This document shows, piece by piece, positions 1-64,000 of a stretch of DNA of 64,000 nucleotides; the first letter of the stretch is position 1; each line of letters starts with the position of its first letter. The position numbers and the translations under genes were made by a program. The DNA comes from Ceratodon purpureus (taxonomy: Eukaryota; Streptophyta; Bryopsida; Pseudoditrichales; Ditrichaceae): assembly GCA_014871385.1 (NCBI GenBank), contig CM026426.1, positions 37,077,918 to 37,141,917 on the forward strand, in the 5' to 3' direction. Under the pieces are notes generated by a model. That model ran no database searches. It saw only the letters and a program-made list of their open reading frames with translations, and was not told the DNA's origin.

Positions 1-650
1 AAAATGTAACCTGAAAATAACCGATTGGTTACAGGACCTAACCTTAGATGCAATGCAATGGATCTTTGGAATTCATTACAGAGAATATGAAGGGAATATG
101 AGTGGATTGAAAATAGTTTGAAAGGAAATGGAATATGCTCAGAAATGAGGTGTACCGAAAAGAGATTTTTTTTGCATTGAAAAAGCGCATATGTAAGATT
201 ATAAATCTGGATTTGAAGGAAGTGGCATTAGTTCTTCAATTTATGTTTGTATAGAGTGGACATGGAGAAAATGGTGACATTTGTAAGTGCTCACAGCCAA
301 ACTTTGAAATACAGAGTCGGATTTAGGTACCTGTAATATTGGAGAAGGGAGACTGGACAAGATTACGTATCCATGGAGATGTGGTTCAAAATAAACCAAT
401 CCATGATTAGGGAGATAGTGGATGAGGCAATGGGGAGTTGGGGAGAATTAGAAAGTGGCATGGAGTCTGATGGGCATAGGCCCGTGATCTCAGGCATGGA
501 GCCATGCAACCAGATTACTTTCTGCCACAGTGGGGCCACATGCAGGAGGTGCGGTGCAGCAAGGGCAGGGGCGGGCCACGGGAGTCGGGGAGGCTGGGCT
601 GCGAGGGTCCCGTCAGTTGGTGATGAACCCGCTGCTCACTGCAGGGGTAC
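1..650. other. AT-rich flank, no gene recognised
   Basis: Mixed-composition DNA. A 98-codon open frame at 373-669 has no recognisable domain and runs into the MITE that starts at 653, so I do not call it a gene. Confidence 0.5.
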
Positions 651-652
651 TA

Positions 653-966
653 AGGTACAATGCTCTTAAACCGTCCGAATAAGCGATTCAGCATTGTTGT
701 CGACTTCGTGTCTATTATTTGAAATTTTTCTTGGATGCGGAAACAGGAGGGAGAGTGAGTGCAAAAATTTCCACAATTAAATAGCAAAAGCTGAATTTGC
801 TAGAAATTTCTGAAGTCAAAAGTGTACATGACCTTAAACCGACCACTTACTCAAATGTACAAATGAGGTACATCTGTTTTCTAAATTCTAGGAATTAGGC
901 TAGATTGGTTTTGGGAAATCTACTGGTTGGTTTTGGGGTGCCGGATGGTTTAAGAGCATTGTACCT
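653..966. mobile_element. MITE with TA target duplication (Tc1/mariner, Stowaway-like class)
   Basis: A 24-bp terminal inverted repeat is visible. The left end (653-676) begins AGGTACAATGCTCTTAAACC, and its reverse complement closes the element at 943-966 with one mismatch. The dinucleotide TA flanks both sides (651-652 and 967-968), the target duplication expected of Tc1/mariner elements. The 314-bp body has no coding capacity, so it is non-autonomous. The terminal sequence is not the CTCCCTCC of classic Stowaway elements, so the family name is an inference from the TA duplication only. Confidence 0.72.
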
Positions 967-968
967 TA

Positions 969-3631
969 TAGCGGGGTCGGGGGAGGGTGGGGTCTGAGGG
1001 GGAGAGATAGGAAGGGACTGTGGGAAGGGTGGAAGGAGGGTGGGGGAAGGGCACATTATTTTTTATTTTATTATGTGGAGTGGTTTACAGGGGGACTGTT
1101 GGGGATGCATGACGAGGGGACTGATGGGACTGTACTTGCTGCCCAAACCCAAACATGATGTAGGAAACTCAAAAATTCAGAATTTGTGTAGTTTGTTTAC
1201 TTTTTATATAAAAAAAAATATAACTTATTAGTTTATGTGAAGAATGACATTTTCACCGAATGGATTGCTAAGTTTCTTGAGGGTTCTTTTTAAAAAAAAA
1301 CTTGAGTGAAAACCATGGATGTAGTGGACTTTGACAGTGTCCTATTTTCATAATTTTTTTGAATAGGTTCTGGTCCTCCGTTATGCCTAAAATTTATAAC
1401 ACTTACTTCTAACATGCTCTTCTTCATGATTATCGAAAACTCTCAACTTCTCTAATGTAAAAATACCACTTCACAAGTGGTCAACGTGTAGTTAATCTCT
1501 CGAGCAATACCAAAATAAATTTAAAAAAAATCTTCAAATGCTATAAACTATTACGATGTGAAGTCAATCGTGCTGAAATTTTTTATTCACACTCTAATTA
1601 GTTTTATCTTCAAGATCCTACGGTTGAAAGTGTAGAAAAACATTTTTTTTTTCTTTAACCATATCCACTCAAAATGGCAGTTTTGGACTCATTTCTTAGA
1701 GACATAGTCATGGGCCTTTAGGGGTTAATTGGTTGAGCAGTCTGACATCCGGCATCATAGATTGCCTCTTTTAAAAAATCATTTGAACATAGAATGCTTG
1801 TCAATGGCGTCAATGATTGAAGAGATGTGAAGGAAAGAATTTACTCAAGGCTTTCACTTTTGTTGCATTCTAATTGCGATTCATACAACTCCACTTGTTT
1901 TTAATAAAAACTCTTGAATTAAAAAACTATCAGCATCATTCTCATTGAATATGTGTGGTGTTTGCACTTGTTATTCAAAACTCACAATTTTTGGTTTAAT
2001 TGTTTCAAAGGTTATCTTTCTATAGAGTTGTTTCAACATTTGTCCTTCGATTGATGTTGTGCATGTAAGCAAGGGTCATAGTCAACTTTTCTTGTTCAAT
2101 GTGCTACTCTCCATGTTTAATATCCTCCAAATGTTATGCACATAATTTAGTTAAAATTCAAAATCTAATAATCTTAACTCTTTATCTCGACAATTGCCTC
2201 CACTCTTTATCCAAACAATTGCCTCTATTGATGTAAACGACAACATGTCCACAAGATTACGAATAGCAGCTCGAAATGACTCCCAATATGCCAACCTTAA
2301 AGCTGAAGACCGTCCCAACACAACAAAAAACCATGCCATATAAGATGACGAGCAAGGCAATAACGAGGGGAGGGTGAGGGCGAGCAACGAGCGATGAAAG
2401 GGCGAACAAATGGGCGGCATAGGCCAGAGGATCACGAGCAGAGATGATACGATCACAAGCAGAGGGCGAGGAGATCAAAAGCAGGTGCCAAAGCAAGTAG
2501 CAGCAGAATCAAAGGCAAGGGTAAGGGCAAGGGCAGCAATGGAGGGTCGGGCTAATGGACGGCAGCTGCAGAGGTAAGGAGGCTAGGAGATCATGAGCCG
2601 CAGGACGAGGGCGAGCAGTGGAGGGCGGGTTGACGGGCGGCAACAATTGTGGAGGAAAGGAGTCACTACTGGGTGCGGAGGGGAGGGGAGGAGTTGCTAC
2701 GGAGGACGGGCGGAAAAGAGCAAGGGGTGCAGACAGAGGAGGGTTCCTAATGGACGGCCTCTCATCTAGCCGGATGGTTGCCCATGTGGGCACTGCTGAG
2801 TGCACACCTTGATGGGGGCATTTAGAGAGACCTATATCACGGGTCTTGAAGATCTTTTCTAATAGAAAATGTTAATGTCATGGATTCTAATTAATTAGGT
2901 ACTACATTCGCAAAAACAGAGGACTTGAAAGAGGAAGTGCCTCAAAACAGCTCTGAAGGCTGATAGAAATTTGTGAAGAAGGTTGTGAAGTTCAAGCTAG
3001 ATAGTAGTATTGAGGGACTGAAAACAGGAGACGTTTAGGTTGTGATTTCGTTGCAGCATTCGAGAAAGATGCAGTAGATAAAGTAGAGAAAAAACCAACC
3101 CAACATTGAAGATTACAGTTAGCCAAAGAGGTCAGGCTCGCTGTTCAAGATACCATGTCTTATAATAGTTAAAATAAAAGTATTGTTGTGTTACATATAT
3201 TAGCCATAAATTAAAAATTTAGAGATAAGAATCTGCTCCCATCCAGCTACGTCTGGTTTCTATTGAGTCTAAACTCATGTGTAGGTCTTCATCCGAAAAC
3301 GAAAAATTGTCAATAATGACATATTTTTGTGGACGAAGAAAGTGGTTGACTGAATATTTGAAGCCATGCAAGCTGTGTCTTAACATACACGAAAGGCACA
3401 CAAGATGAACTATTCCTATTTCTCAACAACAAACTCTCTTTTCCACAAACGTAACACTCCCTCTATGAATTTCGTCAGAAGGCCACACCACTCAATGTCG
3501 AACGGATCGGACAAATCCACGGTACAAATCAATTAATCGAAAAAATTGCCGAAACTTGGGCTCAGCCACCTATATAACTACCTTTGCAGCCTCTAATGAT
3601 CTCACTGTCTCACACTTAATCGCCGTGTTTC
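969..3631. other. Intergenic, AT-rich with a purine-rich stretch
   Basis: No gene recognised. A G-run-rich stretch follows the MITE (about 967-1050, several GGGG runs, G-quadruplex potential). A purine-rich stretch at 2340-2800 gives overlapping open frames on both strands of low complexity, which is typical of composition bias rather than coding. The segment near 3400-3631 is the presumed 3' flank of the RING gene transcribed toward it. Confidence 0.5.
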
Positions 3632-5386
3632 TCATGCCGAAGCTCTCTGCAGATCCCCTCTCTTATCCAGGTCAGACCTTCCGCATATCTGCACCTCTCC
3701 AGAACCAAAAAGGCCCGAAACTACACACTCTCCCGAGTTGATCCTGGGTTTCCGATGCCTCCTGTACGTCAGCACCATCAGAAAGTCCTTCGCCGAAGGG
3801 AAATCCGACGAGCTGCTCCCCTTCGCTACACCCGACGTCTCCCCCTGTCCAGCACCCTGTCCTTGTGCTTGAGCCTGCGGCTCCTCCGGAATCTGTGCAC
3901 TGAACCATATGTCCCGGATGCTTTCCAGGGGCAGGCTCGACACCACCGGCTGACCCCGGCACGTGATCTCCACTTCCATCTCGCTCGTCACCTTGTGTGC
4001 CAGCTTCTGCACCAGGTATTTCTTCACGTGATACACCGGCAGCTTTCCATCCTTGATTCGCACGAAGGGGGATGACAGCGCTGGGAGTGCATCCTCCCCG
4101 GCCGGGATGTCCCCGGATTCCAGGTGAAACCATATCCCGTTCGAAGTGCCCCGAGACGACTGACCTCCCACCATGCCTCCCGACAGTGTCTGACTGTTCT
4201 GCCGAAGGATCGAAGGTCGCTCCATCACCCCGTTCAGGATCTGCTTTGGCCGTGATTGCAGCGACTGCCCGTTCGGCAACGCTGCACCGCCGTCCTTCTG
4301 GCTCCACCCACCATTCCCAATCACCCGCTCCTTCATGTCCCTCGGCACGTCTCCGGTGTTCCCACTGCCCGGGGTCTGCAGCTCCAGCACACGAGATGGA
4401 GATGAGGGCCCGGACCCCGTCTCTTCCATGCCGGCATCCGCATTGGCCACCTGCGCCAGCGCATCCAGTGCAGATGGGAATTCCCCACCCCTCCCACCTC
4501 GCCCGGAGTTCGACGCCCCGTTGCTCTTCCTCGATCCCCGCGCGCTCCTCGACCCCGCTCCCGTCGCCGCGGACTTGTTGCCATTCGACACCGCCAGCTC
4601 CGACCGGTTGCCCAGCTTCGACGTCGTCCATGGCCTCGAGTTCGATGCCCGCAAGTTCTCCCAGTCCCCTATCGGGGTCGACGCCAACTCCTCTGCATTC
4701 GCCCGCCCTCTCCTCGGCTCCGACTGGGGGTACACCTTCGCCTCAGCGCCTTCCTTCGGAGACGATCTCTTGGACCCCCCATTGTGAGACACCGCCCTCG
4801 AGTCCAGCCGCAGCACGGTGCTTGGAGAGTCATCGGAGATGCCTTCATCCTCGCCATCGCCCCCATCCTCTAGCTCCTCGTCCATGCTACTCGGCTCGCT
4901 GCTGCCATGCGTGCCTGGCAACGCCCTCGTCTTGCGACTCGCATACCCCGGATTCACGGCCTGCGTGCCCTTTACCCCCAGTGAGTACAGCGACCTCTCC
5001 TTGCGCTTCGTCGCGTTCGACGTCTCTGGGCCGTCTAGCGACACGCTTGGCTTCCGCTTCTTCGGGTTCGTTGGGAAGAGCTTCTCCTTCAGATCGTTCA
5101 ATTGGTGGTCCGCCCGCAGCTTCTCCAGCGGGAGCGTCCCAAGCCCCACCTGGCACATCGGGCAGCACTCCGAGTCGCCATTGCTCAGCTCCAACGTGAT
5201 GCAGTCCCTGCAGAACGTGTGCAGGCACTCCGATATGGTGGTCGCTTCCCGGATCAGGTAGCTGCAGAGAGGACATGTCAGACACGCCGAGAGCGGCGCC
5301 TTCGGTACGCGCACTTCCTTGTATGTCCCGCCGCTCCTGCCACTATAGGGCATCATTCCCTCCGAGATCACAGCCCGTCCACGCAT
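3632..5386 (-). CDS. DRIP-like RING-type E3 ubiquitin ligase
   Basis: A 584-residue open frame without introns. A C3HC4 RING finger lies at about residues 38-78 (CPLC, CLHTFC, CPMC). It is followed by the stretch ending PLEKLR-DHQLNDLKEKLFP that is typical of Arabidopsis DRIP1/DRIP2. The middle is long, low-complexity and rich in Ser, Gly, Arg and Asn. The C-terminal ~130 residues carry a ubiquitin-like RAWUL-type region (RIKDGKLPV, KKYLVQKL, EVEITCRGQPV, KDFLMVLTY) matching DRIP and Polycomb-RING proteins. DRIP proteins ubiquitinate the DREB2A drought factor in Arabidopsis; a similar nuclear role here is inference. The start given is the first ATG (5384-5386). The frame stays open upstream to a good acceptor (TTTGTGCAG ending at 5491), so the real N-terminus may begin in an upstream exon. 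A GGTAAGT just before the ATG could be a competing donor. The C-terminal ~40 residues beyond the conserved domain look non-conserved. Confidence 0.88.
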   Translation of the reverse strand: MRGRAVISEGMMPYSGRSGGTYKEVRVPKAPLSACLTCPLCSYLIREATTISECLHTFCRDCITLELSNGDSECCPMCQVGLGTLPLEKLRADHQLNDLKEKLFPTNPKKRKPSVSLDGPETSNATKRKERSLYSLGVKGTQAVNPGYASRKTRALPGTHGSSEPSSMDEELEDGGDGEDEGISDDSPSTVLRLDSRAVSHNGGSKRSSPKEGAEAKVYPQSEPRRGRANAEELASTPIGDWENLRASNSRPWTTSKLGNRSELAVSNGNKSAATGAGSRSARGSRKSNGASNSGRGGRGGEFPSALDALAQVANADAGMEETGSGPSSPSRVLELQTPGSGNTGDVPRDMKERVIGNGGWSQKDGGAALPNGQSLQSRPKQILNGVMERPSILRQNSQTLSGGMVGGQSSRGTSNGIWFHLESGDIPAGEDALPALSSPFVRIKDGKLPVYHVKKYLVQKLAHKVTSEMEVEITCRGQPVVSSLPLESIRDIWFSAQIPEEPQAQAQGQGAGQGETSGVAKGSSSSDFPSAKDFLMVLTYRRHRKPRINSGECVVSGLFGSGEVQICGRSDLDKRGDLQRASA

Positions 5387-5490
5387 CGACTTACCAATGC
5401 CCTGGCCCTTCGCCAATGCCGCTAATTGCAGGACGTCGGAAGAATAGATCTTCTCAAACCGTCTCTGCCAGATAATTTGAAACGCCTTGG

Positions 5491-7167
5491 CTGCACAAAC
5501 AACGCATCACCCGCCATGCAATTAGCGAATATTGATCCCGAGAACGTGAAGCCATGATAAACTAACATGCAGAGAACAGAGCAACCGCAAAAAATTAAAA
5601 TCTTCGCCTTCTCGACGTCAAGATACTATGATTTCTCGCATGGCACAGACGCCAAGATCAACGCCATGGCCAGAACCCCGTGGTTCCTCGCGACCATTTC
5701 CACAACGTCATTCCTCACGTTCTTTGGGAAACAGCTCGGTGCCGCTTTCAACATTCGCCATGCTCAAGACGCAGGCCTAGATACTATTACCCACCCCCAT
5801 GCACTTAATTGACCAGACCCACAAAGATGCAGCCCATGACCGCTCCACCACATGTCACCATGATCTCTTCAACTGACGTCACACGCAACGGAAACATGTC
5901 CCATACTCCATCCCCCCATACTCCAAGCGCTATTTCCGTACACTTCCCCAGCATGGAGCCCTTATCAAAATCAGCTTCGCTTACTAATCCATAATGCGCC
6001 CAAACCACCCGGACACCAACCCAGCGGACCAGACTGTACATGCAATCTCAACCTAAGGCAGCCAGAACTCCCGACGTCACAAGATACATTTTAAAGAAAA
6101 CCCGAGCCAATCAATCAAAATATCAAACTTCCGTCCCGACCTCCCAACACACACCAGCTCACGCCATGTCCCATCGATCCACATGCATCGTAAATGAGTC
6201 GCCACGTCAAGGTTTCAACGGCCTCACCTACGCATCCGCGTGCCAATAATTAGGCGAGCAGTACCTCACGCAACACCACCATCGCCACAGTCCCGCAGAC
6301 GCCTGGCCGCCATACCCAACAACGGATGCCCTGCGCTACTGCCCGACCGCCCGACCGCCATGCGACGTGAATCAGAGTCGCAATCCATGTGCGGAGACGT
6401 TCCCACATCCGCAGCATGCGTAAAACCGCCTCCACAAAATCGCTATCGCCCGATTCAACCGTGCGAGCAAGCCCCCATGTCGTCAGACGCTCGCCATGAA
6501 TTAATCCCCGGCCGCCGCCAGCTTGGACGACGCAGCTCCGGTTGCCCTCGCCGCTGGGTTGACTGCGTCCGGTCGGCTCCGCGACGAGATCATTCCGCCA
6601 TGTCCACCCGCCCGGCTGGTTCTCGAAACCTACGTGACGTCGCCCATCCTCCGTCGCCCAATCTGGGCTCCGTCCCCGCTCTCCATGCATCAATTTGCCG
6701 TTGCGCCCGCGTCGTCGATCCAGCGCCCCGCTCCCACAAGATCCACTTCCCGCCCCGGCGACCGCGTCCGCCCTCCGTCGCGCCTCGTCGTCTCAGGCGA
6801 CGAGGAGCGGCCTCGGACCAGCGGAAGTGGACGACTGATAACTTAGTCATATGGTGGCGTGCGTGCCAGTAAGCTCCCGTACGATGGCGAGTACTTCGCA
6901 TCTACGCCGTCCGCACCTTGGCTGTATGAAGCAGCTTGTAATGAGTTCACGTGATCGGACGGTCGCGCCTACGTGGAAGGGCATCGGACGGTGGTGGGAG
7001 TGGACTCCTGGAGCCAGCTGCTCTGGTGGCAAATCAATCCAAGTTCAAACCATGCATTTGAACTTGGTTCCAACCATGAGTTACTTTTCGTCCTTTCCAG
7101 CTGCCATCATCAGGAAACTCTCCCCCTTAGAATTTTATATTGATTTAATATAAAATCGACTCAACAA
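5491..7167. promoter_or_regulatory. GC-rich, CpG-rich upstream region of the RING gene
   Basis: Composition rises sharply (many CG dinucleotides at 6240-6850) directly upstream of the minus-strand RING gene, as in plant promoters and 5' leaders with low methylation. Open frames exist on both strands (for example 6240-6872 plus and 6250-6693 minus), but all are Pro/Arg/Ser-rich, overlap each other and show no domain. I read this as promoter plus 5' untranslated sequence; a transcription start cannot be placed. Confidence 0.45.
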
Positions 7168-7170
7168 TAA

Positions 7171-7587
7171 AGGTATGTTCCCACTTGGCCTTAGAGGGGG
7201 TCTTAGGAGGGGGTGTTATCTCCATTAAAAAGTGTGTGTTCCCACCTACATGCATTAGTAATTACCAATCCTACATGGATGTCCACATGGCACACTTTCA
7301 AGAGTGGGTATTAGTTAATATTTAAAAAGACAAAAGAGCTTTGAGAGATAGTAGGCAATACTTATGGGGCCACCAATATTGGAAAGATTCTCTAGTTTTC
7401 CTCTCATAAGAGTGGTCTTATGTATTGTCCCATTTGGGGGACCATTACATAATCCCCTTCCTATTGATAAGGCCTTTACGAACCTCATTGATTACACCTT
7501 TTCCAAAAAGAAAGCATTGCTCCCCAAATTGTGGAGTTGTTAAATTTTTAAGCATGCTCTTTGCTAAGGCCAAGTGCGAATGGGCCT
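7171..7587. mobile_element. Tourist-like MITE (PIF/Harbinger type) with TAA target duplication
   Basis: The left terminus AGGTATGTTCCCACTTGG at 7171 is matched by the reverse complement of the right terminus, AGGCCCATTCGCACTTGG, with an identical inner CACTTGGCCTTAG. Trinucleotide TAA lies on both sides (7168-7170 and 7588-7590), the TWA duplication used by PIF/Harbinger transposases. The terminal GGCC type resembles Tourist elements. At 417 bp with no coding frame it is non-autonomous. Imperfect terminal repeats suggest some age. Confidence 0.68.
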
Positions 7588-7590
7588 TAA

Positions 7591-8801
7591 TCAATGTAAA
7601 CTTGACATCACTTTACTGTTTTTTGGTGGTTACTATTACAGAAAATTTATGTAAATCTTTTTAATATAAAAACTGTATTAACTTTCTTGCATGCATTTTA
7701 TATCAAATTTATAACATACGTAAAATACTATTACGATTATAATTAAAAATTAGGATATTAAATCTATGTTTAAAAAAATCCATGTTAAATTTATAGTGAT
7801 AAAATACTTGATGTTAATTTTATACAAATTGATATGAAATATTTTATATTAAACCTATATGATCTTAACATTAGGTAGTATGATATAAATTTTATATCAA
7901 ATTTTATCACCAAGTCACCCCATCTCGAGTCACTCACCAGCTGCCTCCTTTTTATTCTCTCCTTCTCACATGTTGCAGCATCAGTTTGACATGATGCATT
8001 GAATCAAAGAGCTACCACAACACATCCTCGTCTGGCTGTTACAGATTCTCGTGCTGGTATTCCTTCTGGTTGTAGTTTTGCAGCCAGTAACGTAGATTGA
8101 ATAGAAACCGTTTCTGGTGGTGTGTGCATTTACCGGTCATTGTAGCGAGGTTTTTGGGATTTGGGGTTTAGAATTGGAGCTGCAAGGGTTGGAAGAGGTG
8201 ATGAGTTTACGATCGCGTAAGAGTTTTGGTTCTCGAGGGGTTTTGGTTGTGGGTTTATGAATTTGGTGGTGGTTGGCCGCTGGCGGTGGAGGCGGGAGGG
8301 AGCTTTGAGCTGGATGGTGGTTGGGGATGTTGCGGTGGCAGGGCGAGTTGTTGCGCGGCTGAGAACGTGCGTGGTTGTTTGCGAGGTGCGTTTTGGAGCA
8401 ATGAATTGAGTTTTTTTGAGTTTCTTGTGTTGTAGTGGAGTGGTTTGGGGGTGTGGGGTGAGAATACGCTAGGGTCGCTCTCGGGCCTCTGAGTACCATC
8501 GTGTACATCGTGTACACTTAGTACAAAATGTCCAAGGAACGGTACTCCGTGTATTCTGGCGGCATCGCGAGCCGCTTTTCTATCGTGCAGAGTCCTATTT
8601 GTCGCTTCTGCTGAGGTTGATGGTGTTCCGGAGGGGAGAGGGCAGTCTGCAGCCTGCTCCTGTTTATTCCCGCGCCTTGGAAATGGTGTCCACGCTGACC
8701 CATCAATGCTGTTGAGGGAATTTTAATTGTTGTTGTTGCATATTGTTTGTGCATGTAGGGTTCCTGAATTTGTTGGGCTTAGATTGTTCTTCTCTTAGGC
8801 A
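7591..8801. other. AT-rich spacer leading into a decayed transposon
   Basis: 7600-7920 is strongly AT-rich with no frame of interest. 8160-8460 is G-rich on the plus strand and gives only low-complexity frames. The first cluster of GTAC tetramers of the mosaic appears at 8490-8550. It may be the 5' leader of the transposase gene, whose presumed start follows a TTCTCTTAG acceptor-like site near 8799. No terminal inverted repeat could be fixed. Confidence 0.4.
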
Positions 8802-11800
8802 ATGGGGAATGCAAGAGGAGCATAGCGACGTGCAGGAGTGAAGAGGAAGGGGCCCTCTGCAAGGGCTGAGGATTATGATGCGATGAGAGAAGGTCTAAGA
8901 GAGGGGGAGGCAGAGAAACAACGTAAACGTAGAGAGTTGCAGAGGGAGAGAGAAAGGGAGGCTAGGTTGCTTGCCACTGCCGAGGAGGAACCTGGTGAGG
9001 GCAACGAGTTGTCTTCTCGTGAACTACTGCGTCTCGTGTCTGAGACCGTGAATTTTTTCATGAGCCAGATGCAAGGTAGTCCCGATGCCTAGTCTCGTTT
9101 GAAGATCATGGAGCTTTTTCTGCAGGACGAATGTGTTTCTCCGTTTCTTCCAGAGTACTATCCTTGTGTGGAAGATGCGAAGGTTCAGTTTGAATTTCTA
9201 AAGAATTACCAGCATGAGTTGAACATTGTGAAGGGGCTCATTGGGCAGATATGCTCGCTAGGAAGGCTGTTCTTCTTGATGCGGCCGTATCTTCAACGGT
9301 GACAAACGCCAAGGCTTTGTCCACGGCTTTGAAGGTTCATCCTAGGAATTTGAGGGTTGCTATAAGCCGCCAACGCACTGTGCGTCTGGCTGGGACACCT
9401 TTTGCTCTTGCAAAACGTAAGAAGAGACCCGGTGTGCCTAACGCGGTGAAGGAGCTTGTATTGAAATGGTGGACAGAGGAGACTCGCGTGAGCCCCAACA
9501 GAAAGGAAATTGTTCAAAAGTGGATAAGTCGCAATGTAAGAGAACAACATTGCACCCACTATCTGCTTGAAACTCAGGTATAAATTCTTTCCTATTGTGC
9601 TTGAATATAGGATAGTTGTAGTGTATAAGTCACATGCATACATTGTGCTGCCGAATTTCAAATCCGGATGACCGGATGTAGTTAAATCCGTATTGTTTGT
9701 ACTACTGGATATTCCTTGGTACTCTTTGGTACATCTGAGTACTGTGTTTGTATAAGTGCGTACACAACATCTAAAGGATCTAGTTGCTTCTATCTCTTCT
9801 CATAAGCTCTGTTCATGTTTGCAGAGCTCTTTTTATAAAAGATTTGTTGAGGCGCATCCAGACACTCCCATCAAGCTGGTTGCCTTTGAGAGGCTGAAGC
9901 CATGTTTTGTTAGAGCTTGCAGCAAGAGGAACGTCTGTTGCTGTAGATACCACGTGGAGATTGACATGCTCAGGGAAGGGTTCAATAGGATTCGGGATGG
10001 GAGGAGGGGAATCCACATCCTGGACAACTGCCAATGCGAGTGTGATATATGCCTCTTCCGACCGGAAGAATCTAATTGCAGCGCCCAACTTAAGACTTAC
10101 GCTTGGACAACATCGCTTTGGCAGGAGATTGTGTGCCCAAAGCCGGAGAATGCAGAGTGGCACGCACTGTCGTGCGTCATGGGTACGTGCGCAGAGTGTG
10201 GTATTTCAAAGCTGCCGATTTGCCCTTTGGAGTCTTCAACATCAACCACTGTGACCTCGAAGTGTTTCAAAAATGAAATCATTGGCTTGACAAGGGATGG
10301 GAGTCCGCGGAAGAGGATCATAGAGGTTTACAAGGAGACCTCTCCTGAAATTTTTCTTAGTTACTTCAAGTCTAAACTGCCCCAGTTTGTGAGGCATAAC
10401 TTCATTGCAAGGCGGTCGATGCAATGTATGGGCAAAGACGTAATTCTATCACATATTGATTTTGCGGAGAACTATACCTTTGAGATTGAGAACCGAATCC
10501 AGAGCATGTACTGGCGCTCAACGCAGATCAGTATCCTTGTGCACATTACTTACCGGATTAAACCAGATGGAGAACTTGTGAAGGACTCCCATTTCTACAC
10601 AACAGACCATGAACAACACGATTCCCTCTTGTCCAGCAGTGCATATTGCAGCATTGGCGATGGCTAGAGTCTCAAGGTGTGTTGAGTACTTTTAATTCTA
10701 TTATCAATTTAATCTATATAGTCAGTGCATAGCTTATTTAAACTACGTACATATCATGTTTGAACAACGTGTTGCTTATCCTATTTAATAGTACCATTCC
10801 AGCTCCATTACACATTGTATACTGGGCAGTAGATAGTTCAGTGTCTGTATTATTAGTATCCTTTTGTACAAAATCGGAAACCTTCTGTACACACGATACT
10901 TTAAGGTAAACCTCAAACCATCATTATACACACGTACGCCAATTTCATATATTGCAGGCTTATAAAGATTATCGATTATGCACCTCCTTCTACGCATTTC
11001 CCCAAAGCACCATGTAGTGTGGTCCGACAGTTGTGCGGGCCAGTTCAAGGGTGCCCGAGCATTGTATTTTGTGGCTAGATACCCTGGACTCACGAACGGT
11101 TGCACTATGAACTAGAACTTTTTTGGAACGGGACATGGGAGAGGGGAGTGGGACGATGCAGGCGCATTGATGAAGCGTGCTCTTTGGCAGTCCTAGCTAC
11201 AGAACACCTGGAGGAGGATGCACAATGCACATGATGCAGTGTGCTTCCTGAACGATAGAATGGCCGGTCGAGTGGATACCAACTTCGAAAAGACGGGCAT
11301 CAAGGAGGTCAACCGGTATTTCTGGGAAATTCCCAAGGACTGTATGAGGCAACGTAGCTATGAATGTGAGACTGTGAAAGGTTCCCAGGCATTACATTCA
11401 GTGTACTCATTTGCTGTTGCTGACCCAACGCAACTTTTTGTTTGAAGATTGTCATGCTTTTGTGCATTCTGTCTAGACGGGGACCCTACAAATTGCGTGA
11501 ATACGTCCCATGTTGAAGACTTGAAACTTGTGAAACTAAAACCTCACAATCTTCAGGGAGTGCAAGAGCAAATGATGGACCACGATGTATCAGCTGACGA
11601 GGACTGGGAGAAGGCTGTAGAAGGCGAAGGATTTGGCGACCTGATTCGGCCGGGTGATAACTTTGTTGTCCCAGGGATGGAGGGCAACAATGAAGGAGTA
11701 GAATTTTATGTTCTCCACTGTAGTAGGGCAAAACATGAGGTGGATGTTGGGTTCAAATGCCCATGGGGCCCGGAGTTTGAAGTTGGTGACCTCGTCATAC

Positions 11801-12033
11801 GTGGCATTTACTATCAGAAGTGGAACAATGGCTACGTATTCCTCAGCAACTCCCAACCATCACATATTGACGCACATCTTGTGGTGCATGGCAAATTTGC
11901 TATGGTTCCAAAGCCAGGTAGACGCAAAGGGGGGGAGGTCACCTACAACATGACTGAGGACAGTCTTGCCACCATTCAAGCTGGATTAGAGAGGTTTAGG
12001 CAACACGAAGAGCAGGGACTACTTATAAAATAA
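8802..12033 (+). pseudogene. Broken DDE-type DNA transposase of an unassigned family
   Basis: An ATG at 8802 opens a frame with an early TAG (8823-8825), then a charged Arg/Glu coiled coil and a further TAG (9090-9092). A frame change follows near 9250. The next stretch (Arg/Lys-rich, KKRPGVPNAVKELVLKWW) looks like a DNA-binding region and ends at a clear donor (CAG|GTATAA, intron 9578-9824). The next exon carries Cys-rich motifs (CECDICL, CAECG) and the catalytic-type motif HIDFAENY near 10455. After a second probable intron (to about 10955) come WSDSCAGQFK near 11020 and GHGRGEWDDAGA near 11130, giving an Asp/Asp/acidic pattern seen in poorly classified eukaryotic cut-and-paste transposases. 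At least three more in-frame stops lie between 11100 and 11450. The tail (11449-12033) is open and ends at 12031-12033. It is dead as a gene. No terminal repeats were found, so element limits are unknown. Confidence 0.66.
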
Positions 12034-13362
12034 GTACATGGTATCCTAATGGTTTTATTCCCTGTTTTGTCATGCATGTGTGCACTTCCTTTGAAGTAAT
12101 GGAGGAAAATTTGAGGATAAACATAAAGCATTCATAGCCTATGCACATCTTCTTATGCAATTGGTACGTGTGAATTACTACACTCGTTGAGTCCATGATG
12201 CAGTTCTAAAGAAAGCAAACACTCGTCGGTTCATTAAAGAAAGGGTCTTCTCAAGCAAGGTCCATCGGTCACATCAATAAAGTACAAACCAATACTACTT
12301 TGTACAGAATAGTACTATAAGTACTGAAATTGTATTCAAATGAGCTTGCCCATACATTATGGTCTCAAACGGTACTTTGCGAATCATCTCAAAAGGCGTA
12401 GCAACGGCATTCAGGTTGATGATATAGGATTCCAGATGGAGGGATCATATTCACGCTCAACTTAGAATGTTCTCAGTGGACTGCCACATCTGACAGATGC
12501 CTTGTAACTCGACCACTGACTGATACATTCATCGTTCAGTTTCTATATGTGCGAAATACAGGCCTCGTGGGCGACAATAATTTGTAACATCGCATATTTT
12601 TAGCCATATGTTCCCAGTAGACAAAGTGATTCTCAATGGAGACAAATTGGGGTCTTGTAGAATGACAGGTGGACGAAATATGTAGGATCAGGTGGGAATA
12701 TTTAGGGTATGTGGGGATTTCTTAGGGTTTTTAGGGTTTATGGTTTTGATTTTTAGGTGTCAACATCTAAGTTATAAGATCTATAACTAACATGAAATAA
12801 AAAATGACTAGAACATTATTATTAAGTTGTATATTACCCTTTTGTTGTCTTCTTTACATGTTGTAATGGTATAATTCATTCAAGGAATCATAGGATCGTA
12901 TACTTGATTTATTGGAAAGTGGAAGTTTTCCATGTTCTTTAAAAGGTCTTGCATTATTCATGCAATGGCCCCTATTTGTCCGTTCTCGTAATACACTCCG
13001 TCACTGTCACCGTCTAGCCCCTCCTTACATTTCAGAGCTAATATCTATAAATTCAGTATATTGTGACGGGTTTGGGCGGGTGGCGGGGGAGGGCGGGGGA
13101 GGATGGGAGTGGTGCGGGTACGCAGTGAGGTCACAGCTTGGGGAGTTGCCGTGTTGTGAGGACGCTTGTCTGGTAGTGCATGTTCATGCAGTTCCTTTGT
13201 TGGATGTTGAGAGACTGTGTCTGAGTGGTGTGGATGTTGAGAGGTGAGAGTTGCGGCCGATTTTCTTCGCTTATCCTTTGCATGTTGCCTCCTGTTTCTT
13301 GTTGTCTCCCGTTCTTAACTTGAAGTCTATCTCGTAGTGCTTGTTTGGAATTCTTTGTAGCC
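12034..13362. other. Spacer with GTAC cluster, telomere-like words and a G-quadruplex-prone tract
   Basis: GTAC tetramers cluster at 12283-12360. A degenerate run of TTAGGGTTT-like words occurs at 12710-12760. A G-rich tract at about 13067-13110 (runs of three to five G separated by one to four bases) could form a quadruplex on the plus strand. No gene is recognised. Confidence 0.4.
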
Positions 13363-13695
13363 ATGACCAAGCGGAAATTCCCTAACTCTAAACATGTTCA
13401 GAAGCTTATCACCTCCTACTTTCCGTTGTATAGTCAACAAGTATCTCATGCCGATGTAGTCACCGAATTTAATTCCTTGCTTACCACAACAGACGGCTAT
13501 GTCTCAGAAACTTCGGAGTCAAAGCAGGGAAACATTGCATTCTATCTAGGACTTTGCAACACTGTAGAGAGCTCTCCAAGTCGGGTTGTTAGAAGCTGTG
13601 CGACATTGTTTGGGCGAGCGGGTGTGGTAGAGGTAGAATCCCTCCATCACTATCCTACCACCAGTTGTGAGTCGGCTAATCGTCAGAGGACATGA
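13363..13695 (+). CDS. Small uncharacterised open frame
   Basis: ATG at 13363 opens 110 codons starting MTKRKFPNSKHVQKLITSYF, with a basic start and mixed, non-repetitive composition, ending at TGA 13693-13695. No domain is recognised. It lies between GTAC-rich spacers and downstream of the broken transposase on the same strand, so it may be an exon or a remnant of an element-encoded gene. Low confidence that it is expressed. Confidence 0.25.
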   Translation: MTKRKFPNSKHVQKLITSYFPLYSQQVSHADVVTEFNSLLTTTDGYVSETSESKQGNIAFYLGLCNTVESSPSRVVRSCATLFGRAGVVEVESLHHYPTTSCESANRQRT

Positions 13696-15208
13696 AGGTT
13701 GGTATTCTCCGTTGTTTGCTAGTGTACTTTCAGATTTGCTTCCAAAATTTCTCGCAATATCTCCCAGGAATAGAAGAAGCCTTCAACTTCTCAACTACGT
13801 ACTGATTTGTACATAATGTACACTAGTGTCTACGTTTGGGTACTGACGGATAGTTCGCAAATGCGATGTTTCTATCTAGTTTTTTCAAGTGGGTTCTTTG
13901 CAAGGACGATATGAGAGCGTACTGGAAGCGCTGAGAGTTTGCTCTGGTCCGTTTTGTGGAAGAGGCGCACTTTTAGAACTAGGGTCAGCTACACATGCCA
14001 TTGTAAGAGCTTCTTCTATCCCTTGTATTAGTTGTATTGGAATTTATTGAACTTCAATTCTGCATAGTCTGAGAATGTACTCTGTGGTACAGATTGTAAT
14101 GGACAACTTTGGATTGTAAGTGTTTGCTACTTTCTAGTATATTGGTGGTACAATATTCCCTTGCAATAGTAGTTTGTTGGAGTGAGGATACTATTCAGAG
14201 CGATGTCTGTACTTGGATTTGTACAAGTGTATTCAACATTTTTGGTGGTGCTTACTCTGTGTACAGTGGCAAGAGTAGAGTTCATTCTTTGATCTTTTCA
14301 AGAAGTACTACCTGTACAACCATTTTGTAAGTTGCTAGATCCCCTTCTACAACATGAATATTTCTAGTCGCTATTACAGAGTAGTTGTACTTATTGTACT
14401 GTTTGTACCATATGTATTAATAGAAATGGGTTTGTATGCAGTGAGTGGAAAAAGAGGTAAGCAAGAACATTGTTTGTAGTAACACTCTTTGGTATCTTCA
14501 GTACAAACTGTATGAAGTGTGACAGGAGTTGAGCAACTAGGGATGTTTGTACTACACTTAGTGCTGTTTGTACTACATTGAGAGTGGATGTAGTATTAGG
14601 GTACATTTGTACTTGAGCTACGTAAATAGTACTGTACTATGTATAAATAACTGAACAGAAGTTTGTGGCGACCAGGTCGTACAAATCTTTGTACAGAGAT
14701 TATATACTCAGTTGTACACAATGTACCTTCAACTGTAAAATTTGTACAGTCAGTACTAATAACAGTATAGAATACTAACTTACAGTGACAATATTTTGCA
14801 ATGACTCGATGGACCATACTTTGGGTTCAGCAGACTTCAAAGAAGAAGGTTCCTGCGAGGGTTTTCTAGTCATAGGGATGCATTCTTATGCTTTTATTTT
14901 ATATTTTCTATTGTTGTTTAAATTGTGCAAAAGTTAAGAGGAAGGAGCATAGGAGGATGAAGTGCAAGTGTAGAAGTAGTCCTAAATGGACAGAAGTCGA
15001 GATCCAAGCTATGTGGAATGACTTCTATGAAGGGATGTGTGAGGAAGAGATGGACAATCTAGAGAATGCAATGTAATGTTAACTTCTTGTGGTTTTAGTA
15101 AGCAGCCTGTAGATAGAATTTTAGAACATTTCTTGTACAACTTTATATATTTAAAAATTAAAAAATTGCATTTTTTGTATACCTGGTCATTGTTGAAGTA
15201 TGCAGTAT
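13696..15208. other. GTAC-saturated spacer
   Basis: From 14041 to 14760 I count 24 GTAC tetramers in 720 bp, against about three expected by chance, mostly within TTTGTAC, TGTACA or AGTACT. A short Lys/Arg/Cys-containing frame (14888-15075, KRKEHRRMKCKC) could be an exon remnant. No gene is recognised. Confidence 0.5.
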
Positions 15209-15414
15209 ACCTCTACGTTCTTCGCCGCTGGGATTGCCACCCCTATAACTCGAGACATTAGTAACAAAACTAATACATTGAGAACAAAATTAGTACACTA
15301 AGTACTCACTGAGTACACTATTTAGCTTTACATTTCACATGAGATGATATGAAATGGGAATAATATTTGGCAAAGTTGCATGACCATACCTTGATGATGT
15401 AATAGGCTGTTGTT
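15209..15414. repeat. Unspliced fragment duplicated from the gene at 19.7 kb
   Basis: About 206 bp closely match 19666-19870 in the same orientation, roughly nine bases in ten by eye. The source copy covers the end of one exon, a whole short intron and the start of the next exon of the minus-strand gene. The intron is retained, so the copy arose from DNA, not from spliced RNA. Confidence 0.75.
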
Positions 15415-15917
15415 TAAGGTTTGAAAAGGTGGTGGGGGTGTCAATAGGTTTGGGGAACACCTCCATTGCTCCGAAGTGAAACACTTCTTTTGAAGCCCAA
15501 TGGAACGAGCCCATCAGTTCCCATGTACTGTTGAAACATGATGGACTCTAGTGTTCTCCCAAACCCTTGACTCTTAACCCTGATCAAACACGCCTTAAAT
15601 ATAAGATCGGGAGACTAATTCCAATCATTATGGGGTAATTACGACAATCGAGCACAACTGTTTGAAGTTCACAGTGTGTGAGAATAATGTACATAATGTA
15701 CAATATTTGTATACACTATACACTCTGAGTACAAGTAGTACACCATTTGTACATTAATGGATCGTCTCAGTGCTTGGGAAGAGAGAAGACTCTGTTCAAT
15801 CAAACTTGATTGACTTCAAAACCGAAATACCAGACATCAAAATTCGAGTCTCGCAGAAATCTGAGATAGTTTGAGTGAAGTGCAAAAATTGAAATAACAG
15901 GAGTGCAGTGCGATGGA

Positions 15918-16222
15918 CTTGTGCGAGAGAGAGAGGCATTGAATCCAGTATGCGGCATTTGGAAAATTCTTCTGCATGCGCTGTTTTGTGGAATCTGAGT
16001 TTTGTGATTTGTAACTAAAACGAACTAGCTCAAGCTCTTTATCTTTCACGATAATCGAATTGAAGAGCAGTTTGTGTGAGAGAGAGAGAGGCATTGACTA
16101 CAGTAAGAGGCACTTGAGGAAGTGTGCTGTGTGCGCTGTTTTTTGGAATCAGAGTGTTGTAGTTCGTAACTAAAACGAACTAGCTCTTTCTATTTCAGGA
16201 GACTCGAATTGAAGAGCAGGTT
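15918..16222. repeat. Tandem duplication of about 153 bp
   Basis: Two adjacent copies, about 15918-16071 and 16072-16222. Each begins with a short GAGAGAGAG run followed by GGCATTGA, passes through a TGCGCTGTTTT-TGGAATC block and AACTAAAACGAACTAGCTC, and ends CGAATTGAAGAGCAG. They are well conserved but not identical. No coding role is seen. Confidence 0.7.
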
Positions 16223-16465
16223 GCTTCACTGTACTTTTTTACTTTGTTTTAATAAAAATTTAAAAACACTTATTTATATTATATTGGTATATACCTTTGA
16301 AGCTTGAGAAAATTGTTTACTTGGATTTCAATATCTATATTATAATTATTTTTTTAATACAAAAAATATTTGAAAGCATTTCAGAATTACAAGTAAATGA
16401 CTTTGCTACCATGGTTTAGGGAAAAGTAAGTAATCTTTAATATAACTTAAAGAAATTTAAAGAGG

Positions 16466-16974
16466 ATGTCCAATACATTGGAGGTTGTTGCTTGTGAGAC
16501 CATTTTACAAAATCTACTCAACCGTATGTCAAATGGAAACGACCCGTGGGATCAAGTGGCTTGTTCTCCATCTTATACTCCACCAGCAACAATTACATTT
16601 CAAAATATTGAGAATGCTCGTGCAATTTCTTCACTCTGGAAAAGGAGAGATTGATAATAGTCCTGAATACGCTTGCTTGGGGTTGGCAAAGTGGGACTAT
16701 GATTCGTATACAGATTGCCACTAGATTCCGAAAGATGGATATCAGTCGTATCGATTTAACGTGAACTGGAACATCTTTAAGAATTCTTGGGCCCTTGCAG
16801 AACCAATTGGCAATGAAAAATTGGAGACGGTGTCACTAGGCGAATTAAGTTGTTGTGAACTTAATCATTTCAGGACCTTGCTTAGTGATACTAGGAATCA
16901 CACTCTCTGGTTGCAGCCAGGAGAAAAGGTGGTTCCAAGACCGTACATTTGGGTCTCACCAAAACATCAATAGA
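16466..16974 (+). pseudogene. Possible gene remnant, unknown product
   Basis: Open stretches at 16466-16654 and 16761-16973 have plausible protein-like composition (YQSYRFNVNWNIFK, LGELSCCELNHFR) but are interrupted and in different frames. They lie in very AT-rich DNA and the family is not recognised. They could be exons of one small gene or a relic. Confidence 0.25.
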
Positions 16975-17628
16975 CCACAATTAAAAATTTCCATTACTAT
17001 TGTAGCAGATTCTCTTTAAGCGAGCTTTCATGTCTGCATTGTACTTTAAAGATCAAATTAATGGAATTTTTTTAACAACAATTTCTATATGATGGCAATT
17101 TTATATTTAATTTGATTGTACTGCTTGAATTCTGCATCCATATATTTCCCTATGTGAACCGAGTTCAAAAATTGAGATATCGCAATGCAAACACAGTGAG
17201 AGAGCTTTGCTTTGTAGTTTATATTTTATATTTGAATTTCAAAGACTAATGGTATGGACTCTTCATATCTGATGCTTGGACTCTCATCTCATTTAAGGCA
17301 CTTATGTAATTCCTATCCAATGTGCTAAGTAGATGAAGAAGAAAATAACATTAGGCATTGTGAACAAAGAGACTGGCAATTTTCATTTAAGTCTAATAGA
17401 AGCTAGCAGTGGACAGAAATGATCAGAATGTATAATATAGTAATAAAATGTACAATTTCTATACATGTAGTACAAGATTTGTACAAAAATAGCAGGAGCT
17501 GCCAGTCTTTCTGAAGGGCATGAATGTTTGGTTAATGTGGATTTAGAAGAAACGGACTGTGGTCCACGCTTAGGAAGAACAGACTGTGTGACCCGGGACT
17601 ACATGCGACGAATCAGAGCTCTGTAGTA
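16975..17628. other. AT-rich spacer
   Basis: No gene is recognised. A small GTAC cluster occurs at 17440-17490 near the 3' end of the SET pseudogene on the other strand. Confidence 0.45.
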
Positions 17629-18981
17629 TCATTTCATAGAATTAGCAAGAAGATCGACTACAAGAAGAATAGGGGGTTCTTCGGTTACAATGTCACGGCA
17701 GTGAGTGCTACCACACTTACAATGGAAAGGAAAAATGGCATCAACAGCATTCACTTCTGGTCTCTGAAAACTACAACCATAGTTTGAGGTTAGTTCTTCA
17801 AATGCTGGAATATCAACTCGTGCAAAGTAGGCAACATGGTACACTCCACCATGTTGCTGCTGACTCTCACTGGCACGTCAATAAGGTTGGCGTCCTCACA
17901 TCTGATCAACAAACGTCCACATGTAGTGAGAAATGGAGAAAGAAACCAACTACATGCATGAATCCTCAGTAGTGCTATATCCACAATTAGACAAATTTAC
18001 AAGGGATCCAGTGCACAGAAAATACTCATACCTATGGTTTATAAATCTCGAGACATTAGAGAGATTTGTGCCATCTATGCACAACGCCACATCATCGTTT
18101 ACTACTTGCTCAGATTTCCAATCAGCATCTAGTGCTAGTGTAAATGCCTCCGATTTCCCTAGCTTCGCGGTAGCCCTCCGTTGCATGAGCTCCGCATTTG
18201 TAACAATCTCCCTTGCATATTCAAACACAAAACTCCCTTTCTGAATGGGGCTAGTTGCTCGCACTCCCAACCTCTTCGAACTAGTCCAAAACACTTGAAG
18301 GGGAATGGATAACCCGCGCTGGACTACTCTGTTGCCACACGACTACTTGCAGCTGCAGCCATCATTGCATTCTTGAAGAAAAACCCTGTTGGTATGACTG
18401 GGGCATGAAGAACCTTCCTCGGGTGAACACGTTAATCCACAGAATACAGTTTCCTCCATCAAACCCTGACCAAGACCACAAAATAGTGGACCAAGGAACC
18501 AATCAGTACACATAGTAGAAGTTCGTACTAAAGAACAACACAGAAATAACAAATTGGTACACAGAGCAGTTCACAAAGAACAATTGCGTACAAAGAAGAT
18601 AATGTCAAACCAACAGAAAGTAGGAAACCTTGATTCCTTGCAATGTTGGTCGTAAAATAGACTTATCCATTTGAATTAGACAATACTTACGGGTTGGTAC
18701 AGGAGAGAACTATGTAGCCGACCACGTGTTGTATACGCTGGGTGGACAAGGTTTTGTAGCCCACAGGTGCATCCTCTCCCAAGACAGCCATTTTCGCAAC
18801 TAGTGCAAGACTCCGGGAAAACCAATTTCATCTTACTCAAGTGGGTAGATGCAAGTGTGGATGCTCTGGAGAGAGGAATGTACGTGAATTCCTCTAAAGC
18901 ATGAAGTTCCTTACCTAGCACCCACACCGAGACTGGAACGCGTTCTAATCCATTTGACAAGTCGCGTGCATCATACCACAA
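17629..18981 (-). pseudogene. SUVR-like histone-lysine methyltransferase (pre-SET, SET, post-SET), broken
   Basis: The order and spelling match the plant SUVR1/2/4 branch of H3K9-type SET proteins. There is FTYIPLSRAST plus a Cys cluster (CTSCENGCLGRGCTCG) and a second Cys-rich part ending CNDGCSCK. CGNRVVQRG and GVRA...KGSFVFEYAREI come next. TLALDADW follows, then RFINHR, continuing across an intron with CEDANLIDVPVRV. ELTSNYG and a post-SET FHCKCGSTHCRD close the domain. The RFINHRCEDAN spelling, with Arg after NH, is a SUVR hallmark. A conserved intron splits the Arg codon of RFINHR (donor GTATGAG, acceptor TTGATCAG). It is damaged: a TAG at 18343-18345 inside the pre-SET/SET junction and a frame change near 17850, so it should not make active enzyme. 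Basic and acidic exons upstream on the same strand may belong to it. Confidence 0.78.
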
Positions 18982-19449
18982 ATGTTCCTATGGACAGGAA
19001 CGCAACCTCAAAACTGTGTAAGCCCCTAATTCAGAATCTAGTATTGGATAAGCTACAACTGTAAATCAAAAAATCAAAACAGGTCCGGTTGCAGCGACCT
19101 CCTCGACCAACTAGGAAATCGCTGCGACACTCAGGGGGCTGCGGGCATCAACGGGCGATTGAGGATCGGTCCTCCTTTGCTCACTTTTGGCTTTGAATGC
19201 TTCTTCTTCTTGTTGTCGTGCTTTCCCTGTTTCTCGCCTACTCCAACCCGCCCCTCTTGAATGTCCGCGTCGTCTTCAAGAGAATCGCCTTTCTGCTGAT
19301 CACCAAGGTTCGCCCGCTCAGTCTGATTTTTGAGAACCCTGCGTTTCTTCCTCGAGCCTGTGCCCTCGAGCCTGTACCTTCGTCTTGGTCTTTCTGCTCC
19401 CTACCCTTTCGCTTCTTTGTTTTAGCTATAACTGAGCCCTCGACCTGGT
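18982..19449 (-). other. Lys/Arg-rich decayed coding region
   Basis: On the minus strand this stretch reads as Lys/Arg/Glu-rich peptide (KTKKRKGREQKDQDEG) interrupted by stops, like a nuclear-protein linker. It sits between the repeat exon and the SET exons on the same strand. It may be the N-terminal linker of the SUVR-like gene; the exon limits are not resolvable. Confidence 0.3.
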
Positions 19450-20498
19450 CTACATCTTGTTCTTGATCATTCTGCTGTCTACCAGTTCGCTTTTTTTTTT
19501 AACTGTAACTGTCCCTCCTTCCTTCTCCGAACTTACACCCCTTGTCGGCTGAATTTGGAGTGGGGCTTCCCCGACATTCCGCTTTCTTCCTCTTGAATCT
19601 GCCTTATTCTTACAACGAACTTTGGCCTGAGTATCGGATACTTCAGGTTCTCCGGCATCAGGCATTCCTCTACAATCTTCGCCGCTGGGATTGCGGCCCC
19701 TATAACTCGAGACATTAGTAACAAAACTAGTACACAGAGAACAGAATTGGTACACTAAGTACTCACTGAGTACACTAATCAGCTTTACATTTCACATGAG
19801 ATGATATGAAATGGGAATAATATTTGGCAAAGTTGCATGTACATACCCTGATGATGTAATTGGCTGTTGTAATGTTCCTCCGGTTGCTCCATGCTCCTCC
19901 ATGATGATTTCAACTACCCCTGCCTCTTGCTCCTGTCTTGTAATTGTTCCCTCTCCACCCCCCACATCCGCAGTGGATATCACAGGTGTATCACCCTGCG
20001 CTGCCTCTTGTCCCCCTGGCCCCAACAGACCTCCATCATCTTCTCCTCCGACTGCAATGGTGTTCTCAATTACATCTGTAATTCTTCCGTCCCCACCCCC
20101 CTCACCCACAGTGGGTATCACTAAAGTATCACCCTCCGTGAATTCATGTCTCCCAAGCCCGAAGACACCTCCCTCATCTTCTCCTCCGCCTGCAATGGTG
20201 TTTCCAATTACATCTGTAATTGTTCCCGTCCCGACCCCCTCACCCGGAATGGATATCAGTAGTGTATCACCCTCCGAAATATCTTGTCCCCCGGGCCCCA
20301 AAGCAACACTCTCATCTTCTCCTCCGCCTGCAATGGTGTTCTCAATTGCTTCGTGAACTTCAGCTTGTACCCCTACCTCTTCGACTGTGCTAAGAACTTG
20401 GTCTTCCATAAATCCAACAGTCGTTGGTGAATCCCTTCCTCGCATGTCAATGTCGATGAGCTCCTCATCGTCGCTTCCTCCACATTCAGTGCCATGCT
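19450..20498 (-). pseudogene. Acidic repeat exon plus basic exon, unknown product
   Basis: Exon 19847-20498 (acceptor GCATAG, donor CAGG|GTATGT) encodes an acidic, Gly-rich segment with three to four repeats of ENTIAGGGEDE and GDTLxIS type. It is followed by a short GTAC-bearing intron and a basic exon from 19700 (acceptor GTTATAG) rich in Lys, Arg and Ser. It lies between the RING-like gene upstream and the SET domain downstream, all on the minus strand. It could join them in one transcript or belong to either. Open over the repeat exon, but the surrounding parts are damaged. Confidence 0.4.
19941..20363. repeat. 138-bp coding minisatellite, about three units
   Basis: Three direct units of about 138 bp (46 codons) share CATCTTCTCCTCC, TGCAATGGTGTT and CCCAATTACATCTGTAAT-like blocks. 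The period is a multiple of three, which keeps the minus-strand frame open and yields repeated ENTIAGGGEDE peptides. Confidence 0.75.
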
Positions 20499-21128
20499 CT
20501 ATGCAATGTCAAGTAACACATAGTACATTATGGTTTGGACTAGAGTCTAAAATGTACAAACAATGTACAAATAATCTGGACTTGGCTATAAACAGTGTAC
20601 AACTTTGTACACATAGTACAAATGAGTTGTACAAAATAGAGCACAGTATTCTAGTAACACTAATGAACAGTACAAACAAAGGTAAAACACTACTTAGATA
20701 TGATCAAGAGGTGCAATGAGTACAAGTGAATGGACGGACACAAGCTCAATACAATTCGAAGTACAAACAGTCCAACCGGAAACATGGACATATCACAACT
20801 TCACGAAACAAGTGCAATGAACATACAAACTATACGACATTACCAATTATACAATAAACTATGTAATTCTATGTACAAACATATAACATCATGTACGTAT
20901 ATAAAAACGCCAAGGTACTAGCTCTGACCACACCCCATTACAGAGTACGCGATATCAACTGACTTGGTACGAATCCCAAAAATAAAGAATATGAATATAC
21001 AAACAATACCTCCAACACTACAAACTTTACAATACAACCATTCCTAGTGACACATCCTTAGAAGCCTTGTACACAGAAAATGATAGAGATCATAGATGTA
21101 CAAAAAGGTATATTGTGTACAACATTAC
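20499..21128 (-). other. GTAC-rich intron
   Basis: Lies between the RING-like exon (donor GAAG|GTAATG at 21128) and the repeat exon. It holds many GTAC tetramers (for example around 20520-20600 and 20640-20780) and no coding frame. Confidence 0.45.
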
Positions 21129-22820
21129 CTTCTATGAATTGCATGGCCTTAAGATATGCTCCAGCGGCTTCACTTCTAGCTGCTAAGTCTGCAGTAGTAG
21201 TAGATGCACACTCCATGCGCATCTTGATCCACTCATCACCTCCGCTGCCAGGACGTCCCCAACCATGCACACCTCTCCATCCGAAACTCATGATCCATTC
21301 GATGGGCTGAACCTGTTTGCAGTCTGAAGCATAACATTCTGAGCCACGGGTAAATACTACCAATGCACACCATGGGTGGTAGATGTGCCTACAACTAGAG
21401 ACAATGATCTGTGAATGGGGAAAATCAAATCTACAAAGAGAGCAACCGCCTATGTCAATGGGTCCTCCAGTATTGCCTCCTTCCCCTACTGAGTACACCA
21501 AGGGCAGTGGTCTCATATGCAAGCCTGCACTTCCACGTCCAAGGTGTGCATGCTCCGCTTGAAGAGCCTTGACCTGCATCCGCTTCAATGCCACTGATTT
21601 GCTCTGAATTGAGAGACTCTTCTCCAATTCAGAAACAGTCTTCTGTATACTCTTCGCAGTGTTTCGCTCGCTTTGTACTAACTCAGAACATGCTTTCACT
21701 TTCTCCTCCAAGGCCGAAAGCGCCGACGAATCCATTGTTCCCTTAAACCTAGCTCCCGCTAAATCCTTCTCGTACGTCTTCAGCCTCTTCTTCAAGATAC
21801 GAACCACCCCCGCACTGTGCTTTATTTTTTTAATCTCTTTCTCTTTGGTCCGAGTAGCCACCCGTTCACCCTCAATCCTTGCCTCAAGCTCCATGTTCTC
21901 CACCGCCAATAATTTCTATACGTACTCTAGCCGGGAGCCGCTGTCATCTCCATCTGTAATCTTTCCGCCCACTGAGCTGCCCCTCCCTTCGCATACCTTT
22001 GAGTGAAGCTCTCGAGGATCCACTGGAATCTTTCGCCATGCGCCTCGTTGAGATGCACTTCCCTCCTTCGCCTTTACAAGCTTGCCGACGTTATGAGCAT
22101 GTGTTTTACGCTGAGTTAGATTTGTTGCTGCACCGTAGGCGGCCCAATTCACCTTCTCGTTCTCCTCCTCCAAGACAATCCCCCTAGCCATCTTGTGGGG
22201 GAGCAAGTGAGGCACAGCTTCCCGTTGATAGAGAGCCGCCATGAGCTCCTGAACCCTCTTCCTTATTCGTTCCTTTTTTATGGATTTCCAGTAGTATCCA
22301 TTTCGCCCTTCCTTACCAACTGGCTCGCCAAAAAGGGCCACACACTTCTCATCATCGAATGGTTCTCCCTTCCATCTTGTAAGCTTCATGGGATCAGCTC
22401 CTTTGTCCTCAAATCCGTACTTCTCCGTGAAGAATGTCTGATTCAGCAACGGCGGTGGGTCTGATAGCTTCGGTAGCTCCTCACTGTCCCTCAAACCGTC
22501 ACTATCTCCTGAATTAGTTTCTTCTTTGTCATCATCTTCGTGGTCTTCCTCTACATGCGCATCTTCTTCCCCCCCTGCTCCTCCTCCTCCTCCTCCTCCT
22601 CCTCCTCCCCATCCTCCTCTTTGCTGTCCCTATACTCCTCTTCCTCCTCTCCTCCGTCACTGTTCTGTTCCCTAGTGTCTCCTTCCATGCTCTCATCTTC
22701 TGGACCGTCCCCACTGCCCCTCTGGTTTTGGGCCGCCAATGCCAAATCGGTAAGTGTGGACGTCTCTGTCCCACGCCCCCTTGATCCGGAATTGGCACCC
22801 TTGCCCCTGGTTCTTGCCAT
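21129..22820 (-). pseudogene. Coiled-coil/RING-like protein, copy 1 of 3 (broken)
   Basis: ATG at 22820. The N-terminus is basic then Glu-rich, coded by a GAG-type run, and the frame changes in or after that run. A conserved block follows (FFTEKYGF, LFGEPVGKEGRNGYYW, KMARGIVLEEENEKVNW). After an in-frame TAG (21916-21918) come a Lys/Glu coiled coil and a zinc-binding RING-like end: CSLC, SSCRHIYHPWC and later Cys pairs. The same blocks occur in copy 2 (26.0-28.6 kb), and copy 3 (63.5-64.0 kb) has the same Cys/His spacing. The domain family is not one I can name. The Cys-x2-Cys...Cys-x-His-x2-His-x2-Cys spacing suggests a RING/PHD-type E3 or protein-binding fold. Confidence 0.55.
22578..22607. 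repeat. CTC trinucleotide microsatellite
   Basis: An uninterrupted CTC/GAG run encodes poly-Glu on the minus strand inside the RING-like copy 1. The reading frame diverges just beyond it, next to a run of seven C. Confidence 0.8.
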
Positions 22821-22849
22821 ATTCCCTGACCCACAGTACATTTCTATCA

Positions 22850-25800
22850 ATATTAGTACATTTTATACTAATCAATACACACCGCACACTCCATTTCCCC
22901 TTCTAAACCTAAAACATAAGAAGAGTGCATACTCGGTCTAGAATTACGGAGTCTGAATTACGATAGAAAGAATAACGCATGATAGTAATATGCTAAAACC
23001 TAACCTCCGAAGGAAAAGATAAGGGGAGTACCTATAGAACAAACTTGTACGCGCTGTACAAATCGAAGTACCATTGTAGATAGATAATCCCACCTACCAC
23101 AGCCACAAAACAATATTATGTAGATGTAAACTATGCAACAAGATTGTGCTGCGCAAATCGACAGCTACAATGCCAAAGTATGCAAACCCAAAGAAGAGAA
23201 TACCAATTATACGATCTAAATCCAAAATTAAATGTCTTACTAACTCTACAAAAGCTACAACCCTAACTTTGGAAATTCAATCAAACGCAGCCCACAAAAA
23301 CTCTACGTAACCTGACCCCTCCATGTTAGCAATTTGCGCATTGCAGAATTTTAAATATCAAAACCAATGGAAGAGGACGCACATATGACGCACCTTAATC
23401 CGGCTCAACAGAATGCACTAGCTGAACTCGCCTCCCTTGCTTGCGTCGGCAGGGAACCAAACCTAACCAAGAACCAACTCCTCACCTACTCACTCCCCAC
23501 CAATCGCCTCCCTATCAACACCTCCATCTCTACCGAGGGTTGCTCCGCTTGAAAGAGCTCATTGCCGCACTCCCCCAACTACTTCTGTCTAAAGAAAGGA
23601 CGCACCTAACCGACCTTCGAGAGTAGGTACAAATCAATGTGACGATCCTCTCTCCTGGCGAGGCAGACGACGCTCTGCACTCGCGAGACTAGCGCGCAAA
23701 GGTATGAATACAAAACTCTGGTTCCCCCGACGAGGTGCGAGACGACTACCACCGGTAGTAACGAGTCAGATTGCATTCTGACCGGGTTGTGCCAGTTAAA
23801 CGAGTGCCACCGTTGGTCACCGGTTGCCCTCTTCAACAAACTCTCGGTCACTGGTTGCCTATGTATGCGATTTGACGGATTGCTTCACTTCTAACAGCCA
23901 GCTCCGGTTGGAAAGGGATTAATGCAAGGCAGTACTACATGGTTGGTGCACAACAGTCATCCCATTGACGATAAACAGTTTGGAATTGGATGAACTTGTA
24001 ATAAACCTTCCAAACACAATATGGAATTCACCAAACATTGTAAAAACACAATATGGAATGCACTTCAACATTGTAAAAATTGATCTTGAAGTAAATTGAA
24101 TCTCAAATTAGTCATTGCCAATATATTTAATTATAATGTAGTATACTGAAACATAGTGAAATATAGTTATTACAATATTTTTAGATAATGGAAATATATT
24201 GTGCTGAAATTGAGATGTACAATGTATAGTGGAGACATTTAGCTAAGATAATTCGTGAATAATATATATTTTGACCAAGAAGATTGAGAAGAAGATACTC
24301 TATAATAATTCAAAAACCCGCAGATTATTAGTGAATCATACTACAAGTAATGTAAAAAATATAATAGTACATACTTAATAAAAAAATGTAATAGGCTATT
24401 TAATAAATTAATAGTTGTAAATATCTAGTGAAATCTTTTTCCCTTCCGTAATTGTTCTTATTTATATTTGTGCATTCAAGTATACTCCTTTTCCAATGCT
24501 ATGGAACTTTTTATTTTTTATTTTTGTCCCAATTATTAATCAATTTATGAATTAATTTTAAAGTATGCATAGTAATTTTAGAAAGAAATATATTTATAAT
24601 AATTCAAATAATATTTACATATTTACATCATTACTTTATCAATCAATCAATCTTCATATATAGTGAAGAATAAATGATGAATTTAATATGAAGTTAGTTT
24701 ATCGCATAATATAGTTATAAATATATATATCCATATTTGATCCTTCTGTATGTGTTATTCTTCATGTTTGTACATTCAAATATATTCAATATTCAATACT
24801 ATTGGATTTAATTTTTTTATTTTTGTTCCAATTATTAATTGATTAATGAGTTGATTTTGAAGTATGCATAGTAATTTAAGAAAAAAACATACTCATAATG
24901 ATTCAAATACTATTGAGACATATTTAACATTAATTTTAATCAATCAGACTAGCTTCATATCTAAAGTGAAAATAAATGATAATTTAATATGTAGTTATTT
25001 CATTGCATAGTATAGTTGATATTTAACTTCCATAAAATAAAAGTAAATCACTAGTATTAGAATAGTTGATGTATTTTATTGTTGTGGAAGATTAAATTAT
25101 AAAGAATATACAACTGATTGTTATAGAAAAAATAATTGAAGTTAAAGATTGTTTTAAAGATAACAATTATAAATTCATAGTACTACTAATTTTCTATCCA
25201 AAGTAGCATCTTATCATCATTAATAATATGTGACATTATTTATCACAAGTACTATTGAAATTGAATTCTCCATTATAAATGAATTTATCTAGACATAATA
25301 TATAATCACATTCAAAATATTGTAAGATCATTACATGCTAGAGTTTTGAACGTGAATTTACATGATTTCTTCATTTTTACTACAAACTATGCTTTGATAA
25401 TTTAAAAAATAAAAACTCTTCCAAAGTTCTTTTCACCCCATTCGAGTTTAATCTGAACTTAATGTAAAATGGATATTTTTTACTTTTAAATTATATTGTA
25501 CACTAAATTCTAGAAGAAAACATTGTTAGATCTAGAATAAAACATTGTTAGAATCCGAACGCCATGACAACTAATATTCGCATAACAACCAGTATAACTT
25601 CTACAATATAGTTGGAATGTTTTCACAGATTTTGATAATGTTGATTTCAAGAATTATCAAGATTATCAAAATTTTGTGGACAATGTAAGGTACTTTTTGT
25701 ATCACAAGTGGTACTTCCTTGCAAGTCGAAGTAGACTTTGAGCCCATGGAAAACAAATCCAAATTTGGAGTTATGATGTGAGCTGGAAGTGGACGTTGGG

Positions 25801-26022
25801 AAATGTTTCAAGGGCCATACCACCACCTTATCAAACATTGTGGCACAAGAATTGGTTGATGTTGGTGGAAAGTTGATTAAATTAAATCTCAGTCATACAA
25901 TAATAGGTGGCGCCAATACTCAAAATTGACCCAACCGTGGAAAAATCAATAATCAACATAAAGATAATTCTGAATCTCCAAGAACGAACACACTCCCACC
26001 CAACTAAGTAAGTTCCCTGATG
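22850..26022. other. Long AT-rich spacer
   Basis: 22840-23100 has GTAC words and looks like upstream or leader sequence of RING-like copy 1. 23640-23900 is moderately GC-rich without a gene. 24000-25640 is extremely AT-rich with a diverged tandem duplication. No coding region is supported. Confidence 0.5.
24440..25020. repeat. Diverged tandem duplication, about 290 bp per unit, AT-rich
   Basis: Two adjacent units (about 24440-24722 and 24740-25020) share TCCCAATTATTAAT-type, AAGTATGCATAGTAATTT and ATAAATGATxAATTTAATAT blocks in the same order. They are clearly diverged, so old. Confidence 0.6.
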
Positions 26023-28584
26023 CTATTTGTTACTGGAACCTCTCCTACGTTTCTTTCCTGATTCAACTACCTCCTTTGCTGCTTCCTCTGCAGCAATCTC
26101 ACTTCTTGTCTTGCGCTTTGATGCCGTAGTTTCCATCTCTTTATCAAGAGAAGGGAGTGGTGGTGGCTAAGGCACCTTGATTACCACTCGAGTCACGCCT
26201 TGTCTCTTTGATCTATTATCGTCTAACCCAGAAGTTTGGCCATCATTCCTCAACTCTTTCTGAAGCTCTAGCTTGGCAACTTCCTCTCTCAACTCCTTAA
26301 GACGCTCAAGTTTCGCAGCCTCCTGTCATAATTTCTGGAGCCTCTCAAATTCTGCAGCTTCTTCTCTCAATTTCTTAATACGCTCCTCTAACTCTGTTTC
26401 TACTCCTGTCTTGCAAGCGGCCCCCAGAGAGCCCCCTCCAATAACCTCCGTGACGCGACTGTCTGTGTCATTGGCTACAAGCTGAGGCTTTGTTATCATG
26501 GCCGTATAATCGCCTCCATCACCATTGCCATTTGCCAACGGTTGTGTGCACAGCAAAGGCCCCGTTCTCTCTGGGGTGTTGACCTCATCTATGCACGGAA
26601 GACTAGGTTGCGAGATTACCCCTAGTAGATGTTTTGGAGACTCTGGCCGACGTTGTTCGCTCCCTCTTGCACTGTTTTTGCCCAAACTCTGTACCCCCAT
26701 GCTTTCAGTCAAATTTATAGCCTCTGTACCACCAAAACTTTGAGTCCATGTGCACGCGGTGGATTGTTCAAATTGCTCTTGATACACCTTGTCCGGATCT
26801 GCAGAAAGGAGATAAAGGTGTGTTAGGTTATAAATCAATAGATGGAGGATACGGTACTGGTACTGGAAGCAGATGACCCAATGTCTATACCCTAATGTCG
26901 GCAAGCCTAGATTTAATGTAAGGACTTAGGAATAACACCGGTGATTGTTTCGTACTTGTTCTACCGCAAAAGTACTTAACACCGGAAATAATGTACCAAT
27001 TGGTACAATGCGTACTAGATAGTGTACCTTAATTATTCAATCCTACTGAACTCCAAGTAACAAGCTCACCGATATTAGGATGAGACTCGTGGGCAGTAGA
27101 TGTCAACGTTGCTAGGATCATCTCTCGATGCTTTTCTAAATCCAAAGATTGAACAAGCTTCTGAAGAGGTTAATGTAGCTGGCCGAATCCCAAACTACGA
27201 AACCAATTCGGATGCACTGTTGATCCGCTACTTGGATCGGCACATATGCTAGCCACTCTGAACCAAACCTCGGCGCATCAGGGGTGGTAAAGGTGCTTGC
27301 ACGTGCATACTATGATATCGTTGAGAGGAAAATGGTTTAAGCAAAGAGCACAAGGCATCAAAGCAATAGGATCAGATAGTGACACTATTTCGGCGTCAAA
27401 CATGGAGCACAAAGGTCTCGGTCTCATCAATACTCCAACTTCTCCTCTCTTCATGTGCGACAGTTGGAACGACAAGGCATCAAATTGCCTCCTTAAACAA
27501 GTTTGCCTAATTTGAAGCTTCTCATACATGAGGTTGCACTCCTCCAACTCCGATGTAGCAGCTTCAAAATCAACTGTGGCATCTCTTACCATTTCATGGT
27601 AAGCCTCTTCCTTCTTAGAGGAGGCCTCCACACCATCCACATCCTTGGGCTTATCACATACCTTTTGCAATTTTGCAACCTTGGCCTAAATCTTACGCAA
27701 CACCCCCTTCTCTTGAGCAATTTTAGAAGCCAACTCTACTCTCTCTTTCCCTGCGCCAACGTAGTCTTTATTCATAGCATGAATCTGCAATCCCACCAAC
27801 TTCAACATCTGCATCATGTCGTTGATGTCTTTCTCCCTCTCTAGTCCATTAGGAATCTTCTCCTCCACTTCTTCTTTCAACTTAGAACTCCTTAGAAGTC
27901 CTGGTGATGATCCAGCAGTAGGGTCATGGAAGAGAACATCTATCCCTTCCATCTTGTACAATTCCACCTCATCAGCACCAGTGAGCTCGGCTAGGCCCGT
28001 GAGACACAATTTAACATTTTTGAGCCATTTGCTCCGCTGGTTCTTGTTGGAGGTCCCTGCAAACTCCGACCAGCTCACAGGCTTCTTCTTGTGCTTCTCC
28101 ATGATTATACCTCTCGCAAACTGCTTTGCTATCACCTTGGACTTGGGGAGGTCTCGCAGGTACACAATCGAGGAAATTTCTGCTATGCAGGCTAAGACTT
28201 CGACATCCTTGCATTCTCCATAATGATACCCAAATCTCCCCTTTCTCCCCTTCGCTGGCCCAAAAACGTCACTCACATCTTTGTCATGCAGGTCATGTGG
28301 AGGTCGGAGCTTGTGCGGGTTTAACCTCTGCTCGGCAAGTCGTACTTGCTCTCGAACTCCTCTGCAGTGACAACACGGGGTGGAGGATGCGTCTTAAGAG
28401 ATGCCAACTTATCAAGCTGCTTGGACAAAGGGGTCTTCTTCACCTTCCCGTCAACGGCGCCTTCAGTCCGTGGACTAGCAGGGAGATCAACGTCATCACC
28501 ATCTTTGTAGTCGTCAATGGCCGGCTCGTCTTCCCTAGAGAAGACCCTGCTCCGAACCATCCAATCTTCGCCATTGTAATCCAT
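26023..28584 (-). pseudogene. Coiled-coil/RING-like protein, copy 2 of 3 (broken)
   Basis: ATG at 28584 (MDYNGEDWMVRSRVF). It holds the same blocks as copy 1 in the same order: EFESKYDL, FGPAKGRKGRFGYHY, QFARGIIMEKHKKKPVSW, a coiled coil, then CALC and CTCKHLYHP. Damage includes a frame change near 28300, a TAG at 27686-27688, and a TGA where copy 1 has Trp in HPWC (near 27277). Downstream exons (26904 to 26023) give a coiled coil (ELEERIKKLREEAAEFERL) and a basic end (GKKRRRGSSNK) that could be a nuclear signal. The introns around 26900-27030 carry GTAC words. The gypsy element sits just upstream of its start. Confidence 0.55.
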
Positions 28585-28737
28585 GTAAACCTAGGAACTG
28601 CAAGACAGAAAATGTTTCGGAAATTAGGAGGTGATACATTGTAGGATCAGAAAATACTTATAACGTAGAAAAGAGATGTGCTAGAAGCAGGAGAGTTGTG
28701 CTAGAAGCAGTGAATGAGGTACTTCAATCTGTACACT

Positions 28738-29404
28738 TGTTAGCCGGGGTGGTCCTATGGAGGCAATGATCAGGGGAGAGTCTAAGTGTACTCAGGTTGA
28801 GTTTGGGGCAAGTGGGTTGATATGTGAGAACCGGCAGGGCACGGGAATACCCGGATTGTCTTACCGGATATCAGGGGAGCCGGACTTCCAACTGTTAGGG
28901 TTAGTCCAGCGAGGAGACGAGGGGTCCTTGGTCCCCTGAGGTCCTCGGTGCTAGAGACGGTGTAGGAAGTCCTTGGTGTTTCAGGATTCAGCGAGGTCAG
29001 CGTATCGAGAGGAGGCACTTCATCGTTCAGGGAAAGAGTAAGAGTTGAATGCGAGAAAGGGGCGGAAGAGAAGGCAGCGAAGGAAGGATACAAGAGAAAG
29101 CAAGAGCAGCAAGCAGGTGATTCAGAACACAGTAGATTTTTATCAAGGCATAGTCTTTTCTATTAGAGGTCGTCCAAAGAAACAGAGTTTCAGGAGTACA
29201 AAATAGACTCTTGCTCACGGCCGTGGCCTGGAGAGAGTCAGAAACCTAGCTCCTAGTTCAGGGTCGGATTCGGAGAGAGCTTTGGCGACTAAAACCTAGA
29301 CTTTTATACTATGGTTGCCGTCCCTGGAGACCGTAGAGACTGGGAGTCGTGGCCCGCTGATGCCGACCTCGACTTCAGCTTGGGCCGCCACTTGTGTGGT
29401 AACA
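28738..29404 (-). repeat. 3' LTR (in element orientation) of the gypsy element
   Basis: 667 bp, matching 37275-37940 end to end with few substitutions and starting directly after the ACACT duplication. It presumably contains promoter and polyadenylation signals, as in the family. Confidence 0.93.
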
Positions 29405-29436
29405 TTTTGCCATCTTTGTGAGATTGCAATCTGTCC

Positions 29437-30195
29437 CTAGATTGCCGGTGGTCTCCAAGCCTTGGATCTGCGATGCGCGGGTCTCCTGTCGGGGCGTGTT
29501 GTTTCTGGAGGAAGCTGTGCCTGGTGCCGAGGAGGAGCTTGACCCCCGTACAGGTTAGCTATAGCTGCAGCCACACCTCTATGAATTAGATTGTGCTTCG
29601 CTCGGGAAGTCACGGAGTGTTGATACACATCGAACACAGTTTTTCCTAAAACCTTGTTGCAAGTCGGGCATTGTACGTGGTCAGCTTCGGGGTCTGTATA
29701 TCGAGATGCTAAGTCGGAATTCTCTTGGAAATATTTGGTGACTTGAGCTACTGCTGTGGCTAACTCTCCGTCAACCTCGCTATTATCGCTAGCCTGCTCC
29801 TCTAGGTCATATTCCTCTTCTATGCGTTTCAATGCATCCTTGTGGAATTTAATGGACTGAGGTCGGGAATTTACCGGGTTTGAGTGCGGGGTGGGCTGTC
29901 CCAAGGGGGATGCGTGGAGGCGTGGTGATATCTGGGACGTCTCTTCGATGTCCGTGAGGTGCTCGGGGATGTCCACATGCTCGGAAGGATCGTGGAGGAC
30001 TGCTGCTGGCGTTGCGTGGTGTGGTGCTCCTGATCCCTGCCCTAACTCTGATGATGGTGGCAATTCCCTTCGCGGCGGTGATTGATATACTCCCTTGCCC
30101 TTGTCCGTATTGGTTGCTGGTATAGGATCTTCGTAACGCTCCGGCTCCATGGCTTCCCAATCGTTGTCCGAGTGCTCCAATTCGAGGGCAGCCAT
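29437..30195 (-). CDS. Extra 3' frame 2 of the gypsy element, XS-like zinc finger
   Basis: 252 residues from ATG at 30195, open throughout. The N-terminus is acidic and Pro-rich. Near residues 170-215 it has CPTCNKVLGKTVFDVYQH followed by further His residues. This Cys-x2-Cys...His...His layout recalls the XS zinc finger found next to XS domains in SGS3-type RNA-silencing proteins. The resemblance is by eye and could be convergence. It lies after integrase and before the LTR, a place where some plant gypsy lineages carry added frames. Confidence 0.5.
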   Translation of the reverse strand: MAALELEHSDNDWEAMEPERYEDPIPATNTDKGKGVYQSPPRRELPPSSELGQGSGAPHHATPAAVLHDPSEHVDIPEHLTDIEETSQISPRLHASPLGQPTPHSNPVNSRPQSIKFHKDALKRIEEEYDLEEQASDNSEVDGELATAVAQVTKYFQENSDLASRYTDPEADHVQCPTCNKVLGKTVFDVYQHSVTSRAKHNLIHRGVAAAIANLYGGQAPPRHQAQLPPETTRPDRRPAHRRSKAWRPPAI

Positions 30196-30258
30196 GGCGT
30201 CGTCGATGCAGGCGTTGATGAAATCGGTAGGAGGATTTACTTCTGTAGGTGGCTGAGC

Positions 30259-32196
30259 TCATAAGATCCGATATGCAATGGAAGCTATGGCGTGGGTGGC
30301 GGTGTGCGTCCAACCAACCTTGTTGACTTCGAAGTTCTCGCGAGCTTGATCAATTGCCAGCTGCTCTAAGCGCAATTTTTTATGCTCCGCCTTTGTTGGT
30401 TGTTTCATGGTTGGGGCCTGCTCCGTGGTCAACGCCTTACACCGTGCCAAGTACTCCTTGTTGAGCTGCTCCAATCGCTGCGCCTTCTCTTCTGCGTATG
30501 TCTTCTCTCTGGCTAGTAAATCCATCTGTTCCTGCGTGTTTCCCACCTCTAGTTCCAGGTTGGCAACGCGATTTGGGAGATTGGTGAGTGTGGCTTGGGC
30601 TTCCTCCAATTGCTGGCGATACTCTGCCTTTGTGGACTCCAAGACCCTGTCAGCTTGTGCTTGGGCGTTTTGGAGCGCCTGAGCCGTCTTCTTCCTGGTG
30701 CGTTCCTCTTGGTCCTTGTGTGCCGTGTTTAGCTTCTCTTTCTCTTGCTTTGTTGTATGTGTGAACTGTATTAGTTCGTCCACGATGGCTGCTAATGCTT
30801 TGGTGCAAGGTCCCCATGCTGTCTCCTGTGTCACGGCCCCCTCAGGTTCCTGCTCCGCAACGCGTGGGCGCTTGTGGATGTGGCTGGGTGCTGCGAGTTC
30901 AAGGGCAGGGACGGCGGGAGCTGCCATCTCCCGCTGGATGTCCAAGAATGTGCCCAGAGCAGGTGCGCGATTCTGTCGTCGATGGTAGAAAAGATAATGC
31001 TGGATGTAGGCCGTGAGGAATAGACCAATCGGACTCTCGTAATCCTGCGCTCGGCGGTGTCCACGCAGCTGAACTTTGAAGTTCTCGTCCACGAGAAGCC
31101 CCCAATTAATCTTCTCCCCAATGTCCGCCATGAACAGCAGCGTGAGTTGGTCCGCGGTAATCACGTTGCAATTGTTTTTGAAGAACACTTGGCTCAGGAT
31201 GCCCCGGACCCGTGAGAACCAATGTTCCGGGAGGACCTTGCCCAAAACAAAGACGTCATAGCAATTATCAGCTCGGAGAGGAGTGTTGTGTACCAGAGTT
31301 GGGAGGTCAGGCCGCGGATGCAGACACGCGGGGCTCCATTCGGTGACGCCCGTGCCGTCCCAGCCGAAGAACGCATGGAGGTAACGACTGGAGTACTGCA
31401 CGAGGATGCCATCGACATAGCCGGAAGGGTAAGGCTCGTCCTCACTTCGCTCCATCATGGGCTGCACAAACTCTCGACATAGTGCCAAATCTGTTTTCCG
31501 TGCCATAAGTGTCCAATACTTTACTAACCCGGTCTTCGTGGTCCAGACCATGTCGGCCCGGCGCTTCCAGTCGAGGATCTGTTGTGGGACGGAGTATGGA
31601 GGAGCGGGTTTGCGCGGCTTCGGAGCCATGGCGTCCTTGGTGAGCAACAAGCGCGAGAGCGGAAGGCAGAGAGAGGAGAATGGTGATGGTGTGGAGCAGA
31701 ATGAGCACTGGGCTTGGTCCTTGGAGAAGAAGGCCTGAGCAGTGGGCTTTGATGGGAGCTGAGGTGATGGACTGGGCAGAGAGGCGGCCTGGATGTGACG
31801 GGGTGCCTTGGAGGATGGCTGGAGGGGAGACATTGGCGGCTGTAGCCGACCACGATGTGATGGGAGGGCTGGCGAGGATGGTGGCGGCGGCATCCGAGCA
31901 AGGCGGCGCGAGATGTGAGGTGATGCAGTCTTGTCACCATGATAACTTTGAGATTTTTGAATTTTCCTAGTGTGAAGGGGGAATTGGAAAACTTGGATGA
32001 GATTCACACTTACTTCAGGGCAGTTGGTCTGGGTGTCTGTGGCAGATGGGACGTCTGGTTCGCCATGGTTGCTGGGCGTGGTGTCCATGGTGTTCGTATG
32101 GTGGGGCGGATCAGAGTCTTCACCATCTTGGATGTCCTCAGTGTCCAATGTTTTATTGATCTCACCCATACTCATTGTTGGTGCTGGTTGCTCCAT
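30259..32196 (-). CDS. Extra 3' frame 1 of the gypsy element, plant-transposon protein domain plus coiled coil
   Basis: 645 residues from ATG at 32196, open throughout. A Pro/Ser-rich N-terminus is followed by a globular block (residues ~230-420; YVDGILVQYSSRYLHAFFGW, DVFVLGKVLPEHWFSRV). The block resembles the 'putative plant transposon protein' region common in extra frames of plant gypsy elements. A long coiled coil rich in Gln, Glu, Lys and Ala fills the C-terminal third. The role is unknown. It is better preserved than gag-pol in the same copy. Confidence 0.6.
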   Translation of the reverse strand: MEQPAPTMSMGEINKTLDTEDIQDGEDSDPPHHTNTMDTTPSNHGEPDVPSATDTQTNCPEVSVNLIQVFQFPLHTRKIQKSQSYHGDKTASPHISRRLARMPPPPSSPALPSHRGRLQPPMSPLQPSSKAPRHIQAASLPSPSPQLPSKPTAQAFFSKDQAQCSFCSTPSPFSSLCLPLSRLLLTKDAMAPKPRKPAPPYSVPQQILDWKRRADMVWTTKTGLVKYWTLMARKTDLALCREFVQPMMERSEDEPYPSGYVDGILVQYSSRYLHAFFGWDGTGVTEWSPACLHPRPDLPTLVHNTPLRADNCYDVFVLGKVLPEHWFSRVRGILSQVFFKNNCNVITADQLTLLFMADIGEKINWGLLVDENFKVQLRGHRRAQDYESPIGLFLTAYIQHYLFYHRRQNRAPALGTFLDIQREMAAPAVPALELAAPSHIHKRPRVAEQEPEGAVTQETAWGPCTKALAAIVDELIQFTHTTKQEKEKLNTAHKDQEERTRKKTAQALQNAQAQADRVLESTKAEYRQQLEEAQATLTNLPNRVANLELEVGNTQEQMDLLAREKTYAEEKAQRLEQLNKEYLARCKALTTEQAPTMKQPTKAEHKKLRLEQLAIDQARENFEVNKVGWTHTATHAIASIAYRIL

Positions 32197-35100
32197 TGGA
32201 GTATGGTAGTGTTTCAGCTTTGTGGCGCTGACAATGGTAGCCTAGGGATCGAAATTCTCGTTGTGTATAAGAAGTACAGTATTATTCGGGAGCACCAACT
32301 GTACACGGTAAGGGCCGTGCCATATGATTTCAAATTTTGTTTTGCACTGTTTTGGGTCTCGGGGGCACCATAGGACATAATCTCTTTTCTGGAACAGTCG
32401 AGGAGGTTTGGACGCCTGGAAATGTTGGGCACTCAGCTGTTGTTTTTTGGTGATGTTTTGCAGAGCTAATTCTCGTAGCTCCTCCAAGTGATGAATGTCT
32501 TGTAATCTGGCGGCCAGGACCCTGTGCGGTGTATAATCTCGACGTGATATCGTTTGAAACGTGGGGGCGATATATTCGGTGGGGAATAAGGGTTGGGTAC
32601 CATATACTAACTCAAATGGGCTTGCCTTGGTGGCAGTCTTGGTCGCCACTCTGTAAGCCCATAGGGCAGCGGGGAGGTATGTATCCCAATCCATTTTGTT
32701 GGCTTGAATAAATCGCTGCATCATGTTGATCAGCATCTTGTTGACTCAGCCTGCCCATTCCCTTGGGGATAGTATACGGTACTCGTGCGATGTTTTATGA
32801 CATGGTTGTCCATAAGTTCGTCAATGACGGCATTGACGAAATGGCTACCCTGATCAGACATGATCTCCAAGGGATAGCCAAACCGAGTGATGATGTGCTC
32901 ATATATGAAGCTAGCTGTTACCATGGCGGTGTTAGTGCGTAGAGGCTTGGCTTCTACCCATTTAGTGGTGTAATCCGTGGCAGCTAAAATGTACCGGAAG
33001 CCGTGCTTGGTAACAGGCTTGATGGGACCTATGAAATCTAACCCCCAGCGTAAAAACGGACCTAAGGGTGGGATCGATTTTAAAGGTACTTTTGCTTGAT
33101 ACTGGAAATTGGTCGTCGATACTTGGCATGCATGAAATTTTTTGATATATTGATGAACATCCCGATACAATGTAGGCCACCAGTATTTAGCCATTAAGAT
33201 CTTTTTGATGGTCGTATCCGGCCCTTGGTGACCTCCGGCTCGGCCATCGTATAGATGAGCCATGATCTCATCCTGCCGATCTTTGGTGACGCAGATGCGG
33301 GTTTCACCATCCGGACCTTTTCGGTAGAGGTGTCCTCGTACCACGGTGTATGGCAGGGTGCTTCGGACGAAACTGATTTTCCTGGTGCCAATGACGTCCG
33401 TAGGTAACGTGCCCGTGGTTAGGTTTTGGATGTACGGATGTCTCCAATCCCTGGTGTCCTCGCTGGTGAGTGCTGCTGACTGTATATATGGGTCATTGAA
33501 GGAGTCGTCTATGCCGTCCTGGGTAGCTGTGGTGTCCCTGGAAAGGTAATCCGCGACAATGTGTCTTCGACCAGGTACGTAAACTACCTCAAAGTCATAT
33601 TCGAGTAAAATCATAATCCATCGTGCTACTCGTCCCGTGACTAAGGGCTGATTGACTAAATATGATAAGCTGTGATGATCGACAATGAACCGAAACCTAT
33701 TGCCTAGACGATAGTGTCTGAATTTTTTCACTGCGGAAATCATTGCGAGGGCTCTCGTTCGGTTGTTGAGTAATTTCTTTCTGCCTGATTTAACAACCGG
33801 CTAGCATAAGCAACAGGTTGATCATGTTTTCCGTTGATTCGTTGTGCCAGCATTACGCCGACCGCGATGTTCGAGGCATCTGTGTGAACATGAAACGGCT
33901 TAGTCCAGTCAGGTGCGATCAGAATTGGCGCATTGGAGTAGGCTTTTTTAATCTTGTCGAGGGCTTCTTGGGCGGCAGGGGTCCAGTCCTGCGGGTAAGA
34001 GTAACGAGCATGGTTAAGGGCTGTGATTGGTGCCGTAATATGTGCTAACTTCTCAATGTAGATCCTGTTGAACTGAGACAAACCAAGAAGTCGTTGGACG
34101 CCCTTTTGGTTAACCGGAGGCGTCATGTTGAGTATGTCCTGTATTTTTTCGGGATCCGGTAGTTTCCCATATTTACACACAATATACCCCAAAATTATGC
34201 CGGCAAAAAATAAAAACATACATTTGTCAGCATTTAAGCTAACACCGTTGGCCCTGCAGGCATCGAAAATTTGTCGTAGGTGTGAGACATGATCTTGTTG
34301 GGAGCCGTAGACAGTGCCGTCGTCTAAGTATATGCGAAAAATCCTTTTTAGGTATGGTCGAAAGATTAGCTCCATAACCCGCTGAAAAGTCATGGGGGCA
34401 TTCTAGGCGCCAAAGGGCATCCTTTCGAACTGATAGGGACCCCATTCCGTAGAGAAGGCCGTTTTATTTTTGTCTTGGTCGGCCATGGCGACCTAGTAGT
34501 ATCCCGAGAAGCAATCTAGGAACGAATACATTTCATGTCCTGCTACCTCGTCGATTATTTCCTCCATGTATGGCAATGGGTAGTGGTCTTTCCTCGTGGC
34601 GGCGTTGAGTTTTCTAAAATCGACGCATATCCGTAGGGTGCCGTTTTTCTTCGGAATGATGACCATCGGTGACAGCCAGGGGGCAGAATCAACCGGAAAA
34701 ATAAATTTGGCTTTTAGCAACTTATCTAACTCGGCTTTTACTCGAGTGGCATAATTTGGATTCATGCGATAACGCCGTTGTTGTACAGGATGTGCATCCG
34801 GTACTAAGTCTATAGTGTGTTCTGCGAGTGTTCGAGGGATCCCCTTTAAGTCTTCGTGTCCCCACGCAAAGATGTCGTGGTACTCATGGAAAAGCTCAAT
34901 GGCGGCCTTCTTGATGTCTGCTGGTGCCTCTGCATTTATCTTGATGAACTTGGGGTCCGCGGTTGTCCCTAAATTGACCAGCTCTACCTTATCCTTGGCT
35001 CCATGTGACCATCCATTTACTGTCTGATCCTTTAATGTTTGGACAGCGGGTGGCGCATTGATCGTGACTGTTTCCTTGATCTCTTGTGTAAAAGTGAGTA

Positions 35101-37274
35101 GGGATATCCAATTTGTCTGGTTCGGGTACTAGACTGGCGAGATGAATTTCTGCAAGAGGTACGAGATCAGGGTCGGCTTGGAAGACCAAGGCCTCCTGTT
35201 CTTGCGATAGCCCTTGGAGCCAATTAGTGCCAGCATGGTTCCTAATCTGATCCGCTTTGGCTCGAGTGACGCAACTGTCAACGGGTATTACTATGGTTCG
35301 TCCATGATGTTGAATACGGATTTGGTTCCTAGACCAGTCATGGATGGCGTTCATATCCCGCAACCAAGGCCGTCCTAAGATGACTGGAAAATTGCTTCGT
35401 TCCAGCATGGATATAATAACAAATGTTGCTGGTGTTGTTACTCCGTGGGTGGTGATGGCTACAGACGACAATATTCTCATTGGTGTGACAGGAGCGTCAT
35501 TTGCCATCCTGAGTATAAATTTGGCGGCTTTTGGCATTGGAATGCCAAGATTTTCTCGGAGCTGGTTACTGATGACGTTGACTCCGGATCCGCCGTCAAC
35601 CAGGACATTAATTAATTCGAACTGTCCTAGTTGCATGTGGATGACCGCAGCGTCCGGATCCAAGGTTGTCGTGTTGACTTCAATGGTGGTTGGTTCCCTG
35701 GTTGGTGTGGGTAATGCTGCCTGCTGTAGATATTTTTGTAGCTCAAGACTTAGCTGAATCAGTTTGGACAGCGTGATTGTTACGTTGGTACTATCTATAA
35801 CTTGCTGTAGATCAGACGTCAGTGGTGTTTCTAATTCGTCTTGTAAATTGCGACGGATCTGGTGCAACCGTTCCCAATGATTTGCTGGAAATGGCTTCCT
35901 GGGTTCGATGGCGTGGTCAGTGGTTTTTTCAGCGGGGACCGCTTTAGATCTTGTTGACACCGCGGCGGTTGTAATGGCTGCTATCTTGGCCTCGGCACCG
36001 GGTATTTCGCTGATAGTGACGCCCCCCCTTCTTGGTAGCTGTGGTGCCCCTGGCGTATCTGATTGAGATGAGGCCGCCGTGGCCCATCGTTGGCGTAATA
36101 CCGGGCATTGTCCCCGTCTATGGTGCAATGATCCGCATTCCCAGCACGCTTCATTTCGACCGGGCTGAAATGCGTCTACTCCAATTTCTTCAGCCTGCAT
36201 GGCGGCAACGGTGGGTCTAGGTCGTCGGCCTTCTTCTGGGCGTGGTGTGCTAGTTGCAAACCAGCACCGGCCTGGATGTATTTTGCCGCATGTGTTGCAT
36301 GGTGCCGCGGCTACTCTGGTATCTGTCCGAAAAAACCGGTAAGGGTAGGAGCGGGGTTTGCAACTTTTGGAGAGCCCCTAGCTCTCTGCTGATGTCGTTG
36401 GCGGCACCGAGAATGTCTTGGAGAGTTTTGACCCCGCGGATGACAATGCCTTGTTGTATCCATGGTAGTAACCCTTTTTTAAACCATTCGCACAAGTAGT
36501 CTTCGTCAGGTTTCTGGCTAAGTTTATCGGCCTGTTGTTTAAACCGATCATAGAACTTGTCTACACGCTCCTCCTTGCCTTAGGTGATGCTACCTAGTGC
36601 CCTGAGAATCTCCGAACTTGTCTTTAATTTTCTAAATTTTTGTAAGAAACTAGTTTCCATTTCTTCCCAAGTGGAATGAGGATGATCTGTCTCAAAATCG
36701 ATATACCAATTTATGTGATTCCCTTGCAGTGTGGTTCCAAAAATGTTTTGCAAGTCTGCCGGGTTGGTCACGCCGTTGGTTCTAGCGATGACCTTGAATC
36801 GCCGAATATGCCAGTCAGGGTCGCCAGTGTCGTCGTACACGGGATATTGTATCTTTGGCAACTTGGTATGACTGTCATGACTGCCCAGACTCTGTGATGT
36901 TGCTGCCGTAGGATTTCTCCGAGGAAGCGTGGCTAAAGGTAATACCCCTCCTGGGACCTGTGAGGTTTGTCCAGCATGGTCTAATGGTAGCTCGGCTAGT
37001 GGTTCTTGAGAACGGCTTCCTTGCAAGTTTTGGTACTGTTCACTTAACGTGGCCAGCTTGCCGTTTGTTGCATCATTTTTCGCGGCCAAGTCGGTCATCT
37101 ATTGTTTCATCCATTGTAAAAATTCTTTGGTGGCGTCGATGTCATCTTGGACTGTAGTTTCTTCGCCTTCAGTAATTCTAGCTGCTTCAGCAGCAACTTT
37201 CCTTAGAGGCATGATTTGACGTTGGTCTCGATCTCCCCTAGATCAAATTTCCATCCCCAGCATGGTCGCCAAAA

Positions 37275-37940
37275 TGTTAGCCGGGGTGGTCCTATGGAGG
37301 CAATGATCAGGGGAGAGTCTAAGTGTACTCGGGTCGAGTTTGGGGCAAGTGGGTTGATATGTGAGAACCGGCAGGGCACGGGGATACCCGGATTGTCTTA
37401 CCGGATATCAGGGGAGCCGGACTTCCAACCGTTAGGATTAGTCCAGCGAGGAGACGAGGGGTCCTTGGTCCCCTGAGGTCCTTGGTGCTAGAGACGGTGT
37501 AGGAAGTCCTTGGTGTTTCAGGATTCAGCGAGGTCAGCGTATCGAGAGGAGGCACTTCATCGTTCAGGGAAAGAGTAAGAGTTGAATGCGAGAAAGGGGC
37601 GGAAGAGAAGGCAGCGAAGGAAGGATACAAGAGAAAGCAAGAGCAGCAAGTAGGTGATTCGAAACACAGTAGATTTTTATCAAGGCATAGTCTTTTCTAT
37701 TAGAGGTCGTCCAAAGAAACAGAGTTTCAGGAGTACAAAATAGACTCTTGCTCACGGCCGTGGCCTGGAGAGAGTCAGAAACCTAGCTCCTAGTTCAGAG
37801 TCGGATTCGGAGAGAGCTTTGCGACTAAAACCTAGACTTTTATACTATGGTTGCCGTCCCTGGAGACCGTAGAGACTGGGAGCCGTGGCCCGCTGGTGCC
37901 GTCCTCGACTTCAGCTCGGGCCGCCACTTGTGTGGTAACA
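37275..37940 (-). repeat. 5' LTR (in element orientation) of the gypsy element
   Basis: 666 bp, mate of 28738-29404, followed on the outside by the ACACT duplication. Just inside it in element orientation is TTTTGGCGACCATGC, the expected place of the primer-binding site. I cannot assign the tRNA. Confidence 0.93.
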
Positions 37941-37954
37941 ACACTATGTACTAC

Positions 37955-38470
37955 CAGAAGTACAAAATCATAACCATGAAACCATATGATAAGTTTCTAT
38001 CAACGACGAGTCAAATGTAATCGAATGTTAGGAATATTGAGAACTCACCATGGCTGAAAACACTCAGGAGAGTGCATTTTCTCAATTTTGTGCGCAACCC
38101 TGGAACAACTATACTAAGGACGCGGATAACAACGTAGACTGCTCTAGGAGTATTATATGATCCATTCTAAGAACACAGGTATTAAGATACACAGCACCAA
38201 CCGGTAGAAAGGATGTATGAACTTAGGAATAACATCGAAGTATAGAGTTGTACGAAAAGAAGTACATATTGTATTGTGACGTGTACACTAAGTACTAGCG
38301 GAGTTACAAAATGATAAGGACGTTAAAATTGACAAACTTCTGACACGAACGAGTGGACTGTAATCGAACCTCTAATTTTCTAGAGGAGTCACTATGTCTA
38401 AAAACACTTCGAAGAGTGTATTTACTCAAATCTATGCAAAACCTTCCGTACAACTATTCTCACGAAAACG
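37955..38470. repeat. Diverged tandem repeat, about 330-bp period, GTAC-bearing
   Basis: Blocks at about 37955-38120 and 38290-38470 share AATCGAA, AACACT(CA/TC)GGAGAGTG-like, TTTTCTCAA/TTTACTCAA and CAACTAT motifs in order. They belong to the sequence interrupted by the gypsy insertion and are upstream of RING-like copy 2. Confidence 0.45.
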
Positions 38471-41400
38471 AAACGGTCAACAGTAGAAGACGCCCACAGT
38501 AATCCCAAGAGCAAGTGAGCAGGCAAGCAGCAGCCCAAAGCAGCAGAGAAGGGAACCCACACATCTTGAAAAACGCTATGAAAACCTATTTCTTCGACAA
38601 GAGTACCGCTCATTGCACCTTCCTGGCTGAATTTATGCCACATATTTCAAAAACCCAAAAAGCAATTCCTATGCATGCACAAGGAAACGAAGGATAACAC
38701 AGTATTCACCTAGTTTGAGGGATGTGTTGAGAAGCCAATTCTTGAAAGGCATGCCACCTTTCTCCTCAACAAAGAGAACAACAAAAATCCGAAAGAATGA
38801 CTTAGAGGCGGCGTTGTGAAATTCCCTCATGGTGGTATAGAGAAACGACAAAGTCTTCAACTGCCGCCTTTGCAAATTCGAATGTAGAGGAGAGAATGTC
38901 GCTGTAAAAGGCCCCATATAACCTGGAAGTGTTAGGTCATTCTTGTTTTTACCGCCACGTTTGAGGACGATGATTGGTCCATTGTGTACAACTAGTACGC
39001 TATGTACAAAACCAGTACGCAAGCTAACCTAATCGTTTTTGATGGGCTGAAGCTCAAGTGAGGGCTGAAATCTCCGATGCTCTCAATTAGCCCCAATAAA
39101 CCATTTTCGTCATTCGTCAATGTTAGGCCCATCTAAACCAAAACGTATTTTTACTATTTAAAAAAAAATTAAAAATCAAAAAATAACTTTTACGTTGTGT
39201 TTTGGCCCACCAATCCAAAACCCCCATTTTCTAAGGTTTTGTGTTGTATAGTCTCTAGTGGCATATGGAAATAGTTGGGGATGCTAGTCAAGTACTAGAA
39301 CATGGACTTTGGCTCTTTAAACTATAAGAATCTAAGCTATACCTTCACATAAAGAGTACAAAACACTTATCCTGAAAATGTGACAGTACTTTCATTTCAA
39401 ATTCGTACTCATTATGGTGAATTCAGGGATGCAAGCTAAAGATAGCAAAGCAATCTTAAAAATAGACAAAATGTAAGACTACGCCTTAATATTACTTTTA
39501 ACAAAAGGTTACCAAGAATGGAGTTAATTTGGCTCCAAACTTACACCCTACACTGAAATGCTACCGTGAATGCGATTTTGTACAACCGTAGTGTATTTTC
39601 ACCGTGTGAGCTTGTTGCAGAGGCTAGGGTTTGATTTATCAAAAAATGTTTGAATTTGTTGTGTTGGTTTTTATCGCGGTCATTGAACCTGGTACATTGT
39701 TTTGGTGTCAGTTTGATGGATTCTTGTACCATTGTTTTGCTAAAGCATTTGCTCGGCGATGGGAAATTCGAGCAGATTGGAACATTCACTCGGATTTTGC
39801 GGATGTCTGGGGTAGAGTCTAGGAACGAGCGGCTGATAGAGTGATTTTTTATTTTTTTTGCTGATTTGTTAGCGTTTTGTGTAATGTTCATTATTGGTTT
39901 GTTGGAATTTGCTTACTGGAGGTTTTTTGGAATGCTGCCGAACGTACATGGAGTTGTCGGGGTCGATTCGCAGCAGAGAACGAGGTAGTCTTACGAGGAT
40001 TCTAGCTGAGTTAAGGAGCTTGTGGAACCCTAATGAGATCATAGGGTCTAATGATCTCTAGGGTTTGTTGGAGGCCTTTGTACTGCAATCTGTTGGAAAA
40101 GCGAGTAAGGAATGTAGTGTGTAAGGTTTGTGTAGCTACGTAGAGGAGACAGCTATGTCCTTAGTGTTTACGGGAAAATATTAGAGTTCAGTTGGTTATT
40201 GGTGTAGTTATTATTGTGTTGAGCGAAAGGTCCAGTGTGTTTCTGGTGTTGGATTCATTCATCTGCCATCCGTTCATTTGGAGTTTGTACGAGGTGTTCA
40301 ATGGTGTTGTCTGAAAAGATTTTGGGTAGTGTCGTGGGCAGTTTAGGGTCATGAATAGGGGTTTTGTGCATAGAGTAATGTGCACTCTTGTATTTAGAGG
40401 GGCGGGGTTTGAAAAATCCAGCTCAATTAGATATAACATCTCCTTATTAGCATGTATTTTTTACCTCTTACATCTATTCAATTGTTACATTTGATCTATT
40501 ATACATCAGTGGTATTGTTACATTGCATGAATGTAGAATGTACATTAATTTATGTTTTATGCACTAGAAATCTACCATATGCATACTCTTCATTGATTCT
40601 AAATATACCATGTTCATTCATTTTTCCAACTCCAAATCTACCTTGTAGCTACATCACCATTTAGTCCCAAATCTATACATATTAAAAATTCCACCTCTAA
40701 AATTTAACACAAAAGTCGATTCATATGCAATTTTAAGATTTTTTTCATGCAATTTTTATATGCAATTTATATAAAGTTAATATCTATTTTACATTCAAAA
40801 TAGTATGTAGAATTTATGTTTTTTTTTGGTACAAAGCGTACTAATCAAATTGACAAAAGATTAACGAAATTTTTATATAAAAGGCTAGCTTATTAAATTC
40901 AATAGTAAATTTTTACAGAATTCATATAAAATTTACTCTATCAGACATTCCTGATGAATACTGTGGATGACATGATTTATGAAGGGCTCATGCCCCCTTT
41001 GCACCTAGATGTGCAAAGTTGGTACCTTCAAAGGTAGGGCCGTGGTATGAACTTCAGCATTCACACCAAACATGGTAGACAATTACCAAACCTAGTCAGC
41101 AATTGACGTGGCACAAAAATTGGGACAACTTTTTGAGAGTTGTAGAAGGGTCGGAAGACGGTGGTGGGAAGTTGTTCTGGAAGGTTGCAGAACTCCTAAA
41201 TTAACAAAAACATGTAGTTTTATGTAGTGGTCACGGCAAAAGTCTAGTGGCTTGGTGAAGTGCCCCTGAAAATTGCCCAAAAATAAATAAATAAATCGTT
41301 GTTCATAAGTGTCTCGATAACTGTGCCTTGTAGTCTTTTGTCACAAGACTGCTCTTTCGCGATTTGTTGTTTGCTATCTCCTTGCAGTGTTTTGCTTGAG

Positions 41401-41880
41401 TTCTCTACGACACCGCTACAAGGGAAGACCTGATGACAACACGGCCAATGTTGCAGGGCTTCTGCCTAGAGATGCACCACAACAAAGTAAATATCTCGAC
41501 TTTCAATACGTTTCATTTTAAGTAATAGGAGAGTCTGTAAATCGTTCGAATGCATGCAAAGTCATACCGTTATCCCATCATGTCCGACACAGAAGTGAGG
41601 ATGGCGCGAGGAGGGGAGTGCGAGGAGGGGGAGTGGGAGTGGGAGAAGTTTCCAGGGCCGCGGGACGGGAGGGGCAAGACACAGAACACTAAAGGATCCA
41701 TGGCGGACGAGGTCGGAGAGCCACCAAATGGGGATATTAATCGTGGGCGGACAGAGGTCGCACATCTGTCGCGGAGCAGACCGATTCATGCGTGGACGGG
41801 TCACGAGGTTGTCGGACACGACTCGGATAAGTACGGAATGGAGGTCTCCTCATATCGTAGTATGAAGACTAGGCGAGCGT
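38471..41880. other. Spacer, mostly AT-rich, no gene supported
   Basis: The last GTAC cluster of the mosaic is at 38980-39020. A 117-codon minus frame at 38669-39022 has no recognisable domain. 39100-41500 is AT-rich with only short frames. 41550-41880 is GC-richer and lies just downstream of the hAT-linked frame. Confidence 0.45.
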
Positions 41881-42669
41881 TCACTCTTGGATCCGAACAG
41901 TTGGGTCGTTGGCTTCGTCGCAACGTCGGTCCTCCTCGGATTCATCTGTGCTCATGTCGTCATCAGACCGCGGACTTCTAGTGCTTAGACGCAACTCATC
42001 GTCTCTGGTGATAACTAGCTTCTTCGTTGGACGAGATCCTTGGGGGTCGCGTATTCCATTTTCATCGAGTTCTGGTCTACCTTCGGAGTTGTCAGGTTCG
42101 TACGGGGCGAAGCGCGACGCAGTACCCTAGAACCTTTTCTTTCGCTTTACACCTCTTGTTGTTCGTTGGATAACACTTCCCCTTGCAGGACCACTCGACA
42201 CTCTTTCCCCAGTCGTGCAACTAGATGCACGTGCCGCAACGTCCCGGATCGACGTAGATGGAACCCCTCTCCGCACGGGCCGGCTGCGTGAAGAAGACGC
42301 GATCAGAACAACGGACTGGCTACCGTTGGTTACAGCAGATCCTACTGCTCGACGTCTGCGTCCCCGGCCGGAGGTCTGCTGCGGAAGGGTGTGACCCCTA
42401 CCAACGGGGGTGGAGAGCAGGGCAGAAGCTGGCTGTTGCTGGTTTACAGCCATACTTCCGGACGTACTAGCAAGGCTTCGAGTTATGGGACGGCGTATTT
42501 CCTCAGACGGGGTCTGAACCTCCTGATCGGCCATCCTCCTTCTCGAATCTTCCTCTCTTATTTCATCTCTCCGGCGATTGATAGGTGGTAAATCCTCTTG
42601 AAAAACTGTTCGAATCTCTCCCTCCATGTTCGCCACGTTCTCGTCGAAATCCCTCTGGCCGAATGACAA
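41881..42669 (-). pseudogene. hAT-linked downstream frame, charged and Ser-rich, split by one stop
   Basis: From 42669 the minus strand encodes an acidic then Arg/Ser-rich peptide ending GVKRKKRF at a TAG (42127-42129). The same frame continues open for about 81 more codons of acidic peptide to the TGA at 41881-41883. It follows the hAT transposase closely on the same strand, so it is likely its 3' exon or a second element gene. Confidence 0.4.
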
Positions 42670-42825
42670 AGAATCACTCCAAGGCTGCGAGAAGTCCGTA
42701 TCGACGATAGGTATCCTCCGGGCCAGACTACCATCTCCTCTGTCCGACTGTATTTCTGCTGCGTTGATCGGACTCTGAGCTCGACGCTCACCTCCAGCAT
42801 ACGCCTGCCGTCCGACACGACTATC

Positions 42826-44700
42826 CTAGCGGAGGATATCTTCAACCGCATCCCGGCGGTGTCCTTCGTCGAACATATTGTGGAAGAGCTCGGCAATCCG
42901 GACATCGCCACCGTCGTCACCGTCAGATCCTGCGTCGTCCAATCCGGATTCCTCAAAGTCGCTCTCGGGTGGATCGTCGTCCGCAAGTCCGACACCCCCC
43001 ATGCCCAATCCGCCCTGTCCGACACCATCCATGCGGGCATCGTCCGCCACATCGTCCGCTACATGGTCTCCTCCCTGTCCGACGTCTTCCTCCTCGTCGT
43101 CCTCGTCCGGATCCTCGCCATCGAGGTCATCGTCGGAATGAACCTCCTCTAAGCCATACCACTGTGCCGGACGCGGGGCCCGGCGGTGACGAACAAGTCT
43201 ACTGCTCGTGTAGATATACACGAGGTCCTCCCCTCGTACATGTTTCAATCTATTGCGCACCTTGCTGTGCACGTAGGAGTACATGCTCCAGTTGCGCTCA
43301 CACGCAGACACGGAGCATACCTGTCTCAGTATACGTCTAGCTATTGTTTGGAGAGCCCGGGCTCCACCTCCCATTGCGTCCCACCATTTGTGGATAGTAG
43401 TGCCGTGCGCCTGGGGATCGGTTGAATCAGCAAATGCCCTTCGATTCTCGAGGAAATCCTGATACTGGACAAGGATCCGGACGTAATTCTCCTCGTTAGA
43501 CGATAACTTGCGAAGAACCCGGTTTAAAATGATCCTCAACTCCTCGTGGTTATGAAGTGGCGCCCATCCACGTAGGGTCGGGTTGAGCATCGAACCTGCC
43601 CAATGAAGATCTGTCAACATCATAGCCCATTTGTGGTCGAATGCGAGCATGGCGTCTGCTGCTAGGTCCGCGTTCAATCTAAACGGATGGGAGGAAAAAC
43701 TGCGGACGTGGTTCTTCAAATCGTACATCGCCCTCCAAGCTAGGCCCATTGCAGGTGCCTTCCCATCAAAAAGGCGTAATGCCTTCACCACTGGGATGAC
43801 CATGTATAAGAAGTTATGGCACGTGTTCCAGAAACCGTCCGCACGCACATACTTCCCCATCAGGCGGACCTTCCTCCCCGCTGAGCTGTTCACATCAGGA
43901 TAGGTTGCTAAAATACCTGCAGATGCCGGATCGATGACCATTCTCTCAAATGCATTCCGAAGTTCCACAAGACGCTCGATCATAATGAAATTGGTCGCGA
44001 ACCGCGTCTCAACGGGCAAACGGATGGTCAGATTGGGACACATCCTGCGAAACAAAGCCATTGATGAATGATGATTTCTAACCCATAGACAAATAAGTCT
44101 CGCCTTTCTGACTATGTGCTTCACCCAATCCTCCTTCCCCCAATCTTCGAGCAACAGATCCAAGCAGTGTGCGGCACACCCTTGAACATAAATGTGAGGA
44201 TATCGTGTCTTGAGCATCCGACTGGATCCAAGCATGTTCGGAGCACTGTCAGTGCAAACTTGGACAACATGTTGCGGTCCGACCCGATCCACAAACGGAC
44301 GGATCTGAGAAGCGATATAATCGCTATCTTTGTAATGTCCCGTCGTGTCTATGGTTCCAAGGAAAACGTCGCCATTGGTCCCACTCTGGATAACATTGAG
44401 AAGAGGACGACTCTGGACGTTGTCCCAACCGTCTGAACATATCGTAACACCGTATTTCTGTGTGGAATTGCCCGTGAGTTCCTTTACTTGTCTCACCATT
44501 TCCGCCTTTCTCGCGGTCAACAATTTTGTGCGAATAGCATTCATCCATGGTGGCAGGTATGCCAAGAAGCAGGATCGCACTGTTTCCCGAACGGCGTTAA
44601 TGAAGGCAGGATGCTTAACAACGTTGAATGGGATATTGGCTTCGTAGAATGCCGTCGCCCACACTTTATCTAATCGAAGCTTCGTGGAAGCGGGTAGCTT
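42826..44700 (-). pseudogene. hAT-family transposase, 5'-truncated
   Basis: About 620 residues of open frame. It contains a DUF659-type block (GVTICSDGWDNVQSRPLLN, VQVCTDSAPNMLGSSR, GCAAHCLDLLL) and the hAT C-terminal dimerisation motif (VSACERNWSMYSYVHSKVRN). An acidic tail follows. The catalytic Asp of CSDGW and CTDSAPN is present. The BED zinc finger and a start codon are missing: upstream of about 44700 the sequence switches abruptly into a ~200-bp repeat also found at 48.25 kb. The frame reads open into that repeat by chance and lacks an ATG there. So this is a truncated copy, well preserved in its remaining part. Confidence 0.85.
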
Positions 44701-44892
44701 GTACGTGAGCGGAGAGCGGTGAGCGGAGATTTGGAGAGCGGAGAGCACAGAATGGAGGACAGAACCTAAAAATAACAAATTTTTTACTAAAATTATAATA
44801 TAAAATTAGAAGATTCGAATATTCTCAGTATATTTTTGGAAAGTTACTAATTTTAGTAATTTAATTGACCCTATAACCGTGGACAATTTACA
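44690..44892 (-). repeat. ~200-bp terminal repeat, copy 1 (caps the hAT fragment)
   Basis: Begins GGGTAGCTTGTA, continues with short GCGGAGAGCGG-type repeats, an AT-rich middle with AGAAGATTC-AATATTCTCA, and ends TGACCCTATAACCGTGGAC. The same series is found at 48247-48463. The inward TAGGGTCA word resembles a hAT terminus, but no matching partner end was found. Confidence 0.6.
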
Positions 44893-45570
44893 GTATTTTC
44901 ATTGAATTTGTAGTACGTTTTCTCTTTTCTTGGTGATTAATTTTTTGACGTGCACCAATTACTATGCTCTTGCTCCTTCTAACTGGTTCAGGCATACATT
45001 AATTCCCCTTATCCCCTCACATTTATATGCAAATTACTACTTCAAATGTATTGGTATTGAAGCTCTTAAGAGGGTTCTAGTAACATTTAATATCGTAACA
45101 TTTTCTTAACATTGCTATAATTCATCCACCATAGTCTACATGCCTTTCTCGTTTATTTTTTAATTTTTTTAATTTTATAATTGTCTTGTATTTTTTATTA
45201 ACTTTCTTTATTCAATCTATCTTCTTAGATGGGTCAAAAGCCTCCTTTCATTTAATTTTCTCCTTCATTTTATTTTCACATTCATTTTATTTTCACATTC
45301 ATTTTATTTTCACATTCAATTTCTTAATCACCTTGATCTAATTTTTAACCTTCATATTAAATATTGCTTTTGTTTACTTTTATCTTTTTTATTTCATTTT
45401 TTATAAATGTTTTTTTTATTTTTATTTTTATTTATTTTTATTTTTATAATTACATTTTTTTATTTTTTATTTTTTTTATTTTTAATGCTAAATGACCTCA
45501 GCTAAACCCTCATCTTTTTCCATTCAGTTTAGGAGGATGACAACTTCTAAATGAATGAAAAGCCGATTAT
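44893..45570. other. T-rich low-complexity spacer
   Basis: Very T-rich, with short tandem ATTTTATTTTCACATTC units at about 45270-45320 and ATTTTT runs to 45490. No gene. A comparable T-rich spacer follows the second copy of the terminal repeat at 48.46 kb. Confidence 0.55.
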
Positions 45571-45573
45571 TAA

Positions 45574-45606
45574 GGGCGCCAAACATCTTCTTCAAGGATA
45601 TTTAAG
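45574..45606 (+). promoter_or_regulatory. Core promoter of the MULE accessory gene, copy A
   Basis: GGGCGCC at 45574-45580 and TATTTAAG at 45599-45606, 85 bp before the ATG. Copy B has the same pair at the same spacing (49591-49597 and 49616-49623, 82 bp before its ATG), which marks them as conserved element promoter features. Confidence 0.55.
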
Positions 45607-45683
45607 TTAAGATTATGGAATGTCTCTTCTTCTTTTGTGTTGGTGTTTTGTGAAGCTCTTTTCCTTAGTGGCAGACAACGGTT

Positions 45684-46136
45684 ATGGAAGACGTCAGAGA
45701 TATTGTTGTTTCACTCGCTGACGATGTTTGTCCATTTCAACCATATGTTGAGGTGGAGGACGAAGAAGAGGTGATGGCCATCAGCCAAGGGCGTCCTTTG
45801 ACAACGGATGTTGACGTGCAACCGGTTGTAAGAGCTGACCCTCCACGTTCAGAAAATTCGGATGATGTCAGAGTGCTGGAGGAGGACGGAGATGTGCCTT
45901 TGCAACCTCATGCATACTCCAAGGTTGGAAAGATCCCAAGGGGAACCTATTCCAGGGAATCACTGAATCGGAGGCGGGGAGGTGGGCCATTGCTGAAACG
46001 TTCTTACCAAGGACACTTGCCAAGTGTGGGAACAAAGGTGAACGCAAATGTAGTTTGTCCTGTAGTACAGTCAGCGGCTGGCAATCCTGCTGATAGTGTA
46101 GTGGGCAACCCTAAACGTGTTAGGTTCGAAGATTAA
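45684..46136 (+). CDS. MULE accessory protein, copy A
   Basis: 150 residues, open from ATG 45684 to TAA 46134-46136. The acidic N-terminus has the pattern PFxPYVEVExEEE. The C-terminal half has PHAYSKVGKIPxGTYSRE, a basic stretch, NVVCPVVQ and PKRVRFED. These blocks recur in copy B. It converges on the transposase gene, the layout of maize MuDR, whose second gene mudrB is likewise convergent. The family is otherwise unknown to me. Anti-silencing or transposition helper roles, known for extra genes of some plant MULEs, are only possibilities. Confidence 0.6.
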   Translation: MEDVRDIVVSLADDVCPFQPYVEVEDEEEVMAISQGRPLTTDVDVQPVVRADPPRSENSDDVRVLEEDGDVPLQPHAYSKVGKIPRGTYSRESLNRRRGGGPLLKRSYQGHLPSVGTKVNANVVCPVVQSAAGNPADSVVGNPKRVRFED

Positions 46137-46387
46137 GACATCTAATAACAAGTATATGTTTGCTGTAATAAAAGATACATGTCAGGGGATACGAAGTATA
46201 TAGTGCACTTGTTCAAGATAGAATGTATTGAAATAGAGTGCAATCAATGTCAACGACAAAGCCTTTATAATGAAAAAGCCTATACAGCTTCCATATTGCG
46301 GACTTAGTACGTGGGATATTACTAAAATCATTCACTCCGTGACAAATGGCCATTGTGGAAATGGCAGTTCTAAAGTAGGAGGGCTAC

Positions 46388-48243
46388 CTACTTCTTCGCC
46401 AAGGGGTGACGCAAGATTCCACTCTCTAAGAGTAGCTTGACCTCGTTGAAGCTGAAGGTAGGCGCATGGATGAAAAGCTCGGCTTCGGGATCATGGTTGC
46501 TGACCTTCAAGAGTATGTAGTATAGGTGCTTACAATACGCGAACTGAGTCTTGCCACGGAACGTAGTCATCGTCTTCTTGAATGCTGGGCAAGTGCAACC
46601 AGGGTAAGAACTGATGGTAATCTGGTACCGTGTGATGTGTGGAGCAACGCTCGAATCCAGCCCAATGATGCAACCGTGGCCCGGCTTAGGTATCATGGTG
46701 ACGGAACGGAGGCGCGCTTTAAGAGACTCGGAGGAGCCCATGGACAGTTGCTGCGCTGGATTGGGACGAGTGGCAGTGCACTTCACCATCTTGCAGTCTC
46801 TCTTGCCTGGGTAGCGGTCAGCGTCTGCAGGGACTAGCACCGCACTAAGATTTTCTGGGGGCGGGGCAGAGGAGAAGAGGCGTCTTGGGGAGACCGGCTT
46901 CTTCGGCGGAAGTTGAAAGCCCGCTGCTTCGAGGGCAAGAATCTCAGTGAGTTTTAGGTTAGTACCTTGTTTCACTGGCCAGACCTCAGGAATGGAGGGG
47001 AATTCCTGGTCCTTTGAGTAGTGTGCTACCCACTAGCGCTTAGAGCCTTTCACGCAGCGCTCAATATCGTCGGAGCAGAAGAAGAACTTTGTTTTCTCGA
47101 CTATGTTCCTGCAATGGTTAGTCCAAAGCCCAGTGTAGGTCGGGCAGCTGTGTAATGGGGCCCCCTGACGATTATCTCAGTGCACTTCTTTTTCGTTTCA
47201 GCTCTTTGGGCCCAGCAGCACTTCGCAGAAAGTTTGTGAAGTCTCGAGATGTGCCACTCTTTCACCTCGACCTTGGTTTCTTCAACCGCGTTGACATGGC
47301 GAATGCCGCCCTTGTTCACAGGTGAAGGTAAAGGGAATCAACTGCCTGGGCAGGAGATTGGATACCTTCTACCTCGGTATCGTGTTCGGAGTCGTCTTCC
47401 ATAATGACGGGCATCTACATAAGGCGAGCCTTGACGGCACGTCTTGGGCCTCTTGGGCATGAGAAGTTTGTCTTGTCCGGGCGATGAGACTCCTCGTCAG
47501 CTCCGATGGGGACGTCAGCTTTTCGCTTCTGTGAACCGAAGACTTCCGCTCCAGGCATGATAGGCTGACGGGTGCAGAACTCATCCGCGCCTGGCATATC
47601 GAGCATGGGGTTTTCGAGCAGTGTAGGATTTCCCCATCTCTTCGCGTTGCGTTCCGCCATCCGGAACCTGAGTTCCTTCTTGGACGGTCCTTTACCGCCG
47701 ACGTCACCTTTGAGGAACTGGTAGTAGTTAACAACCTCTAGAAAAGCCCGAACGAAATCGTCCACGGTAGCAACGTAGAGGTCGTTCCCGTTGTTTCCTG
47801 AAGCTTAGAGCCACTTGTTGTGAACTGTTTCGGCGAGGTTACAGGTCAGCATCTCTGTGAGTTCTTTTTCCGTGAATTTCTGCAGATTTGACAGTAGGTG
47901 CCGTTAGATTCACCGATTAGAGTTTTGTAGGTTAGAGCTAGGAAACCAGTATCAAAAACATCAAAATAGAGTGCAGAGGTCATACCTCGGTCATGAATCC
48001 CCCCCAATGGCAGAAGCGGTGGTGCCAAAATGACAGCCACTGATCGAGTTTGATGAGCCCGCTCTCGCCAACTACCCCGGTGGATGCCCACCACGCTCGC
48101 AACGCGTGGTATAGGGTTTCCGCCTCAGCCATGCTGGTCGCATTCTTGTACTGAGTGCACATCTTCTTGTGCTGTTCCCAAAGTTTTGGGGAAGTGCTTC
48201 TGCGTATACGCCACCATGTTCTGTGTCCAGGGGAACAAGCACG
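46388..48243 (-). pseudogene. MULE-like transposase, copy A (3' half only, broken)
   Basis: Corresponds to the second half of copy B. It contains the helical block before the conserved intron, the intron itself (donor GTATGA, acceptor CTGCAG|AAATTC near 47881), a Cys/Lys-rich segment (SAKCCWAQR), and a SWIM-type zinc finger CTCPAF...YCKHLYYI near 46530-46590. It ends HPLAKK with TAG at 46388-46390. Several frame changes and stops interrupt the middle. The 5' half, including the DDE core, is absent: at about 48243 the sequence jumps into the ~200-bp terminal repeat. Confidence 0.72.
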
Positions 48244-48246
48244 GGG

Positions 48247-48463
48247 GTAGCTTGTATGCGTGCGGCGAGCGGCGAGCGGAGTGCGGCGAGCGGAGATTTG
48301 GTGAGCTACGAGCAGAAAATGAAGGTCTAAATCTAAAAACAGCAATATTATTACTAAAAATAAAAACTATTATTAGAAGATTCAAATATTCTCAAGATAT
48401 TTTAAGAATGTTCTAAGAATATTACTATTTTTGGTTATAATAATGACCCTATAACCGTGGACT
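48247..48463 (-). repeat. ~200-bp terminal repeat, copy 2 (caps the MULE A fragment)
   Basis: Same series of blocks as 44690-44892 and in the same orientation: GGGTAGCTTGTA, GCGGCGAGCGG repeats, TTAGAAGATTCAAATATTCTCA, and the ending TGACCCTATAACCGTGGAC. It is joined directly to a truncated MULE transposase, whereas copy 1 is joined to a truncated hAT transposase. Confidence 0.6.
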
Positions 48464-49075
48464 GAAATTCACATTTTTTGATAATTTTCAATCTATGTCC
48501 TCTGTCCTTTAATTTTATGTTGACATGACCAAATAACTGAATTTCAAATCCTAGGCCATTTTTCTTCACATTACTATATTTCTACCGTTCTCTTCATGTC
48601 TTTTTGTTTTTTTTTTTATTATTTGAATTAACTTTTCTTTCGACATTCTTCAATTCTACTCATCTTTTCAATTCCAATTCTAACAATTGTTTTTTAATCT
48701 CTAGTAAATGTGTTACAGCGTTGATGTTATTCGCCATTGAATCTTCCATTTTTTGGTGTTCAATTTTTTCTAATGTATATATATTTTTTTTATTGTTTTT
48801 TCATTTGAATTATTCCCTTCTAATTTTTGTTTTTAAATACTATATACGGTTCGTATTAACGCATCATCTTTAAGTTGCATTTATTATTGTTTATTTATTT
48901 ATTTATTATAATTTTTTTTACCTGTTATAATTAACTCTTTTTTATCATTTATTCTTTTTATCTTAAATCGTTTTTTATTTATTTATAGTTTTCATACCTT
49001 TAATAGTTTTATTGTTTTTATTTTGTATCTTCATTATTTTTATTTTATTTTACACTTTTTACTTTTTTGACTTCA

Positions 49076-49148
<73 letters not shown>

Positions 49149-49590
49149 TCTTTTATCTTGTTTGATTTTTAATTTTTTTAATCATTGATTCTTCTTTTTT
49201 TATAAGTTTAATTCCATCATTTATCCTTTTTGTTCTTTTTATAATTTTTTCTATTTTTTCACTCTTCATATATGTATATTTTTTCTTTTATCTTTTTTTT
49301 TTTTTTTAATTTTTTTAATCAATTACTTTTATTATTTTCTTATTCTTTTACCTTTTATCTTTTATCTTTTTTATATCCTTATTTTTTTTCATTCGTCTTC
49401 TAATTTTACTATCTTTTATTTCTTTACCTTTTCATTTTTTATTTTCTATCTTTTGAAAGACCTTCTAGTTCATCCTCAATTGATGGTTTAGGGTATTTTG
49501 TCTACAAATTAATCAAAACAGTGATATCAAACCTATTCATGCCATGGAGTGGTAGAATATTTAAACATTTTTATATATCCCACTATTCGA
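48464..49590. other. T-rich spacer with long TA microsatellite
   Basis: Extreme T richness with no gene. An almost pure (TA)n run occupies about 49080-49144. Confidence 0.6.
49080..49144. repeat. (TA)n microsatellite
   Basis: About 32 uninterrupted TA units inside the T-rich spacer. Confidence 0.9.
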
Positions 49591-49697
49591 GGGCGCCGAG
49601 CATCTACCTCCTCGATATTTAAGTAGTGGCAGTAGAAGCTCTCGTCCTTTTGTTCGTGCTCTTCTTGAATCAAGTTCCAAGTAGAGCGTGTTGTGAT

Positions 49698-50149
49698 ATG
49701 GAAGTTGCCGGGGAAACCACTATCTCACTTGGTGATGTCCTTGGCCCATTTCATCCGTATGTGGAGGTCGAGGGGGAAGAGGAGTAGAATGGGTGCAATG
49801 AAGGGCATTCTGAAAATGATGGCGTGGAAGTAAAAGTAGATGTGATAGGAGACATAGTGGCTGTTGAAGAGCCAGGTGTTCTCGTAGTTCCCCTGGAGGA
49901 ACCGGTTGTCCTTTTGGCACCTCATGCATACTCCAAGGTCGGGAAGATTCCACCGGGGACTTATTCTAGGGAGGCATTACGTGGAAAGAGTGAAGCTATT
50001 CCATTGTTGAAACGTCCCCGCCTACGACAAGTGCCAATTGGGGAACGAACAATGAATGTCAATGTAGTTTGTCCTGTAGTGCAGGAGGTAGTTCGTGATT
50101 GTGCTGAAAATGCGAAGGGGATACCTAAACGCATTAAGTTCAAGGAATA
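49698..50149 (+). pseudogene. MULE accessory protein, copy B (one premature stop)
   Basis: ATG at 49698 gives 29 codons including GPFHPYVEVEGEEE, then TAG (49785-49787). The same frame then stays open to TAA at the end and contains PHAYSKVGKIPPGTYSRE, NVVCPVVQ and PKRIKF. The stop falls where copy A continues with EEEVMA. So copy B differs from an intact gene by one visible nonsense codon. The promoter pair GGGCGCC/TATTTAAG is conserved upstream. Confidence 0.6.
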
Positions 50150-50409
50150 AAATCTATATTTAAATGTATTCATGGAGTGAGTACAGTCCAATTGTGCGTT
50201 GATATAAATAACAAAAGCCACTTGTTGAAATGAATGCTATTGTAACACAATGTAATAAATGTGAATGACAAAACCTTTATATTGAAATAGGCAATACGAG
50301 ATTTGTATTGCTGACTTAGTACAAGGAAAAATTCAATCACCTCGGGCTAAGTATCCGCATGAACCACCGTCCACTATGCATACTTGAGACCATAATAGTA
50401 TAGTGCCTC

Positions 50410-53400
50410 CTATTTTTTGGCCAAGGGGTGTGTCAAGATTCCGCTCTCTAGGACTAGCTTGACTTCGTTGAAACTAAAGGTAGGCGCAGGGATGAAAAGC
50501 TCGGCCTCTGGATTACGATTGCAGACCTTTAAAGGGATGTAATAAATATGTTTACAGTATGAAAACTGTATCTTACCTCGAAACTTAGTCATCGTCTTCC
50601 TGAATGCTGGACAAGTGGAACTTCGGGTAAGAGGTGATGGTGATGTTGTACTGTGTGATGTTTGGAGCAACGCCCGAATCCAGCCCGATGATGCAACCAT
50701 GGCCTAGATGAGGTATCATGGTGATGGAACGGAGGCGAGCCTTGAGGGACTGAGAGGAGCCCATGGAGAGTCGCTGCGCCGGGTTAGGTCGAGTTGCTGT
50801 GCGTTTGACCATCTTCCCATCTCGCTTACCAGGGTAGCGGTCAGCCTCTGCTGGAATTGGCAACGAAGCGAGGTTTGCAGGAGTCGGAGCAGACGAGAAG
50901 AGACGTCTTGGGGAGACAGGCTTCTATGGCGGGATTTGGAACCCTGCAGCTTCAAGGGCGAGGATCTCATTGAGCTTCAGGTTAGTACCTAGTTTTACGG
51001 GCCACACCTCTAGAATCGGCGGCACTTCGAGGTCCTTGGAGTAGTGTGCAACCCACTTGCGCCTTGTGCCTTTCACGCAGCGCTCAATATCATCGGAGCA
51101 GAAGAAAAACTCTGTCCTCTCAACCGTATTCCTGCGATAGTTAGTCCAAACTCCGGTGTAGGTCGGTGCAGCAGTGAAGTTTGGGCCCCTGACGATTCTC
51201 TCAGTGCACTTCTTTTTTGTACCAGTTCTTTGGGCCCAGCAGCACTTTGCAGAAGCTTTGTGAAGTCTTGCAATGTGCCACTCCTTCACATCAACCTTGG
51301 TTTCTTCTACAGCGTTGACATGGAAACGCCGACCTCGTTCACAGGAGACGTTGGGGGCGAGTAAGCTTCTTGGGCGGGAGATTCTTGGGCCTCTTCTTCT
51401 TCATAATCGTCCTCGACAATGATGGGCAGCTGGACAGTGCGAGCTCGAACGTTGCGTCCAACACCTCTAGGACGTGAGAAGTTAACCTTGTCTGGTCGGT
51501 GTGACTCCTCGTCAGCTCCGATGGGAACGTCCGCCTTACGCTTCTGTGATCCAAACACGTCAGCTCCGGCCAGGACAGGCTCACGGGTGCAGAACTCATC
51601 CGCACCAGGCATATCTAGCATGGGATCTTTAAGGACTTTAGGATTTCCTATTTTCTTCGCCAAGCGTTCCGCCATTCGAAGCTTGAGTTCCTTCTTCGAA
51701 GATCTAGTTCCGCCTACATCTCCTTTCAGGAACTGGTAGTAGTTTACAACCTGCAGAAAGCCCCAAACGTAATCGTCCACAGTCGCAACATAGAGGTCGC
51801 TGCCGTTGTTGCCTGATGCTTGTAACCACCTATTGTGAACTGTTTCGGCGAGGTTACAGGTCGGCATCTCTGTGAGTTCTTCTTCAGTAAATTTCTGCAG
51901 TTTGAGCAATTACAATAATTAGAATCAATTATAGAAGTGATGTCGATTAAATTTACCTCAACAAAAAACAAGTACAGCAGCAGAGTTTAGTAGCATCATA
52001 CCGCAGACATGAATCCACCCCATTGACGATAGCGGTGGTGCCAGAATGCGAGCGAAGTCCCCAGATTGGTTAGGGCCTTCTCTCCCAGGACCCTTGTAGA
52101 TATCCACCATGCGTGCAACGCGTGATAAAGAGTATCCGCCACTGTCAAAGTTGTTGCTGTCCTATACTGGTTGGACATCTTCTTGTGCTGTTCCCGGAGC
52201 TCTTCGGGGAAGTACTTGTCAGTGTACTGGACCATGTTCTGGTTCCAGTGGAACAAGCATGACCTTTCCCGATCCTCCATTTTTTTCTTTGTTGCCGTTT
52301 CCGTAGAGAATACGCACCGCATTCCAATTTGCTTGTGCGTTGTCCGCCATGAACCCTTTGAAGTTTGGCGCTGCAACGCCATTCCTCTCCATAACGCTGT
52401 TTAGGTTCTTCCGGAAGACCAGCTGAGCCTCAGTGTCCTCGGATTGCATGTCGCAACTTGCAATCGTCATGACGCGGCAATAGGTGGCGTCATATACATG
52501 GCAAGCCATCGTGGACCAATCCCGTACACGCTTCACGTGGTCGAACATAATCCAAGCATTGTCAAGATCCCCACCTGGTTGCATACTGGTGACCAAGTCG
52601 ACACCACTTCCGGGCCCAACTTCTGACATCTTGAAGACGAAGACCTTCTCTCTGTCAGCTCCTTGGCCCGGGAACTTGTTCTCTTGGACGAAGGCCCACA
52701 AACTGATCCCACGGAGTTTGGTGATGGCTTCCATCACTCCGTACCTCCCAATTCGCTTGAACGTCATCACCTTGTTGCGGATATTTGGGGAAGCCATGTC
52801 CTTGCACCGGTCAAGTACGGGAATGAGCTCCTCCATGCTGAGCTTCTTCGGTGGTGCGTCCTCCGGCTGTAGTAGGTAGTTCCCAATCAGAATCTTGCTG
52901 GCCTCCAGGACAACGGCGCTCTTCGTAGCCCAAGGAGTATTCTCCACCTGTTCTTCAATCAGGCTATTGATCTCCTCCTTAGTGTCTTTATAGTCCCCAA
53001 CCTTTACTGGATGATTATGTGTTCCCTGATGGATACATGCCCTAGTCTGGTTGGATTTACCTAGAACGTAATAAATCTTGGCTCCGCATGTAGCAATACA
53101 TGCAGGAGGTTCTTTACATACCTTGCAGACAAGTGTTGCATCCGCTGGGGGTGGCTGATTCACTGTAAAAGCTTGGAGGGTACTACCCTCAAACTCAGTC
53201 TCGTTTACCTCAACGATTCGAGGTCGATGGTTGAGAAATTCACATTCTTTGTTGACGCAGCGCAGCCAACCAACGCAGCTGGAATAGCGGAACGACAGGC
53301 CGAACTCGTTAGTGATGTTGGTAGTGATTGTCTTTGTCCAAACGTGGCCGTCGTAACGCTTGTCCATCCCCTTCATAGCCTTCGCTTGCGTCTTGGAAGC

Positions 53401-54111
53401 CTCGTCACCAACTGGAAGGAGCTCAAATATCACATTGTTGTTGAAGACTGCAGGTAAGTACTCCACCTTCTCCTGACGAACCGTGGAGAAATCTATTCTC
53501 TTCAGAATATTTTTCCTCCTCGGTCTCTCAGCTAGTGACCTAATGAGTGGCAGTACATTGACAGTCTCATCCTTTGATGTCTGTGAAGTACTGGCACATT
53601 TCTCTGGTCGTGTAGCTGGCTTGCTAGATACTACAGTCTCTCTAGGCAAAGGAGGTGATGCCTTCAGGGGACTAGTCTCTTCATCTGAGGAGAGGGAGAT
53701 GACTGGTGTTACATCAGGAGTAGGCTCTACCTTAACCTTCACATCACGAGGAAGAGGAGCCTGAACAGTGGATGATCTACGAGGAGTTAGAATCTCAGTA
53801 GACGCCTGCATCTGGGACTCTGTAAGACCATAAACTCTGTATCTACCAGGATAAAGGTTCCAGAACCTGTTATCATCATCATCTTTCTCAGAAACCTGAT
53901 CTAGCGTATGTGTAATCTCATTTGTCTCATCATCATAAATCTCTTCCTCTAAACAAACAGTCTCCTCTCTGAAGTGAAATTTGAGGCTGAGGCGTTGTGC
54001 AGTCACAAGTGCCAAGCCATCCTCATCTACACGTACTGTGAGTGGAATACCAACCCCATGAGCTCTGAGGACGGCCATGCCTAACACTCTATCTGCAGGG
54101 AGATGTGCCAT
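50410..54111 (-). pseudogene. MULE-like transposase, copy B (nearly full length, broken)
   Basis: True ATG at 54111. Residues ~255-370 form a Cys/His region (WLRCVNKEC, CKVCKEPP, HQGTHNHP) like the WRKY-GCM1 zinc cluster seen at the N-terminus of MULE transposases. Catalytic-type Asp residues lie at DATYCRVMTI (~541) and MADNAQANW (~590). The frame changes at a run of seven A near 52280, then continues in another frame through HALHAWW and FWHHRYRQWGGFM to an intron (donor GTATGA near 51999, acceptor CTGCAG at about 51898). This intron is shared with copy A. Further exonic blocks end with a SWIM-like finger (STCPAF...YCKH; the first Cys of CTC is lost) and HPLAKK. Several frame changes occur in the second half. 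Terminal inverted repeats and target duplications were not found. Confidence 0.78.
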
Positions 54112-54845
54112 TCTACTCAGTGGATCGCTTCAACAGGTACTACAAGAATTAGAGAATGCAATGAGAGAGGATTAGTGCATTGTTCTGGCTCCATTTATAC
54201 AAGGTTTAGTATACATCCTTTTAACTAATGATGACGATATCCGAACTACTAATAGATGAAAATGTTTAAAAGATCTAATAGGAAAAGCATTAATAGAGCC
54301 GTCATGGAAGTTTTGACACATACTGCATCGCTGTCAACATGATTATATTCCACATGTACATTCTGAAAGGTATTTGTACAGGATCCCAATATTTGATCAT
54401 GGAATGTAGTTGGGAATAATAGTTGAATTTCGGCGCGCATTTACTGTTTGGTTCTCCTTATTTATATATAGTTAATTCTGTTAGAATTTAGGAGCTACTT
54501 TACTTCCATATTGAGTCATGGCTCAAATTCGACTCGTTGTTGATGTGGACAAGATTAGGCTTCGCCGTCAAAGATCAGAGCACTAATAAATATTGTCTGA
54601 TAAATAGAATTATCATGAAGATTCCGTCTTAATTTTTTGAATTATTACGTAGAAGCATTGGGCGCTTCTGGAAGTATGGGAGGCTTAGGACGCAACCATA
54701 TGAATTGGGTCTCAGTCAGAGGCTGTCATTTGCTTTGTATTGAAGGAATAGATGGCTGTAGTGTGATATGCAAGGCAGTACTAGGAAGAAGAGGAGGAAG
54801 ACCAGTTTCTGTTATAGTTCCAAGAGGGTATTGGAACAAAGTAGA
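54112..54845. other. Upstream flank of MULE copy B
   Basis: AT-rich promoter flank of the transposase, then short frames without recognisable domains (54519-54590 and 54637-54894). The right end of the MULE element should lie here. A CGGCGCGC word at about 54430 weakly resembles the left-end GGGCGCC. Confidence 0.35.
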
Positions 54846-55049
54846 ATGGCAAAAAACAAGAGCGCTTCTGAGCGATTTGATAAGAGTGGTATAACTCGTG
54901 TTTTAGAATATCAAAGTTCAGAGATAGAGTCTAGTGCAAAGAATAGGTTAAGGACTAGCACAAAGCAGTACGAGAGGCGATCAAAACCTGTCGAACACGG
55001 TGTACCCAAGAAGAAAGCCAAGAAATCCGAAAAGGTTAGTCCTGTATGA
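54846..55049 (+). CDS. Small basic open frame, unknown
   Basis: ATG 54846, 67 codons, Lys/Arg/Ser-rich (SERFDKSG, KKKAKKSEK), stop TGA 55047-55049. No domain. It may be an exon, a relic or chance. It sits upstream of the ParB/methyltransferase-like gene on the same strand. Confidence 0.2.
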   Translation: MAKNKSASERFDKSGITRVLEYQSSEIESSAKNRLRTSTKQYERRSKPVEHGVPKKKAKKSEKVSPV

Positions 55050-55654
55050 ATGGTTATTTTTGAAAATTGTGAGTGCTCTCAAGAATTGTGAATTAATTAT
55101 CTGTCAATTGTTGCTCAAGTTTTTGTTAATTGAAGTTGTTATTCGAATTCTCTTGGAAGGGTAGAAATCGATAGCTCTGTTGAATCAATCATTGCATGAA
55201 GGAGCTAATGCTTAGCAGAGTAGGGTGTAATCATGTGCTAGACCCTGGTTCTACTCTCAGGTCACATCGCGCCGACTTAGAGAGTTTCTAGACAGTTCTC
55301 TACTGCCTAGGCTTGTTTTATAGTCACCAGTTCTTTTTTTTAGGTTTTATTTTCCGCACCTCGTGAGCTCCGCCCAATCTCAAATTCAGGGTCATTCCAT
55401 ATCTTCTCTCTACAGATTCTCTACAAATTCCCTCAAATCGTGCATTGCTCTTTACGTGCATCTGTTATTGTGTCCTCCTCAAGCACCGCGACACCCTGTT
55501 CAATTGCTAAGAAGTCGCAGAAACATCAGCTTTACCATCGTCCTGAGTATGTTTTGGGTGCCAAGTTTTGGGCTTAGGTCTCGTGATTTTGCTTTCGTTG
55601 TTTGTTGATAATCCTCTTTTTGTGTTGTTCGAACTAATGTAGGGGCGTTTACAG
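55050..55654 (+). promoter_or_regulatory. Probable promoter and 5' leader of the ParB/methyltransferase-like gene
   Basis: No coding frame of interest. A TTTACAG acceptor directly precedes the presumed start ATG (55655), so the 5' untranslated leader probably contains an intron. The transcription start cannot be placed. Confidence 0.35.
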
Positions 55655-58600
55655 ATGCCGGAGGGGAGTGCTACGGAAATCGGCCCGGCCTCTGAAGAGG
55701 TCGAGATGGGCGATGCTGTCGATGGTGACCCCGTATCGGAGCTGCCAACTGGTGAAGACACTGGTGAGCTCGCCACAAATGAGTTCGATCATGAGGAGGA
55801 AGGACAACAAACTGGCGACGGTGAGGACCAAGTGACTGGCAAAGATGGGGCATCCGAGGATGGTAAGTACCCAAAAACCCTAACTCTTAGAGATTTTTAA
55901 AAGTAGTGAACACCCTTCCGAGGTACTGCCGTTAACAGCTGTACTAAGAAGGTGTCAATTTTCTTGCGAGATTTGTTCTCTGGTGCCGCTGCCGCAAGCA
56001 TTGAGACTCCACTAGGTACTGCCGTTAACGACAGTACCTCTAAGAGTGTTTTTTTTCCTTTCGGCGTTGCATCCACTGTGCACAACCAAACGGTTATCAA
56101 ACTCTGTCAGTGGTACCGCCGTTAACGGCAGTACCACAGCCCTGTCCGAGAGATTTATTTCCGGCAAGTCTGAAGTCGTGGTGCAACAATGCATTGGCAA
56201 CCTAAAACCATCTCGGGGGGTACTGCCGTTAACGGCTGTATCCTAAAGGACCCCGATTGAATTTCTTTTCGCTCATTGTAATGGTACTCATGATGCTTTC
56301 TCTGGTGTTTGTCATTCCCCAGTGTTTCTGCCGTCAATGAAAGTACCGTAAAGCGGCCCTCTGATTTTCTATAAACTACCAACCTTGACGAGGTTTTGTT
56401 TCTGATAAGTAGCTTTAACACCTCCTTGGGGTACTGCCGTTAACGGCGGTACCTGCAGGGCTCCTGAATTTATGTTTTTGTTATCAAACATCACCAGGCT
56501 TTGCCCAGCCAAAAAGTGTGCATCCCACCCCAGAAGTACTGCCGTTAATGGCAGTACCTCCCGATCTTAATTTGGTTTTATTTCAATCGAATTATCCCTA
56601 GTCCTTGCCCAGCCACAGATTGTGTGCAACCCCCCTTAGGAGTACTGCCGTTAACGGCAGTACCTAAAGGCCTTTATTTTTATTCCTAATACGTCGAACT
56701 CGACAGAGAACATGCCGAGCAACAGAGAGTGAATACCCCCAGGAGTACTGCCGTTAACGGCAGTACTTCCAGACTTGCCTTTTGTATTCTTTCTTGTGTA
56801 ATTTCATCGGCGATATCACAGTGTTACGAGGGTACTGCCGGTAATGGCAATACCCTCTGGCACTCATTCTTTTATTTCATTTCACAAACGACCTTGCCAT
56901 GGCAAGTAGCTATTACACCAATTTAACACCTCCAAAGGTACTGCCGTTAACGGCAGTACCTTATAAGCTAGTGGTTTTTTTTAATTCTCTATGACCTTTA
57001 TTTAATTCTGACAAGTTTTTCTGGTTTTTTACAGATGACCCTGATCTTCCGCTCACCCAAGCCGAGGTGAATTTGAAGCTCCACGACCTTGTTGGAAGCG
57101 CTACAACCAACACGGCTTCCAGGCTTGACCATTTGAAATGGAAGCCCACTCAGAAAGGTCTGCTAAATATACCTCTGTGCCGGATGATTGCACTCCCGGT
57201 TGTGAGGCCCTCACTGAAAAGCGACGTCCTCAACCTGGCATCCCACTTCTGGAACTGTACATACTTGACTGGCAATGGCTATTTCTATGTGGCACTTGAA
57301 GATAATCACGGTTTCACGAAGGATGTGACACCTGCAATCATGGAGATATGGAGTCCTGAATGGATGGAGAGGAACGATGAGTTCGAGGATATGTTGCTCT
57401 CAGACGATGATCTTAAGGTCTTCTCGAATAAAATGTTCATGGTCTGGGACGGAAACCATCGTCTTCAAGCATGGCTACCTATTGTAGAGCAGTACCATGA
57501 AGGGGACCTGAATTGGCATTTTTGTGTAGAAAGTGTCATATTAGATCCGAAAGGAGATGTTGGCTACGTCTTGGAAGCGCTTCATGAAGTCAATTGGTGA
57601 GCATTTCAGATTCTGTTTTATCATTTCCTGATTTTATTTCGCAGTGAGTAATTGATTATAATTGAAACTTAAAGACAATGCAAACGGTTTATGGCAGGCA
57701 GAACCAGAAGTCACATGTTGAAACCAATATTGTCCACAAGCTATATCGGATTCAGAATATAGCCCCTCAACCATTCCAATATTTTGAAGGCATTGTCACT
57801 AAAGCTACGCTAGACAGTGCGAAAGCCAAACAGGCTGGACCAAAGCGAACTTGGTATACGCTGACTCTTGAAGGACTTACCGGGGTGCTTTATCAGGTAT
57901 TTATGTACTTCTTGAATGACATTTAAAGAAGATTTTGTATCAATCTTTAAAGAACCTTCTAAACATTGCTGATATTCTTGCAGCAAGAACTTGGAGAGGC
58001 GGCAGCTGCAGCGGAGAGAAGGTTCTACGAAAGATATCCAAACCCCAAGGAGTGGACAACAAAGTCTGTTGGTGAGTGGATTACCAAGGCCGTGAAGAGG
58101 GCAGCGGACAAATTCCAGAATGATCTGAAAAAACTGCTTCCTATTGCCGACCCAGAAAACAAGCCCGCTTTCCTTGAGCAGATTAGACTACATTACGAAA
58201 AGTTCGATGAGTCGCCGGAAATGACACAAGAAAAGCTTTGGATGTTTGCTACATCTGCCATGCCTTCAAAGATGAAAATAAAATGGCTTCAGGGATGGAA
58301 CTCACCCCCGGCGATTCATGAATCACACAGGTTCCCGAAGAAAGACTTTACTGATATTTCCTTCCCACCCTGGCTTCACAAGGCAACTTGGTGGGCTCAG
58401 GTACGTCAGACTCTTGCATTTGTGAATATAGGTTTCATACCTCGACCATTTGAAATACATTTTAAATTTTTTTCACACCTAAGTATAAGCCGTAGGAGAC
58501 TGAGTTTCTGCAATGTGCGAGGGGCCTCTTATATCAAAAGAACCTTAATCGACCTCGGCCATTGCAGGAGCTTATGCGGGGTACAGCCGTTAACGGCAGT

Positions 58601-61472
58601 ATCCTGGCCCTCCTTTAGTATGAGAAATTTTCGGGGTCCTTCACCTGTAAGCCCCTACGGCAGCATGCGAGGTCCCTTCCCAGGTACTGCCGTTAACGGC
58701 AGTACCCGGGGCCTTCATTTACCCGGGGACTTCATTCATCCACAGGGTCCTCATTGACCACGCTGCCTTGCTTAGGCAGCGTGTTGCTTTAACGGGGGGA
58801 CAGCCGGTAATGGCAGTATCCGGGGTCTGCATTTACTAGTAATGCTTTTGCTCGGGCCCTCCTTGGGTACTGCCGTTAACGGCGGTACCCGGGGTCCTCT
58901 TTGACTTCGCTGCCTCTCTTTGGCAGTGTGTTGCATCATCGGGGGTACAGCCGTTAACGGCAGTACCCCCAAGCTATTGTAGGGGCCCTCCTTGGGTACT
59001 GCCGTTAACGGCAGTACCCTTGGGCTCCTTTTCTTGCTCGTTTCAGTCTTGCCATCTCATGGCACCACGCTGACGGGAAACTCTGTTGGCGGCATTACCT
59101 GCCGGTAAGCATTGAACCCGAGGAATTAACAATCTTAGTTTGCCTGGCTAATGGCTTTCTCAATGTCTTGTCCTGCAGATCGCAGTTGAGGCCGAAGCCC
59201 TATTCGCGGGGGTGATAGAGGATATGGGAGTGACAATTAACTACGAACCTAAGGGAGAGAGTCCAATCGAAAACATATTCGATTACGTAGAATCGATGCG
59301 GTGCTCCCTATGGGATTCTGCCTGCTTCAGGGAGTTTAAGGGTGACAATGGCGTGCACAAGAACAAGACTTCCACTGAGATGCCTAATTTTAAGCAAGCA
59401 TGTCGAAGGGTTCTGTATAGGTACTTTAAGTACATATTGTACCCTCGCAAGGCAACTTCGAAGGTCCCAGCATTCTTCGGAAATTACCTTGATAGCACCA
59501 GCAGCGAATGTATGTTCACTCCAGCGATTCTCAAGGCGTGGGACCCTATACATTACGACCGCTGTGGATGGTACTTGGATTGCGCTGTCAGTAAGTGCCC
59601 CACCTTTGATATTGCCTTACGGGACAGTTTACAGCCAATTCTCTCTAGCCTGCCTTCACAGACTCCACCTGAGGCTGACGGGCCATCTCCTAAAGTTCGA
59701 AAGGGGAGGGCGAAGAGAGGAGCGCCGAAGTCAGGGGGTCGGAAACGAAAGGCAGCTGATGTTGATGAAGGAGCTGATGCAGATGAAGACGTTGCAGCGA
59801 CTGATGCAGCTAGCAGTGAGAGAACAGTAATGGTCCCTATTCTACCGTGCTCTACTTCTGTTGATCCTGGACCCCAGTCCAAGAAGCGCCCCCCCATCTC
59901 GCCTCCACAGACTGCTCTAGTTGCACCTCTCACAGCCCCTGCTACTAAGACCATGTCGGTCTCACAAGCTTGCTCTTCGTCGGTACACTTATCCAGTGTA
60001 CTTGTGCTGAATGATTCTTTTTCCAGGATGGCGGAGTTAAGGATGAAGACCAAGAAGTTCCCAGAGTCGTACGACTCCTTGGTTTTGTTTTTAGTAAAGG
60101 TGACTCTCTAGACATGATCAAGTTCTCTAACCTCAACAAACTTATATTTATCATTATCTTCTCATTATTCATTTTGTTTCTTTGCAGGCCGGGACTGGAA
60201 GGGAGTTCTATTTCGAGGGAAAGCTCTTGTCAAGACCCGCGGCAGACCTTGTGATTGCAGAATTTCCAGACGGTCTCCCTGTGCCTGGAATCTCTCAGCC
60301 TCCAGCATCGGTTCCCTCCTGGAATGCAATAGTTCAAGATTTCCTGAAGCACAGCATTGGGTTCCTTGGAGGATTCCTTCATGACGACGGTGCTTTCCTC
60401 TTTTTCTATCCAGATAACCCTCAGATTAAAAAGGAGATATTCGCCTTTTTCAACAGAAACAACCTCAAAATGATGGAGGAGTGGACTATCTGCAACGACC
60501 TTCACTCCTCTCATCCACTCACGCCTCGGAAGTTGGTAGGCACATCTCAACATTATATTCTGATTTATTTATGTCAGGTAAAAAGCCTTTTCACTAATTC
60601 ATTTGTTATATATTGCAGACACTAAAGACAAGGGCAATAGTACTTGTTCGATCTTTCAAGACTTCTCTGTTAAGGCAACCGAAAGAGCACGTGTTCTCTG
60701 TCGATCCTCGATTTGGCAAAGTAAAGCTGGGATCAGATGACGTTATCCACAATGTTGTCACAGAAGATTCTGCCCTTAAAAAGGCAGATGGGTCGATGTG
60801 GAGGGGACCAAAAGAGAAATGCGTTTCTCTGCTACAGCTCTTTATGAATACATTTACTCCGACTGCTGGGATAGTCATGGACCTTACCGCTGGAGTTGGT
60901 AAGTTATATTTGATTTGAATTTTGCGTCTCACTTAAATGATCAATCATCATTCTAATCTTATGTATGCTTACAGGAGCTTCGATACGTGCTGCCAAGTTG
61001 GAGGGCAGACACATTGTAGCATTAGTGACGGATTCTGATATATTCAAAGAATTGCTCCAACCCCTCCATATCTCTGCTGAACCACTCCCTGGCACCGGTG
61101 CTCCTCAAATTGACATCGACGATGATGACGAAACCCCGCTCCTTGATGAGGAAAAGATAGATTACTGTGAGTAAGTTTTACCTCATCTGGATTTCTAAAT
61201 TATTGTAAATTCTCAATCTGATGTTGATTCTCATACGTGCGTTGTGATGCAGTCGGGTTCTGATCTTGCCAAAGCTTTGGCATCTCGCTGGATCACCACC
61301 AAGTCCAACATTTGATCTCCCAGTATACGCTGAGTCTCGAGCACGTTATTTAGCTGAGATATCTTCTAACAGTTCAAGTGCATCTTCTAGCCCACATTCA
61401 AGACTAGATTCGAGAGCTAGAATCTTTATGGACTTGAGTGCCTCCGAATCAGAAGACGAATTTTTTCCATAG
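55655..61472 (+). CDS. ParB-like plus permuted DNA methyltransferase-like protein, ten exons
   Basis: Exons: 55655-55862, 57035-57596, 57698-57896, 57984-58390, 59047-59104, 59179-60099, 60188-60535, 60619-60898, 60975-61170, 61253-61472. All use GT-AG, phases agree, and the sum is 1132 codons plus TAG. The acidic N-terminus is followed by a ParB/sulfiredoxin-type motif VWDGNHRLQAW (DGNHR at ~208-212). A helical region and a basic nuclear-type patch (KVRKGRAKRG, GGRKRK, ~650-669) come next. Then comes a domain ordered like beta-class amino-methyltransferases: ADLVIAEFPDG (~804-814) where DPPY is expected, then GPKEKCVSLL and DLTAGVGAS (989-997) like the S-adenosylmethionine loop DPFxGSGTT. 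Loss of DPPY argues against normal catalysis. One caution: exon 4 needs donor GTGGGC at 58391, because the better-looking CAG|GTACGT at 58401 breaks phase. Function is unknown. ParB-methylase fusions are known in prokaryotic mobile elements, so ancient transfer is possible. Confidence 0.78.
55863..57034 (+). repeat. Intron 1 palindrome array, 11 units
   Basis: Copies of GGTAC + TGCCGTTAACGGCA + GTACC (24-bp palindrome, some with one to several changes) start near 55922, 56015, 56112, 56219, 56321 (degenerate), 56430, 56534, 56641, 56744, 56831 and 56937. Spacing is 87-109 bp, mostly 93-107. Spacers are only loosely related (T-rich after the palindrome, C-rich words such as GCCCAGCCA before the next). 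This points to an old tandem repeat whose palindrome alone stayed conserved. Confidence 0.92.
58391..59046 (+). repeat. Intron 4 palindrome array, 6 units
   Basis: The same palindrome as in intron 1 starts near 58580, 58683, 58797, 58866, 58944 and 58995, with spacing of 51-114 bp. Spacers are C-rich and contain GGGGTCCTC-type and TTGCTTxxGGCAGCGTGTTGC-type words. Some units read ACAGCCG instead of ACTGCCG in the left arm. Confidence 0.92.
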
Positions 61473-62340
61473 TCTGAGTCCAAGGGTTCCCTTCTTGCAT
61501 CTTTAATGACTCGCACTTATACTTTACTCTAGTTGTTGCCTTATCATGAATCATTTCCACATCAATATATAGTGATATCTGCAGGTAGTCTTGAGAATGT
61601 GGCTTCTTTTTGGTTTCTATTTTGTGTTATTCAGGAAAGACATCACGCAGCGATTGTGTGAATTTACATGCAAACTTTTCTTCTTAACACAAATTAAAGG
61701 ACTTTAAAAGATTTATCTGTTTATATAGCTCGACACACATTCTGTCCCAAAAATCACACCCTCCCTTCCCCTCCCATCCCCTCTCATACCCTCCAATACC
61801 CGTCCCTTCCCTCCCCTCCCCCCGCCCATCCCCTCTCCCACAAGTATGTTGTTTTAAGAATTTCCTTTTTTATTTCTTTTCACAATGCTAACTTTTTGCG
61901 GTAAATTCTGATGGCATCCTGACAGATTCACTTTTTGGTGTTACAGGAATATATTAACTTGACAATTTTAATTGTTGGAATTGATTTCTTTTATGGTCTA
62001 TTTTTTAAACAGTGTTATGAACGATGGATATAATTATATAAATTCAAAACAACAATTCTTTTTAGGTGCAAGTAGCACATCCTAAGACATGATTATATAA
62101 ACTATGCGCAGATAAATTAACACATTTTCAGAGCGTTTGTAATCGTGATTCATAGCTCATAGATTACTTCTATGAATCTACCAATTCACATTAGTTTGAT
62201 CAACAAGAAAATATTAAGAAAGCTGATGTAGTTATCAGATCATGGGAGCAGTCTGACTTTTCCGTACATACTAAAATCGCTCATCCTCTTCATCACATTA
62301 CTTTTCCACGGGTTTTCTAGCAATCGGTGTCTCCTTGTCC
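61473..62340. other. 3' flank with C-rich tract
   Basis: No gene. A pyrimidine, C-rich tract at 61757-61840 (many CCC runs) gives quadruplex potential on the minus strand and i-motif potential on the plus strand just downstream of the ParB/methyltransferase-like gene. The rest is AT-rich. Confidence 0.5.
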
Positions 62341-62712
62341 CTGTCCCTGTGCCTATCCCAGTCACTTCTCTTGCCGGGACTCTGTGCTTGCTCGCGCCTG
62401 GACTCTCCCTGTCCCTCTCGCGTCGGGACCTGCAACAAAACTTCCTAACCCTCCCGCGCCGGGACTCGCGACGGGAGTCCCTGTCCCTACTCGCGCCGGG
62501 ACTCGCGACGGGACTCCCTATCCCTCCCGCGCCGGGACTCGCGACGGGAGTCCCTGTCCCTACTCGCGCCGGGACTCGCGACGGGACTCCCTATCCCTCC
62601 CGCGCCGGGACTCGCGACGGGAGTCCCTGTCCCTGCTCGCGCCGAGACTCGCGTCGGGACTCCCTATCCCTCCCGTGCCGGGACTTCCTATCCCTTTCGC
62701 ACCGGGACTTGT
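62340..62712. repeat. GC-rich minisatellite, ~36-bp monomer in ~72-bp dimers
   Basis: Units CGCCGGGACTCGCGACGGGA and GTCCCTGTCCCTACTCG alternate with a CTCCCTATCCCTCCCG variant, giving a higher-order dimer. GGGACTC and GAGTCCC within a unit can pair. Flanking units are more diverged. Long Pro/Arg/Ser frames through it are repeat artefacts. Confidence 0.88.
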
Positions 62713-63516
62713 TTTAATTGTTTGTTTAAAGAGATCAAAAAATGAAAACAGAAATGGAAGGGGGGGTAGGGGGAAATTTAATACATATGAAAACACATAA
62801 TTGGAAAAAAATGAATAATAAGAATAACAGCTTGAAAATAAGAATCAAAAGATGAAAGGAAATGGGGAATGCCGAAGAATGGGAAATCAAAACCTCAAAG
62901 AAAAAAAAACAAGATTAAATTGGATGTTAAGATGAAACCCATCTGGGCGAGTTTTTAAATCTTGAAGCCCAAAGATTTTTGGTCTGTAAACTATTAGACC
63001 GGTTAATTTTATATACTACCTTGAGAAAAGATTCATATACTACCTTTGCTGTGCTTCCTTACTTTAGTTGAGCAGGTGTTACCTTTGTGGATCACCTAGG
63101 ATCATTGTCAATATTTGAAAACAATAGTTATTCACTTTATATTCTGCGTAGAAAATCAAATGTAGAATAGTATCACTGATACTACATTGTATATGTTGCT
63201 TGGGTTCATAACACAGAAGGCCAGATCTGTAGGCAGCCTAGTCAGTTGATTGCAAACTAGACTCAGGCTTTGTGCAAGATTTAGTAACGGAAGGTATTTG
63301 TTTTATGATACTCTGAGATGAAAGCTATAGTAGGTAATATTCAAATAAGCTTTACATATTAGGTACATATCCATTCCAAAGTTCATGTATGTTGTTACAC
63401 CCAAAACTTTTATACTTAGTCTTTAATATCCTAACAGTTGATAATGCAACTCATTATCAGTGCTCAGAACTCACTGTCCCCTTGCCCAACATAAGCCTAC
63501 TCACTATCATTGCTCC
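62713..63516. other. AT-rich spacer
   Basis: No gene recognised. The end of this spacer is the 3' flank of the minus-strand RING-like copy 3. Confidence 0.5.
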
Positions 63517-63999
63517 CTATCCTTTAGCTTCAGGTTGATTGGTCTCAGCCCGAACATTCTTCTCTTTTTCTACCTGTAGAACAGTTGTGAATCCAACACA
63601 TTCTGTTTGCTGATGTTGGTCCATGACTCCCCCAAATTGAGCAACCCACGGTCCTGTCAGATGTAAAGGTGACGACGCAAGAAGCTGATCCTTACATTTC
63701 TTGCACTTGTAATTCTGACCGGCAATCATTTCAGCAACACATGGTGGATGCAAGAAGCATCCACAAGAAGAAACCAGTGCGGCTTTCCAAACAAAGCCTA
63801 AGCCACAGTACGCGCAAATATCCTTCCCTAAAACACCCAATGGAGGCATGGATGAGTCCTGTGGATAGTCGAAGACTCTAGGTGTCTTCATGGTCAGTAG
63901 TTTGCCTCTAACCTTTTCGACAATTGCCTTAGCGCTCTCCCAGGCTAAGGTGGCAGATCTGTGAATGAACCGCTGCTTGTTTACCTCTGCCCTGAATTC
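63517..63999 (-). CDS. Coiled-coil/RING-like protein, copy 3 of 3 (partial, runs off the window)
   Basis: The minus frame is open from the window edge to TAG 63517-63519. It reads a charged segment, then ICAYCGLGF, SSCGCFLHPPC and CKKCKDQ. This is the same Cys/His scheme and spacing as copies 1 and 2, followed by a non-conserved tail (GPWVAQFGG, Gln/Glu-rich end). Unlike the other copies no stop interrupts it, so it may be a live gene whose N-terminal part lies beyond 64000. It is convergent with the ParB/methyltransferase-like gene. Confidence 0.5.
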   Translation of the reverse strand, partial: EFRAEVNKQRFIHRSATLAWESAKAIVEKVRGKLLTMKTPRVFDYPQDSSMPPLGVLGKDICAYCGLGFVWKAALVSSCGCFLHPPCVAEMIAGQNYKCKKCKDQLLASSPLHLTGPWVAQFGGVMDQHQQTECVGFTTVLQVEKEKNVRAETNQPEAKG

Positions 64000-64000
64000 G

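What the first reader, a model, noticed from the sequence alone, without database searches (positions are those of the whole stretch)
55863..59046. Seventeen conserved GTTAAC-centred palindromes in two introns of one gene
Intron 1 has 11 and intron 4 has 6 copies of a 24-bp palindrome (core TGCCGTTAACGGCA between GGTAC and GTACC). In intron 1 they are spaced near 100 bp. Spacers have diverged strongly, yet most palindromes are perfect or one base off, with some paired arm changes. Neutral tandem repeats should decay evenly, so the palindrome looks selected, homogenised or repeatedly inserted. Candidate roles are a dimeric protein operator, a transcribed hairpin giving small RNAs, or an element end.
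Basis: seen in the sequence. Interest (0 to 1): 0.9.

Follow-up and report, generated by a model that had tools for sequence, protein, structure and literature searches.

The report
Palindrome arrays inside a ParB-like gene
A gene of what is probably a green alga or moss carries 17 copies of one 24-letter DNA palindrome in two of its introns, kept much more alike than the DNA between them, and the gene itself seems to encode a relative of bacterial proteins that grip DNA at palindromes.

The parts
55655..61174 (+). Host gene, inferred CDS span (9 exons: 55655-55862, 57035-57597, 57702-57896, 57984-58390, 59047-59104, 59179-60099, 60188-60535, 60619-60898, 60975-about 61174); first and last exon ends uncertain
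   Evidence: Open frame across the inferred junctions; a Ceratodon protein reads through the exon 2-3-4 joins, with one extra residue at the first (P0194)
55863..57034 (+). Intron 1, holding 11 palindromes
   Evidence: Sequence and splice ends
58391..59046 (+). Intron 4, holding 6 palindromes; donor at 58391 keeps the frame, donor at 58401 would not
55922..55945 (.). Palindrome 1 (3 differences from consensus)
56015..56038 (.). Palindrome 2 (1 difference)
56112..56135 (.). Palindrome 3 (1 difference, at position 7)
56219..56242 (.). Palindrome 4 (2 differences)
56324..56347 (.). Palindrome 5, most decayed (6 differences)
56430..56453 (.). Palindrome 6 (1 difference, at position 7)
56535..56558 (.). 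Palindrome 7 (2 differences)
56641..56664 (.). Palindrome 8 (1 difference)
56744..56767 (.). Palindrome 9 (2 differences that form the one compensated pair)
56831..56854 (.). Palindrome 10 (3 differences; GGTAAT centre)
56937..56960 (.). Palindrome 11 (exact consensus)
58580..58603 (.). Palindrome 12 (2 differences)
58683..58706 (.). Palindrome 13 (exact consensus)
58797..58820 (.). Palindrome 14 (5 differences; GGTAAT centre as in copy 10)
58866..58889 (.). Palindrome 15 (1 difference; same as copy 6)
58944..58967 (.). Palindrome 16 (1 difference, at position 7)
58995..59018 (.). Palindrome 17 (exact consensus)
57037..57597 (+). Exon 2: ParB/sulfiredoxin-fold domain with DGNHR motif
60188..61174 (+). 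C-terminal region (exons 7-9) resembling a beta-class N6/N4 DNA methylase, DPPY-like motif apparently degenerate (EFPD, by eye)
   Evidence: Pfam N6_N4_Mtase E 0.092, below cut-off; M.CcrMI E 0.91

Best explanation
The two introns carry an array of operator sites. Shown: several ~100-bp units were duplicated in tandem, both introns hold the same 24-bp dyad, and GGTAC-N-GCCGTTAACGGC-N-GTACC was kept far better than the rest. Inferred: it is kept because a sequence-specific protein, bound as a symmetric dimer (or two dimers), recognises it in DNA, and many sites in cis give dense loading that regulates or marks the gene's chromatin from inside its transcription unit.
For: Core pairwise identity 0.86 against 0.335 (positions 13-24) and 0.294 (25-48). 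Sharp symmetric edges: 1.40 bits at position 12, 0.47 at 13, 0.00 at 15 over 34 half-sites. Position 7 varies in 8 of 34 half-sites against 23 of 374 at the other core positions (p = 0.002) and is never compensated, as expected of a base a protein does not read. Alignable spacers differ at 50 of 204 sites against palindromes 10 of 120. No core covariation, no wobble bias, one compensated pair. Exon 2 is modelled with the ParB-N fold, a fold whose canonical members load at palindromic sites (palindromic nature recalled; parS-loading CTP clamp in passages of PMC12704722). VANC21 precedent: the protein binds motif arrays in introns of its own gene, and arrays evolve by tandem repeat formation (PMC5735166 passages).
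Against: No binding, expression or chromatin data. The helix-turn-helix that reads parS in canonical ParB was not looked for by structure. ParB-fold proteins include enzymes such as sulfiredoxin and serine kinase that are not DNA clamps (PMC12704722 passages); sulfiredoxins are the first three Foldseek rows, and all Foldseek E-values there are weak. Flanks at 13-18 are more self-complementary within copies than across (44 of 102 against 32.4, p = 0.003, range chosen after looking), which a pure DNA operator does not need; there is also weak residual conservation at 16-17 (0.38-0.50 bits). The pair 13-14/15-16 alone does not show palindromes better kept than spacers (p = 0.28). Whether the site occurs elsewhere in the genome is unknown. 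Neutral homogenisation of a short core is not excluded.
Confidence: 0.45

Rival explanations
1. The palindromes act in RNA: 10-bp stems with a UUAA loop in the pre-mRNA that bind a protein, compact the intron or control splicing.
For: Introns are transcribed with the gene (general knowledge), the array folds far below shuffles (intron 4 z = -8.9, expected of any palindrome array), and flanks 13-18 show weak extra complementarity.
Against: Of 204 core cells 29 are not Watson-Crick (10 are G.U, 19 do not pair) and 1 is compensated; outside the loop G.U 10 against A.C 7, p = 0.63; no core covariation; the would-be loop TTAA is as conserved as the stem; mid-stem pair 7 is unpaired in 6 of 17 copies and G.U in 2 more; spacers unstructured, mean z -0.07 over 15.
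Confidence: 0.2
2. Neutral or selfish repeat: a satellite-like array, or a short palindromic element, kept alike by gene conversion or repeated copying, with no function.
For: Variants are shared across introns (GGTAAT centre in copies 10 and 14; the same position-7 change in copies 6 and 15), and CCTCCTTGG occurs three times in the window, each time just before a palindrome (copies 6, 15, 17), so exchange between introns is likely. Core identity across introns (0.866) is as high as within intron 1 (0.848).
Against: Conversion should not stop symmetrically at about position 12 on both sides while spacers stay unalike. No general target-site duplication: 1 of 17 at 2 bp, 2 of 17 at 4 bp, 0 of 17 at 3, 5, 8 and 9 bp. 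No further copy in 64 kb with up to two core mismatches.
Confidence: 0.27
3. Binding site of an unrelated host regulator, for example a MYB-type factor, since the centre CCGTTAACGG is two back-to-back AACGG cores (motif recalled, not from a call).
For: 27 of the window's 97 AACGG cores (both strands) lie in these two introns, which follows from the palindromes themselves.
Against: The outer GGTAC block is also conserved, and the flanking bases fit the recalled MSA consensus poorly.
Confidence: 0.08

Closest known systems
VANDAL21 / VANC21 motif arrays (Arabidopsis transposons; PMC5735166, passages read)
   Same: Short motif in dense arrays in introns of VANC21 and VANB21 and other non-coding parts of one element family, evolving by tandem repeat formation, read by the element's own protein.
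   Different: VANC21's motif is 9 bases (YAGTATTAY), arrayed in one orientation; 'palindrom' does not occur in that text. Here it is a 24-bp palindrome, the host protein has a ParB-like fold, and binding is unproven.
Bacterial and plasmid ParB-parS, Noc-NBS and KorB-operator clamps
   Same: Exon 2 of the host gene is modelled with the ParB-N fold, and the sites are dyad symmetric and clustered within the gene.
   Different: Eukaryotic split gene; the site sequence is unlike parS (recalled); the DNA-reading HTH was not tested; no ParA partner was looked for.
Phage ParB-fold/N6_N4 methylase fusions (PMC12704722, passages read)
   Same: The same pair of parts is suggested: a ParB-like domain and a methylase-like region.
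   Different: Methylase match is sub-threshold and its DPPY-like motif looks degenerate; the passages name sulfiredoxin as the commonest eukaryotic member.
Organellar palindromic repeats / repetitive hairpin elements (listing only) and introner elements (PMC7789003, passages read)
   Same: Short repeated palindromes or inverted repeats in non-coding DNA or introns.
   Different: Amoebophrya introners have inverted repeats linking the two ends of an intron and direct repeats at its borders; here the array is internal, without general direct repeats, and no further copy was found in the window.

Membership tests
VANC-type self-targeting motif array | Motif dense in non-coding parts of the gene or element and absent nearby | tested here: met
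   17 copies in two introns; no other match with up to two core mismatches in 64 kb; intron-wide blastn gives only six short chance-level matches outside (E 0.12-0.76), none at a palindrome
VANC-type self-targeting motif array | Array grows by tandem repeat formation | tested here: met
   Spacers 6-7/7-8/8-9 (z 5.8-9.0) and 13-14/15-16 (z 10.8) are homologous; many other spacers show no detectable homology
VANC-type self-targeting motif array | Protein of the element binds the motif | not testable with these tools
   needs EMSA, DAP-seq or ChIP
VANC-type self-targeting motif array | Carried by a VANDAL-type (MULE) transposon | tested here: inconclusive
   An ORF at 52219-54129 (-) has at least 100 homologs but no Pfam match at E <= 0.1 in 16 of 16 members scanned; its MULE likeness is recalled, and it is not shown to belong with this gene
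ParB-fold protein (host gene) | ParB-N / sulfiredoxin fold | tested here: met
ParB-fold protein (host gene) | Pfam ParB-domain match by sequence | tested here: not met
   No ParB family at E <= 1 for exon 2 nor at E <= 0.1 in 88 members; there DUF5531 matches 16 members (best 0.0046) and DndB one (0.0059)
ParB-fold protein (host gene) | HTH that reads a palindromic site | not tested
N6/N4 DNA methylase (C-terminus) | Family match above cut-off and DPPY-type motif | tested here: not met
   13.1 bits against cut-off 26.7; motif reads EFPD by eye
MITE or element end | Target-site duplications flanking copies | tested here: not met
   1 of 17 at 2 bp, 2 of 17 at 4 bp, 0 of 17 at 3, 5, 8, 9 bp; allowing offsets of 0-4 bases, 3 of 17 at 4 bp and 0 of 17 at 5 bp
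Structured RNA hairpin | Compensatory changes in the stem | tested here: not met
   1 compensated core pair against 29 non-Watson-Crick, 10 of them G.U; a weak post hoc excess of pairing at 13-18

The most novel reading that the evidence does not exclude
A eukaryotic ParB-parS-like self-recognition system: a multi-copy, possibly mobile plant gene family encodes a ParB-fold clamp fused to a methylase-derived domain that loads on palindrome arrays in its own introns and spreads from there to mark or protect its own copies against silencing.
Probability: 0.12. Interest if true: 0.9.

Novelty: new variant of a known kind. Interest (0 to 1): 0.6.

Why it matters
If the array is read by the gene's own product, a clamp-loading principle known from bacterial chromosome segregation would be at work in a plant nucleus, in a repetitive gene family, with a 24-bp site that can be tested directly. 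Even if another protein reads it, 17 closely similar 24-bp dyads inside one transcription unit make an unusually clean natural operator array.

Tried and rejected
Coding function of the palindromes: in one frame they read VLPLTAVP on either strand, and a 94-aa antisense frame (58772-59056) holds four copies. But 6 of 10 intron 1 spacings are not multiples of 3, so coding is unlikely.

Helical phasing: spacings at 10.5 bp give R = 0.37 for 15 intervals, not significant by my reckoning.

Known RNA: no Rfam match at the gathering score in the window and no tRNA.

Second hairpins in spacers: a few, for example 58757-58785, but the mean z over 15 spacers is -0.07 against 0.11 for 60 random pieces. 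Whole-intron folds largely pair one palindrome with another and say little.

Elsewhere in public data: the 20-mer TACTGCCGTTAACGGCAGTA has 0 matches in viral contigs and 0 in genome contigs; neither is expected to hold this organism. Exon 2 gave no relative in viral contigs and one 19-residue match in a bacterial MAG (L001; not used).

The full-length protein search found nothing at E <= 0.001, probably because the collection holds single-exon ORFs outside its length range; exon 2 alone found 94.

Exon 2 folded without an alignment gave pLDDT 34 and was discarded. A profile of exon 2 against PDB sequences gave only chance-level rows (best E 0.48), and PHROGs none for exon 2. The neighbouring ORF had no phage match.

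Paper searches: 0 papers hold the string GTTAACGGCAGTA; 0 hold the two Chara combinations tried; from the listings I picked out none about a eukaryotic ParB-methylase gene with intronic sites. Absence from print is claimed for no wider scope.

Mended on recheck: copy 14 stood two bases off register, corrected to 58802. The intron-against-window blastn printed no rows; run again it gives six short chance-level matches outside the introns. The spacer test left out the alignable pair 13-14/15-16, which alone shows no significant contrast (p = 0.28); with it the total is 50 of 204 against 10 of 120, p = 0.0002. The spacer score 5-6/14-15 (z 3.1) is no better than the best reverse-strand control (3.4) among 342 comparisons, so I no longer rest on it.

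Full report
What is there. The window looks like a nuclear stretch of a plant-lineage genome. It holds a RING gene with a weak RAWUL match (3632-5506, minus), a hAT transposase (42826-44805, minus), and repetitive ORFs. The finding lies in a gene on the plus strand, 55655 to about 61174, whose exons I inferred from open frames and GT..AG ends. A Ceratodon purpureus protein reads through the exon 2-3-4 joins, with one extra residue at the first, which supports them (P0194). The organism's name is not known from any call; a charophyte alga such as Chara is my guess.

The palindromes. Seventeen copies of GGTACTGCCGTTAACGGCAGTACC lie at the stated place, 11 in intron 1 and 6 in intron 4. All 15 matches to the 14-bp core with up to two mismatches are in these introns, chance expectation 0.08. 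A local search of the introns against the rest of the window gives only six short chance-level matches, none at a palindrome. Four copies are perfect palindromes over 12 pairs, six have one mismatched pair, and seven have two to six.

Palindrome against spacer. Aligned on their centres without gaps, the 17 copies agree 86% over the core, 34% at positions 13-24 and 29% at 25-48. The step is abrupt: information per half-site falls from 1.40 bits at position 12 to 0.47 at 13, 0.18 at 14 and 0.00 at 15, with a small rise (0.38-0.50) at 16-17. Most spacers show no detectable homology. Those that do (6-7, 7-8, 8-9 and 13-14, 15-16) show that at least those units arose by tandem duplication. In units 6/7 and 7/8 the spacers differ at 40 of 150 aligned sites plus gaps, while palindromes 6 to 9 differ between neighbours at 5 of 72 (p = 0.0006). 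The pair 13-14/15-16, which I had first left out, differs at 10 of 54 spacer sites and 5 of 48 palindrome sites (p = 0.28 alone); all together 50 of 204 against 10 of 120, p = 0.0002. The pairs share units, so the p-values are rough. Even decay of the whole unit is unlikely.

Relation of the two introns. Core identity across introns (0.866) is as high as within intron 1 (0.848). Copies 6 and 15 share the same position-7 change and copies 10 and 14 the same GGTAAT centre. CCTCCTTGG occurs three times in the window, just before copies 6, 15 and 17. So units were probably copied between the introns. There is no general target-site duplication (1 of 17 at 2 bp, 2 of 17 at 4 bp, none at 3, 5, 8, 9), so the copies do not look like separate insertions.

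DNA site or RNA hairpin. If pairing mattered, changes should be compensated. In the core they mostly are not: of 204 pair cells, 29 are not Watson-Crick (10 G.U, 19 unpaired) and one is compensated; outside the loop G.U is not favoured over A.C (10 against 7, p = 0.63). Arm complementarity within copies equals that across copies (175 against 175.3). The would-be loop is as conserved as the stem. Position 7 is free: 8 of 34 half-sites changed against 23 of 374 at the other core positions (p = 0.002). Two fixed blocks with one free base between them is how a protein-read half-site looks. Against this, positions 13-18 are more complementary within copies than across (44 of 102 against 32.4, p = 0.003 overall; at 13-14, p = 0.02 when shuffled within introns). 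I chose those ranges after looking, so I give it little weight, but it keeps the RNA or cruciform reading alive. Spacers show no extra structure (mean z -0.07, control 0.11).

How it most likely works. I favour an operator array: a dimeric protein reads the dyad, and clustering many sites in one transcription unit gives cooperative loading. The nearest precedent is VANC21, whose 9-base motif is arrayed in introns of VANC21 and VANB21 and evolves by tandem repeat formation (PMC5735166, passages read). That the host gene has the fold of a palindrome-loaded clamp makes self-recognition an attractive but untested step. Shown: the array, its excess conservation, the modelled fold of exon 2, and the multi-copy family. 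Inferred: protein reading in DNA.

What limits this. The own-genome search did not complete (15 of 15), so I cannot say whether the site is confined to this family. No RNA, methylation or binding data were available.

Noticed in passing
46388-48366 and 50410-52400, minus strand: Two similar copies of the 3' part of a repetitive transposase-like gene (shared KPVSPRRLFSSAP... stretch and a SWIM-like C-x-C...H pattern, both by eye), suggesting a local duplication behind the ORF at 52219-54129, which has at least 100 database homologs.
   Followed up: partly
62405-62685: Tandem array of period 73 (36-base half-unit) rich in the near-palindrome GGGACTCGCGACGGGAGTCCC, just downstream of the gene.
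   Followed up: no
58772-59056, minus strand: 94-aa antisense frame across four intron-4 palindromes that repeats a VLPLTAVP-like peptide; spacings between the last five copies are all multiples of 3 (114, 69, 78, 51).
   Followed up: partly
58757-58785 and about 58915-58940: Secondary hairpin CGCTGCC..GGCAG(C/T)G in two homologous spacers of intron 4, possibly an old decayed palindrome copy.
   Followed up: no
58390-58410: Two possible donors for intron 4: the canonical-looking CAG|GTACGT breaks the frame and TTG|GTGGGC keeps it; a candidate for alternative splicing next to the array.
   Followed up: partly
57037-57597 family (P0101-P0194): A ParB/sulfiredoxin-fold gene family with many members, two of them in the moss Ceratodon purpureus; I did not see it in the passages of the 2025 fold survey that I read (PMC12704722).
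   Followed up: partly
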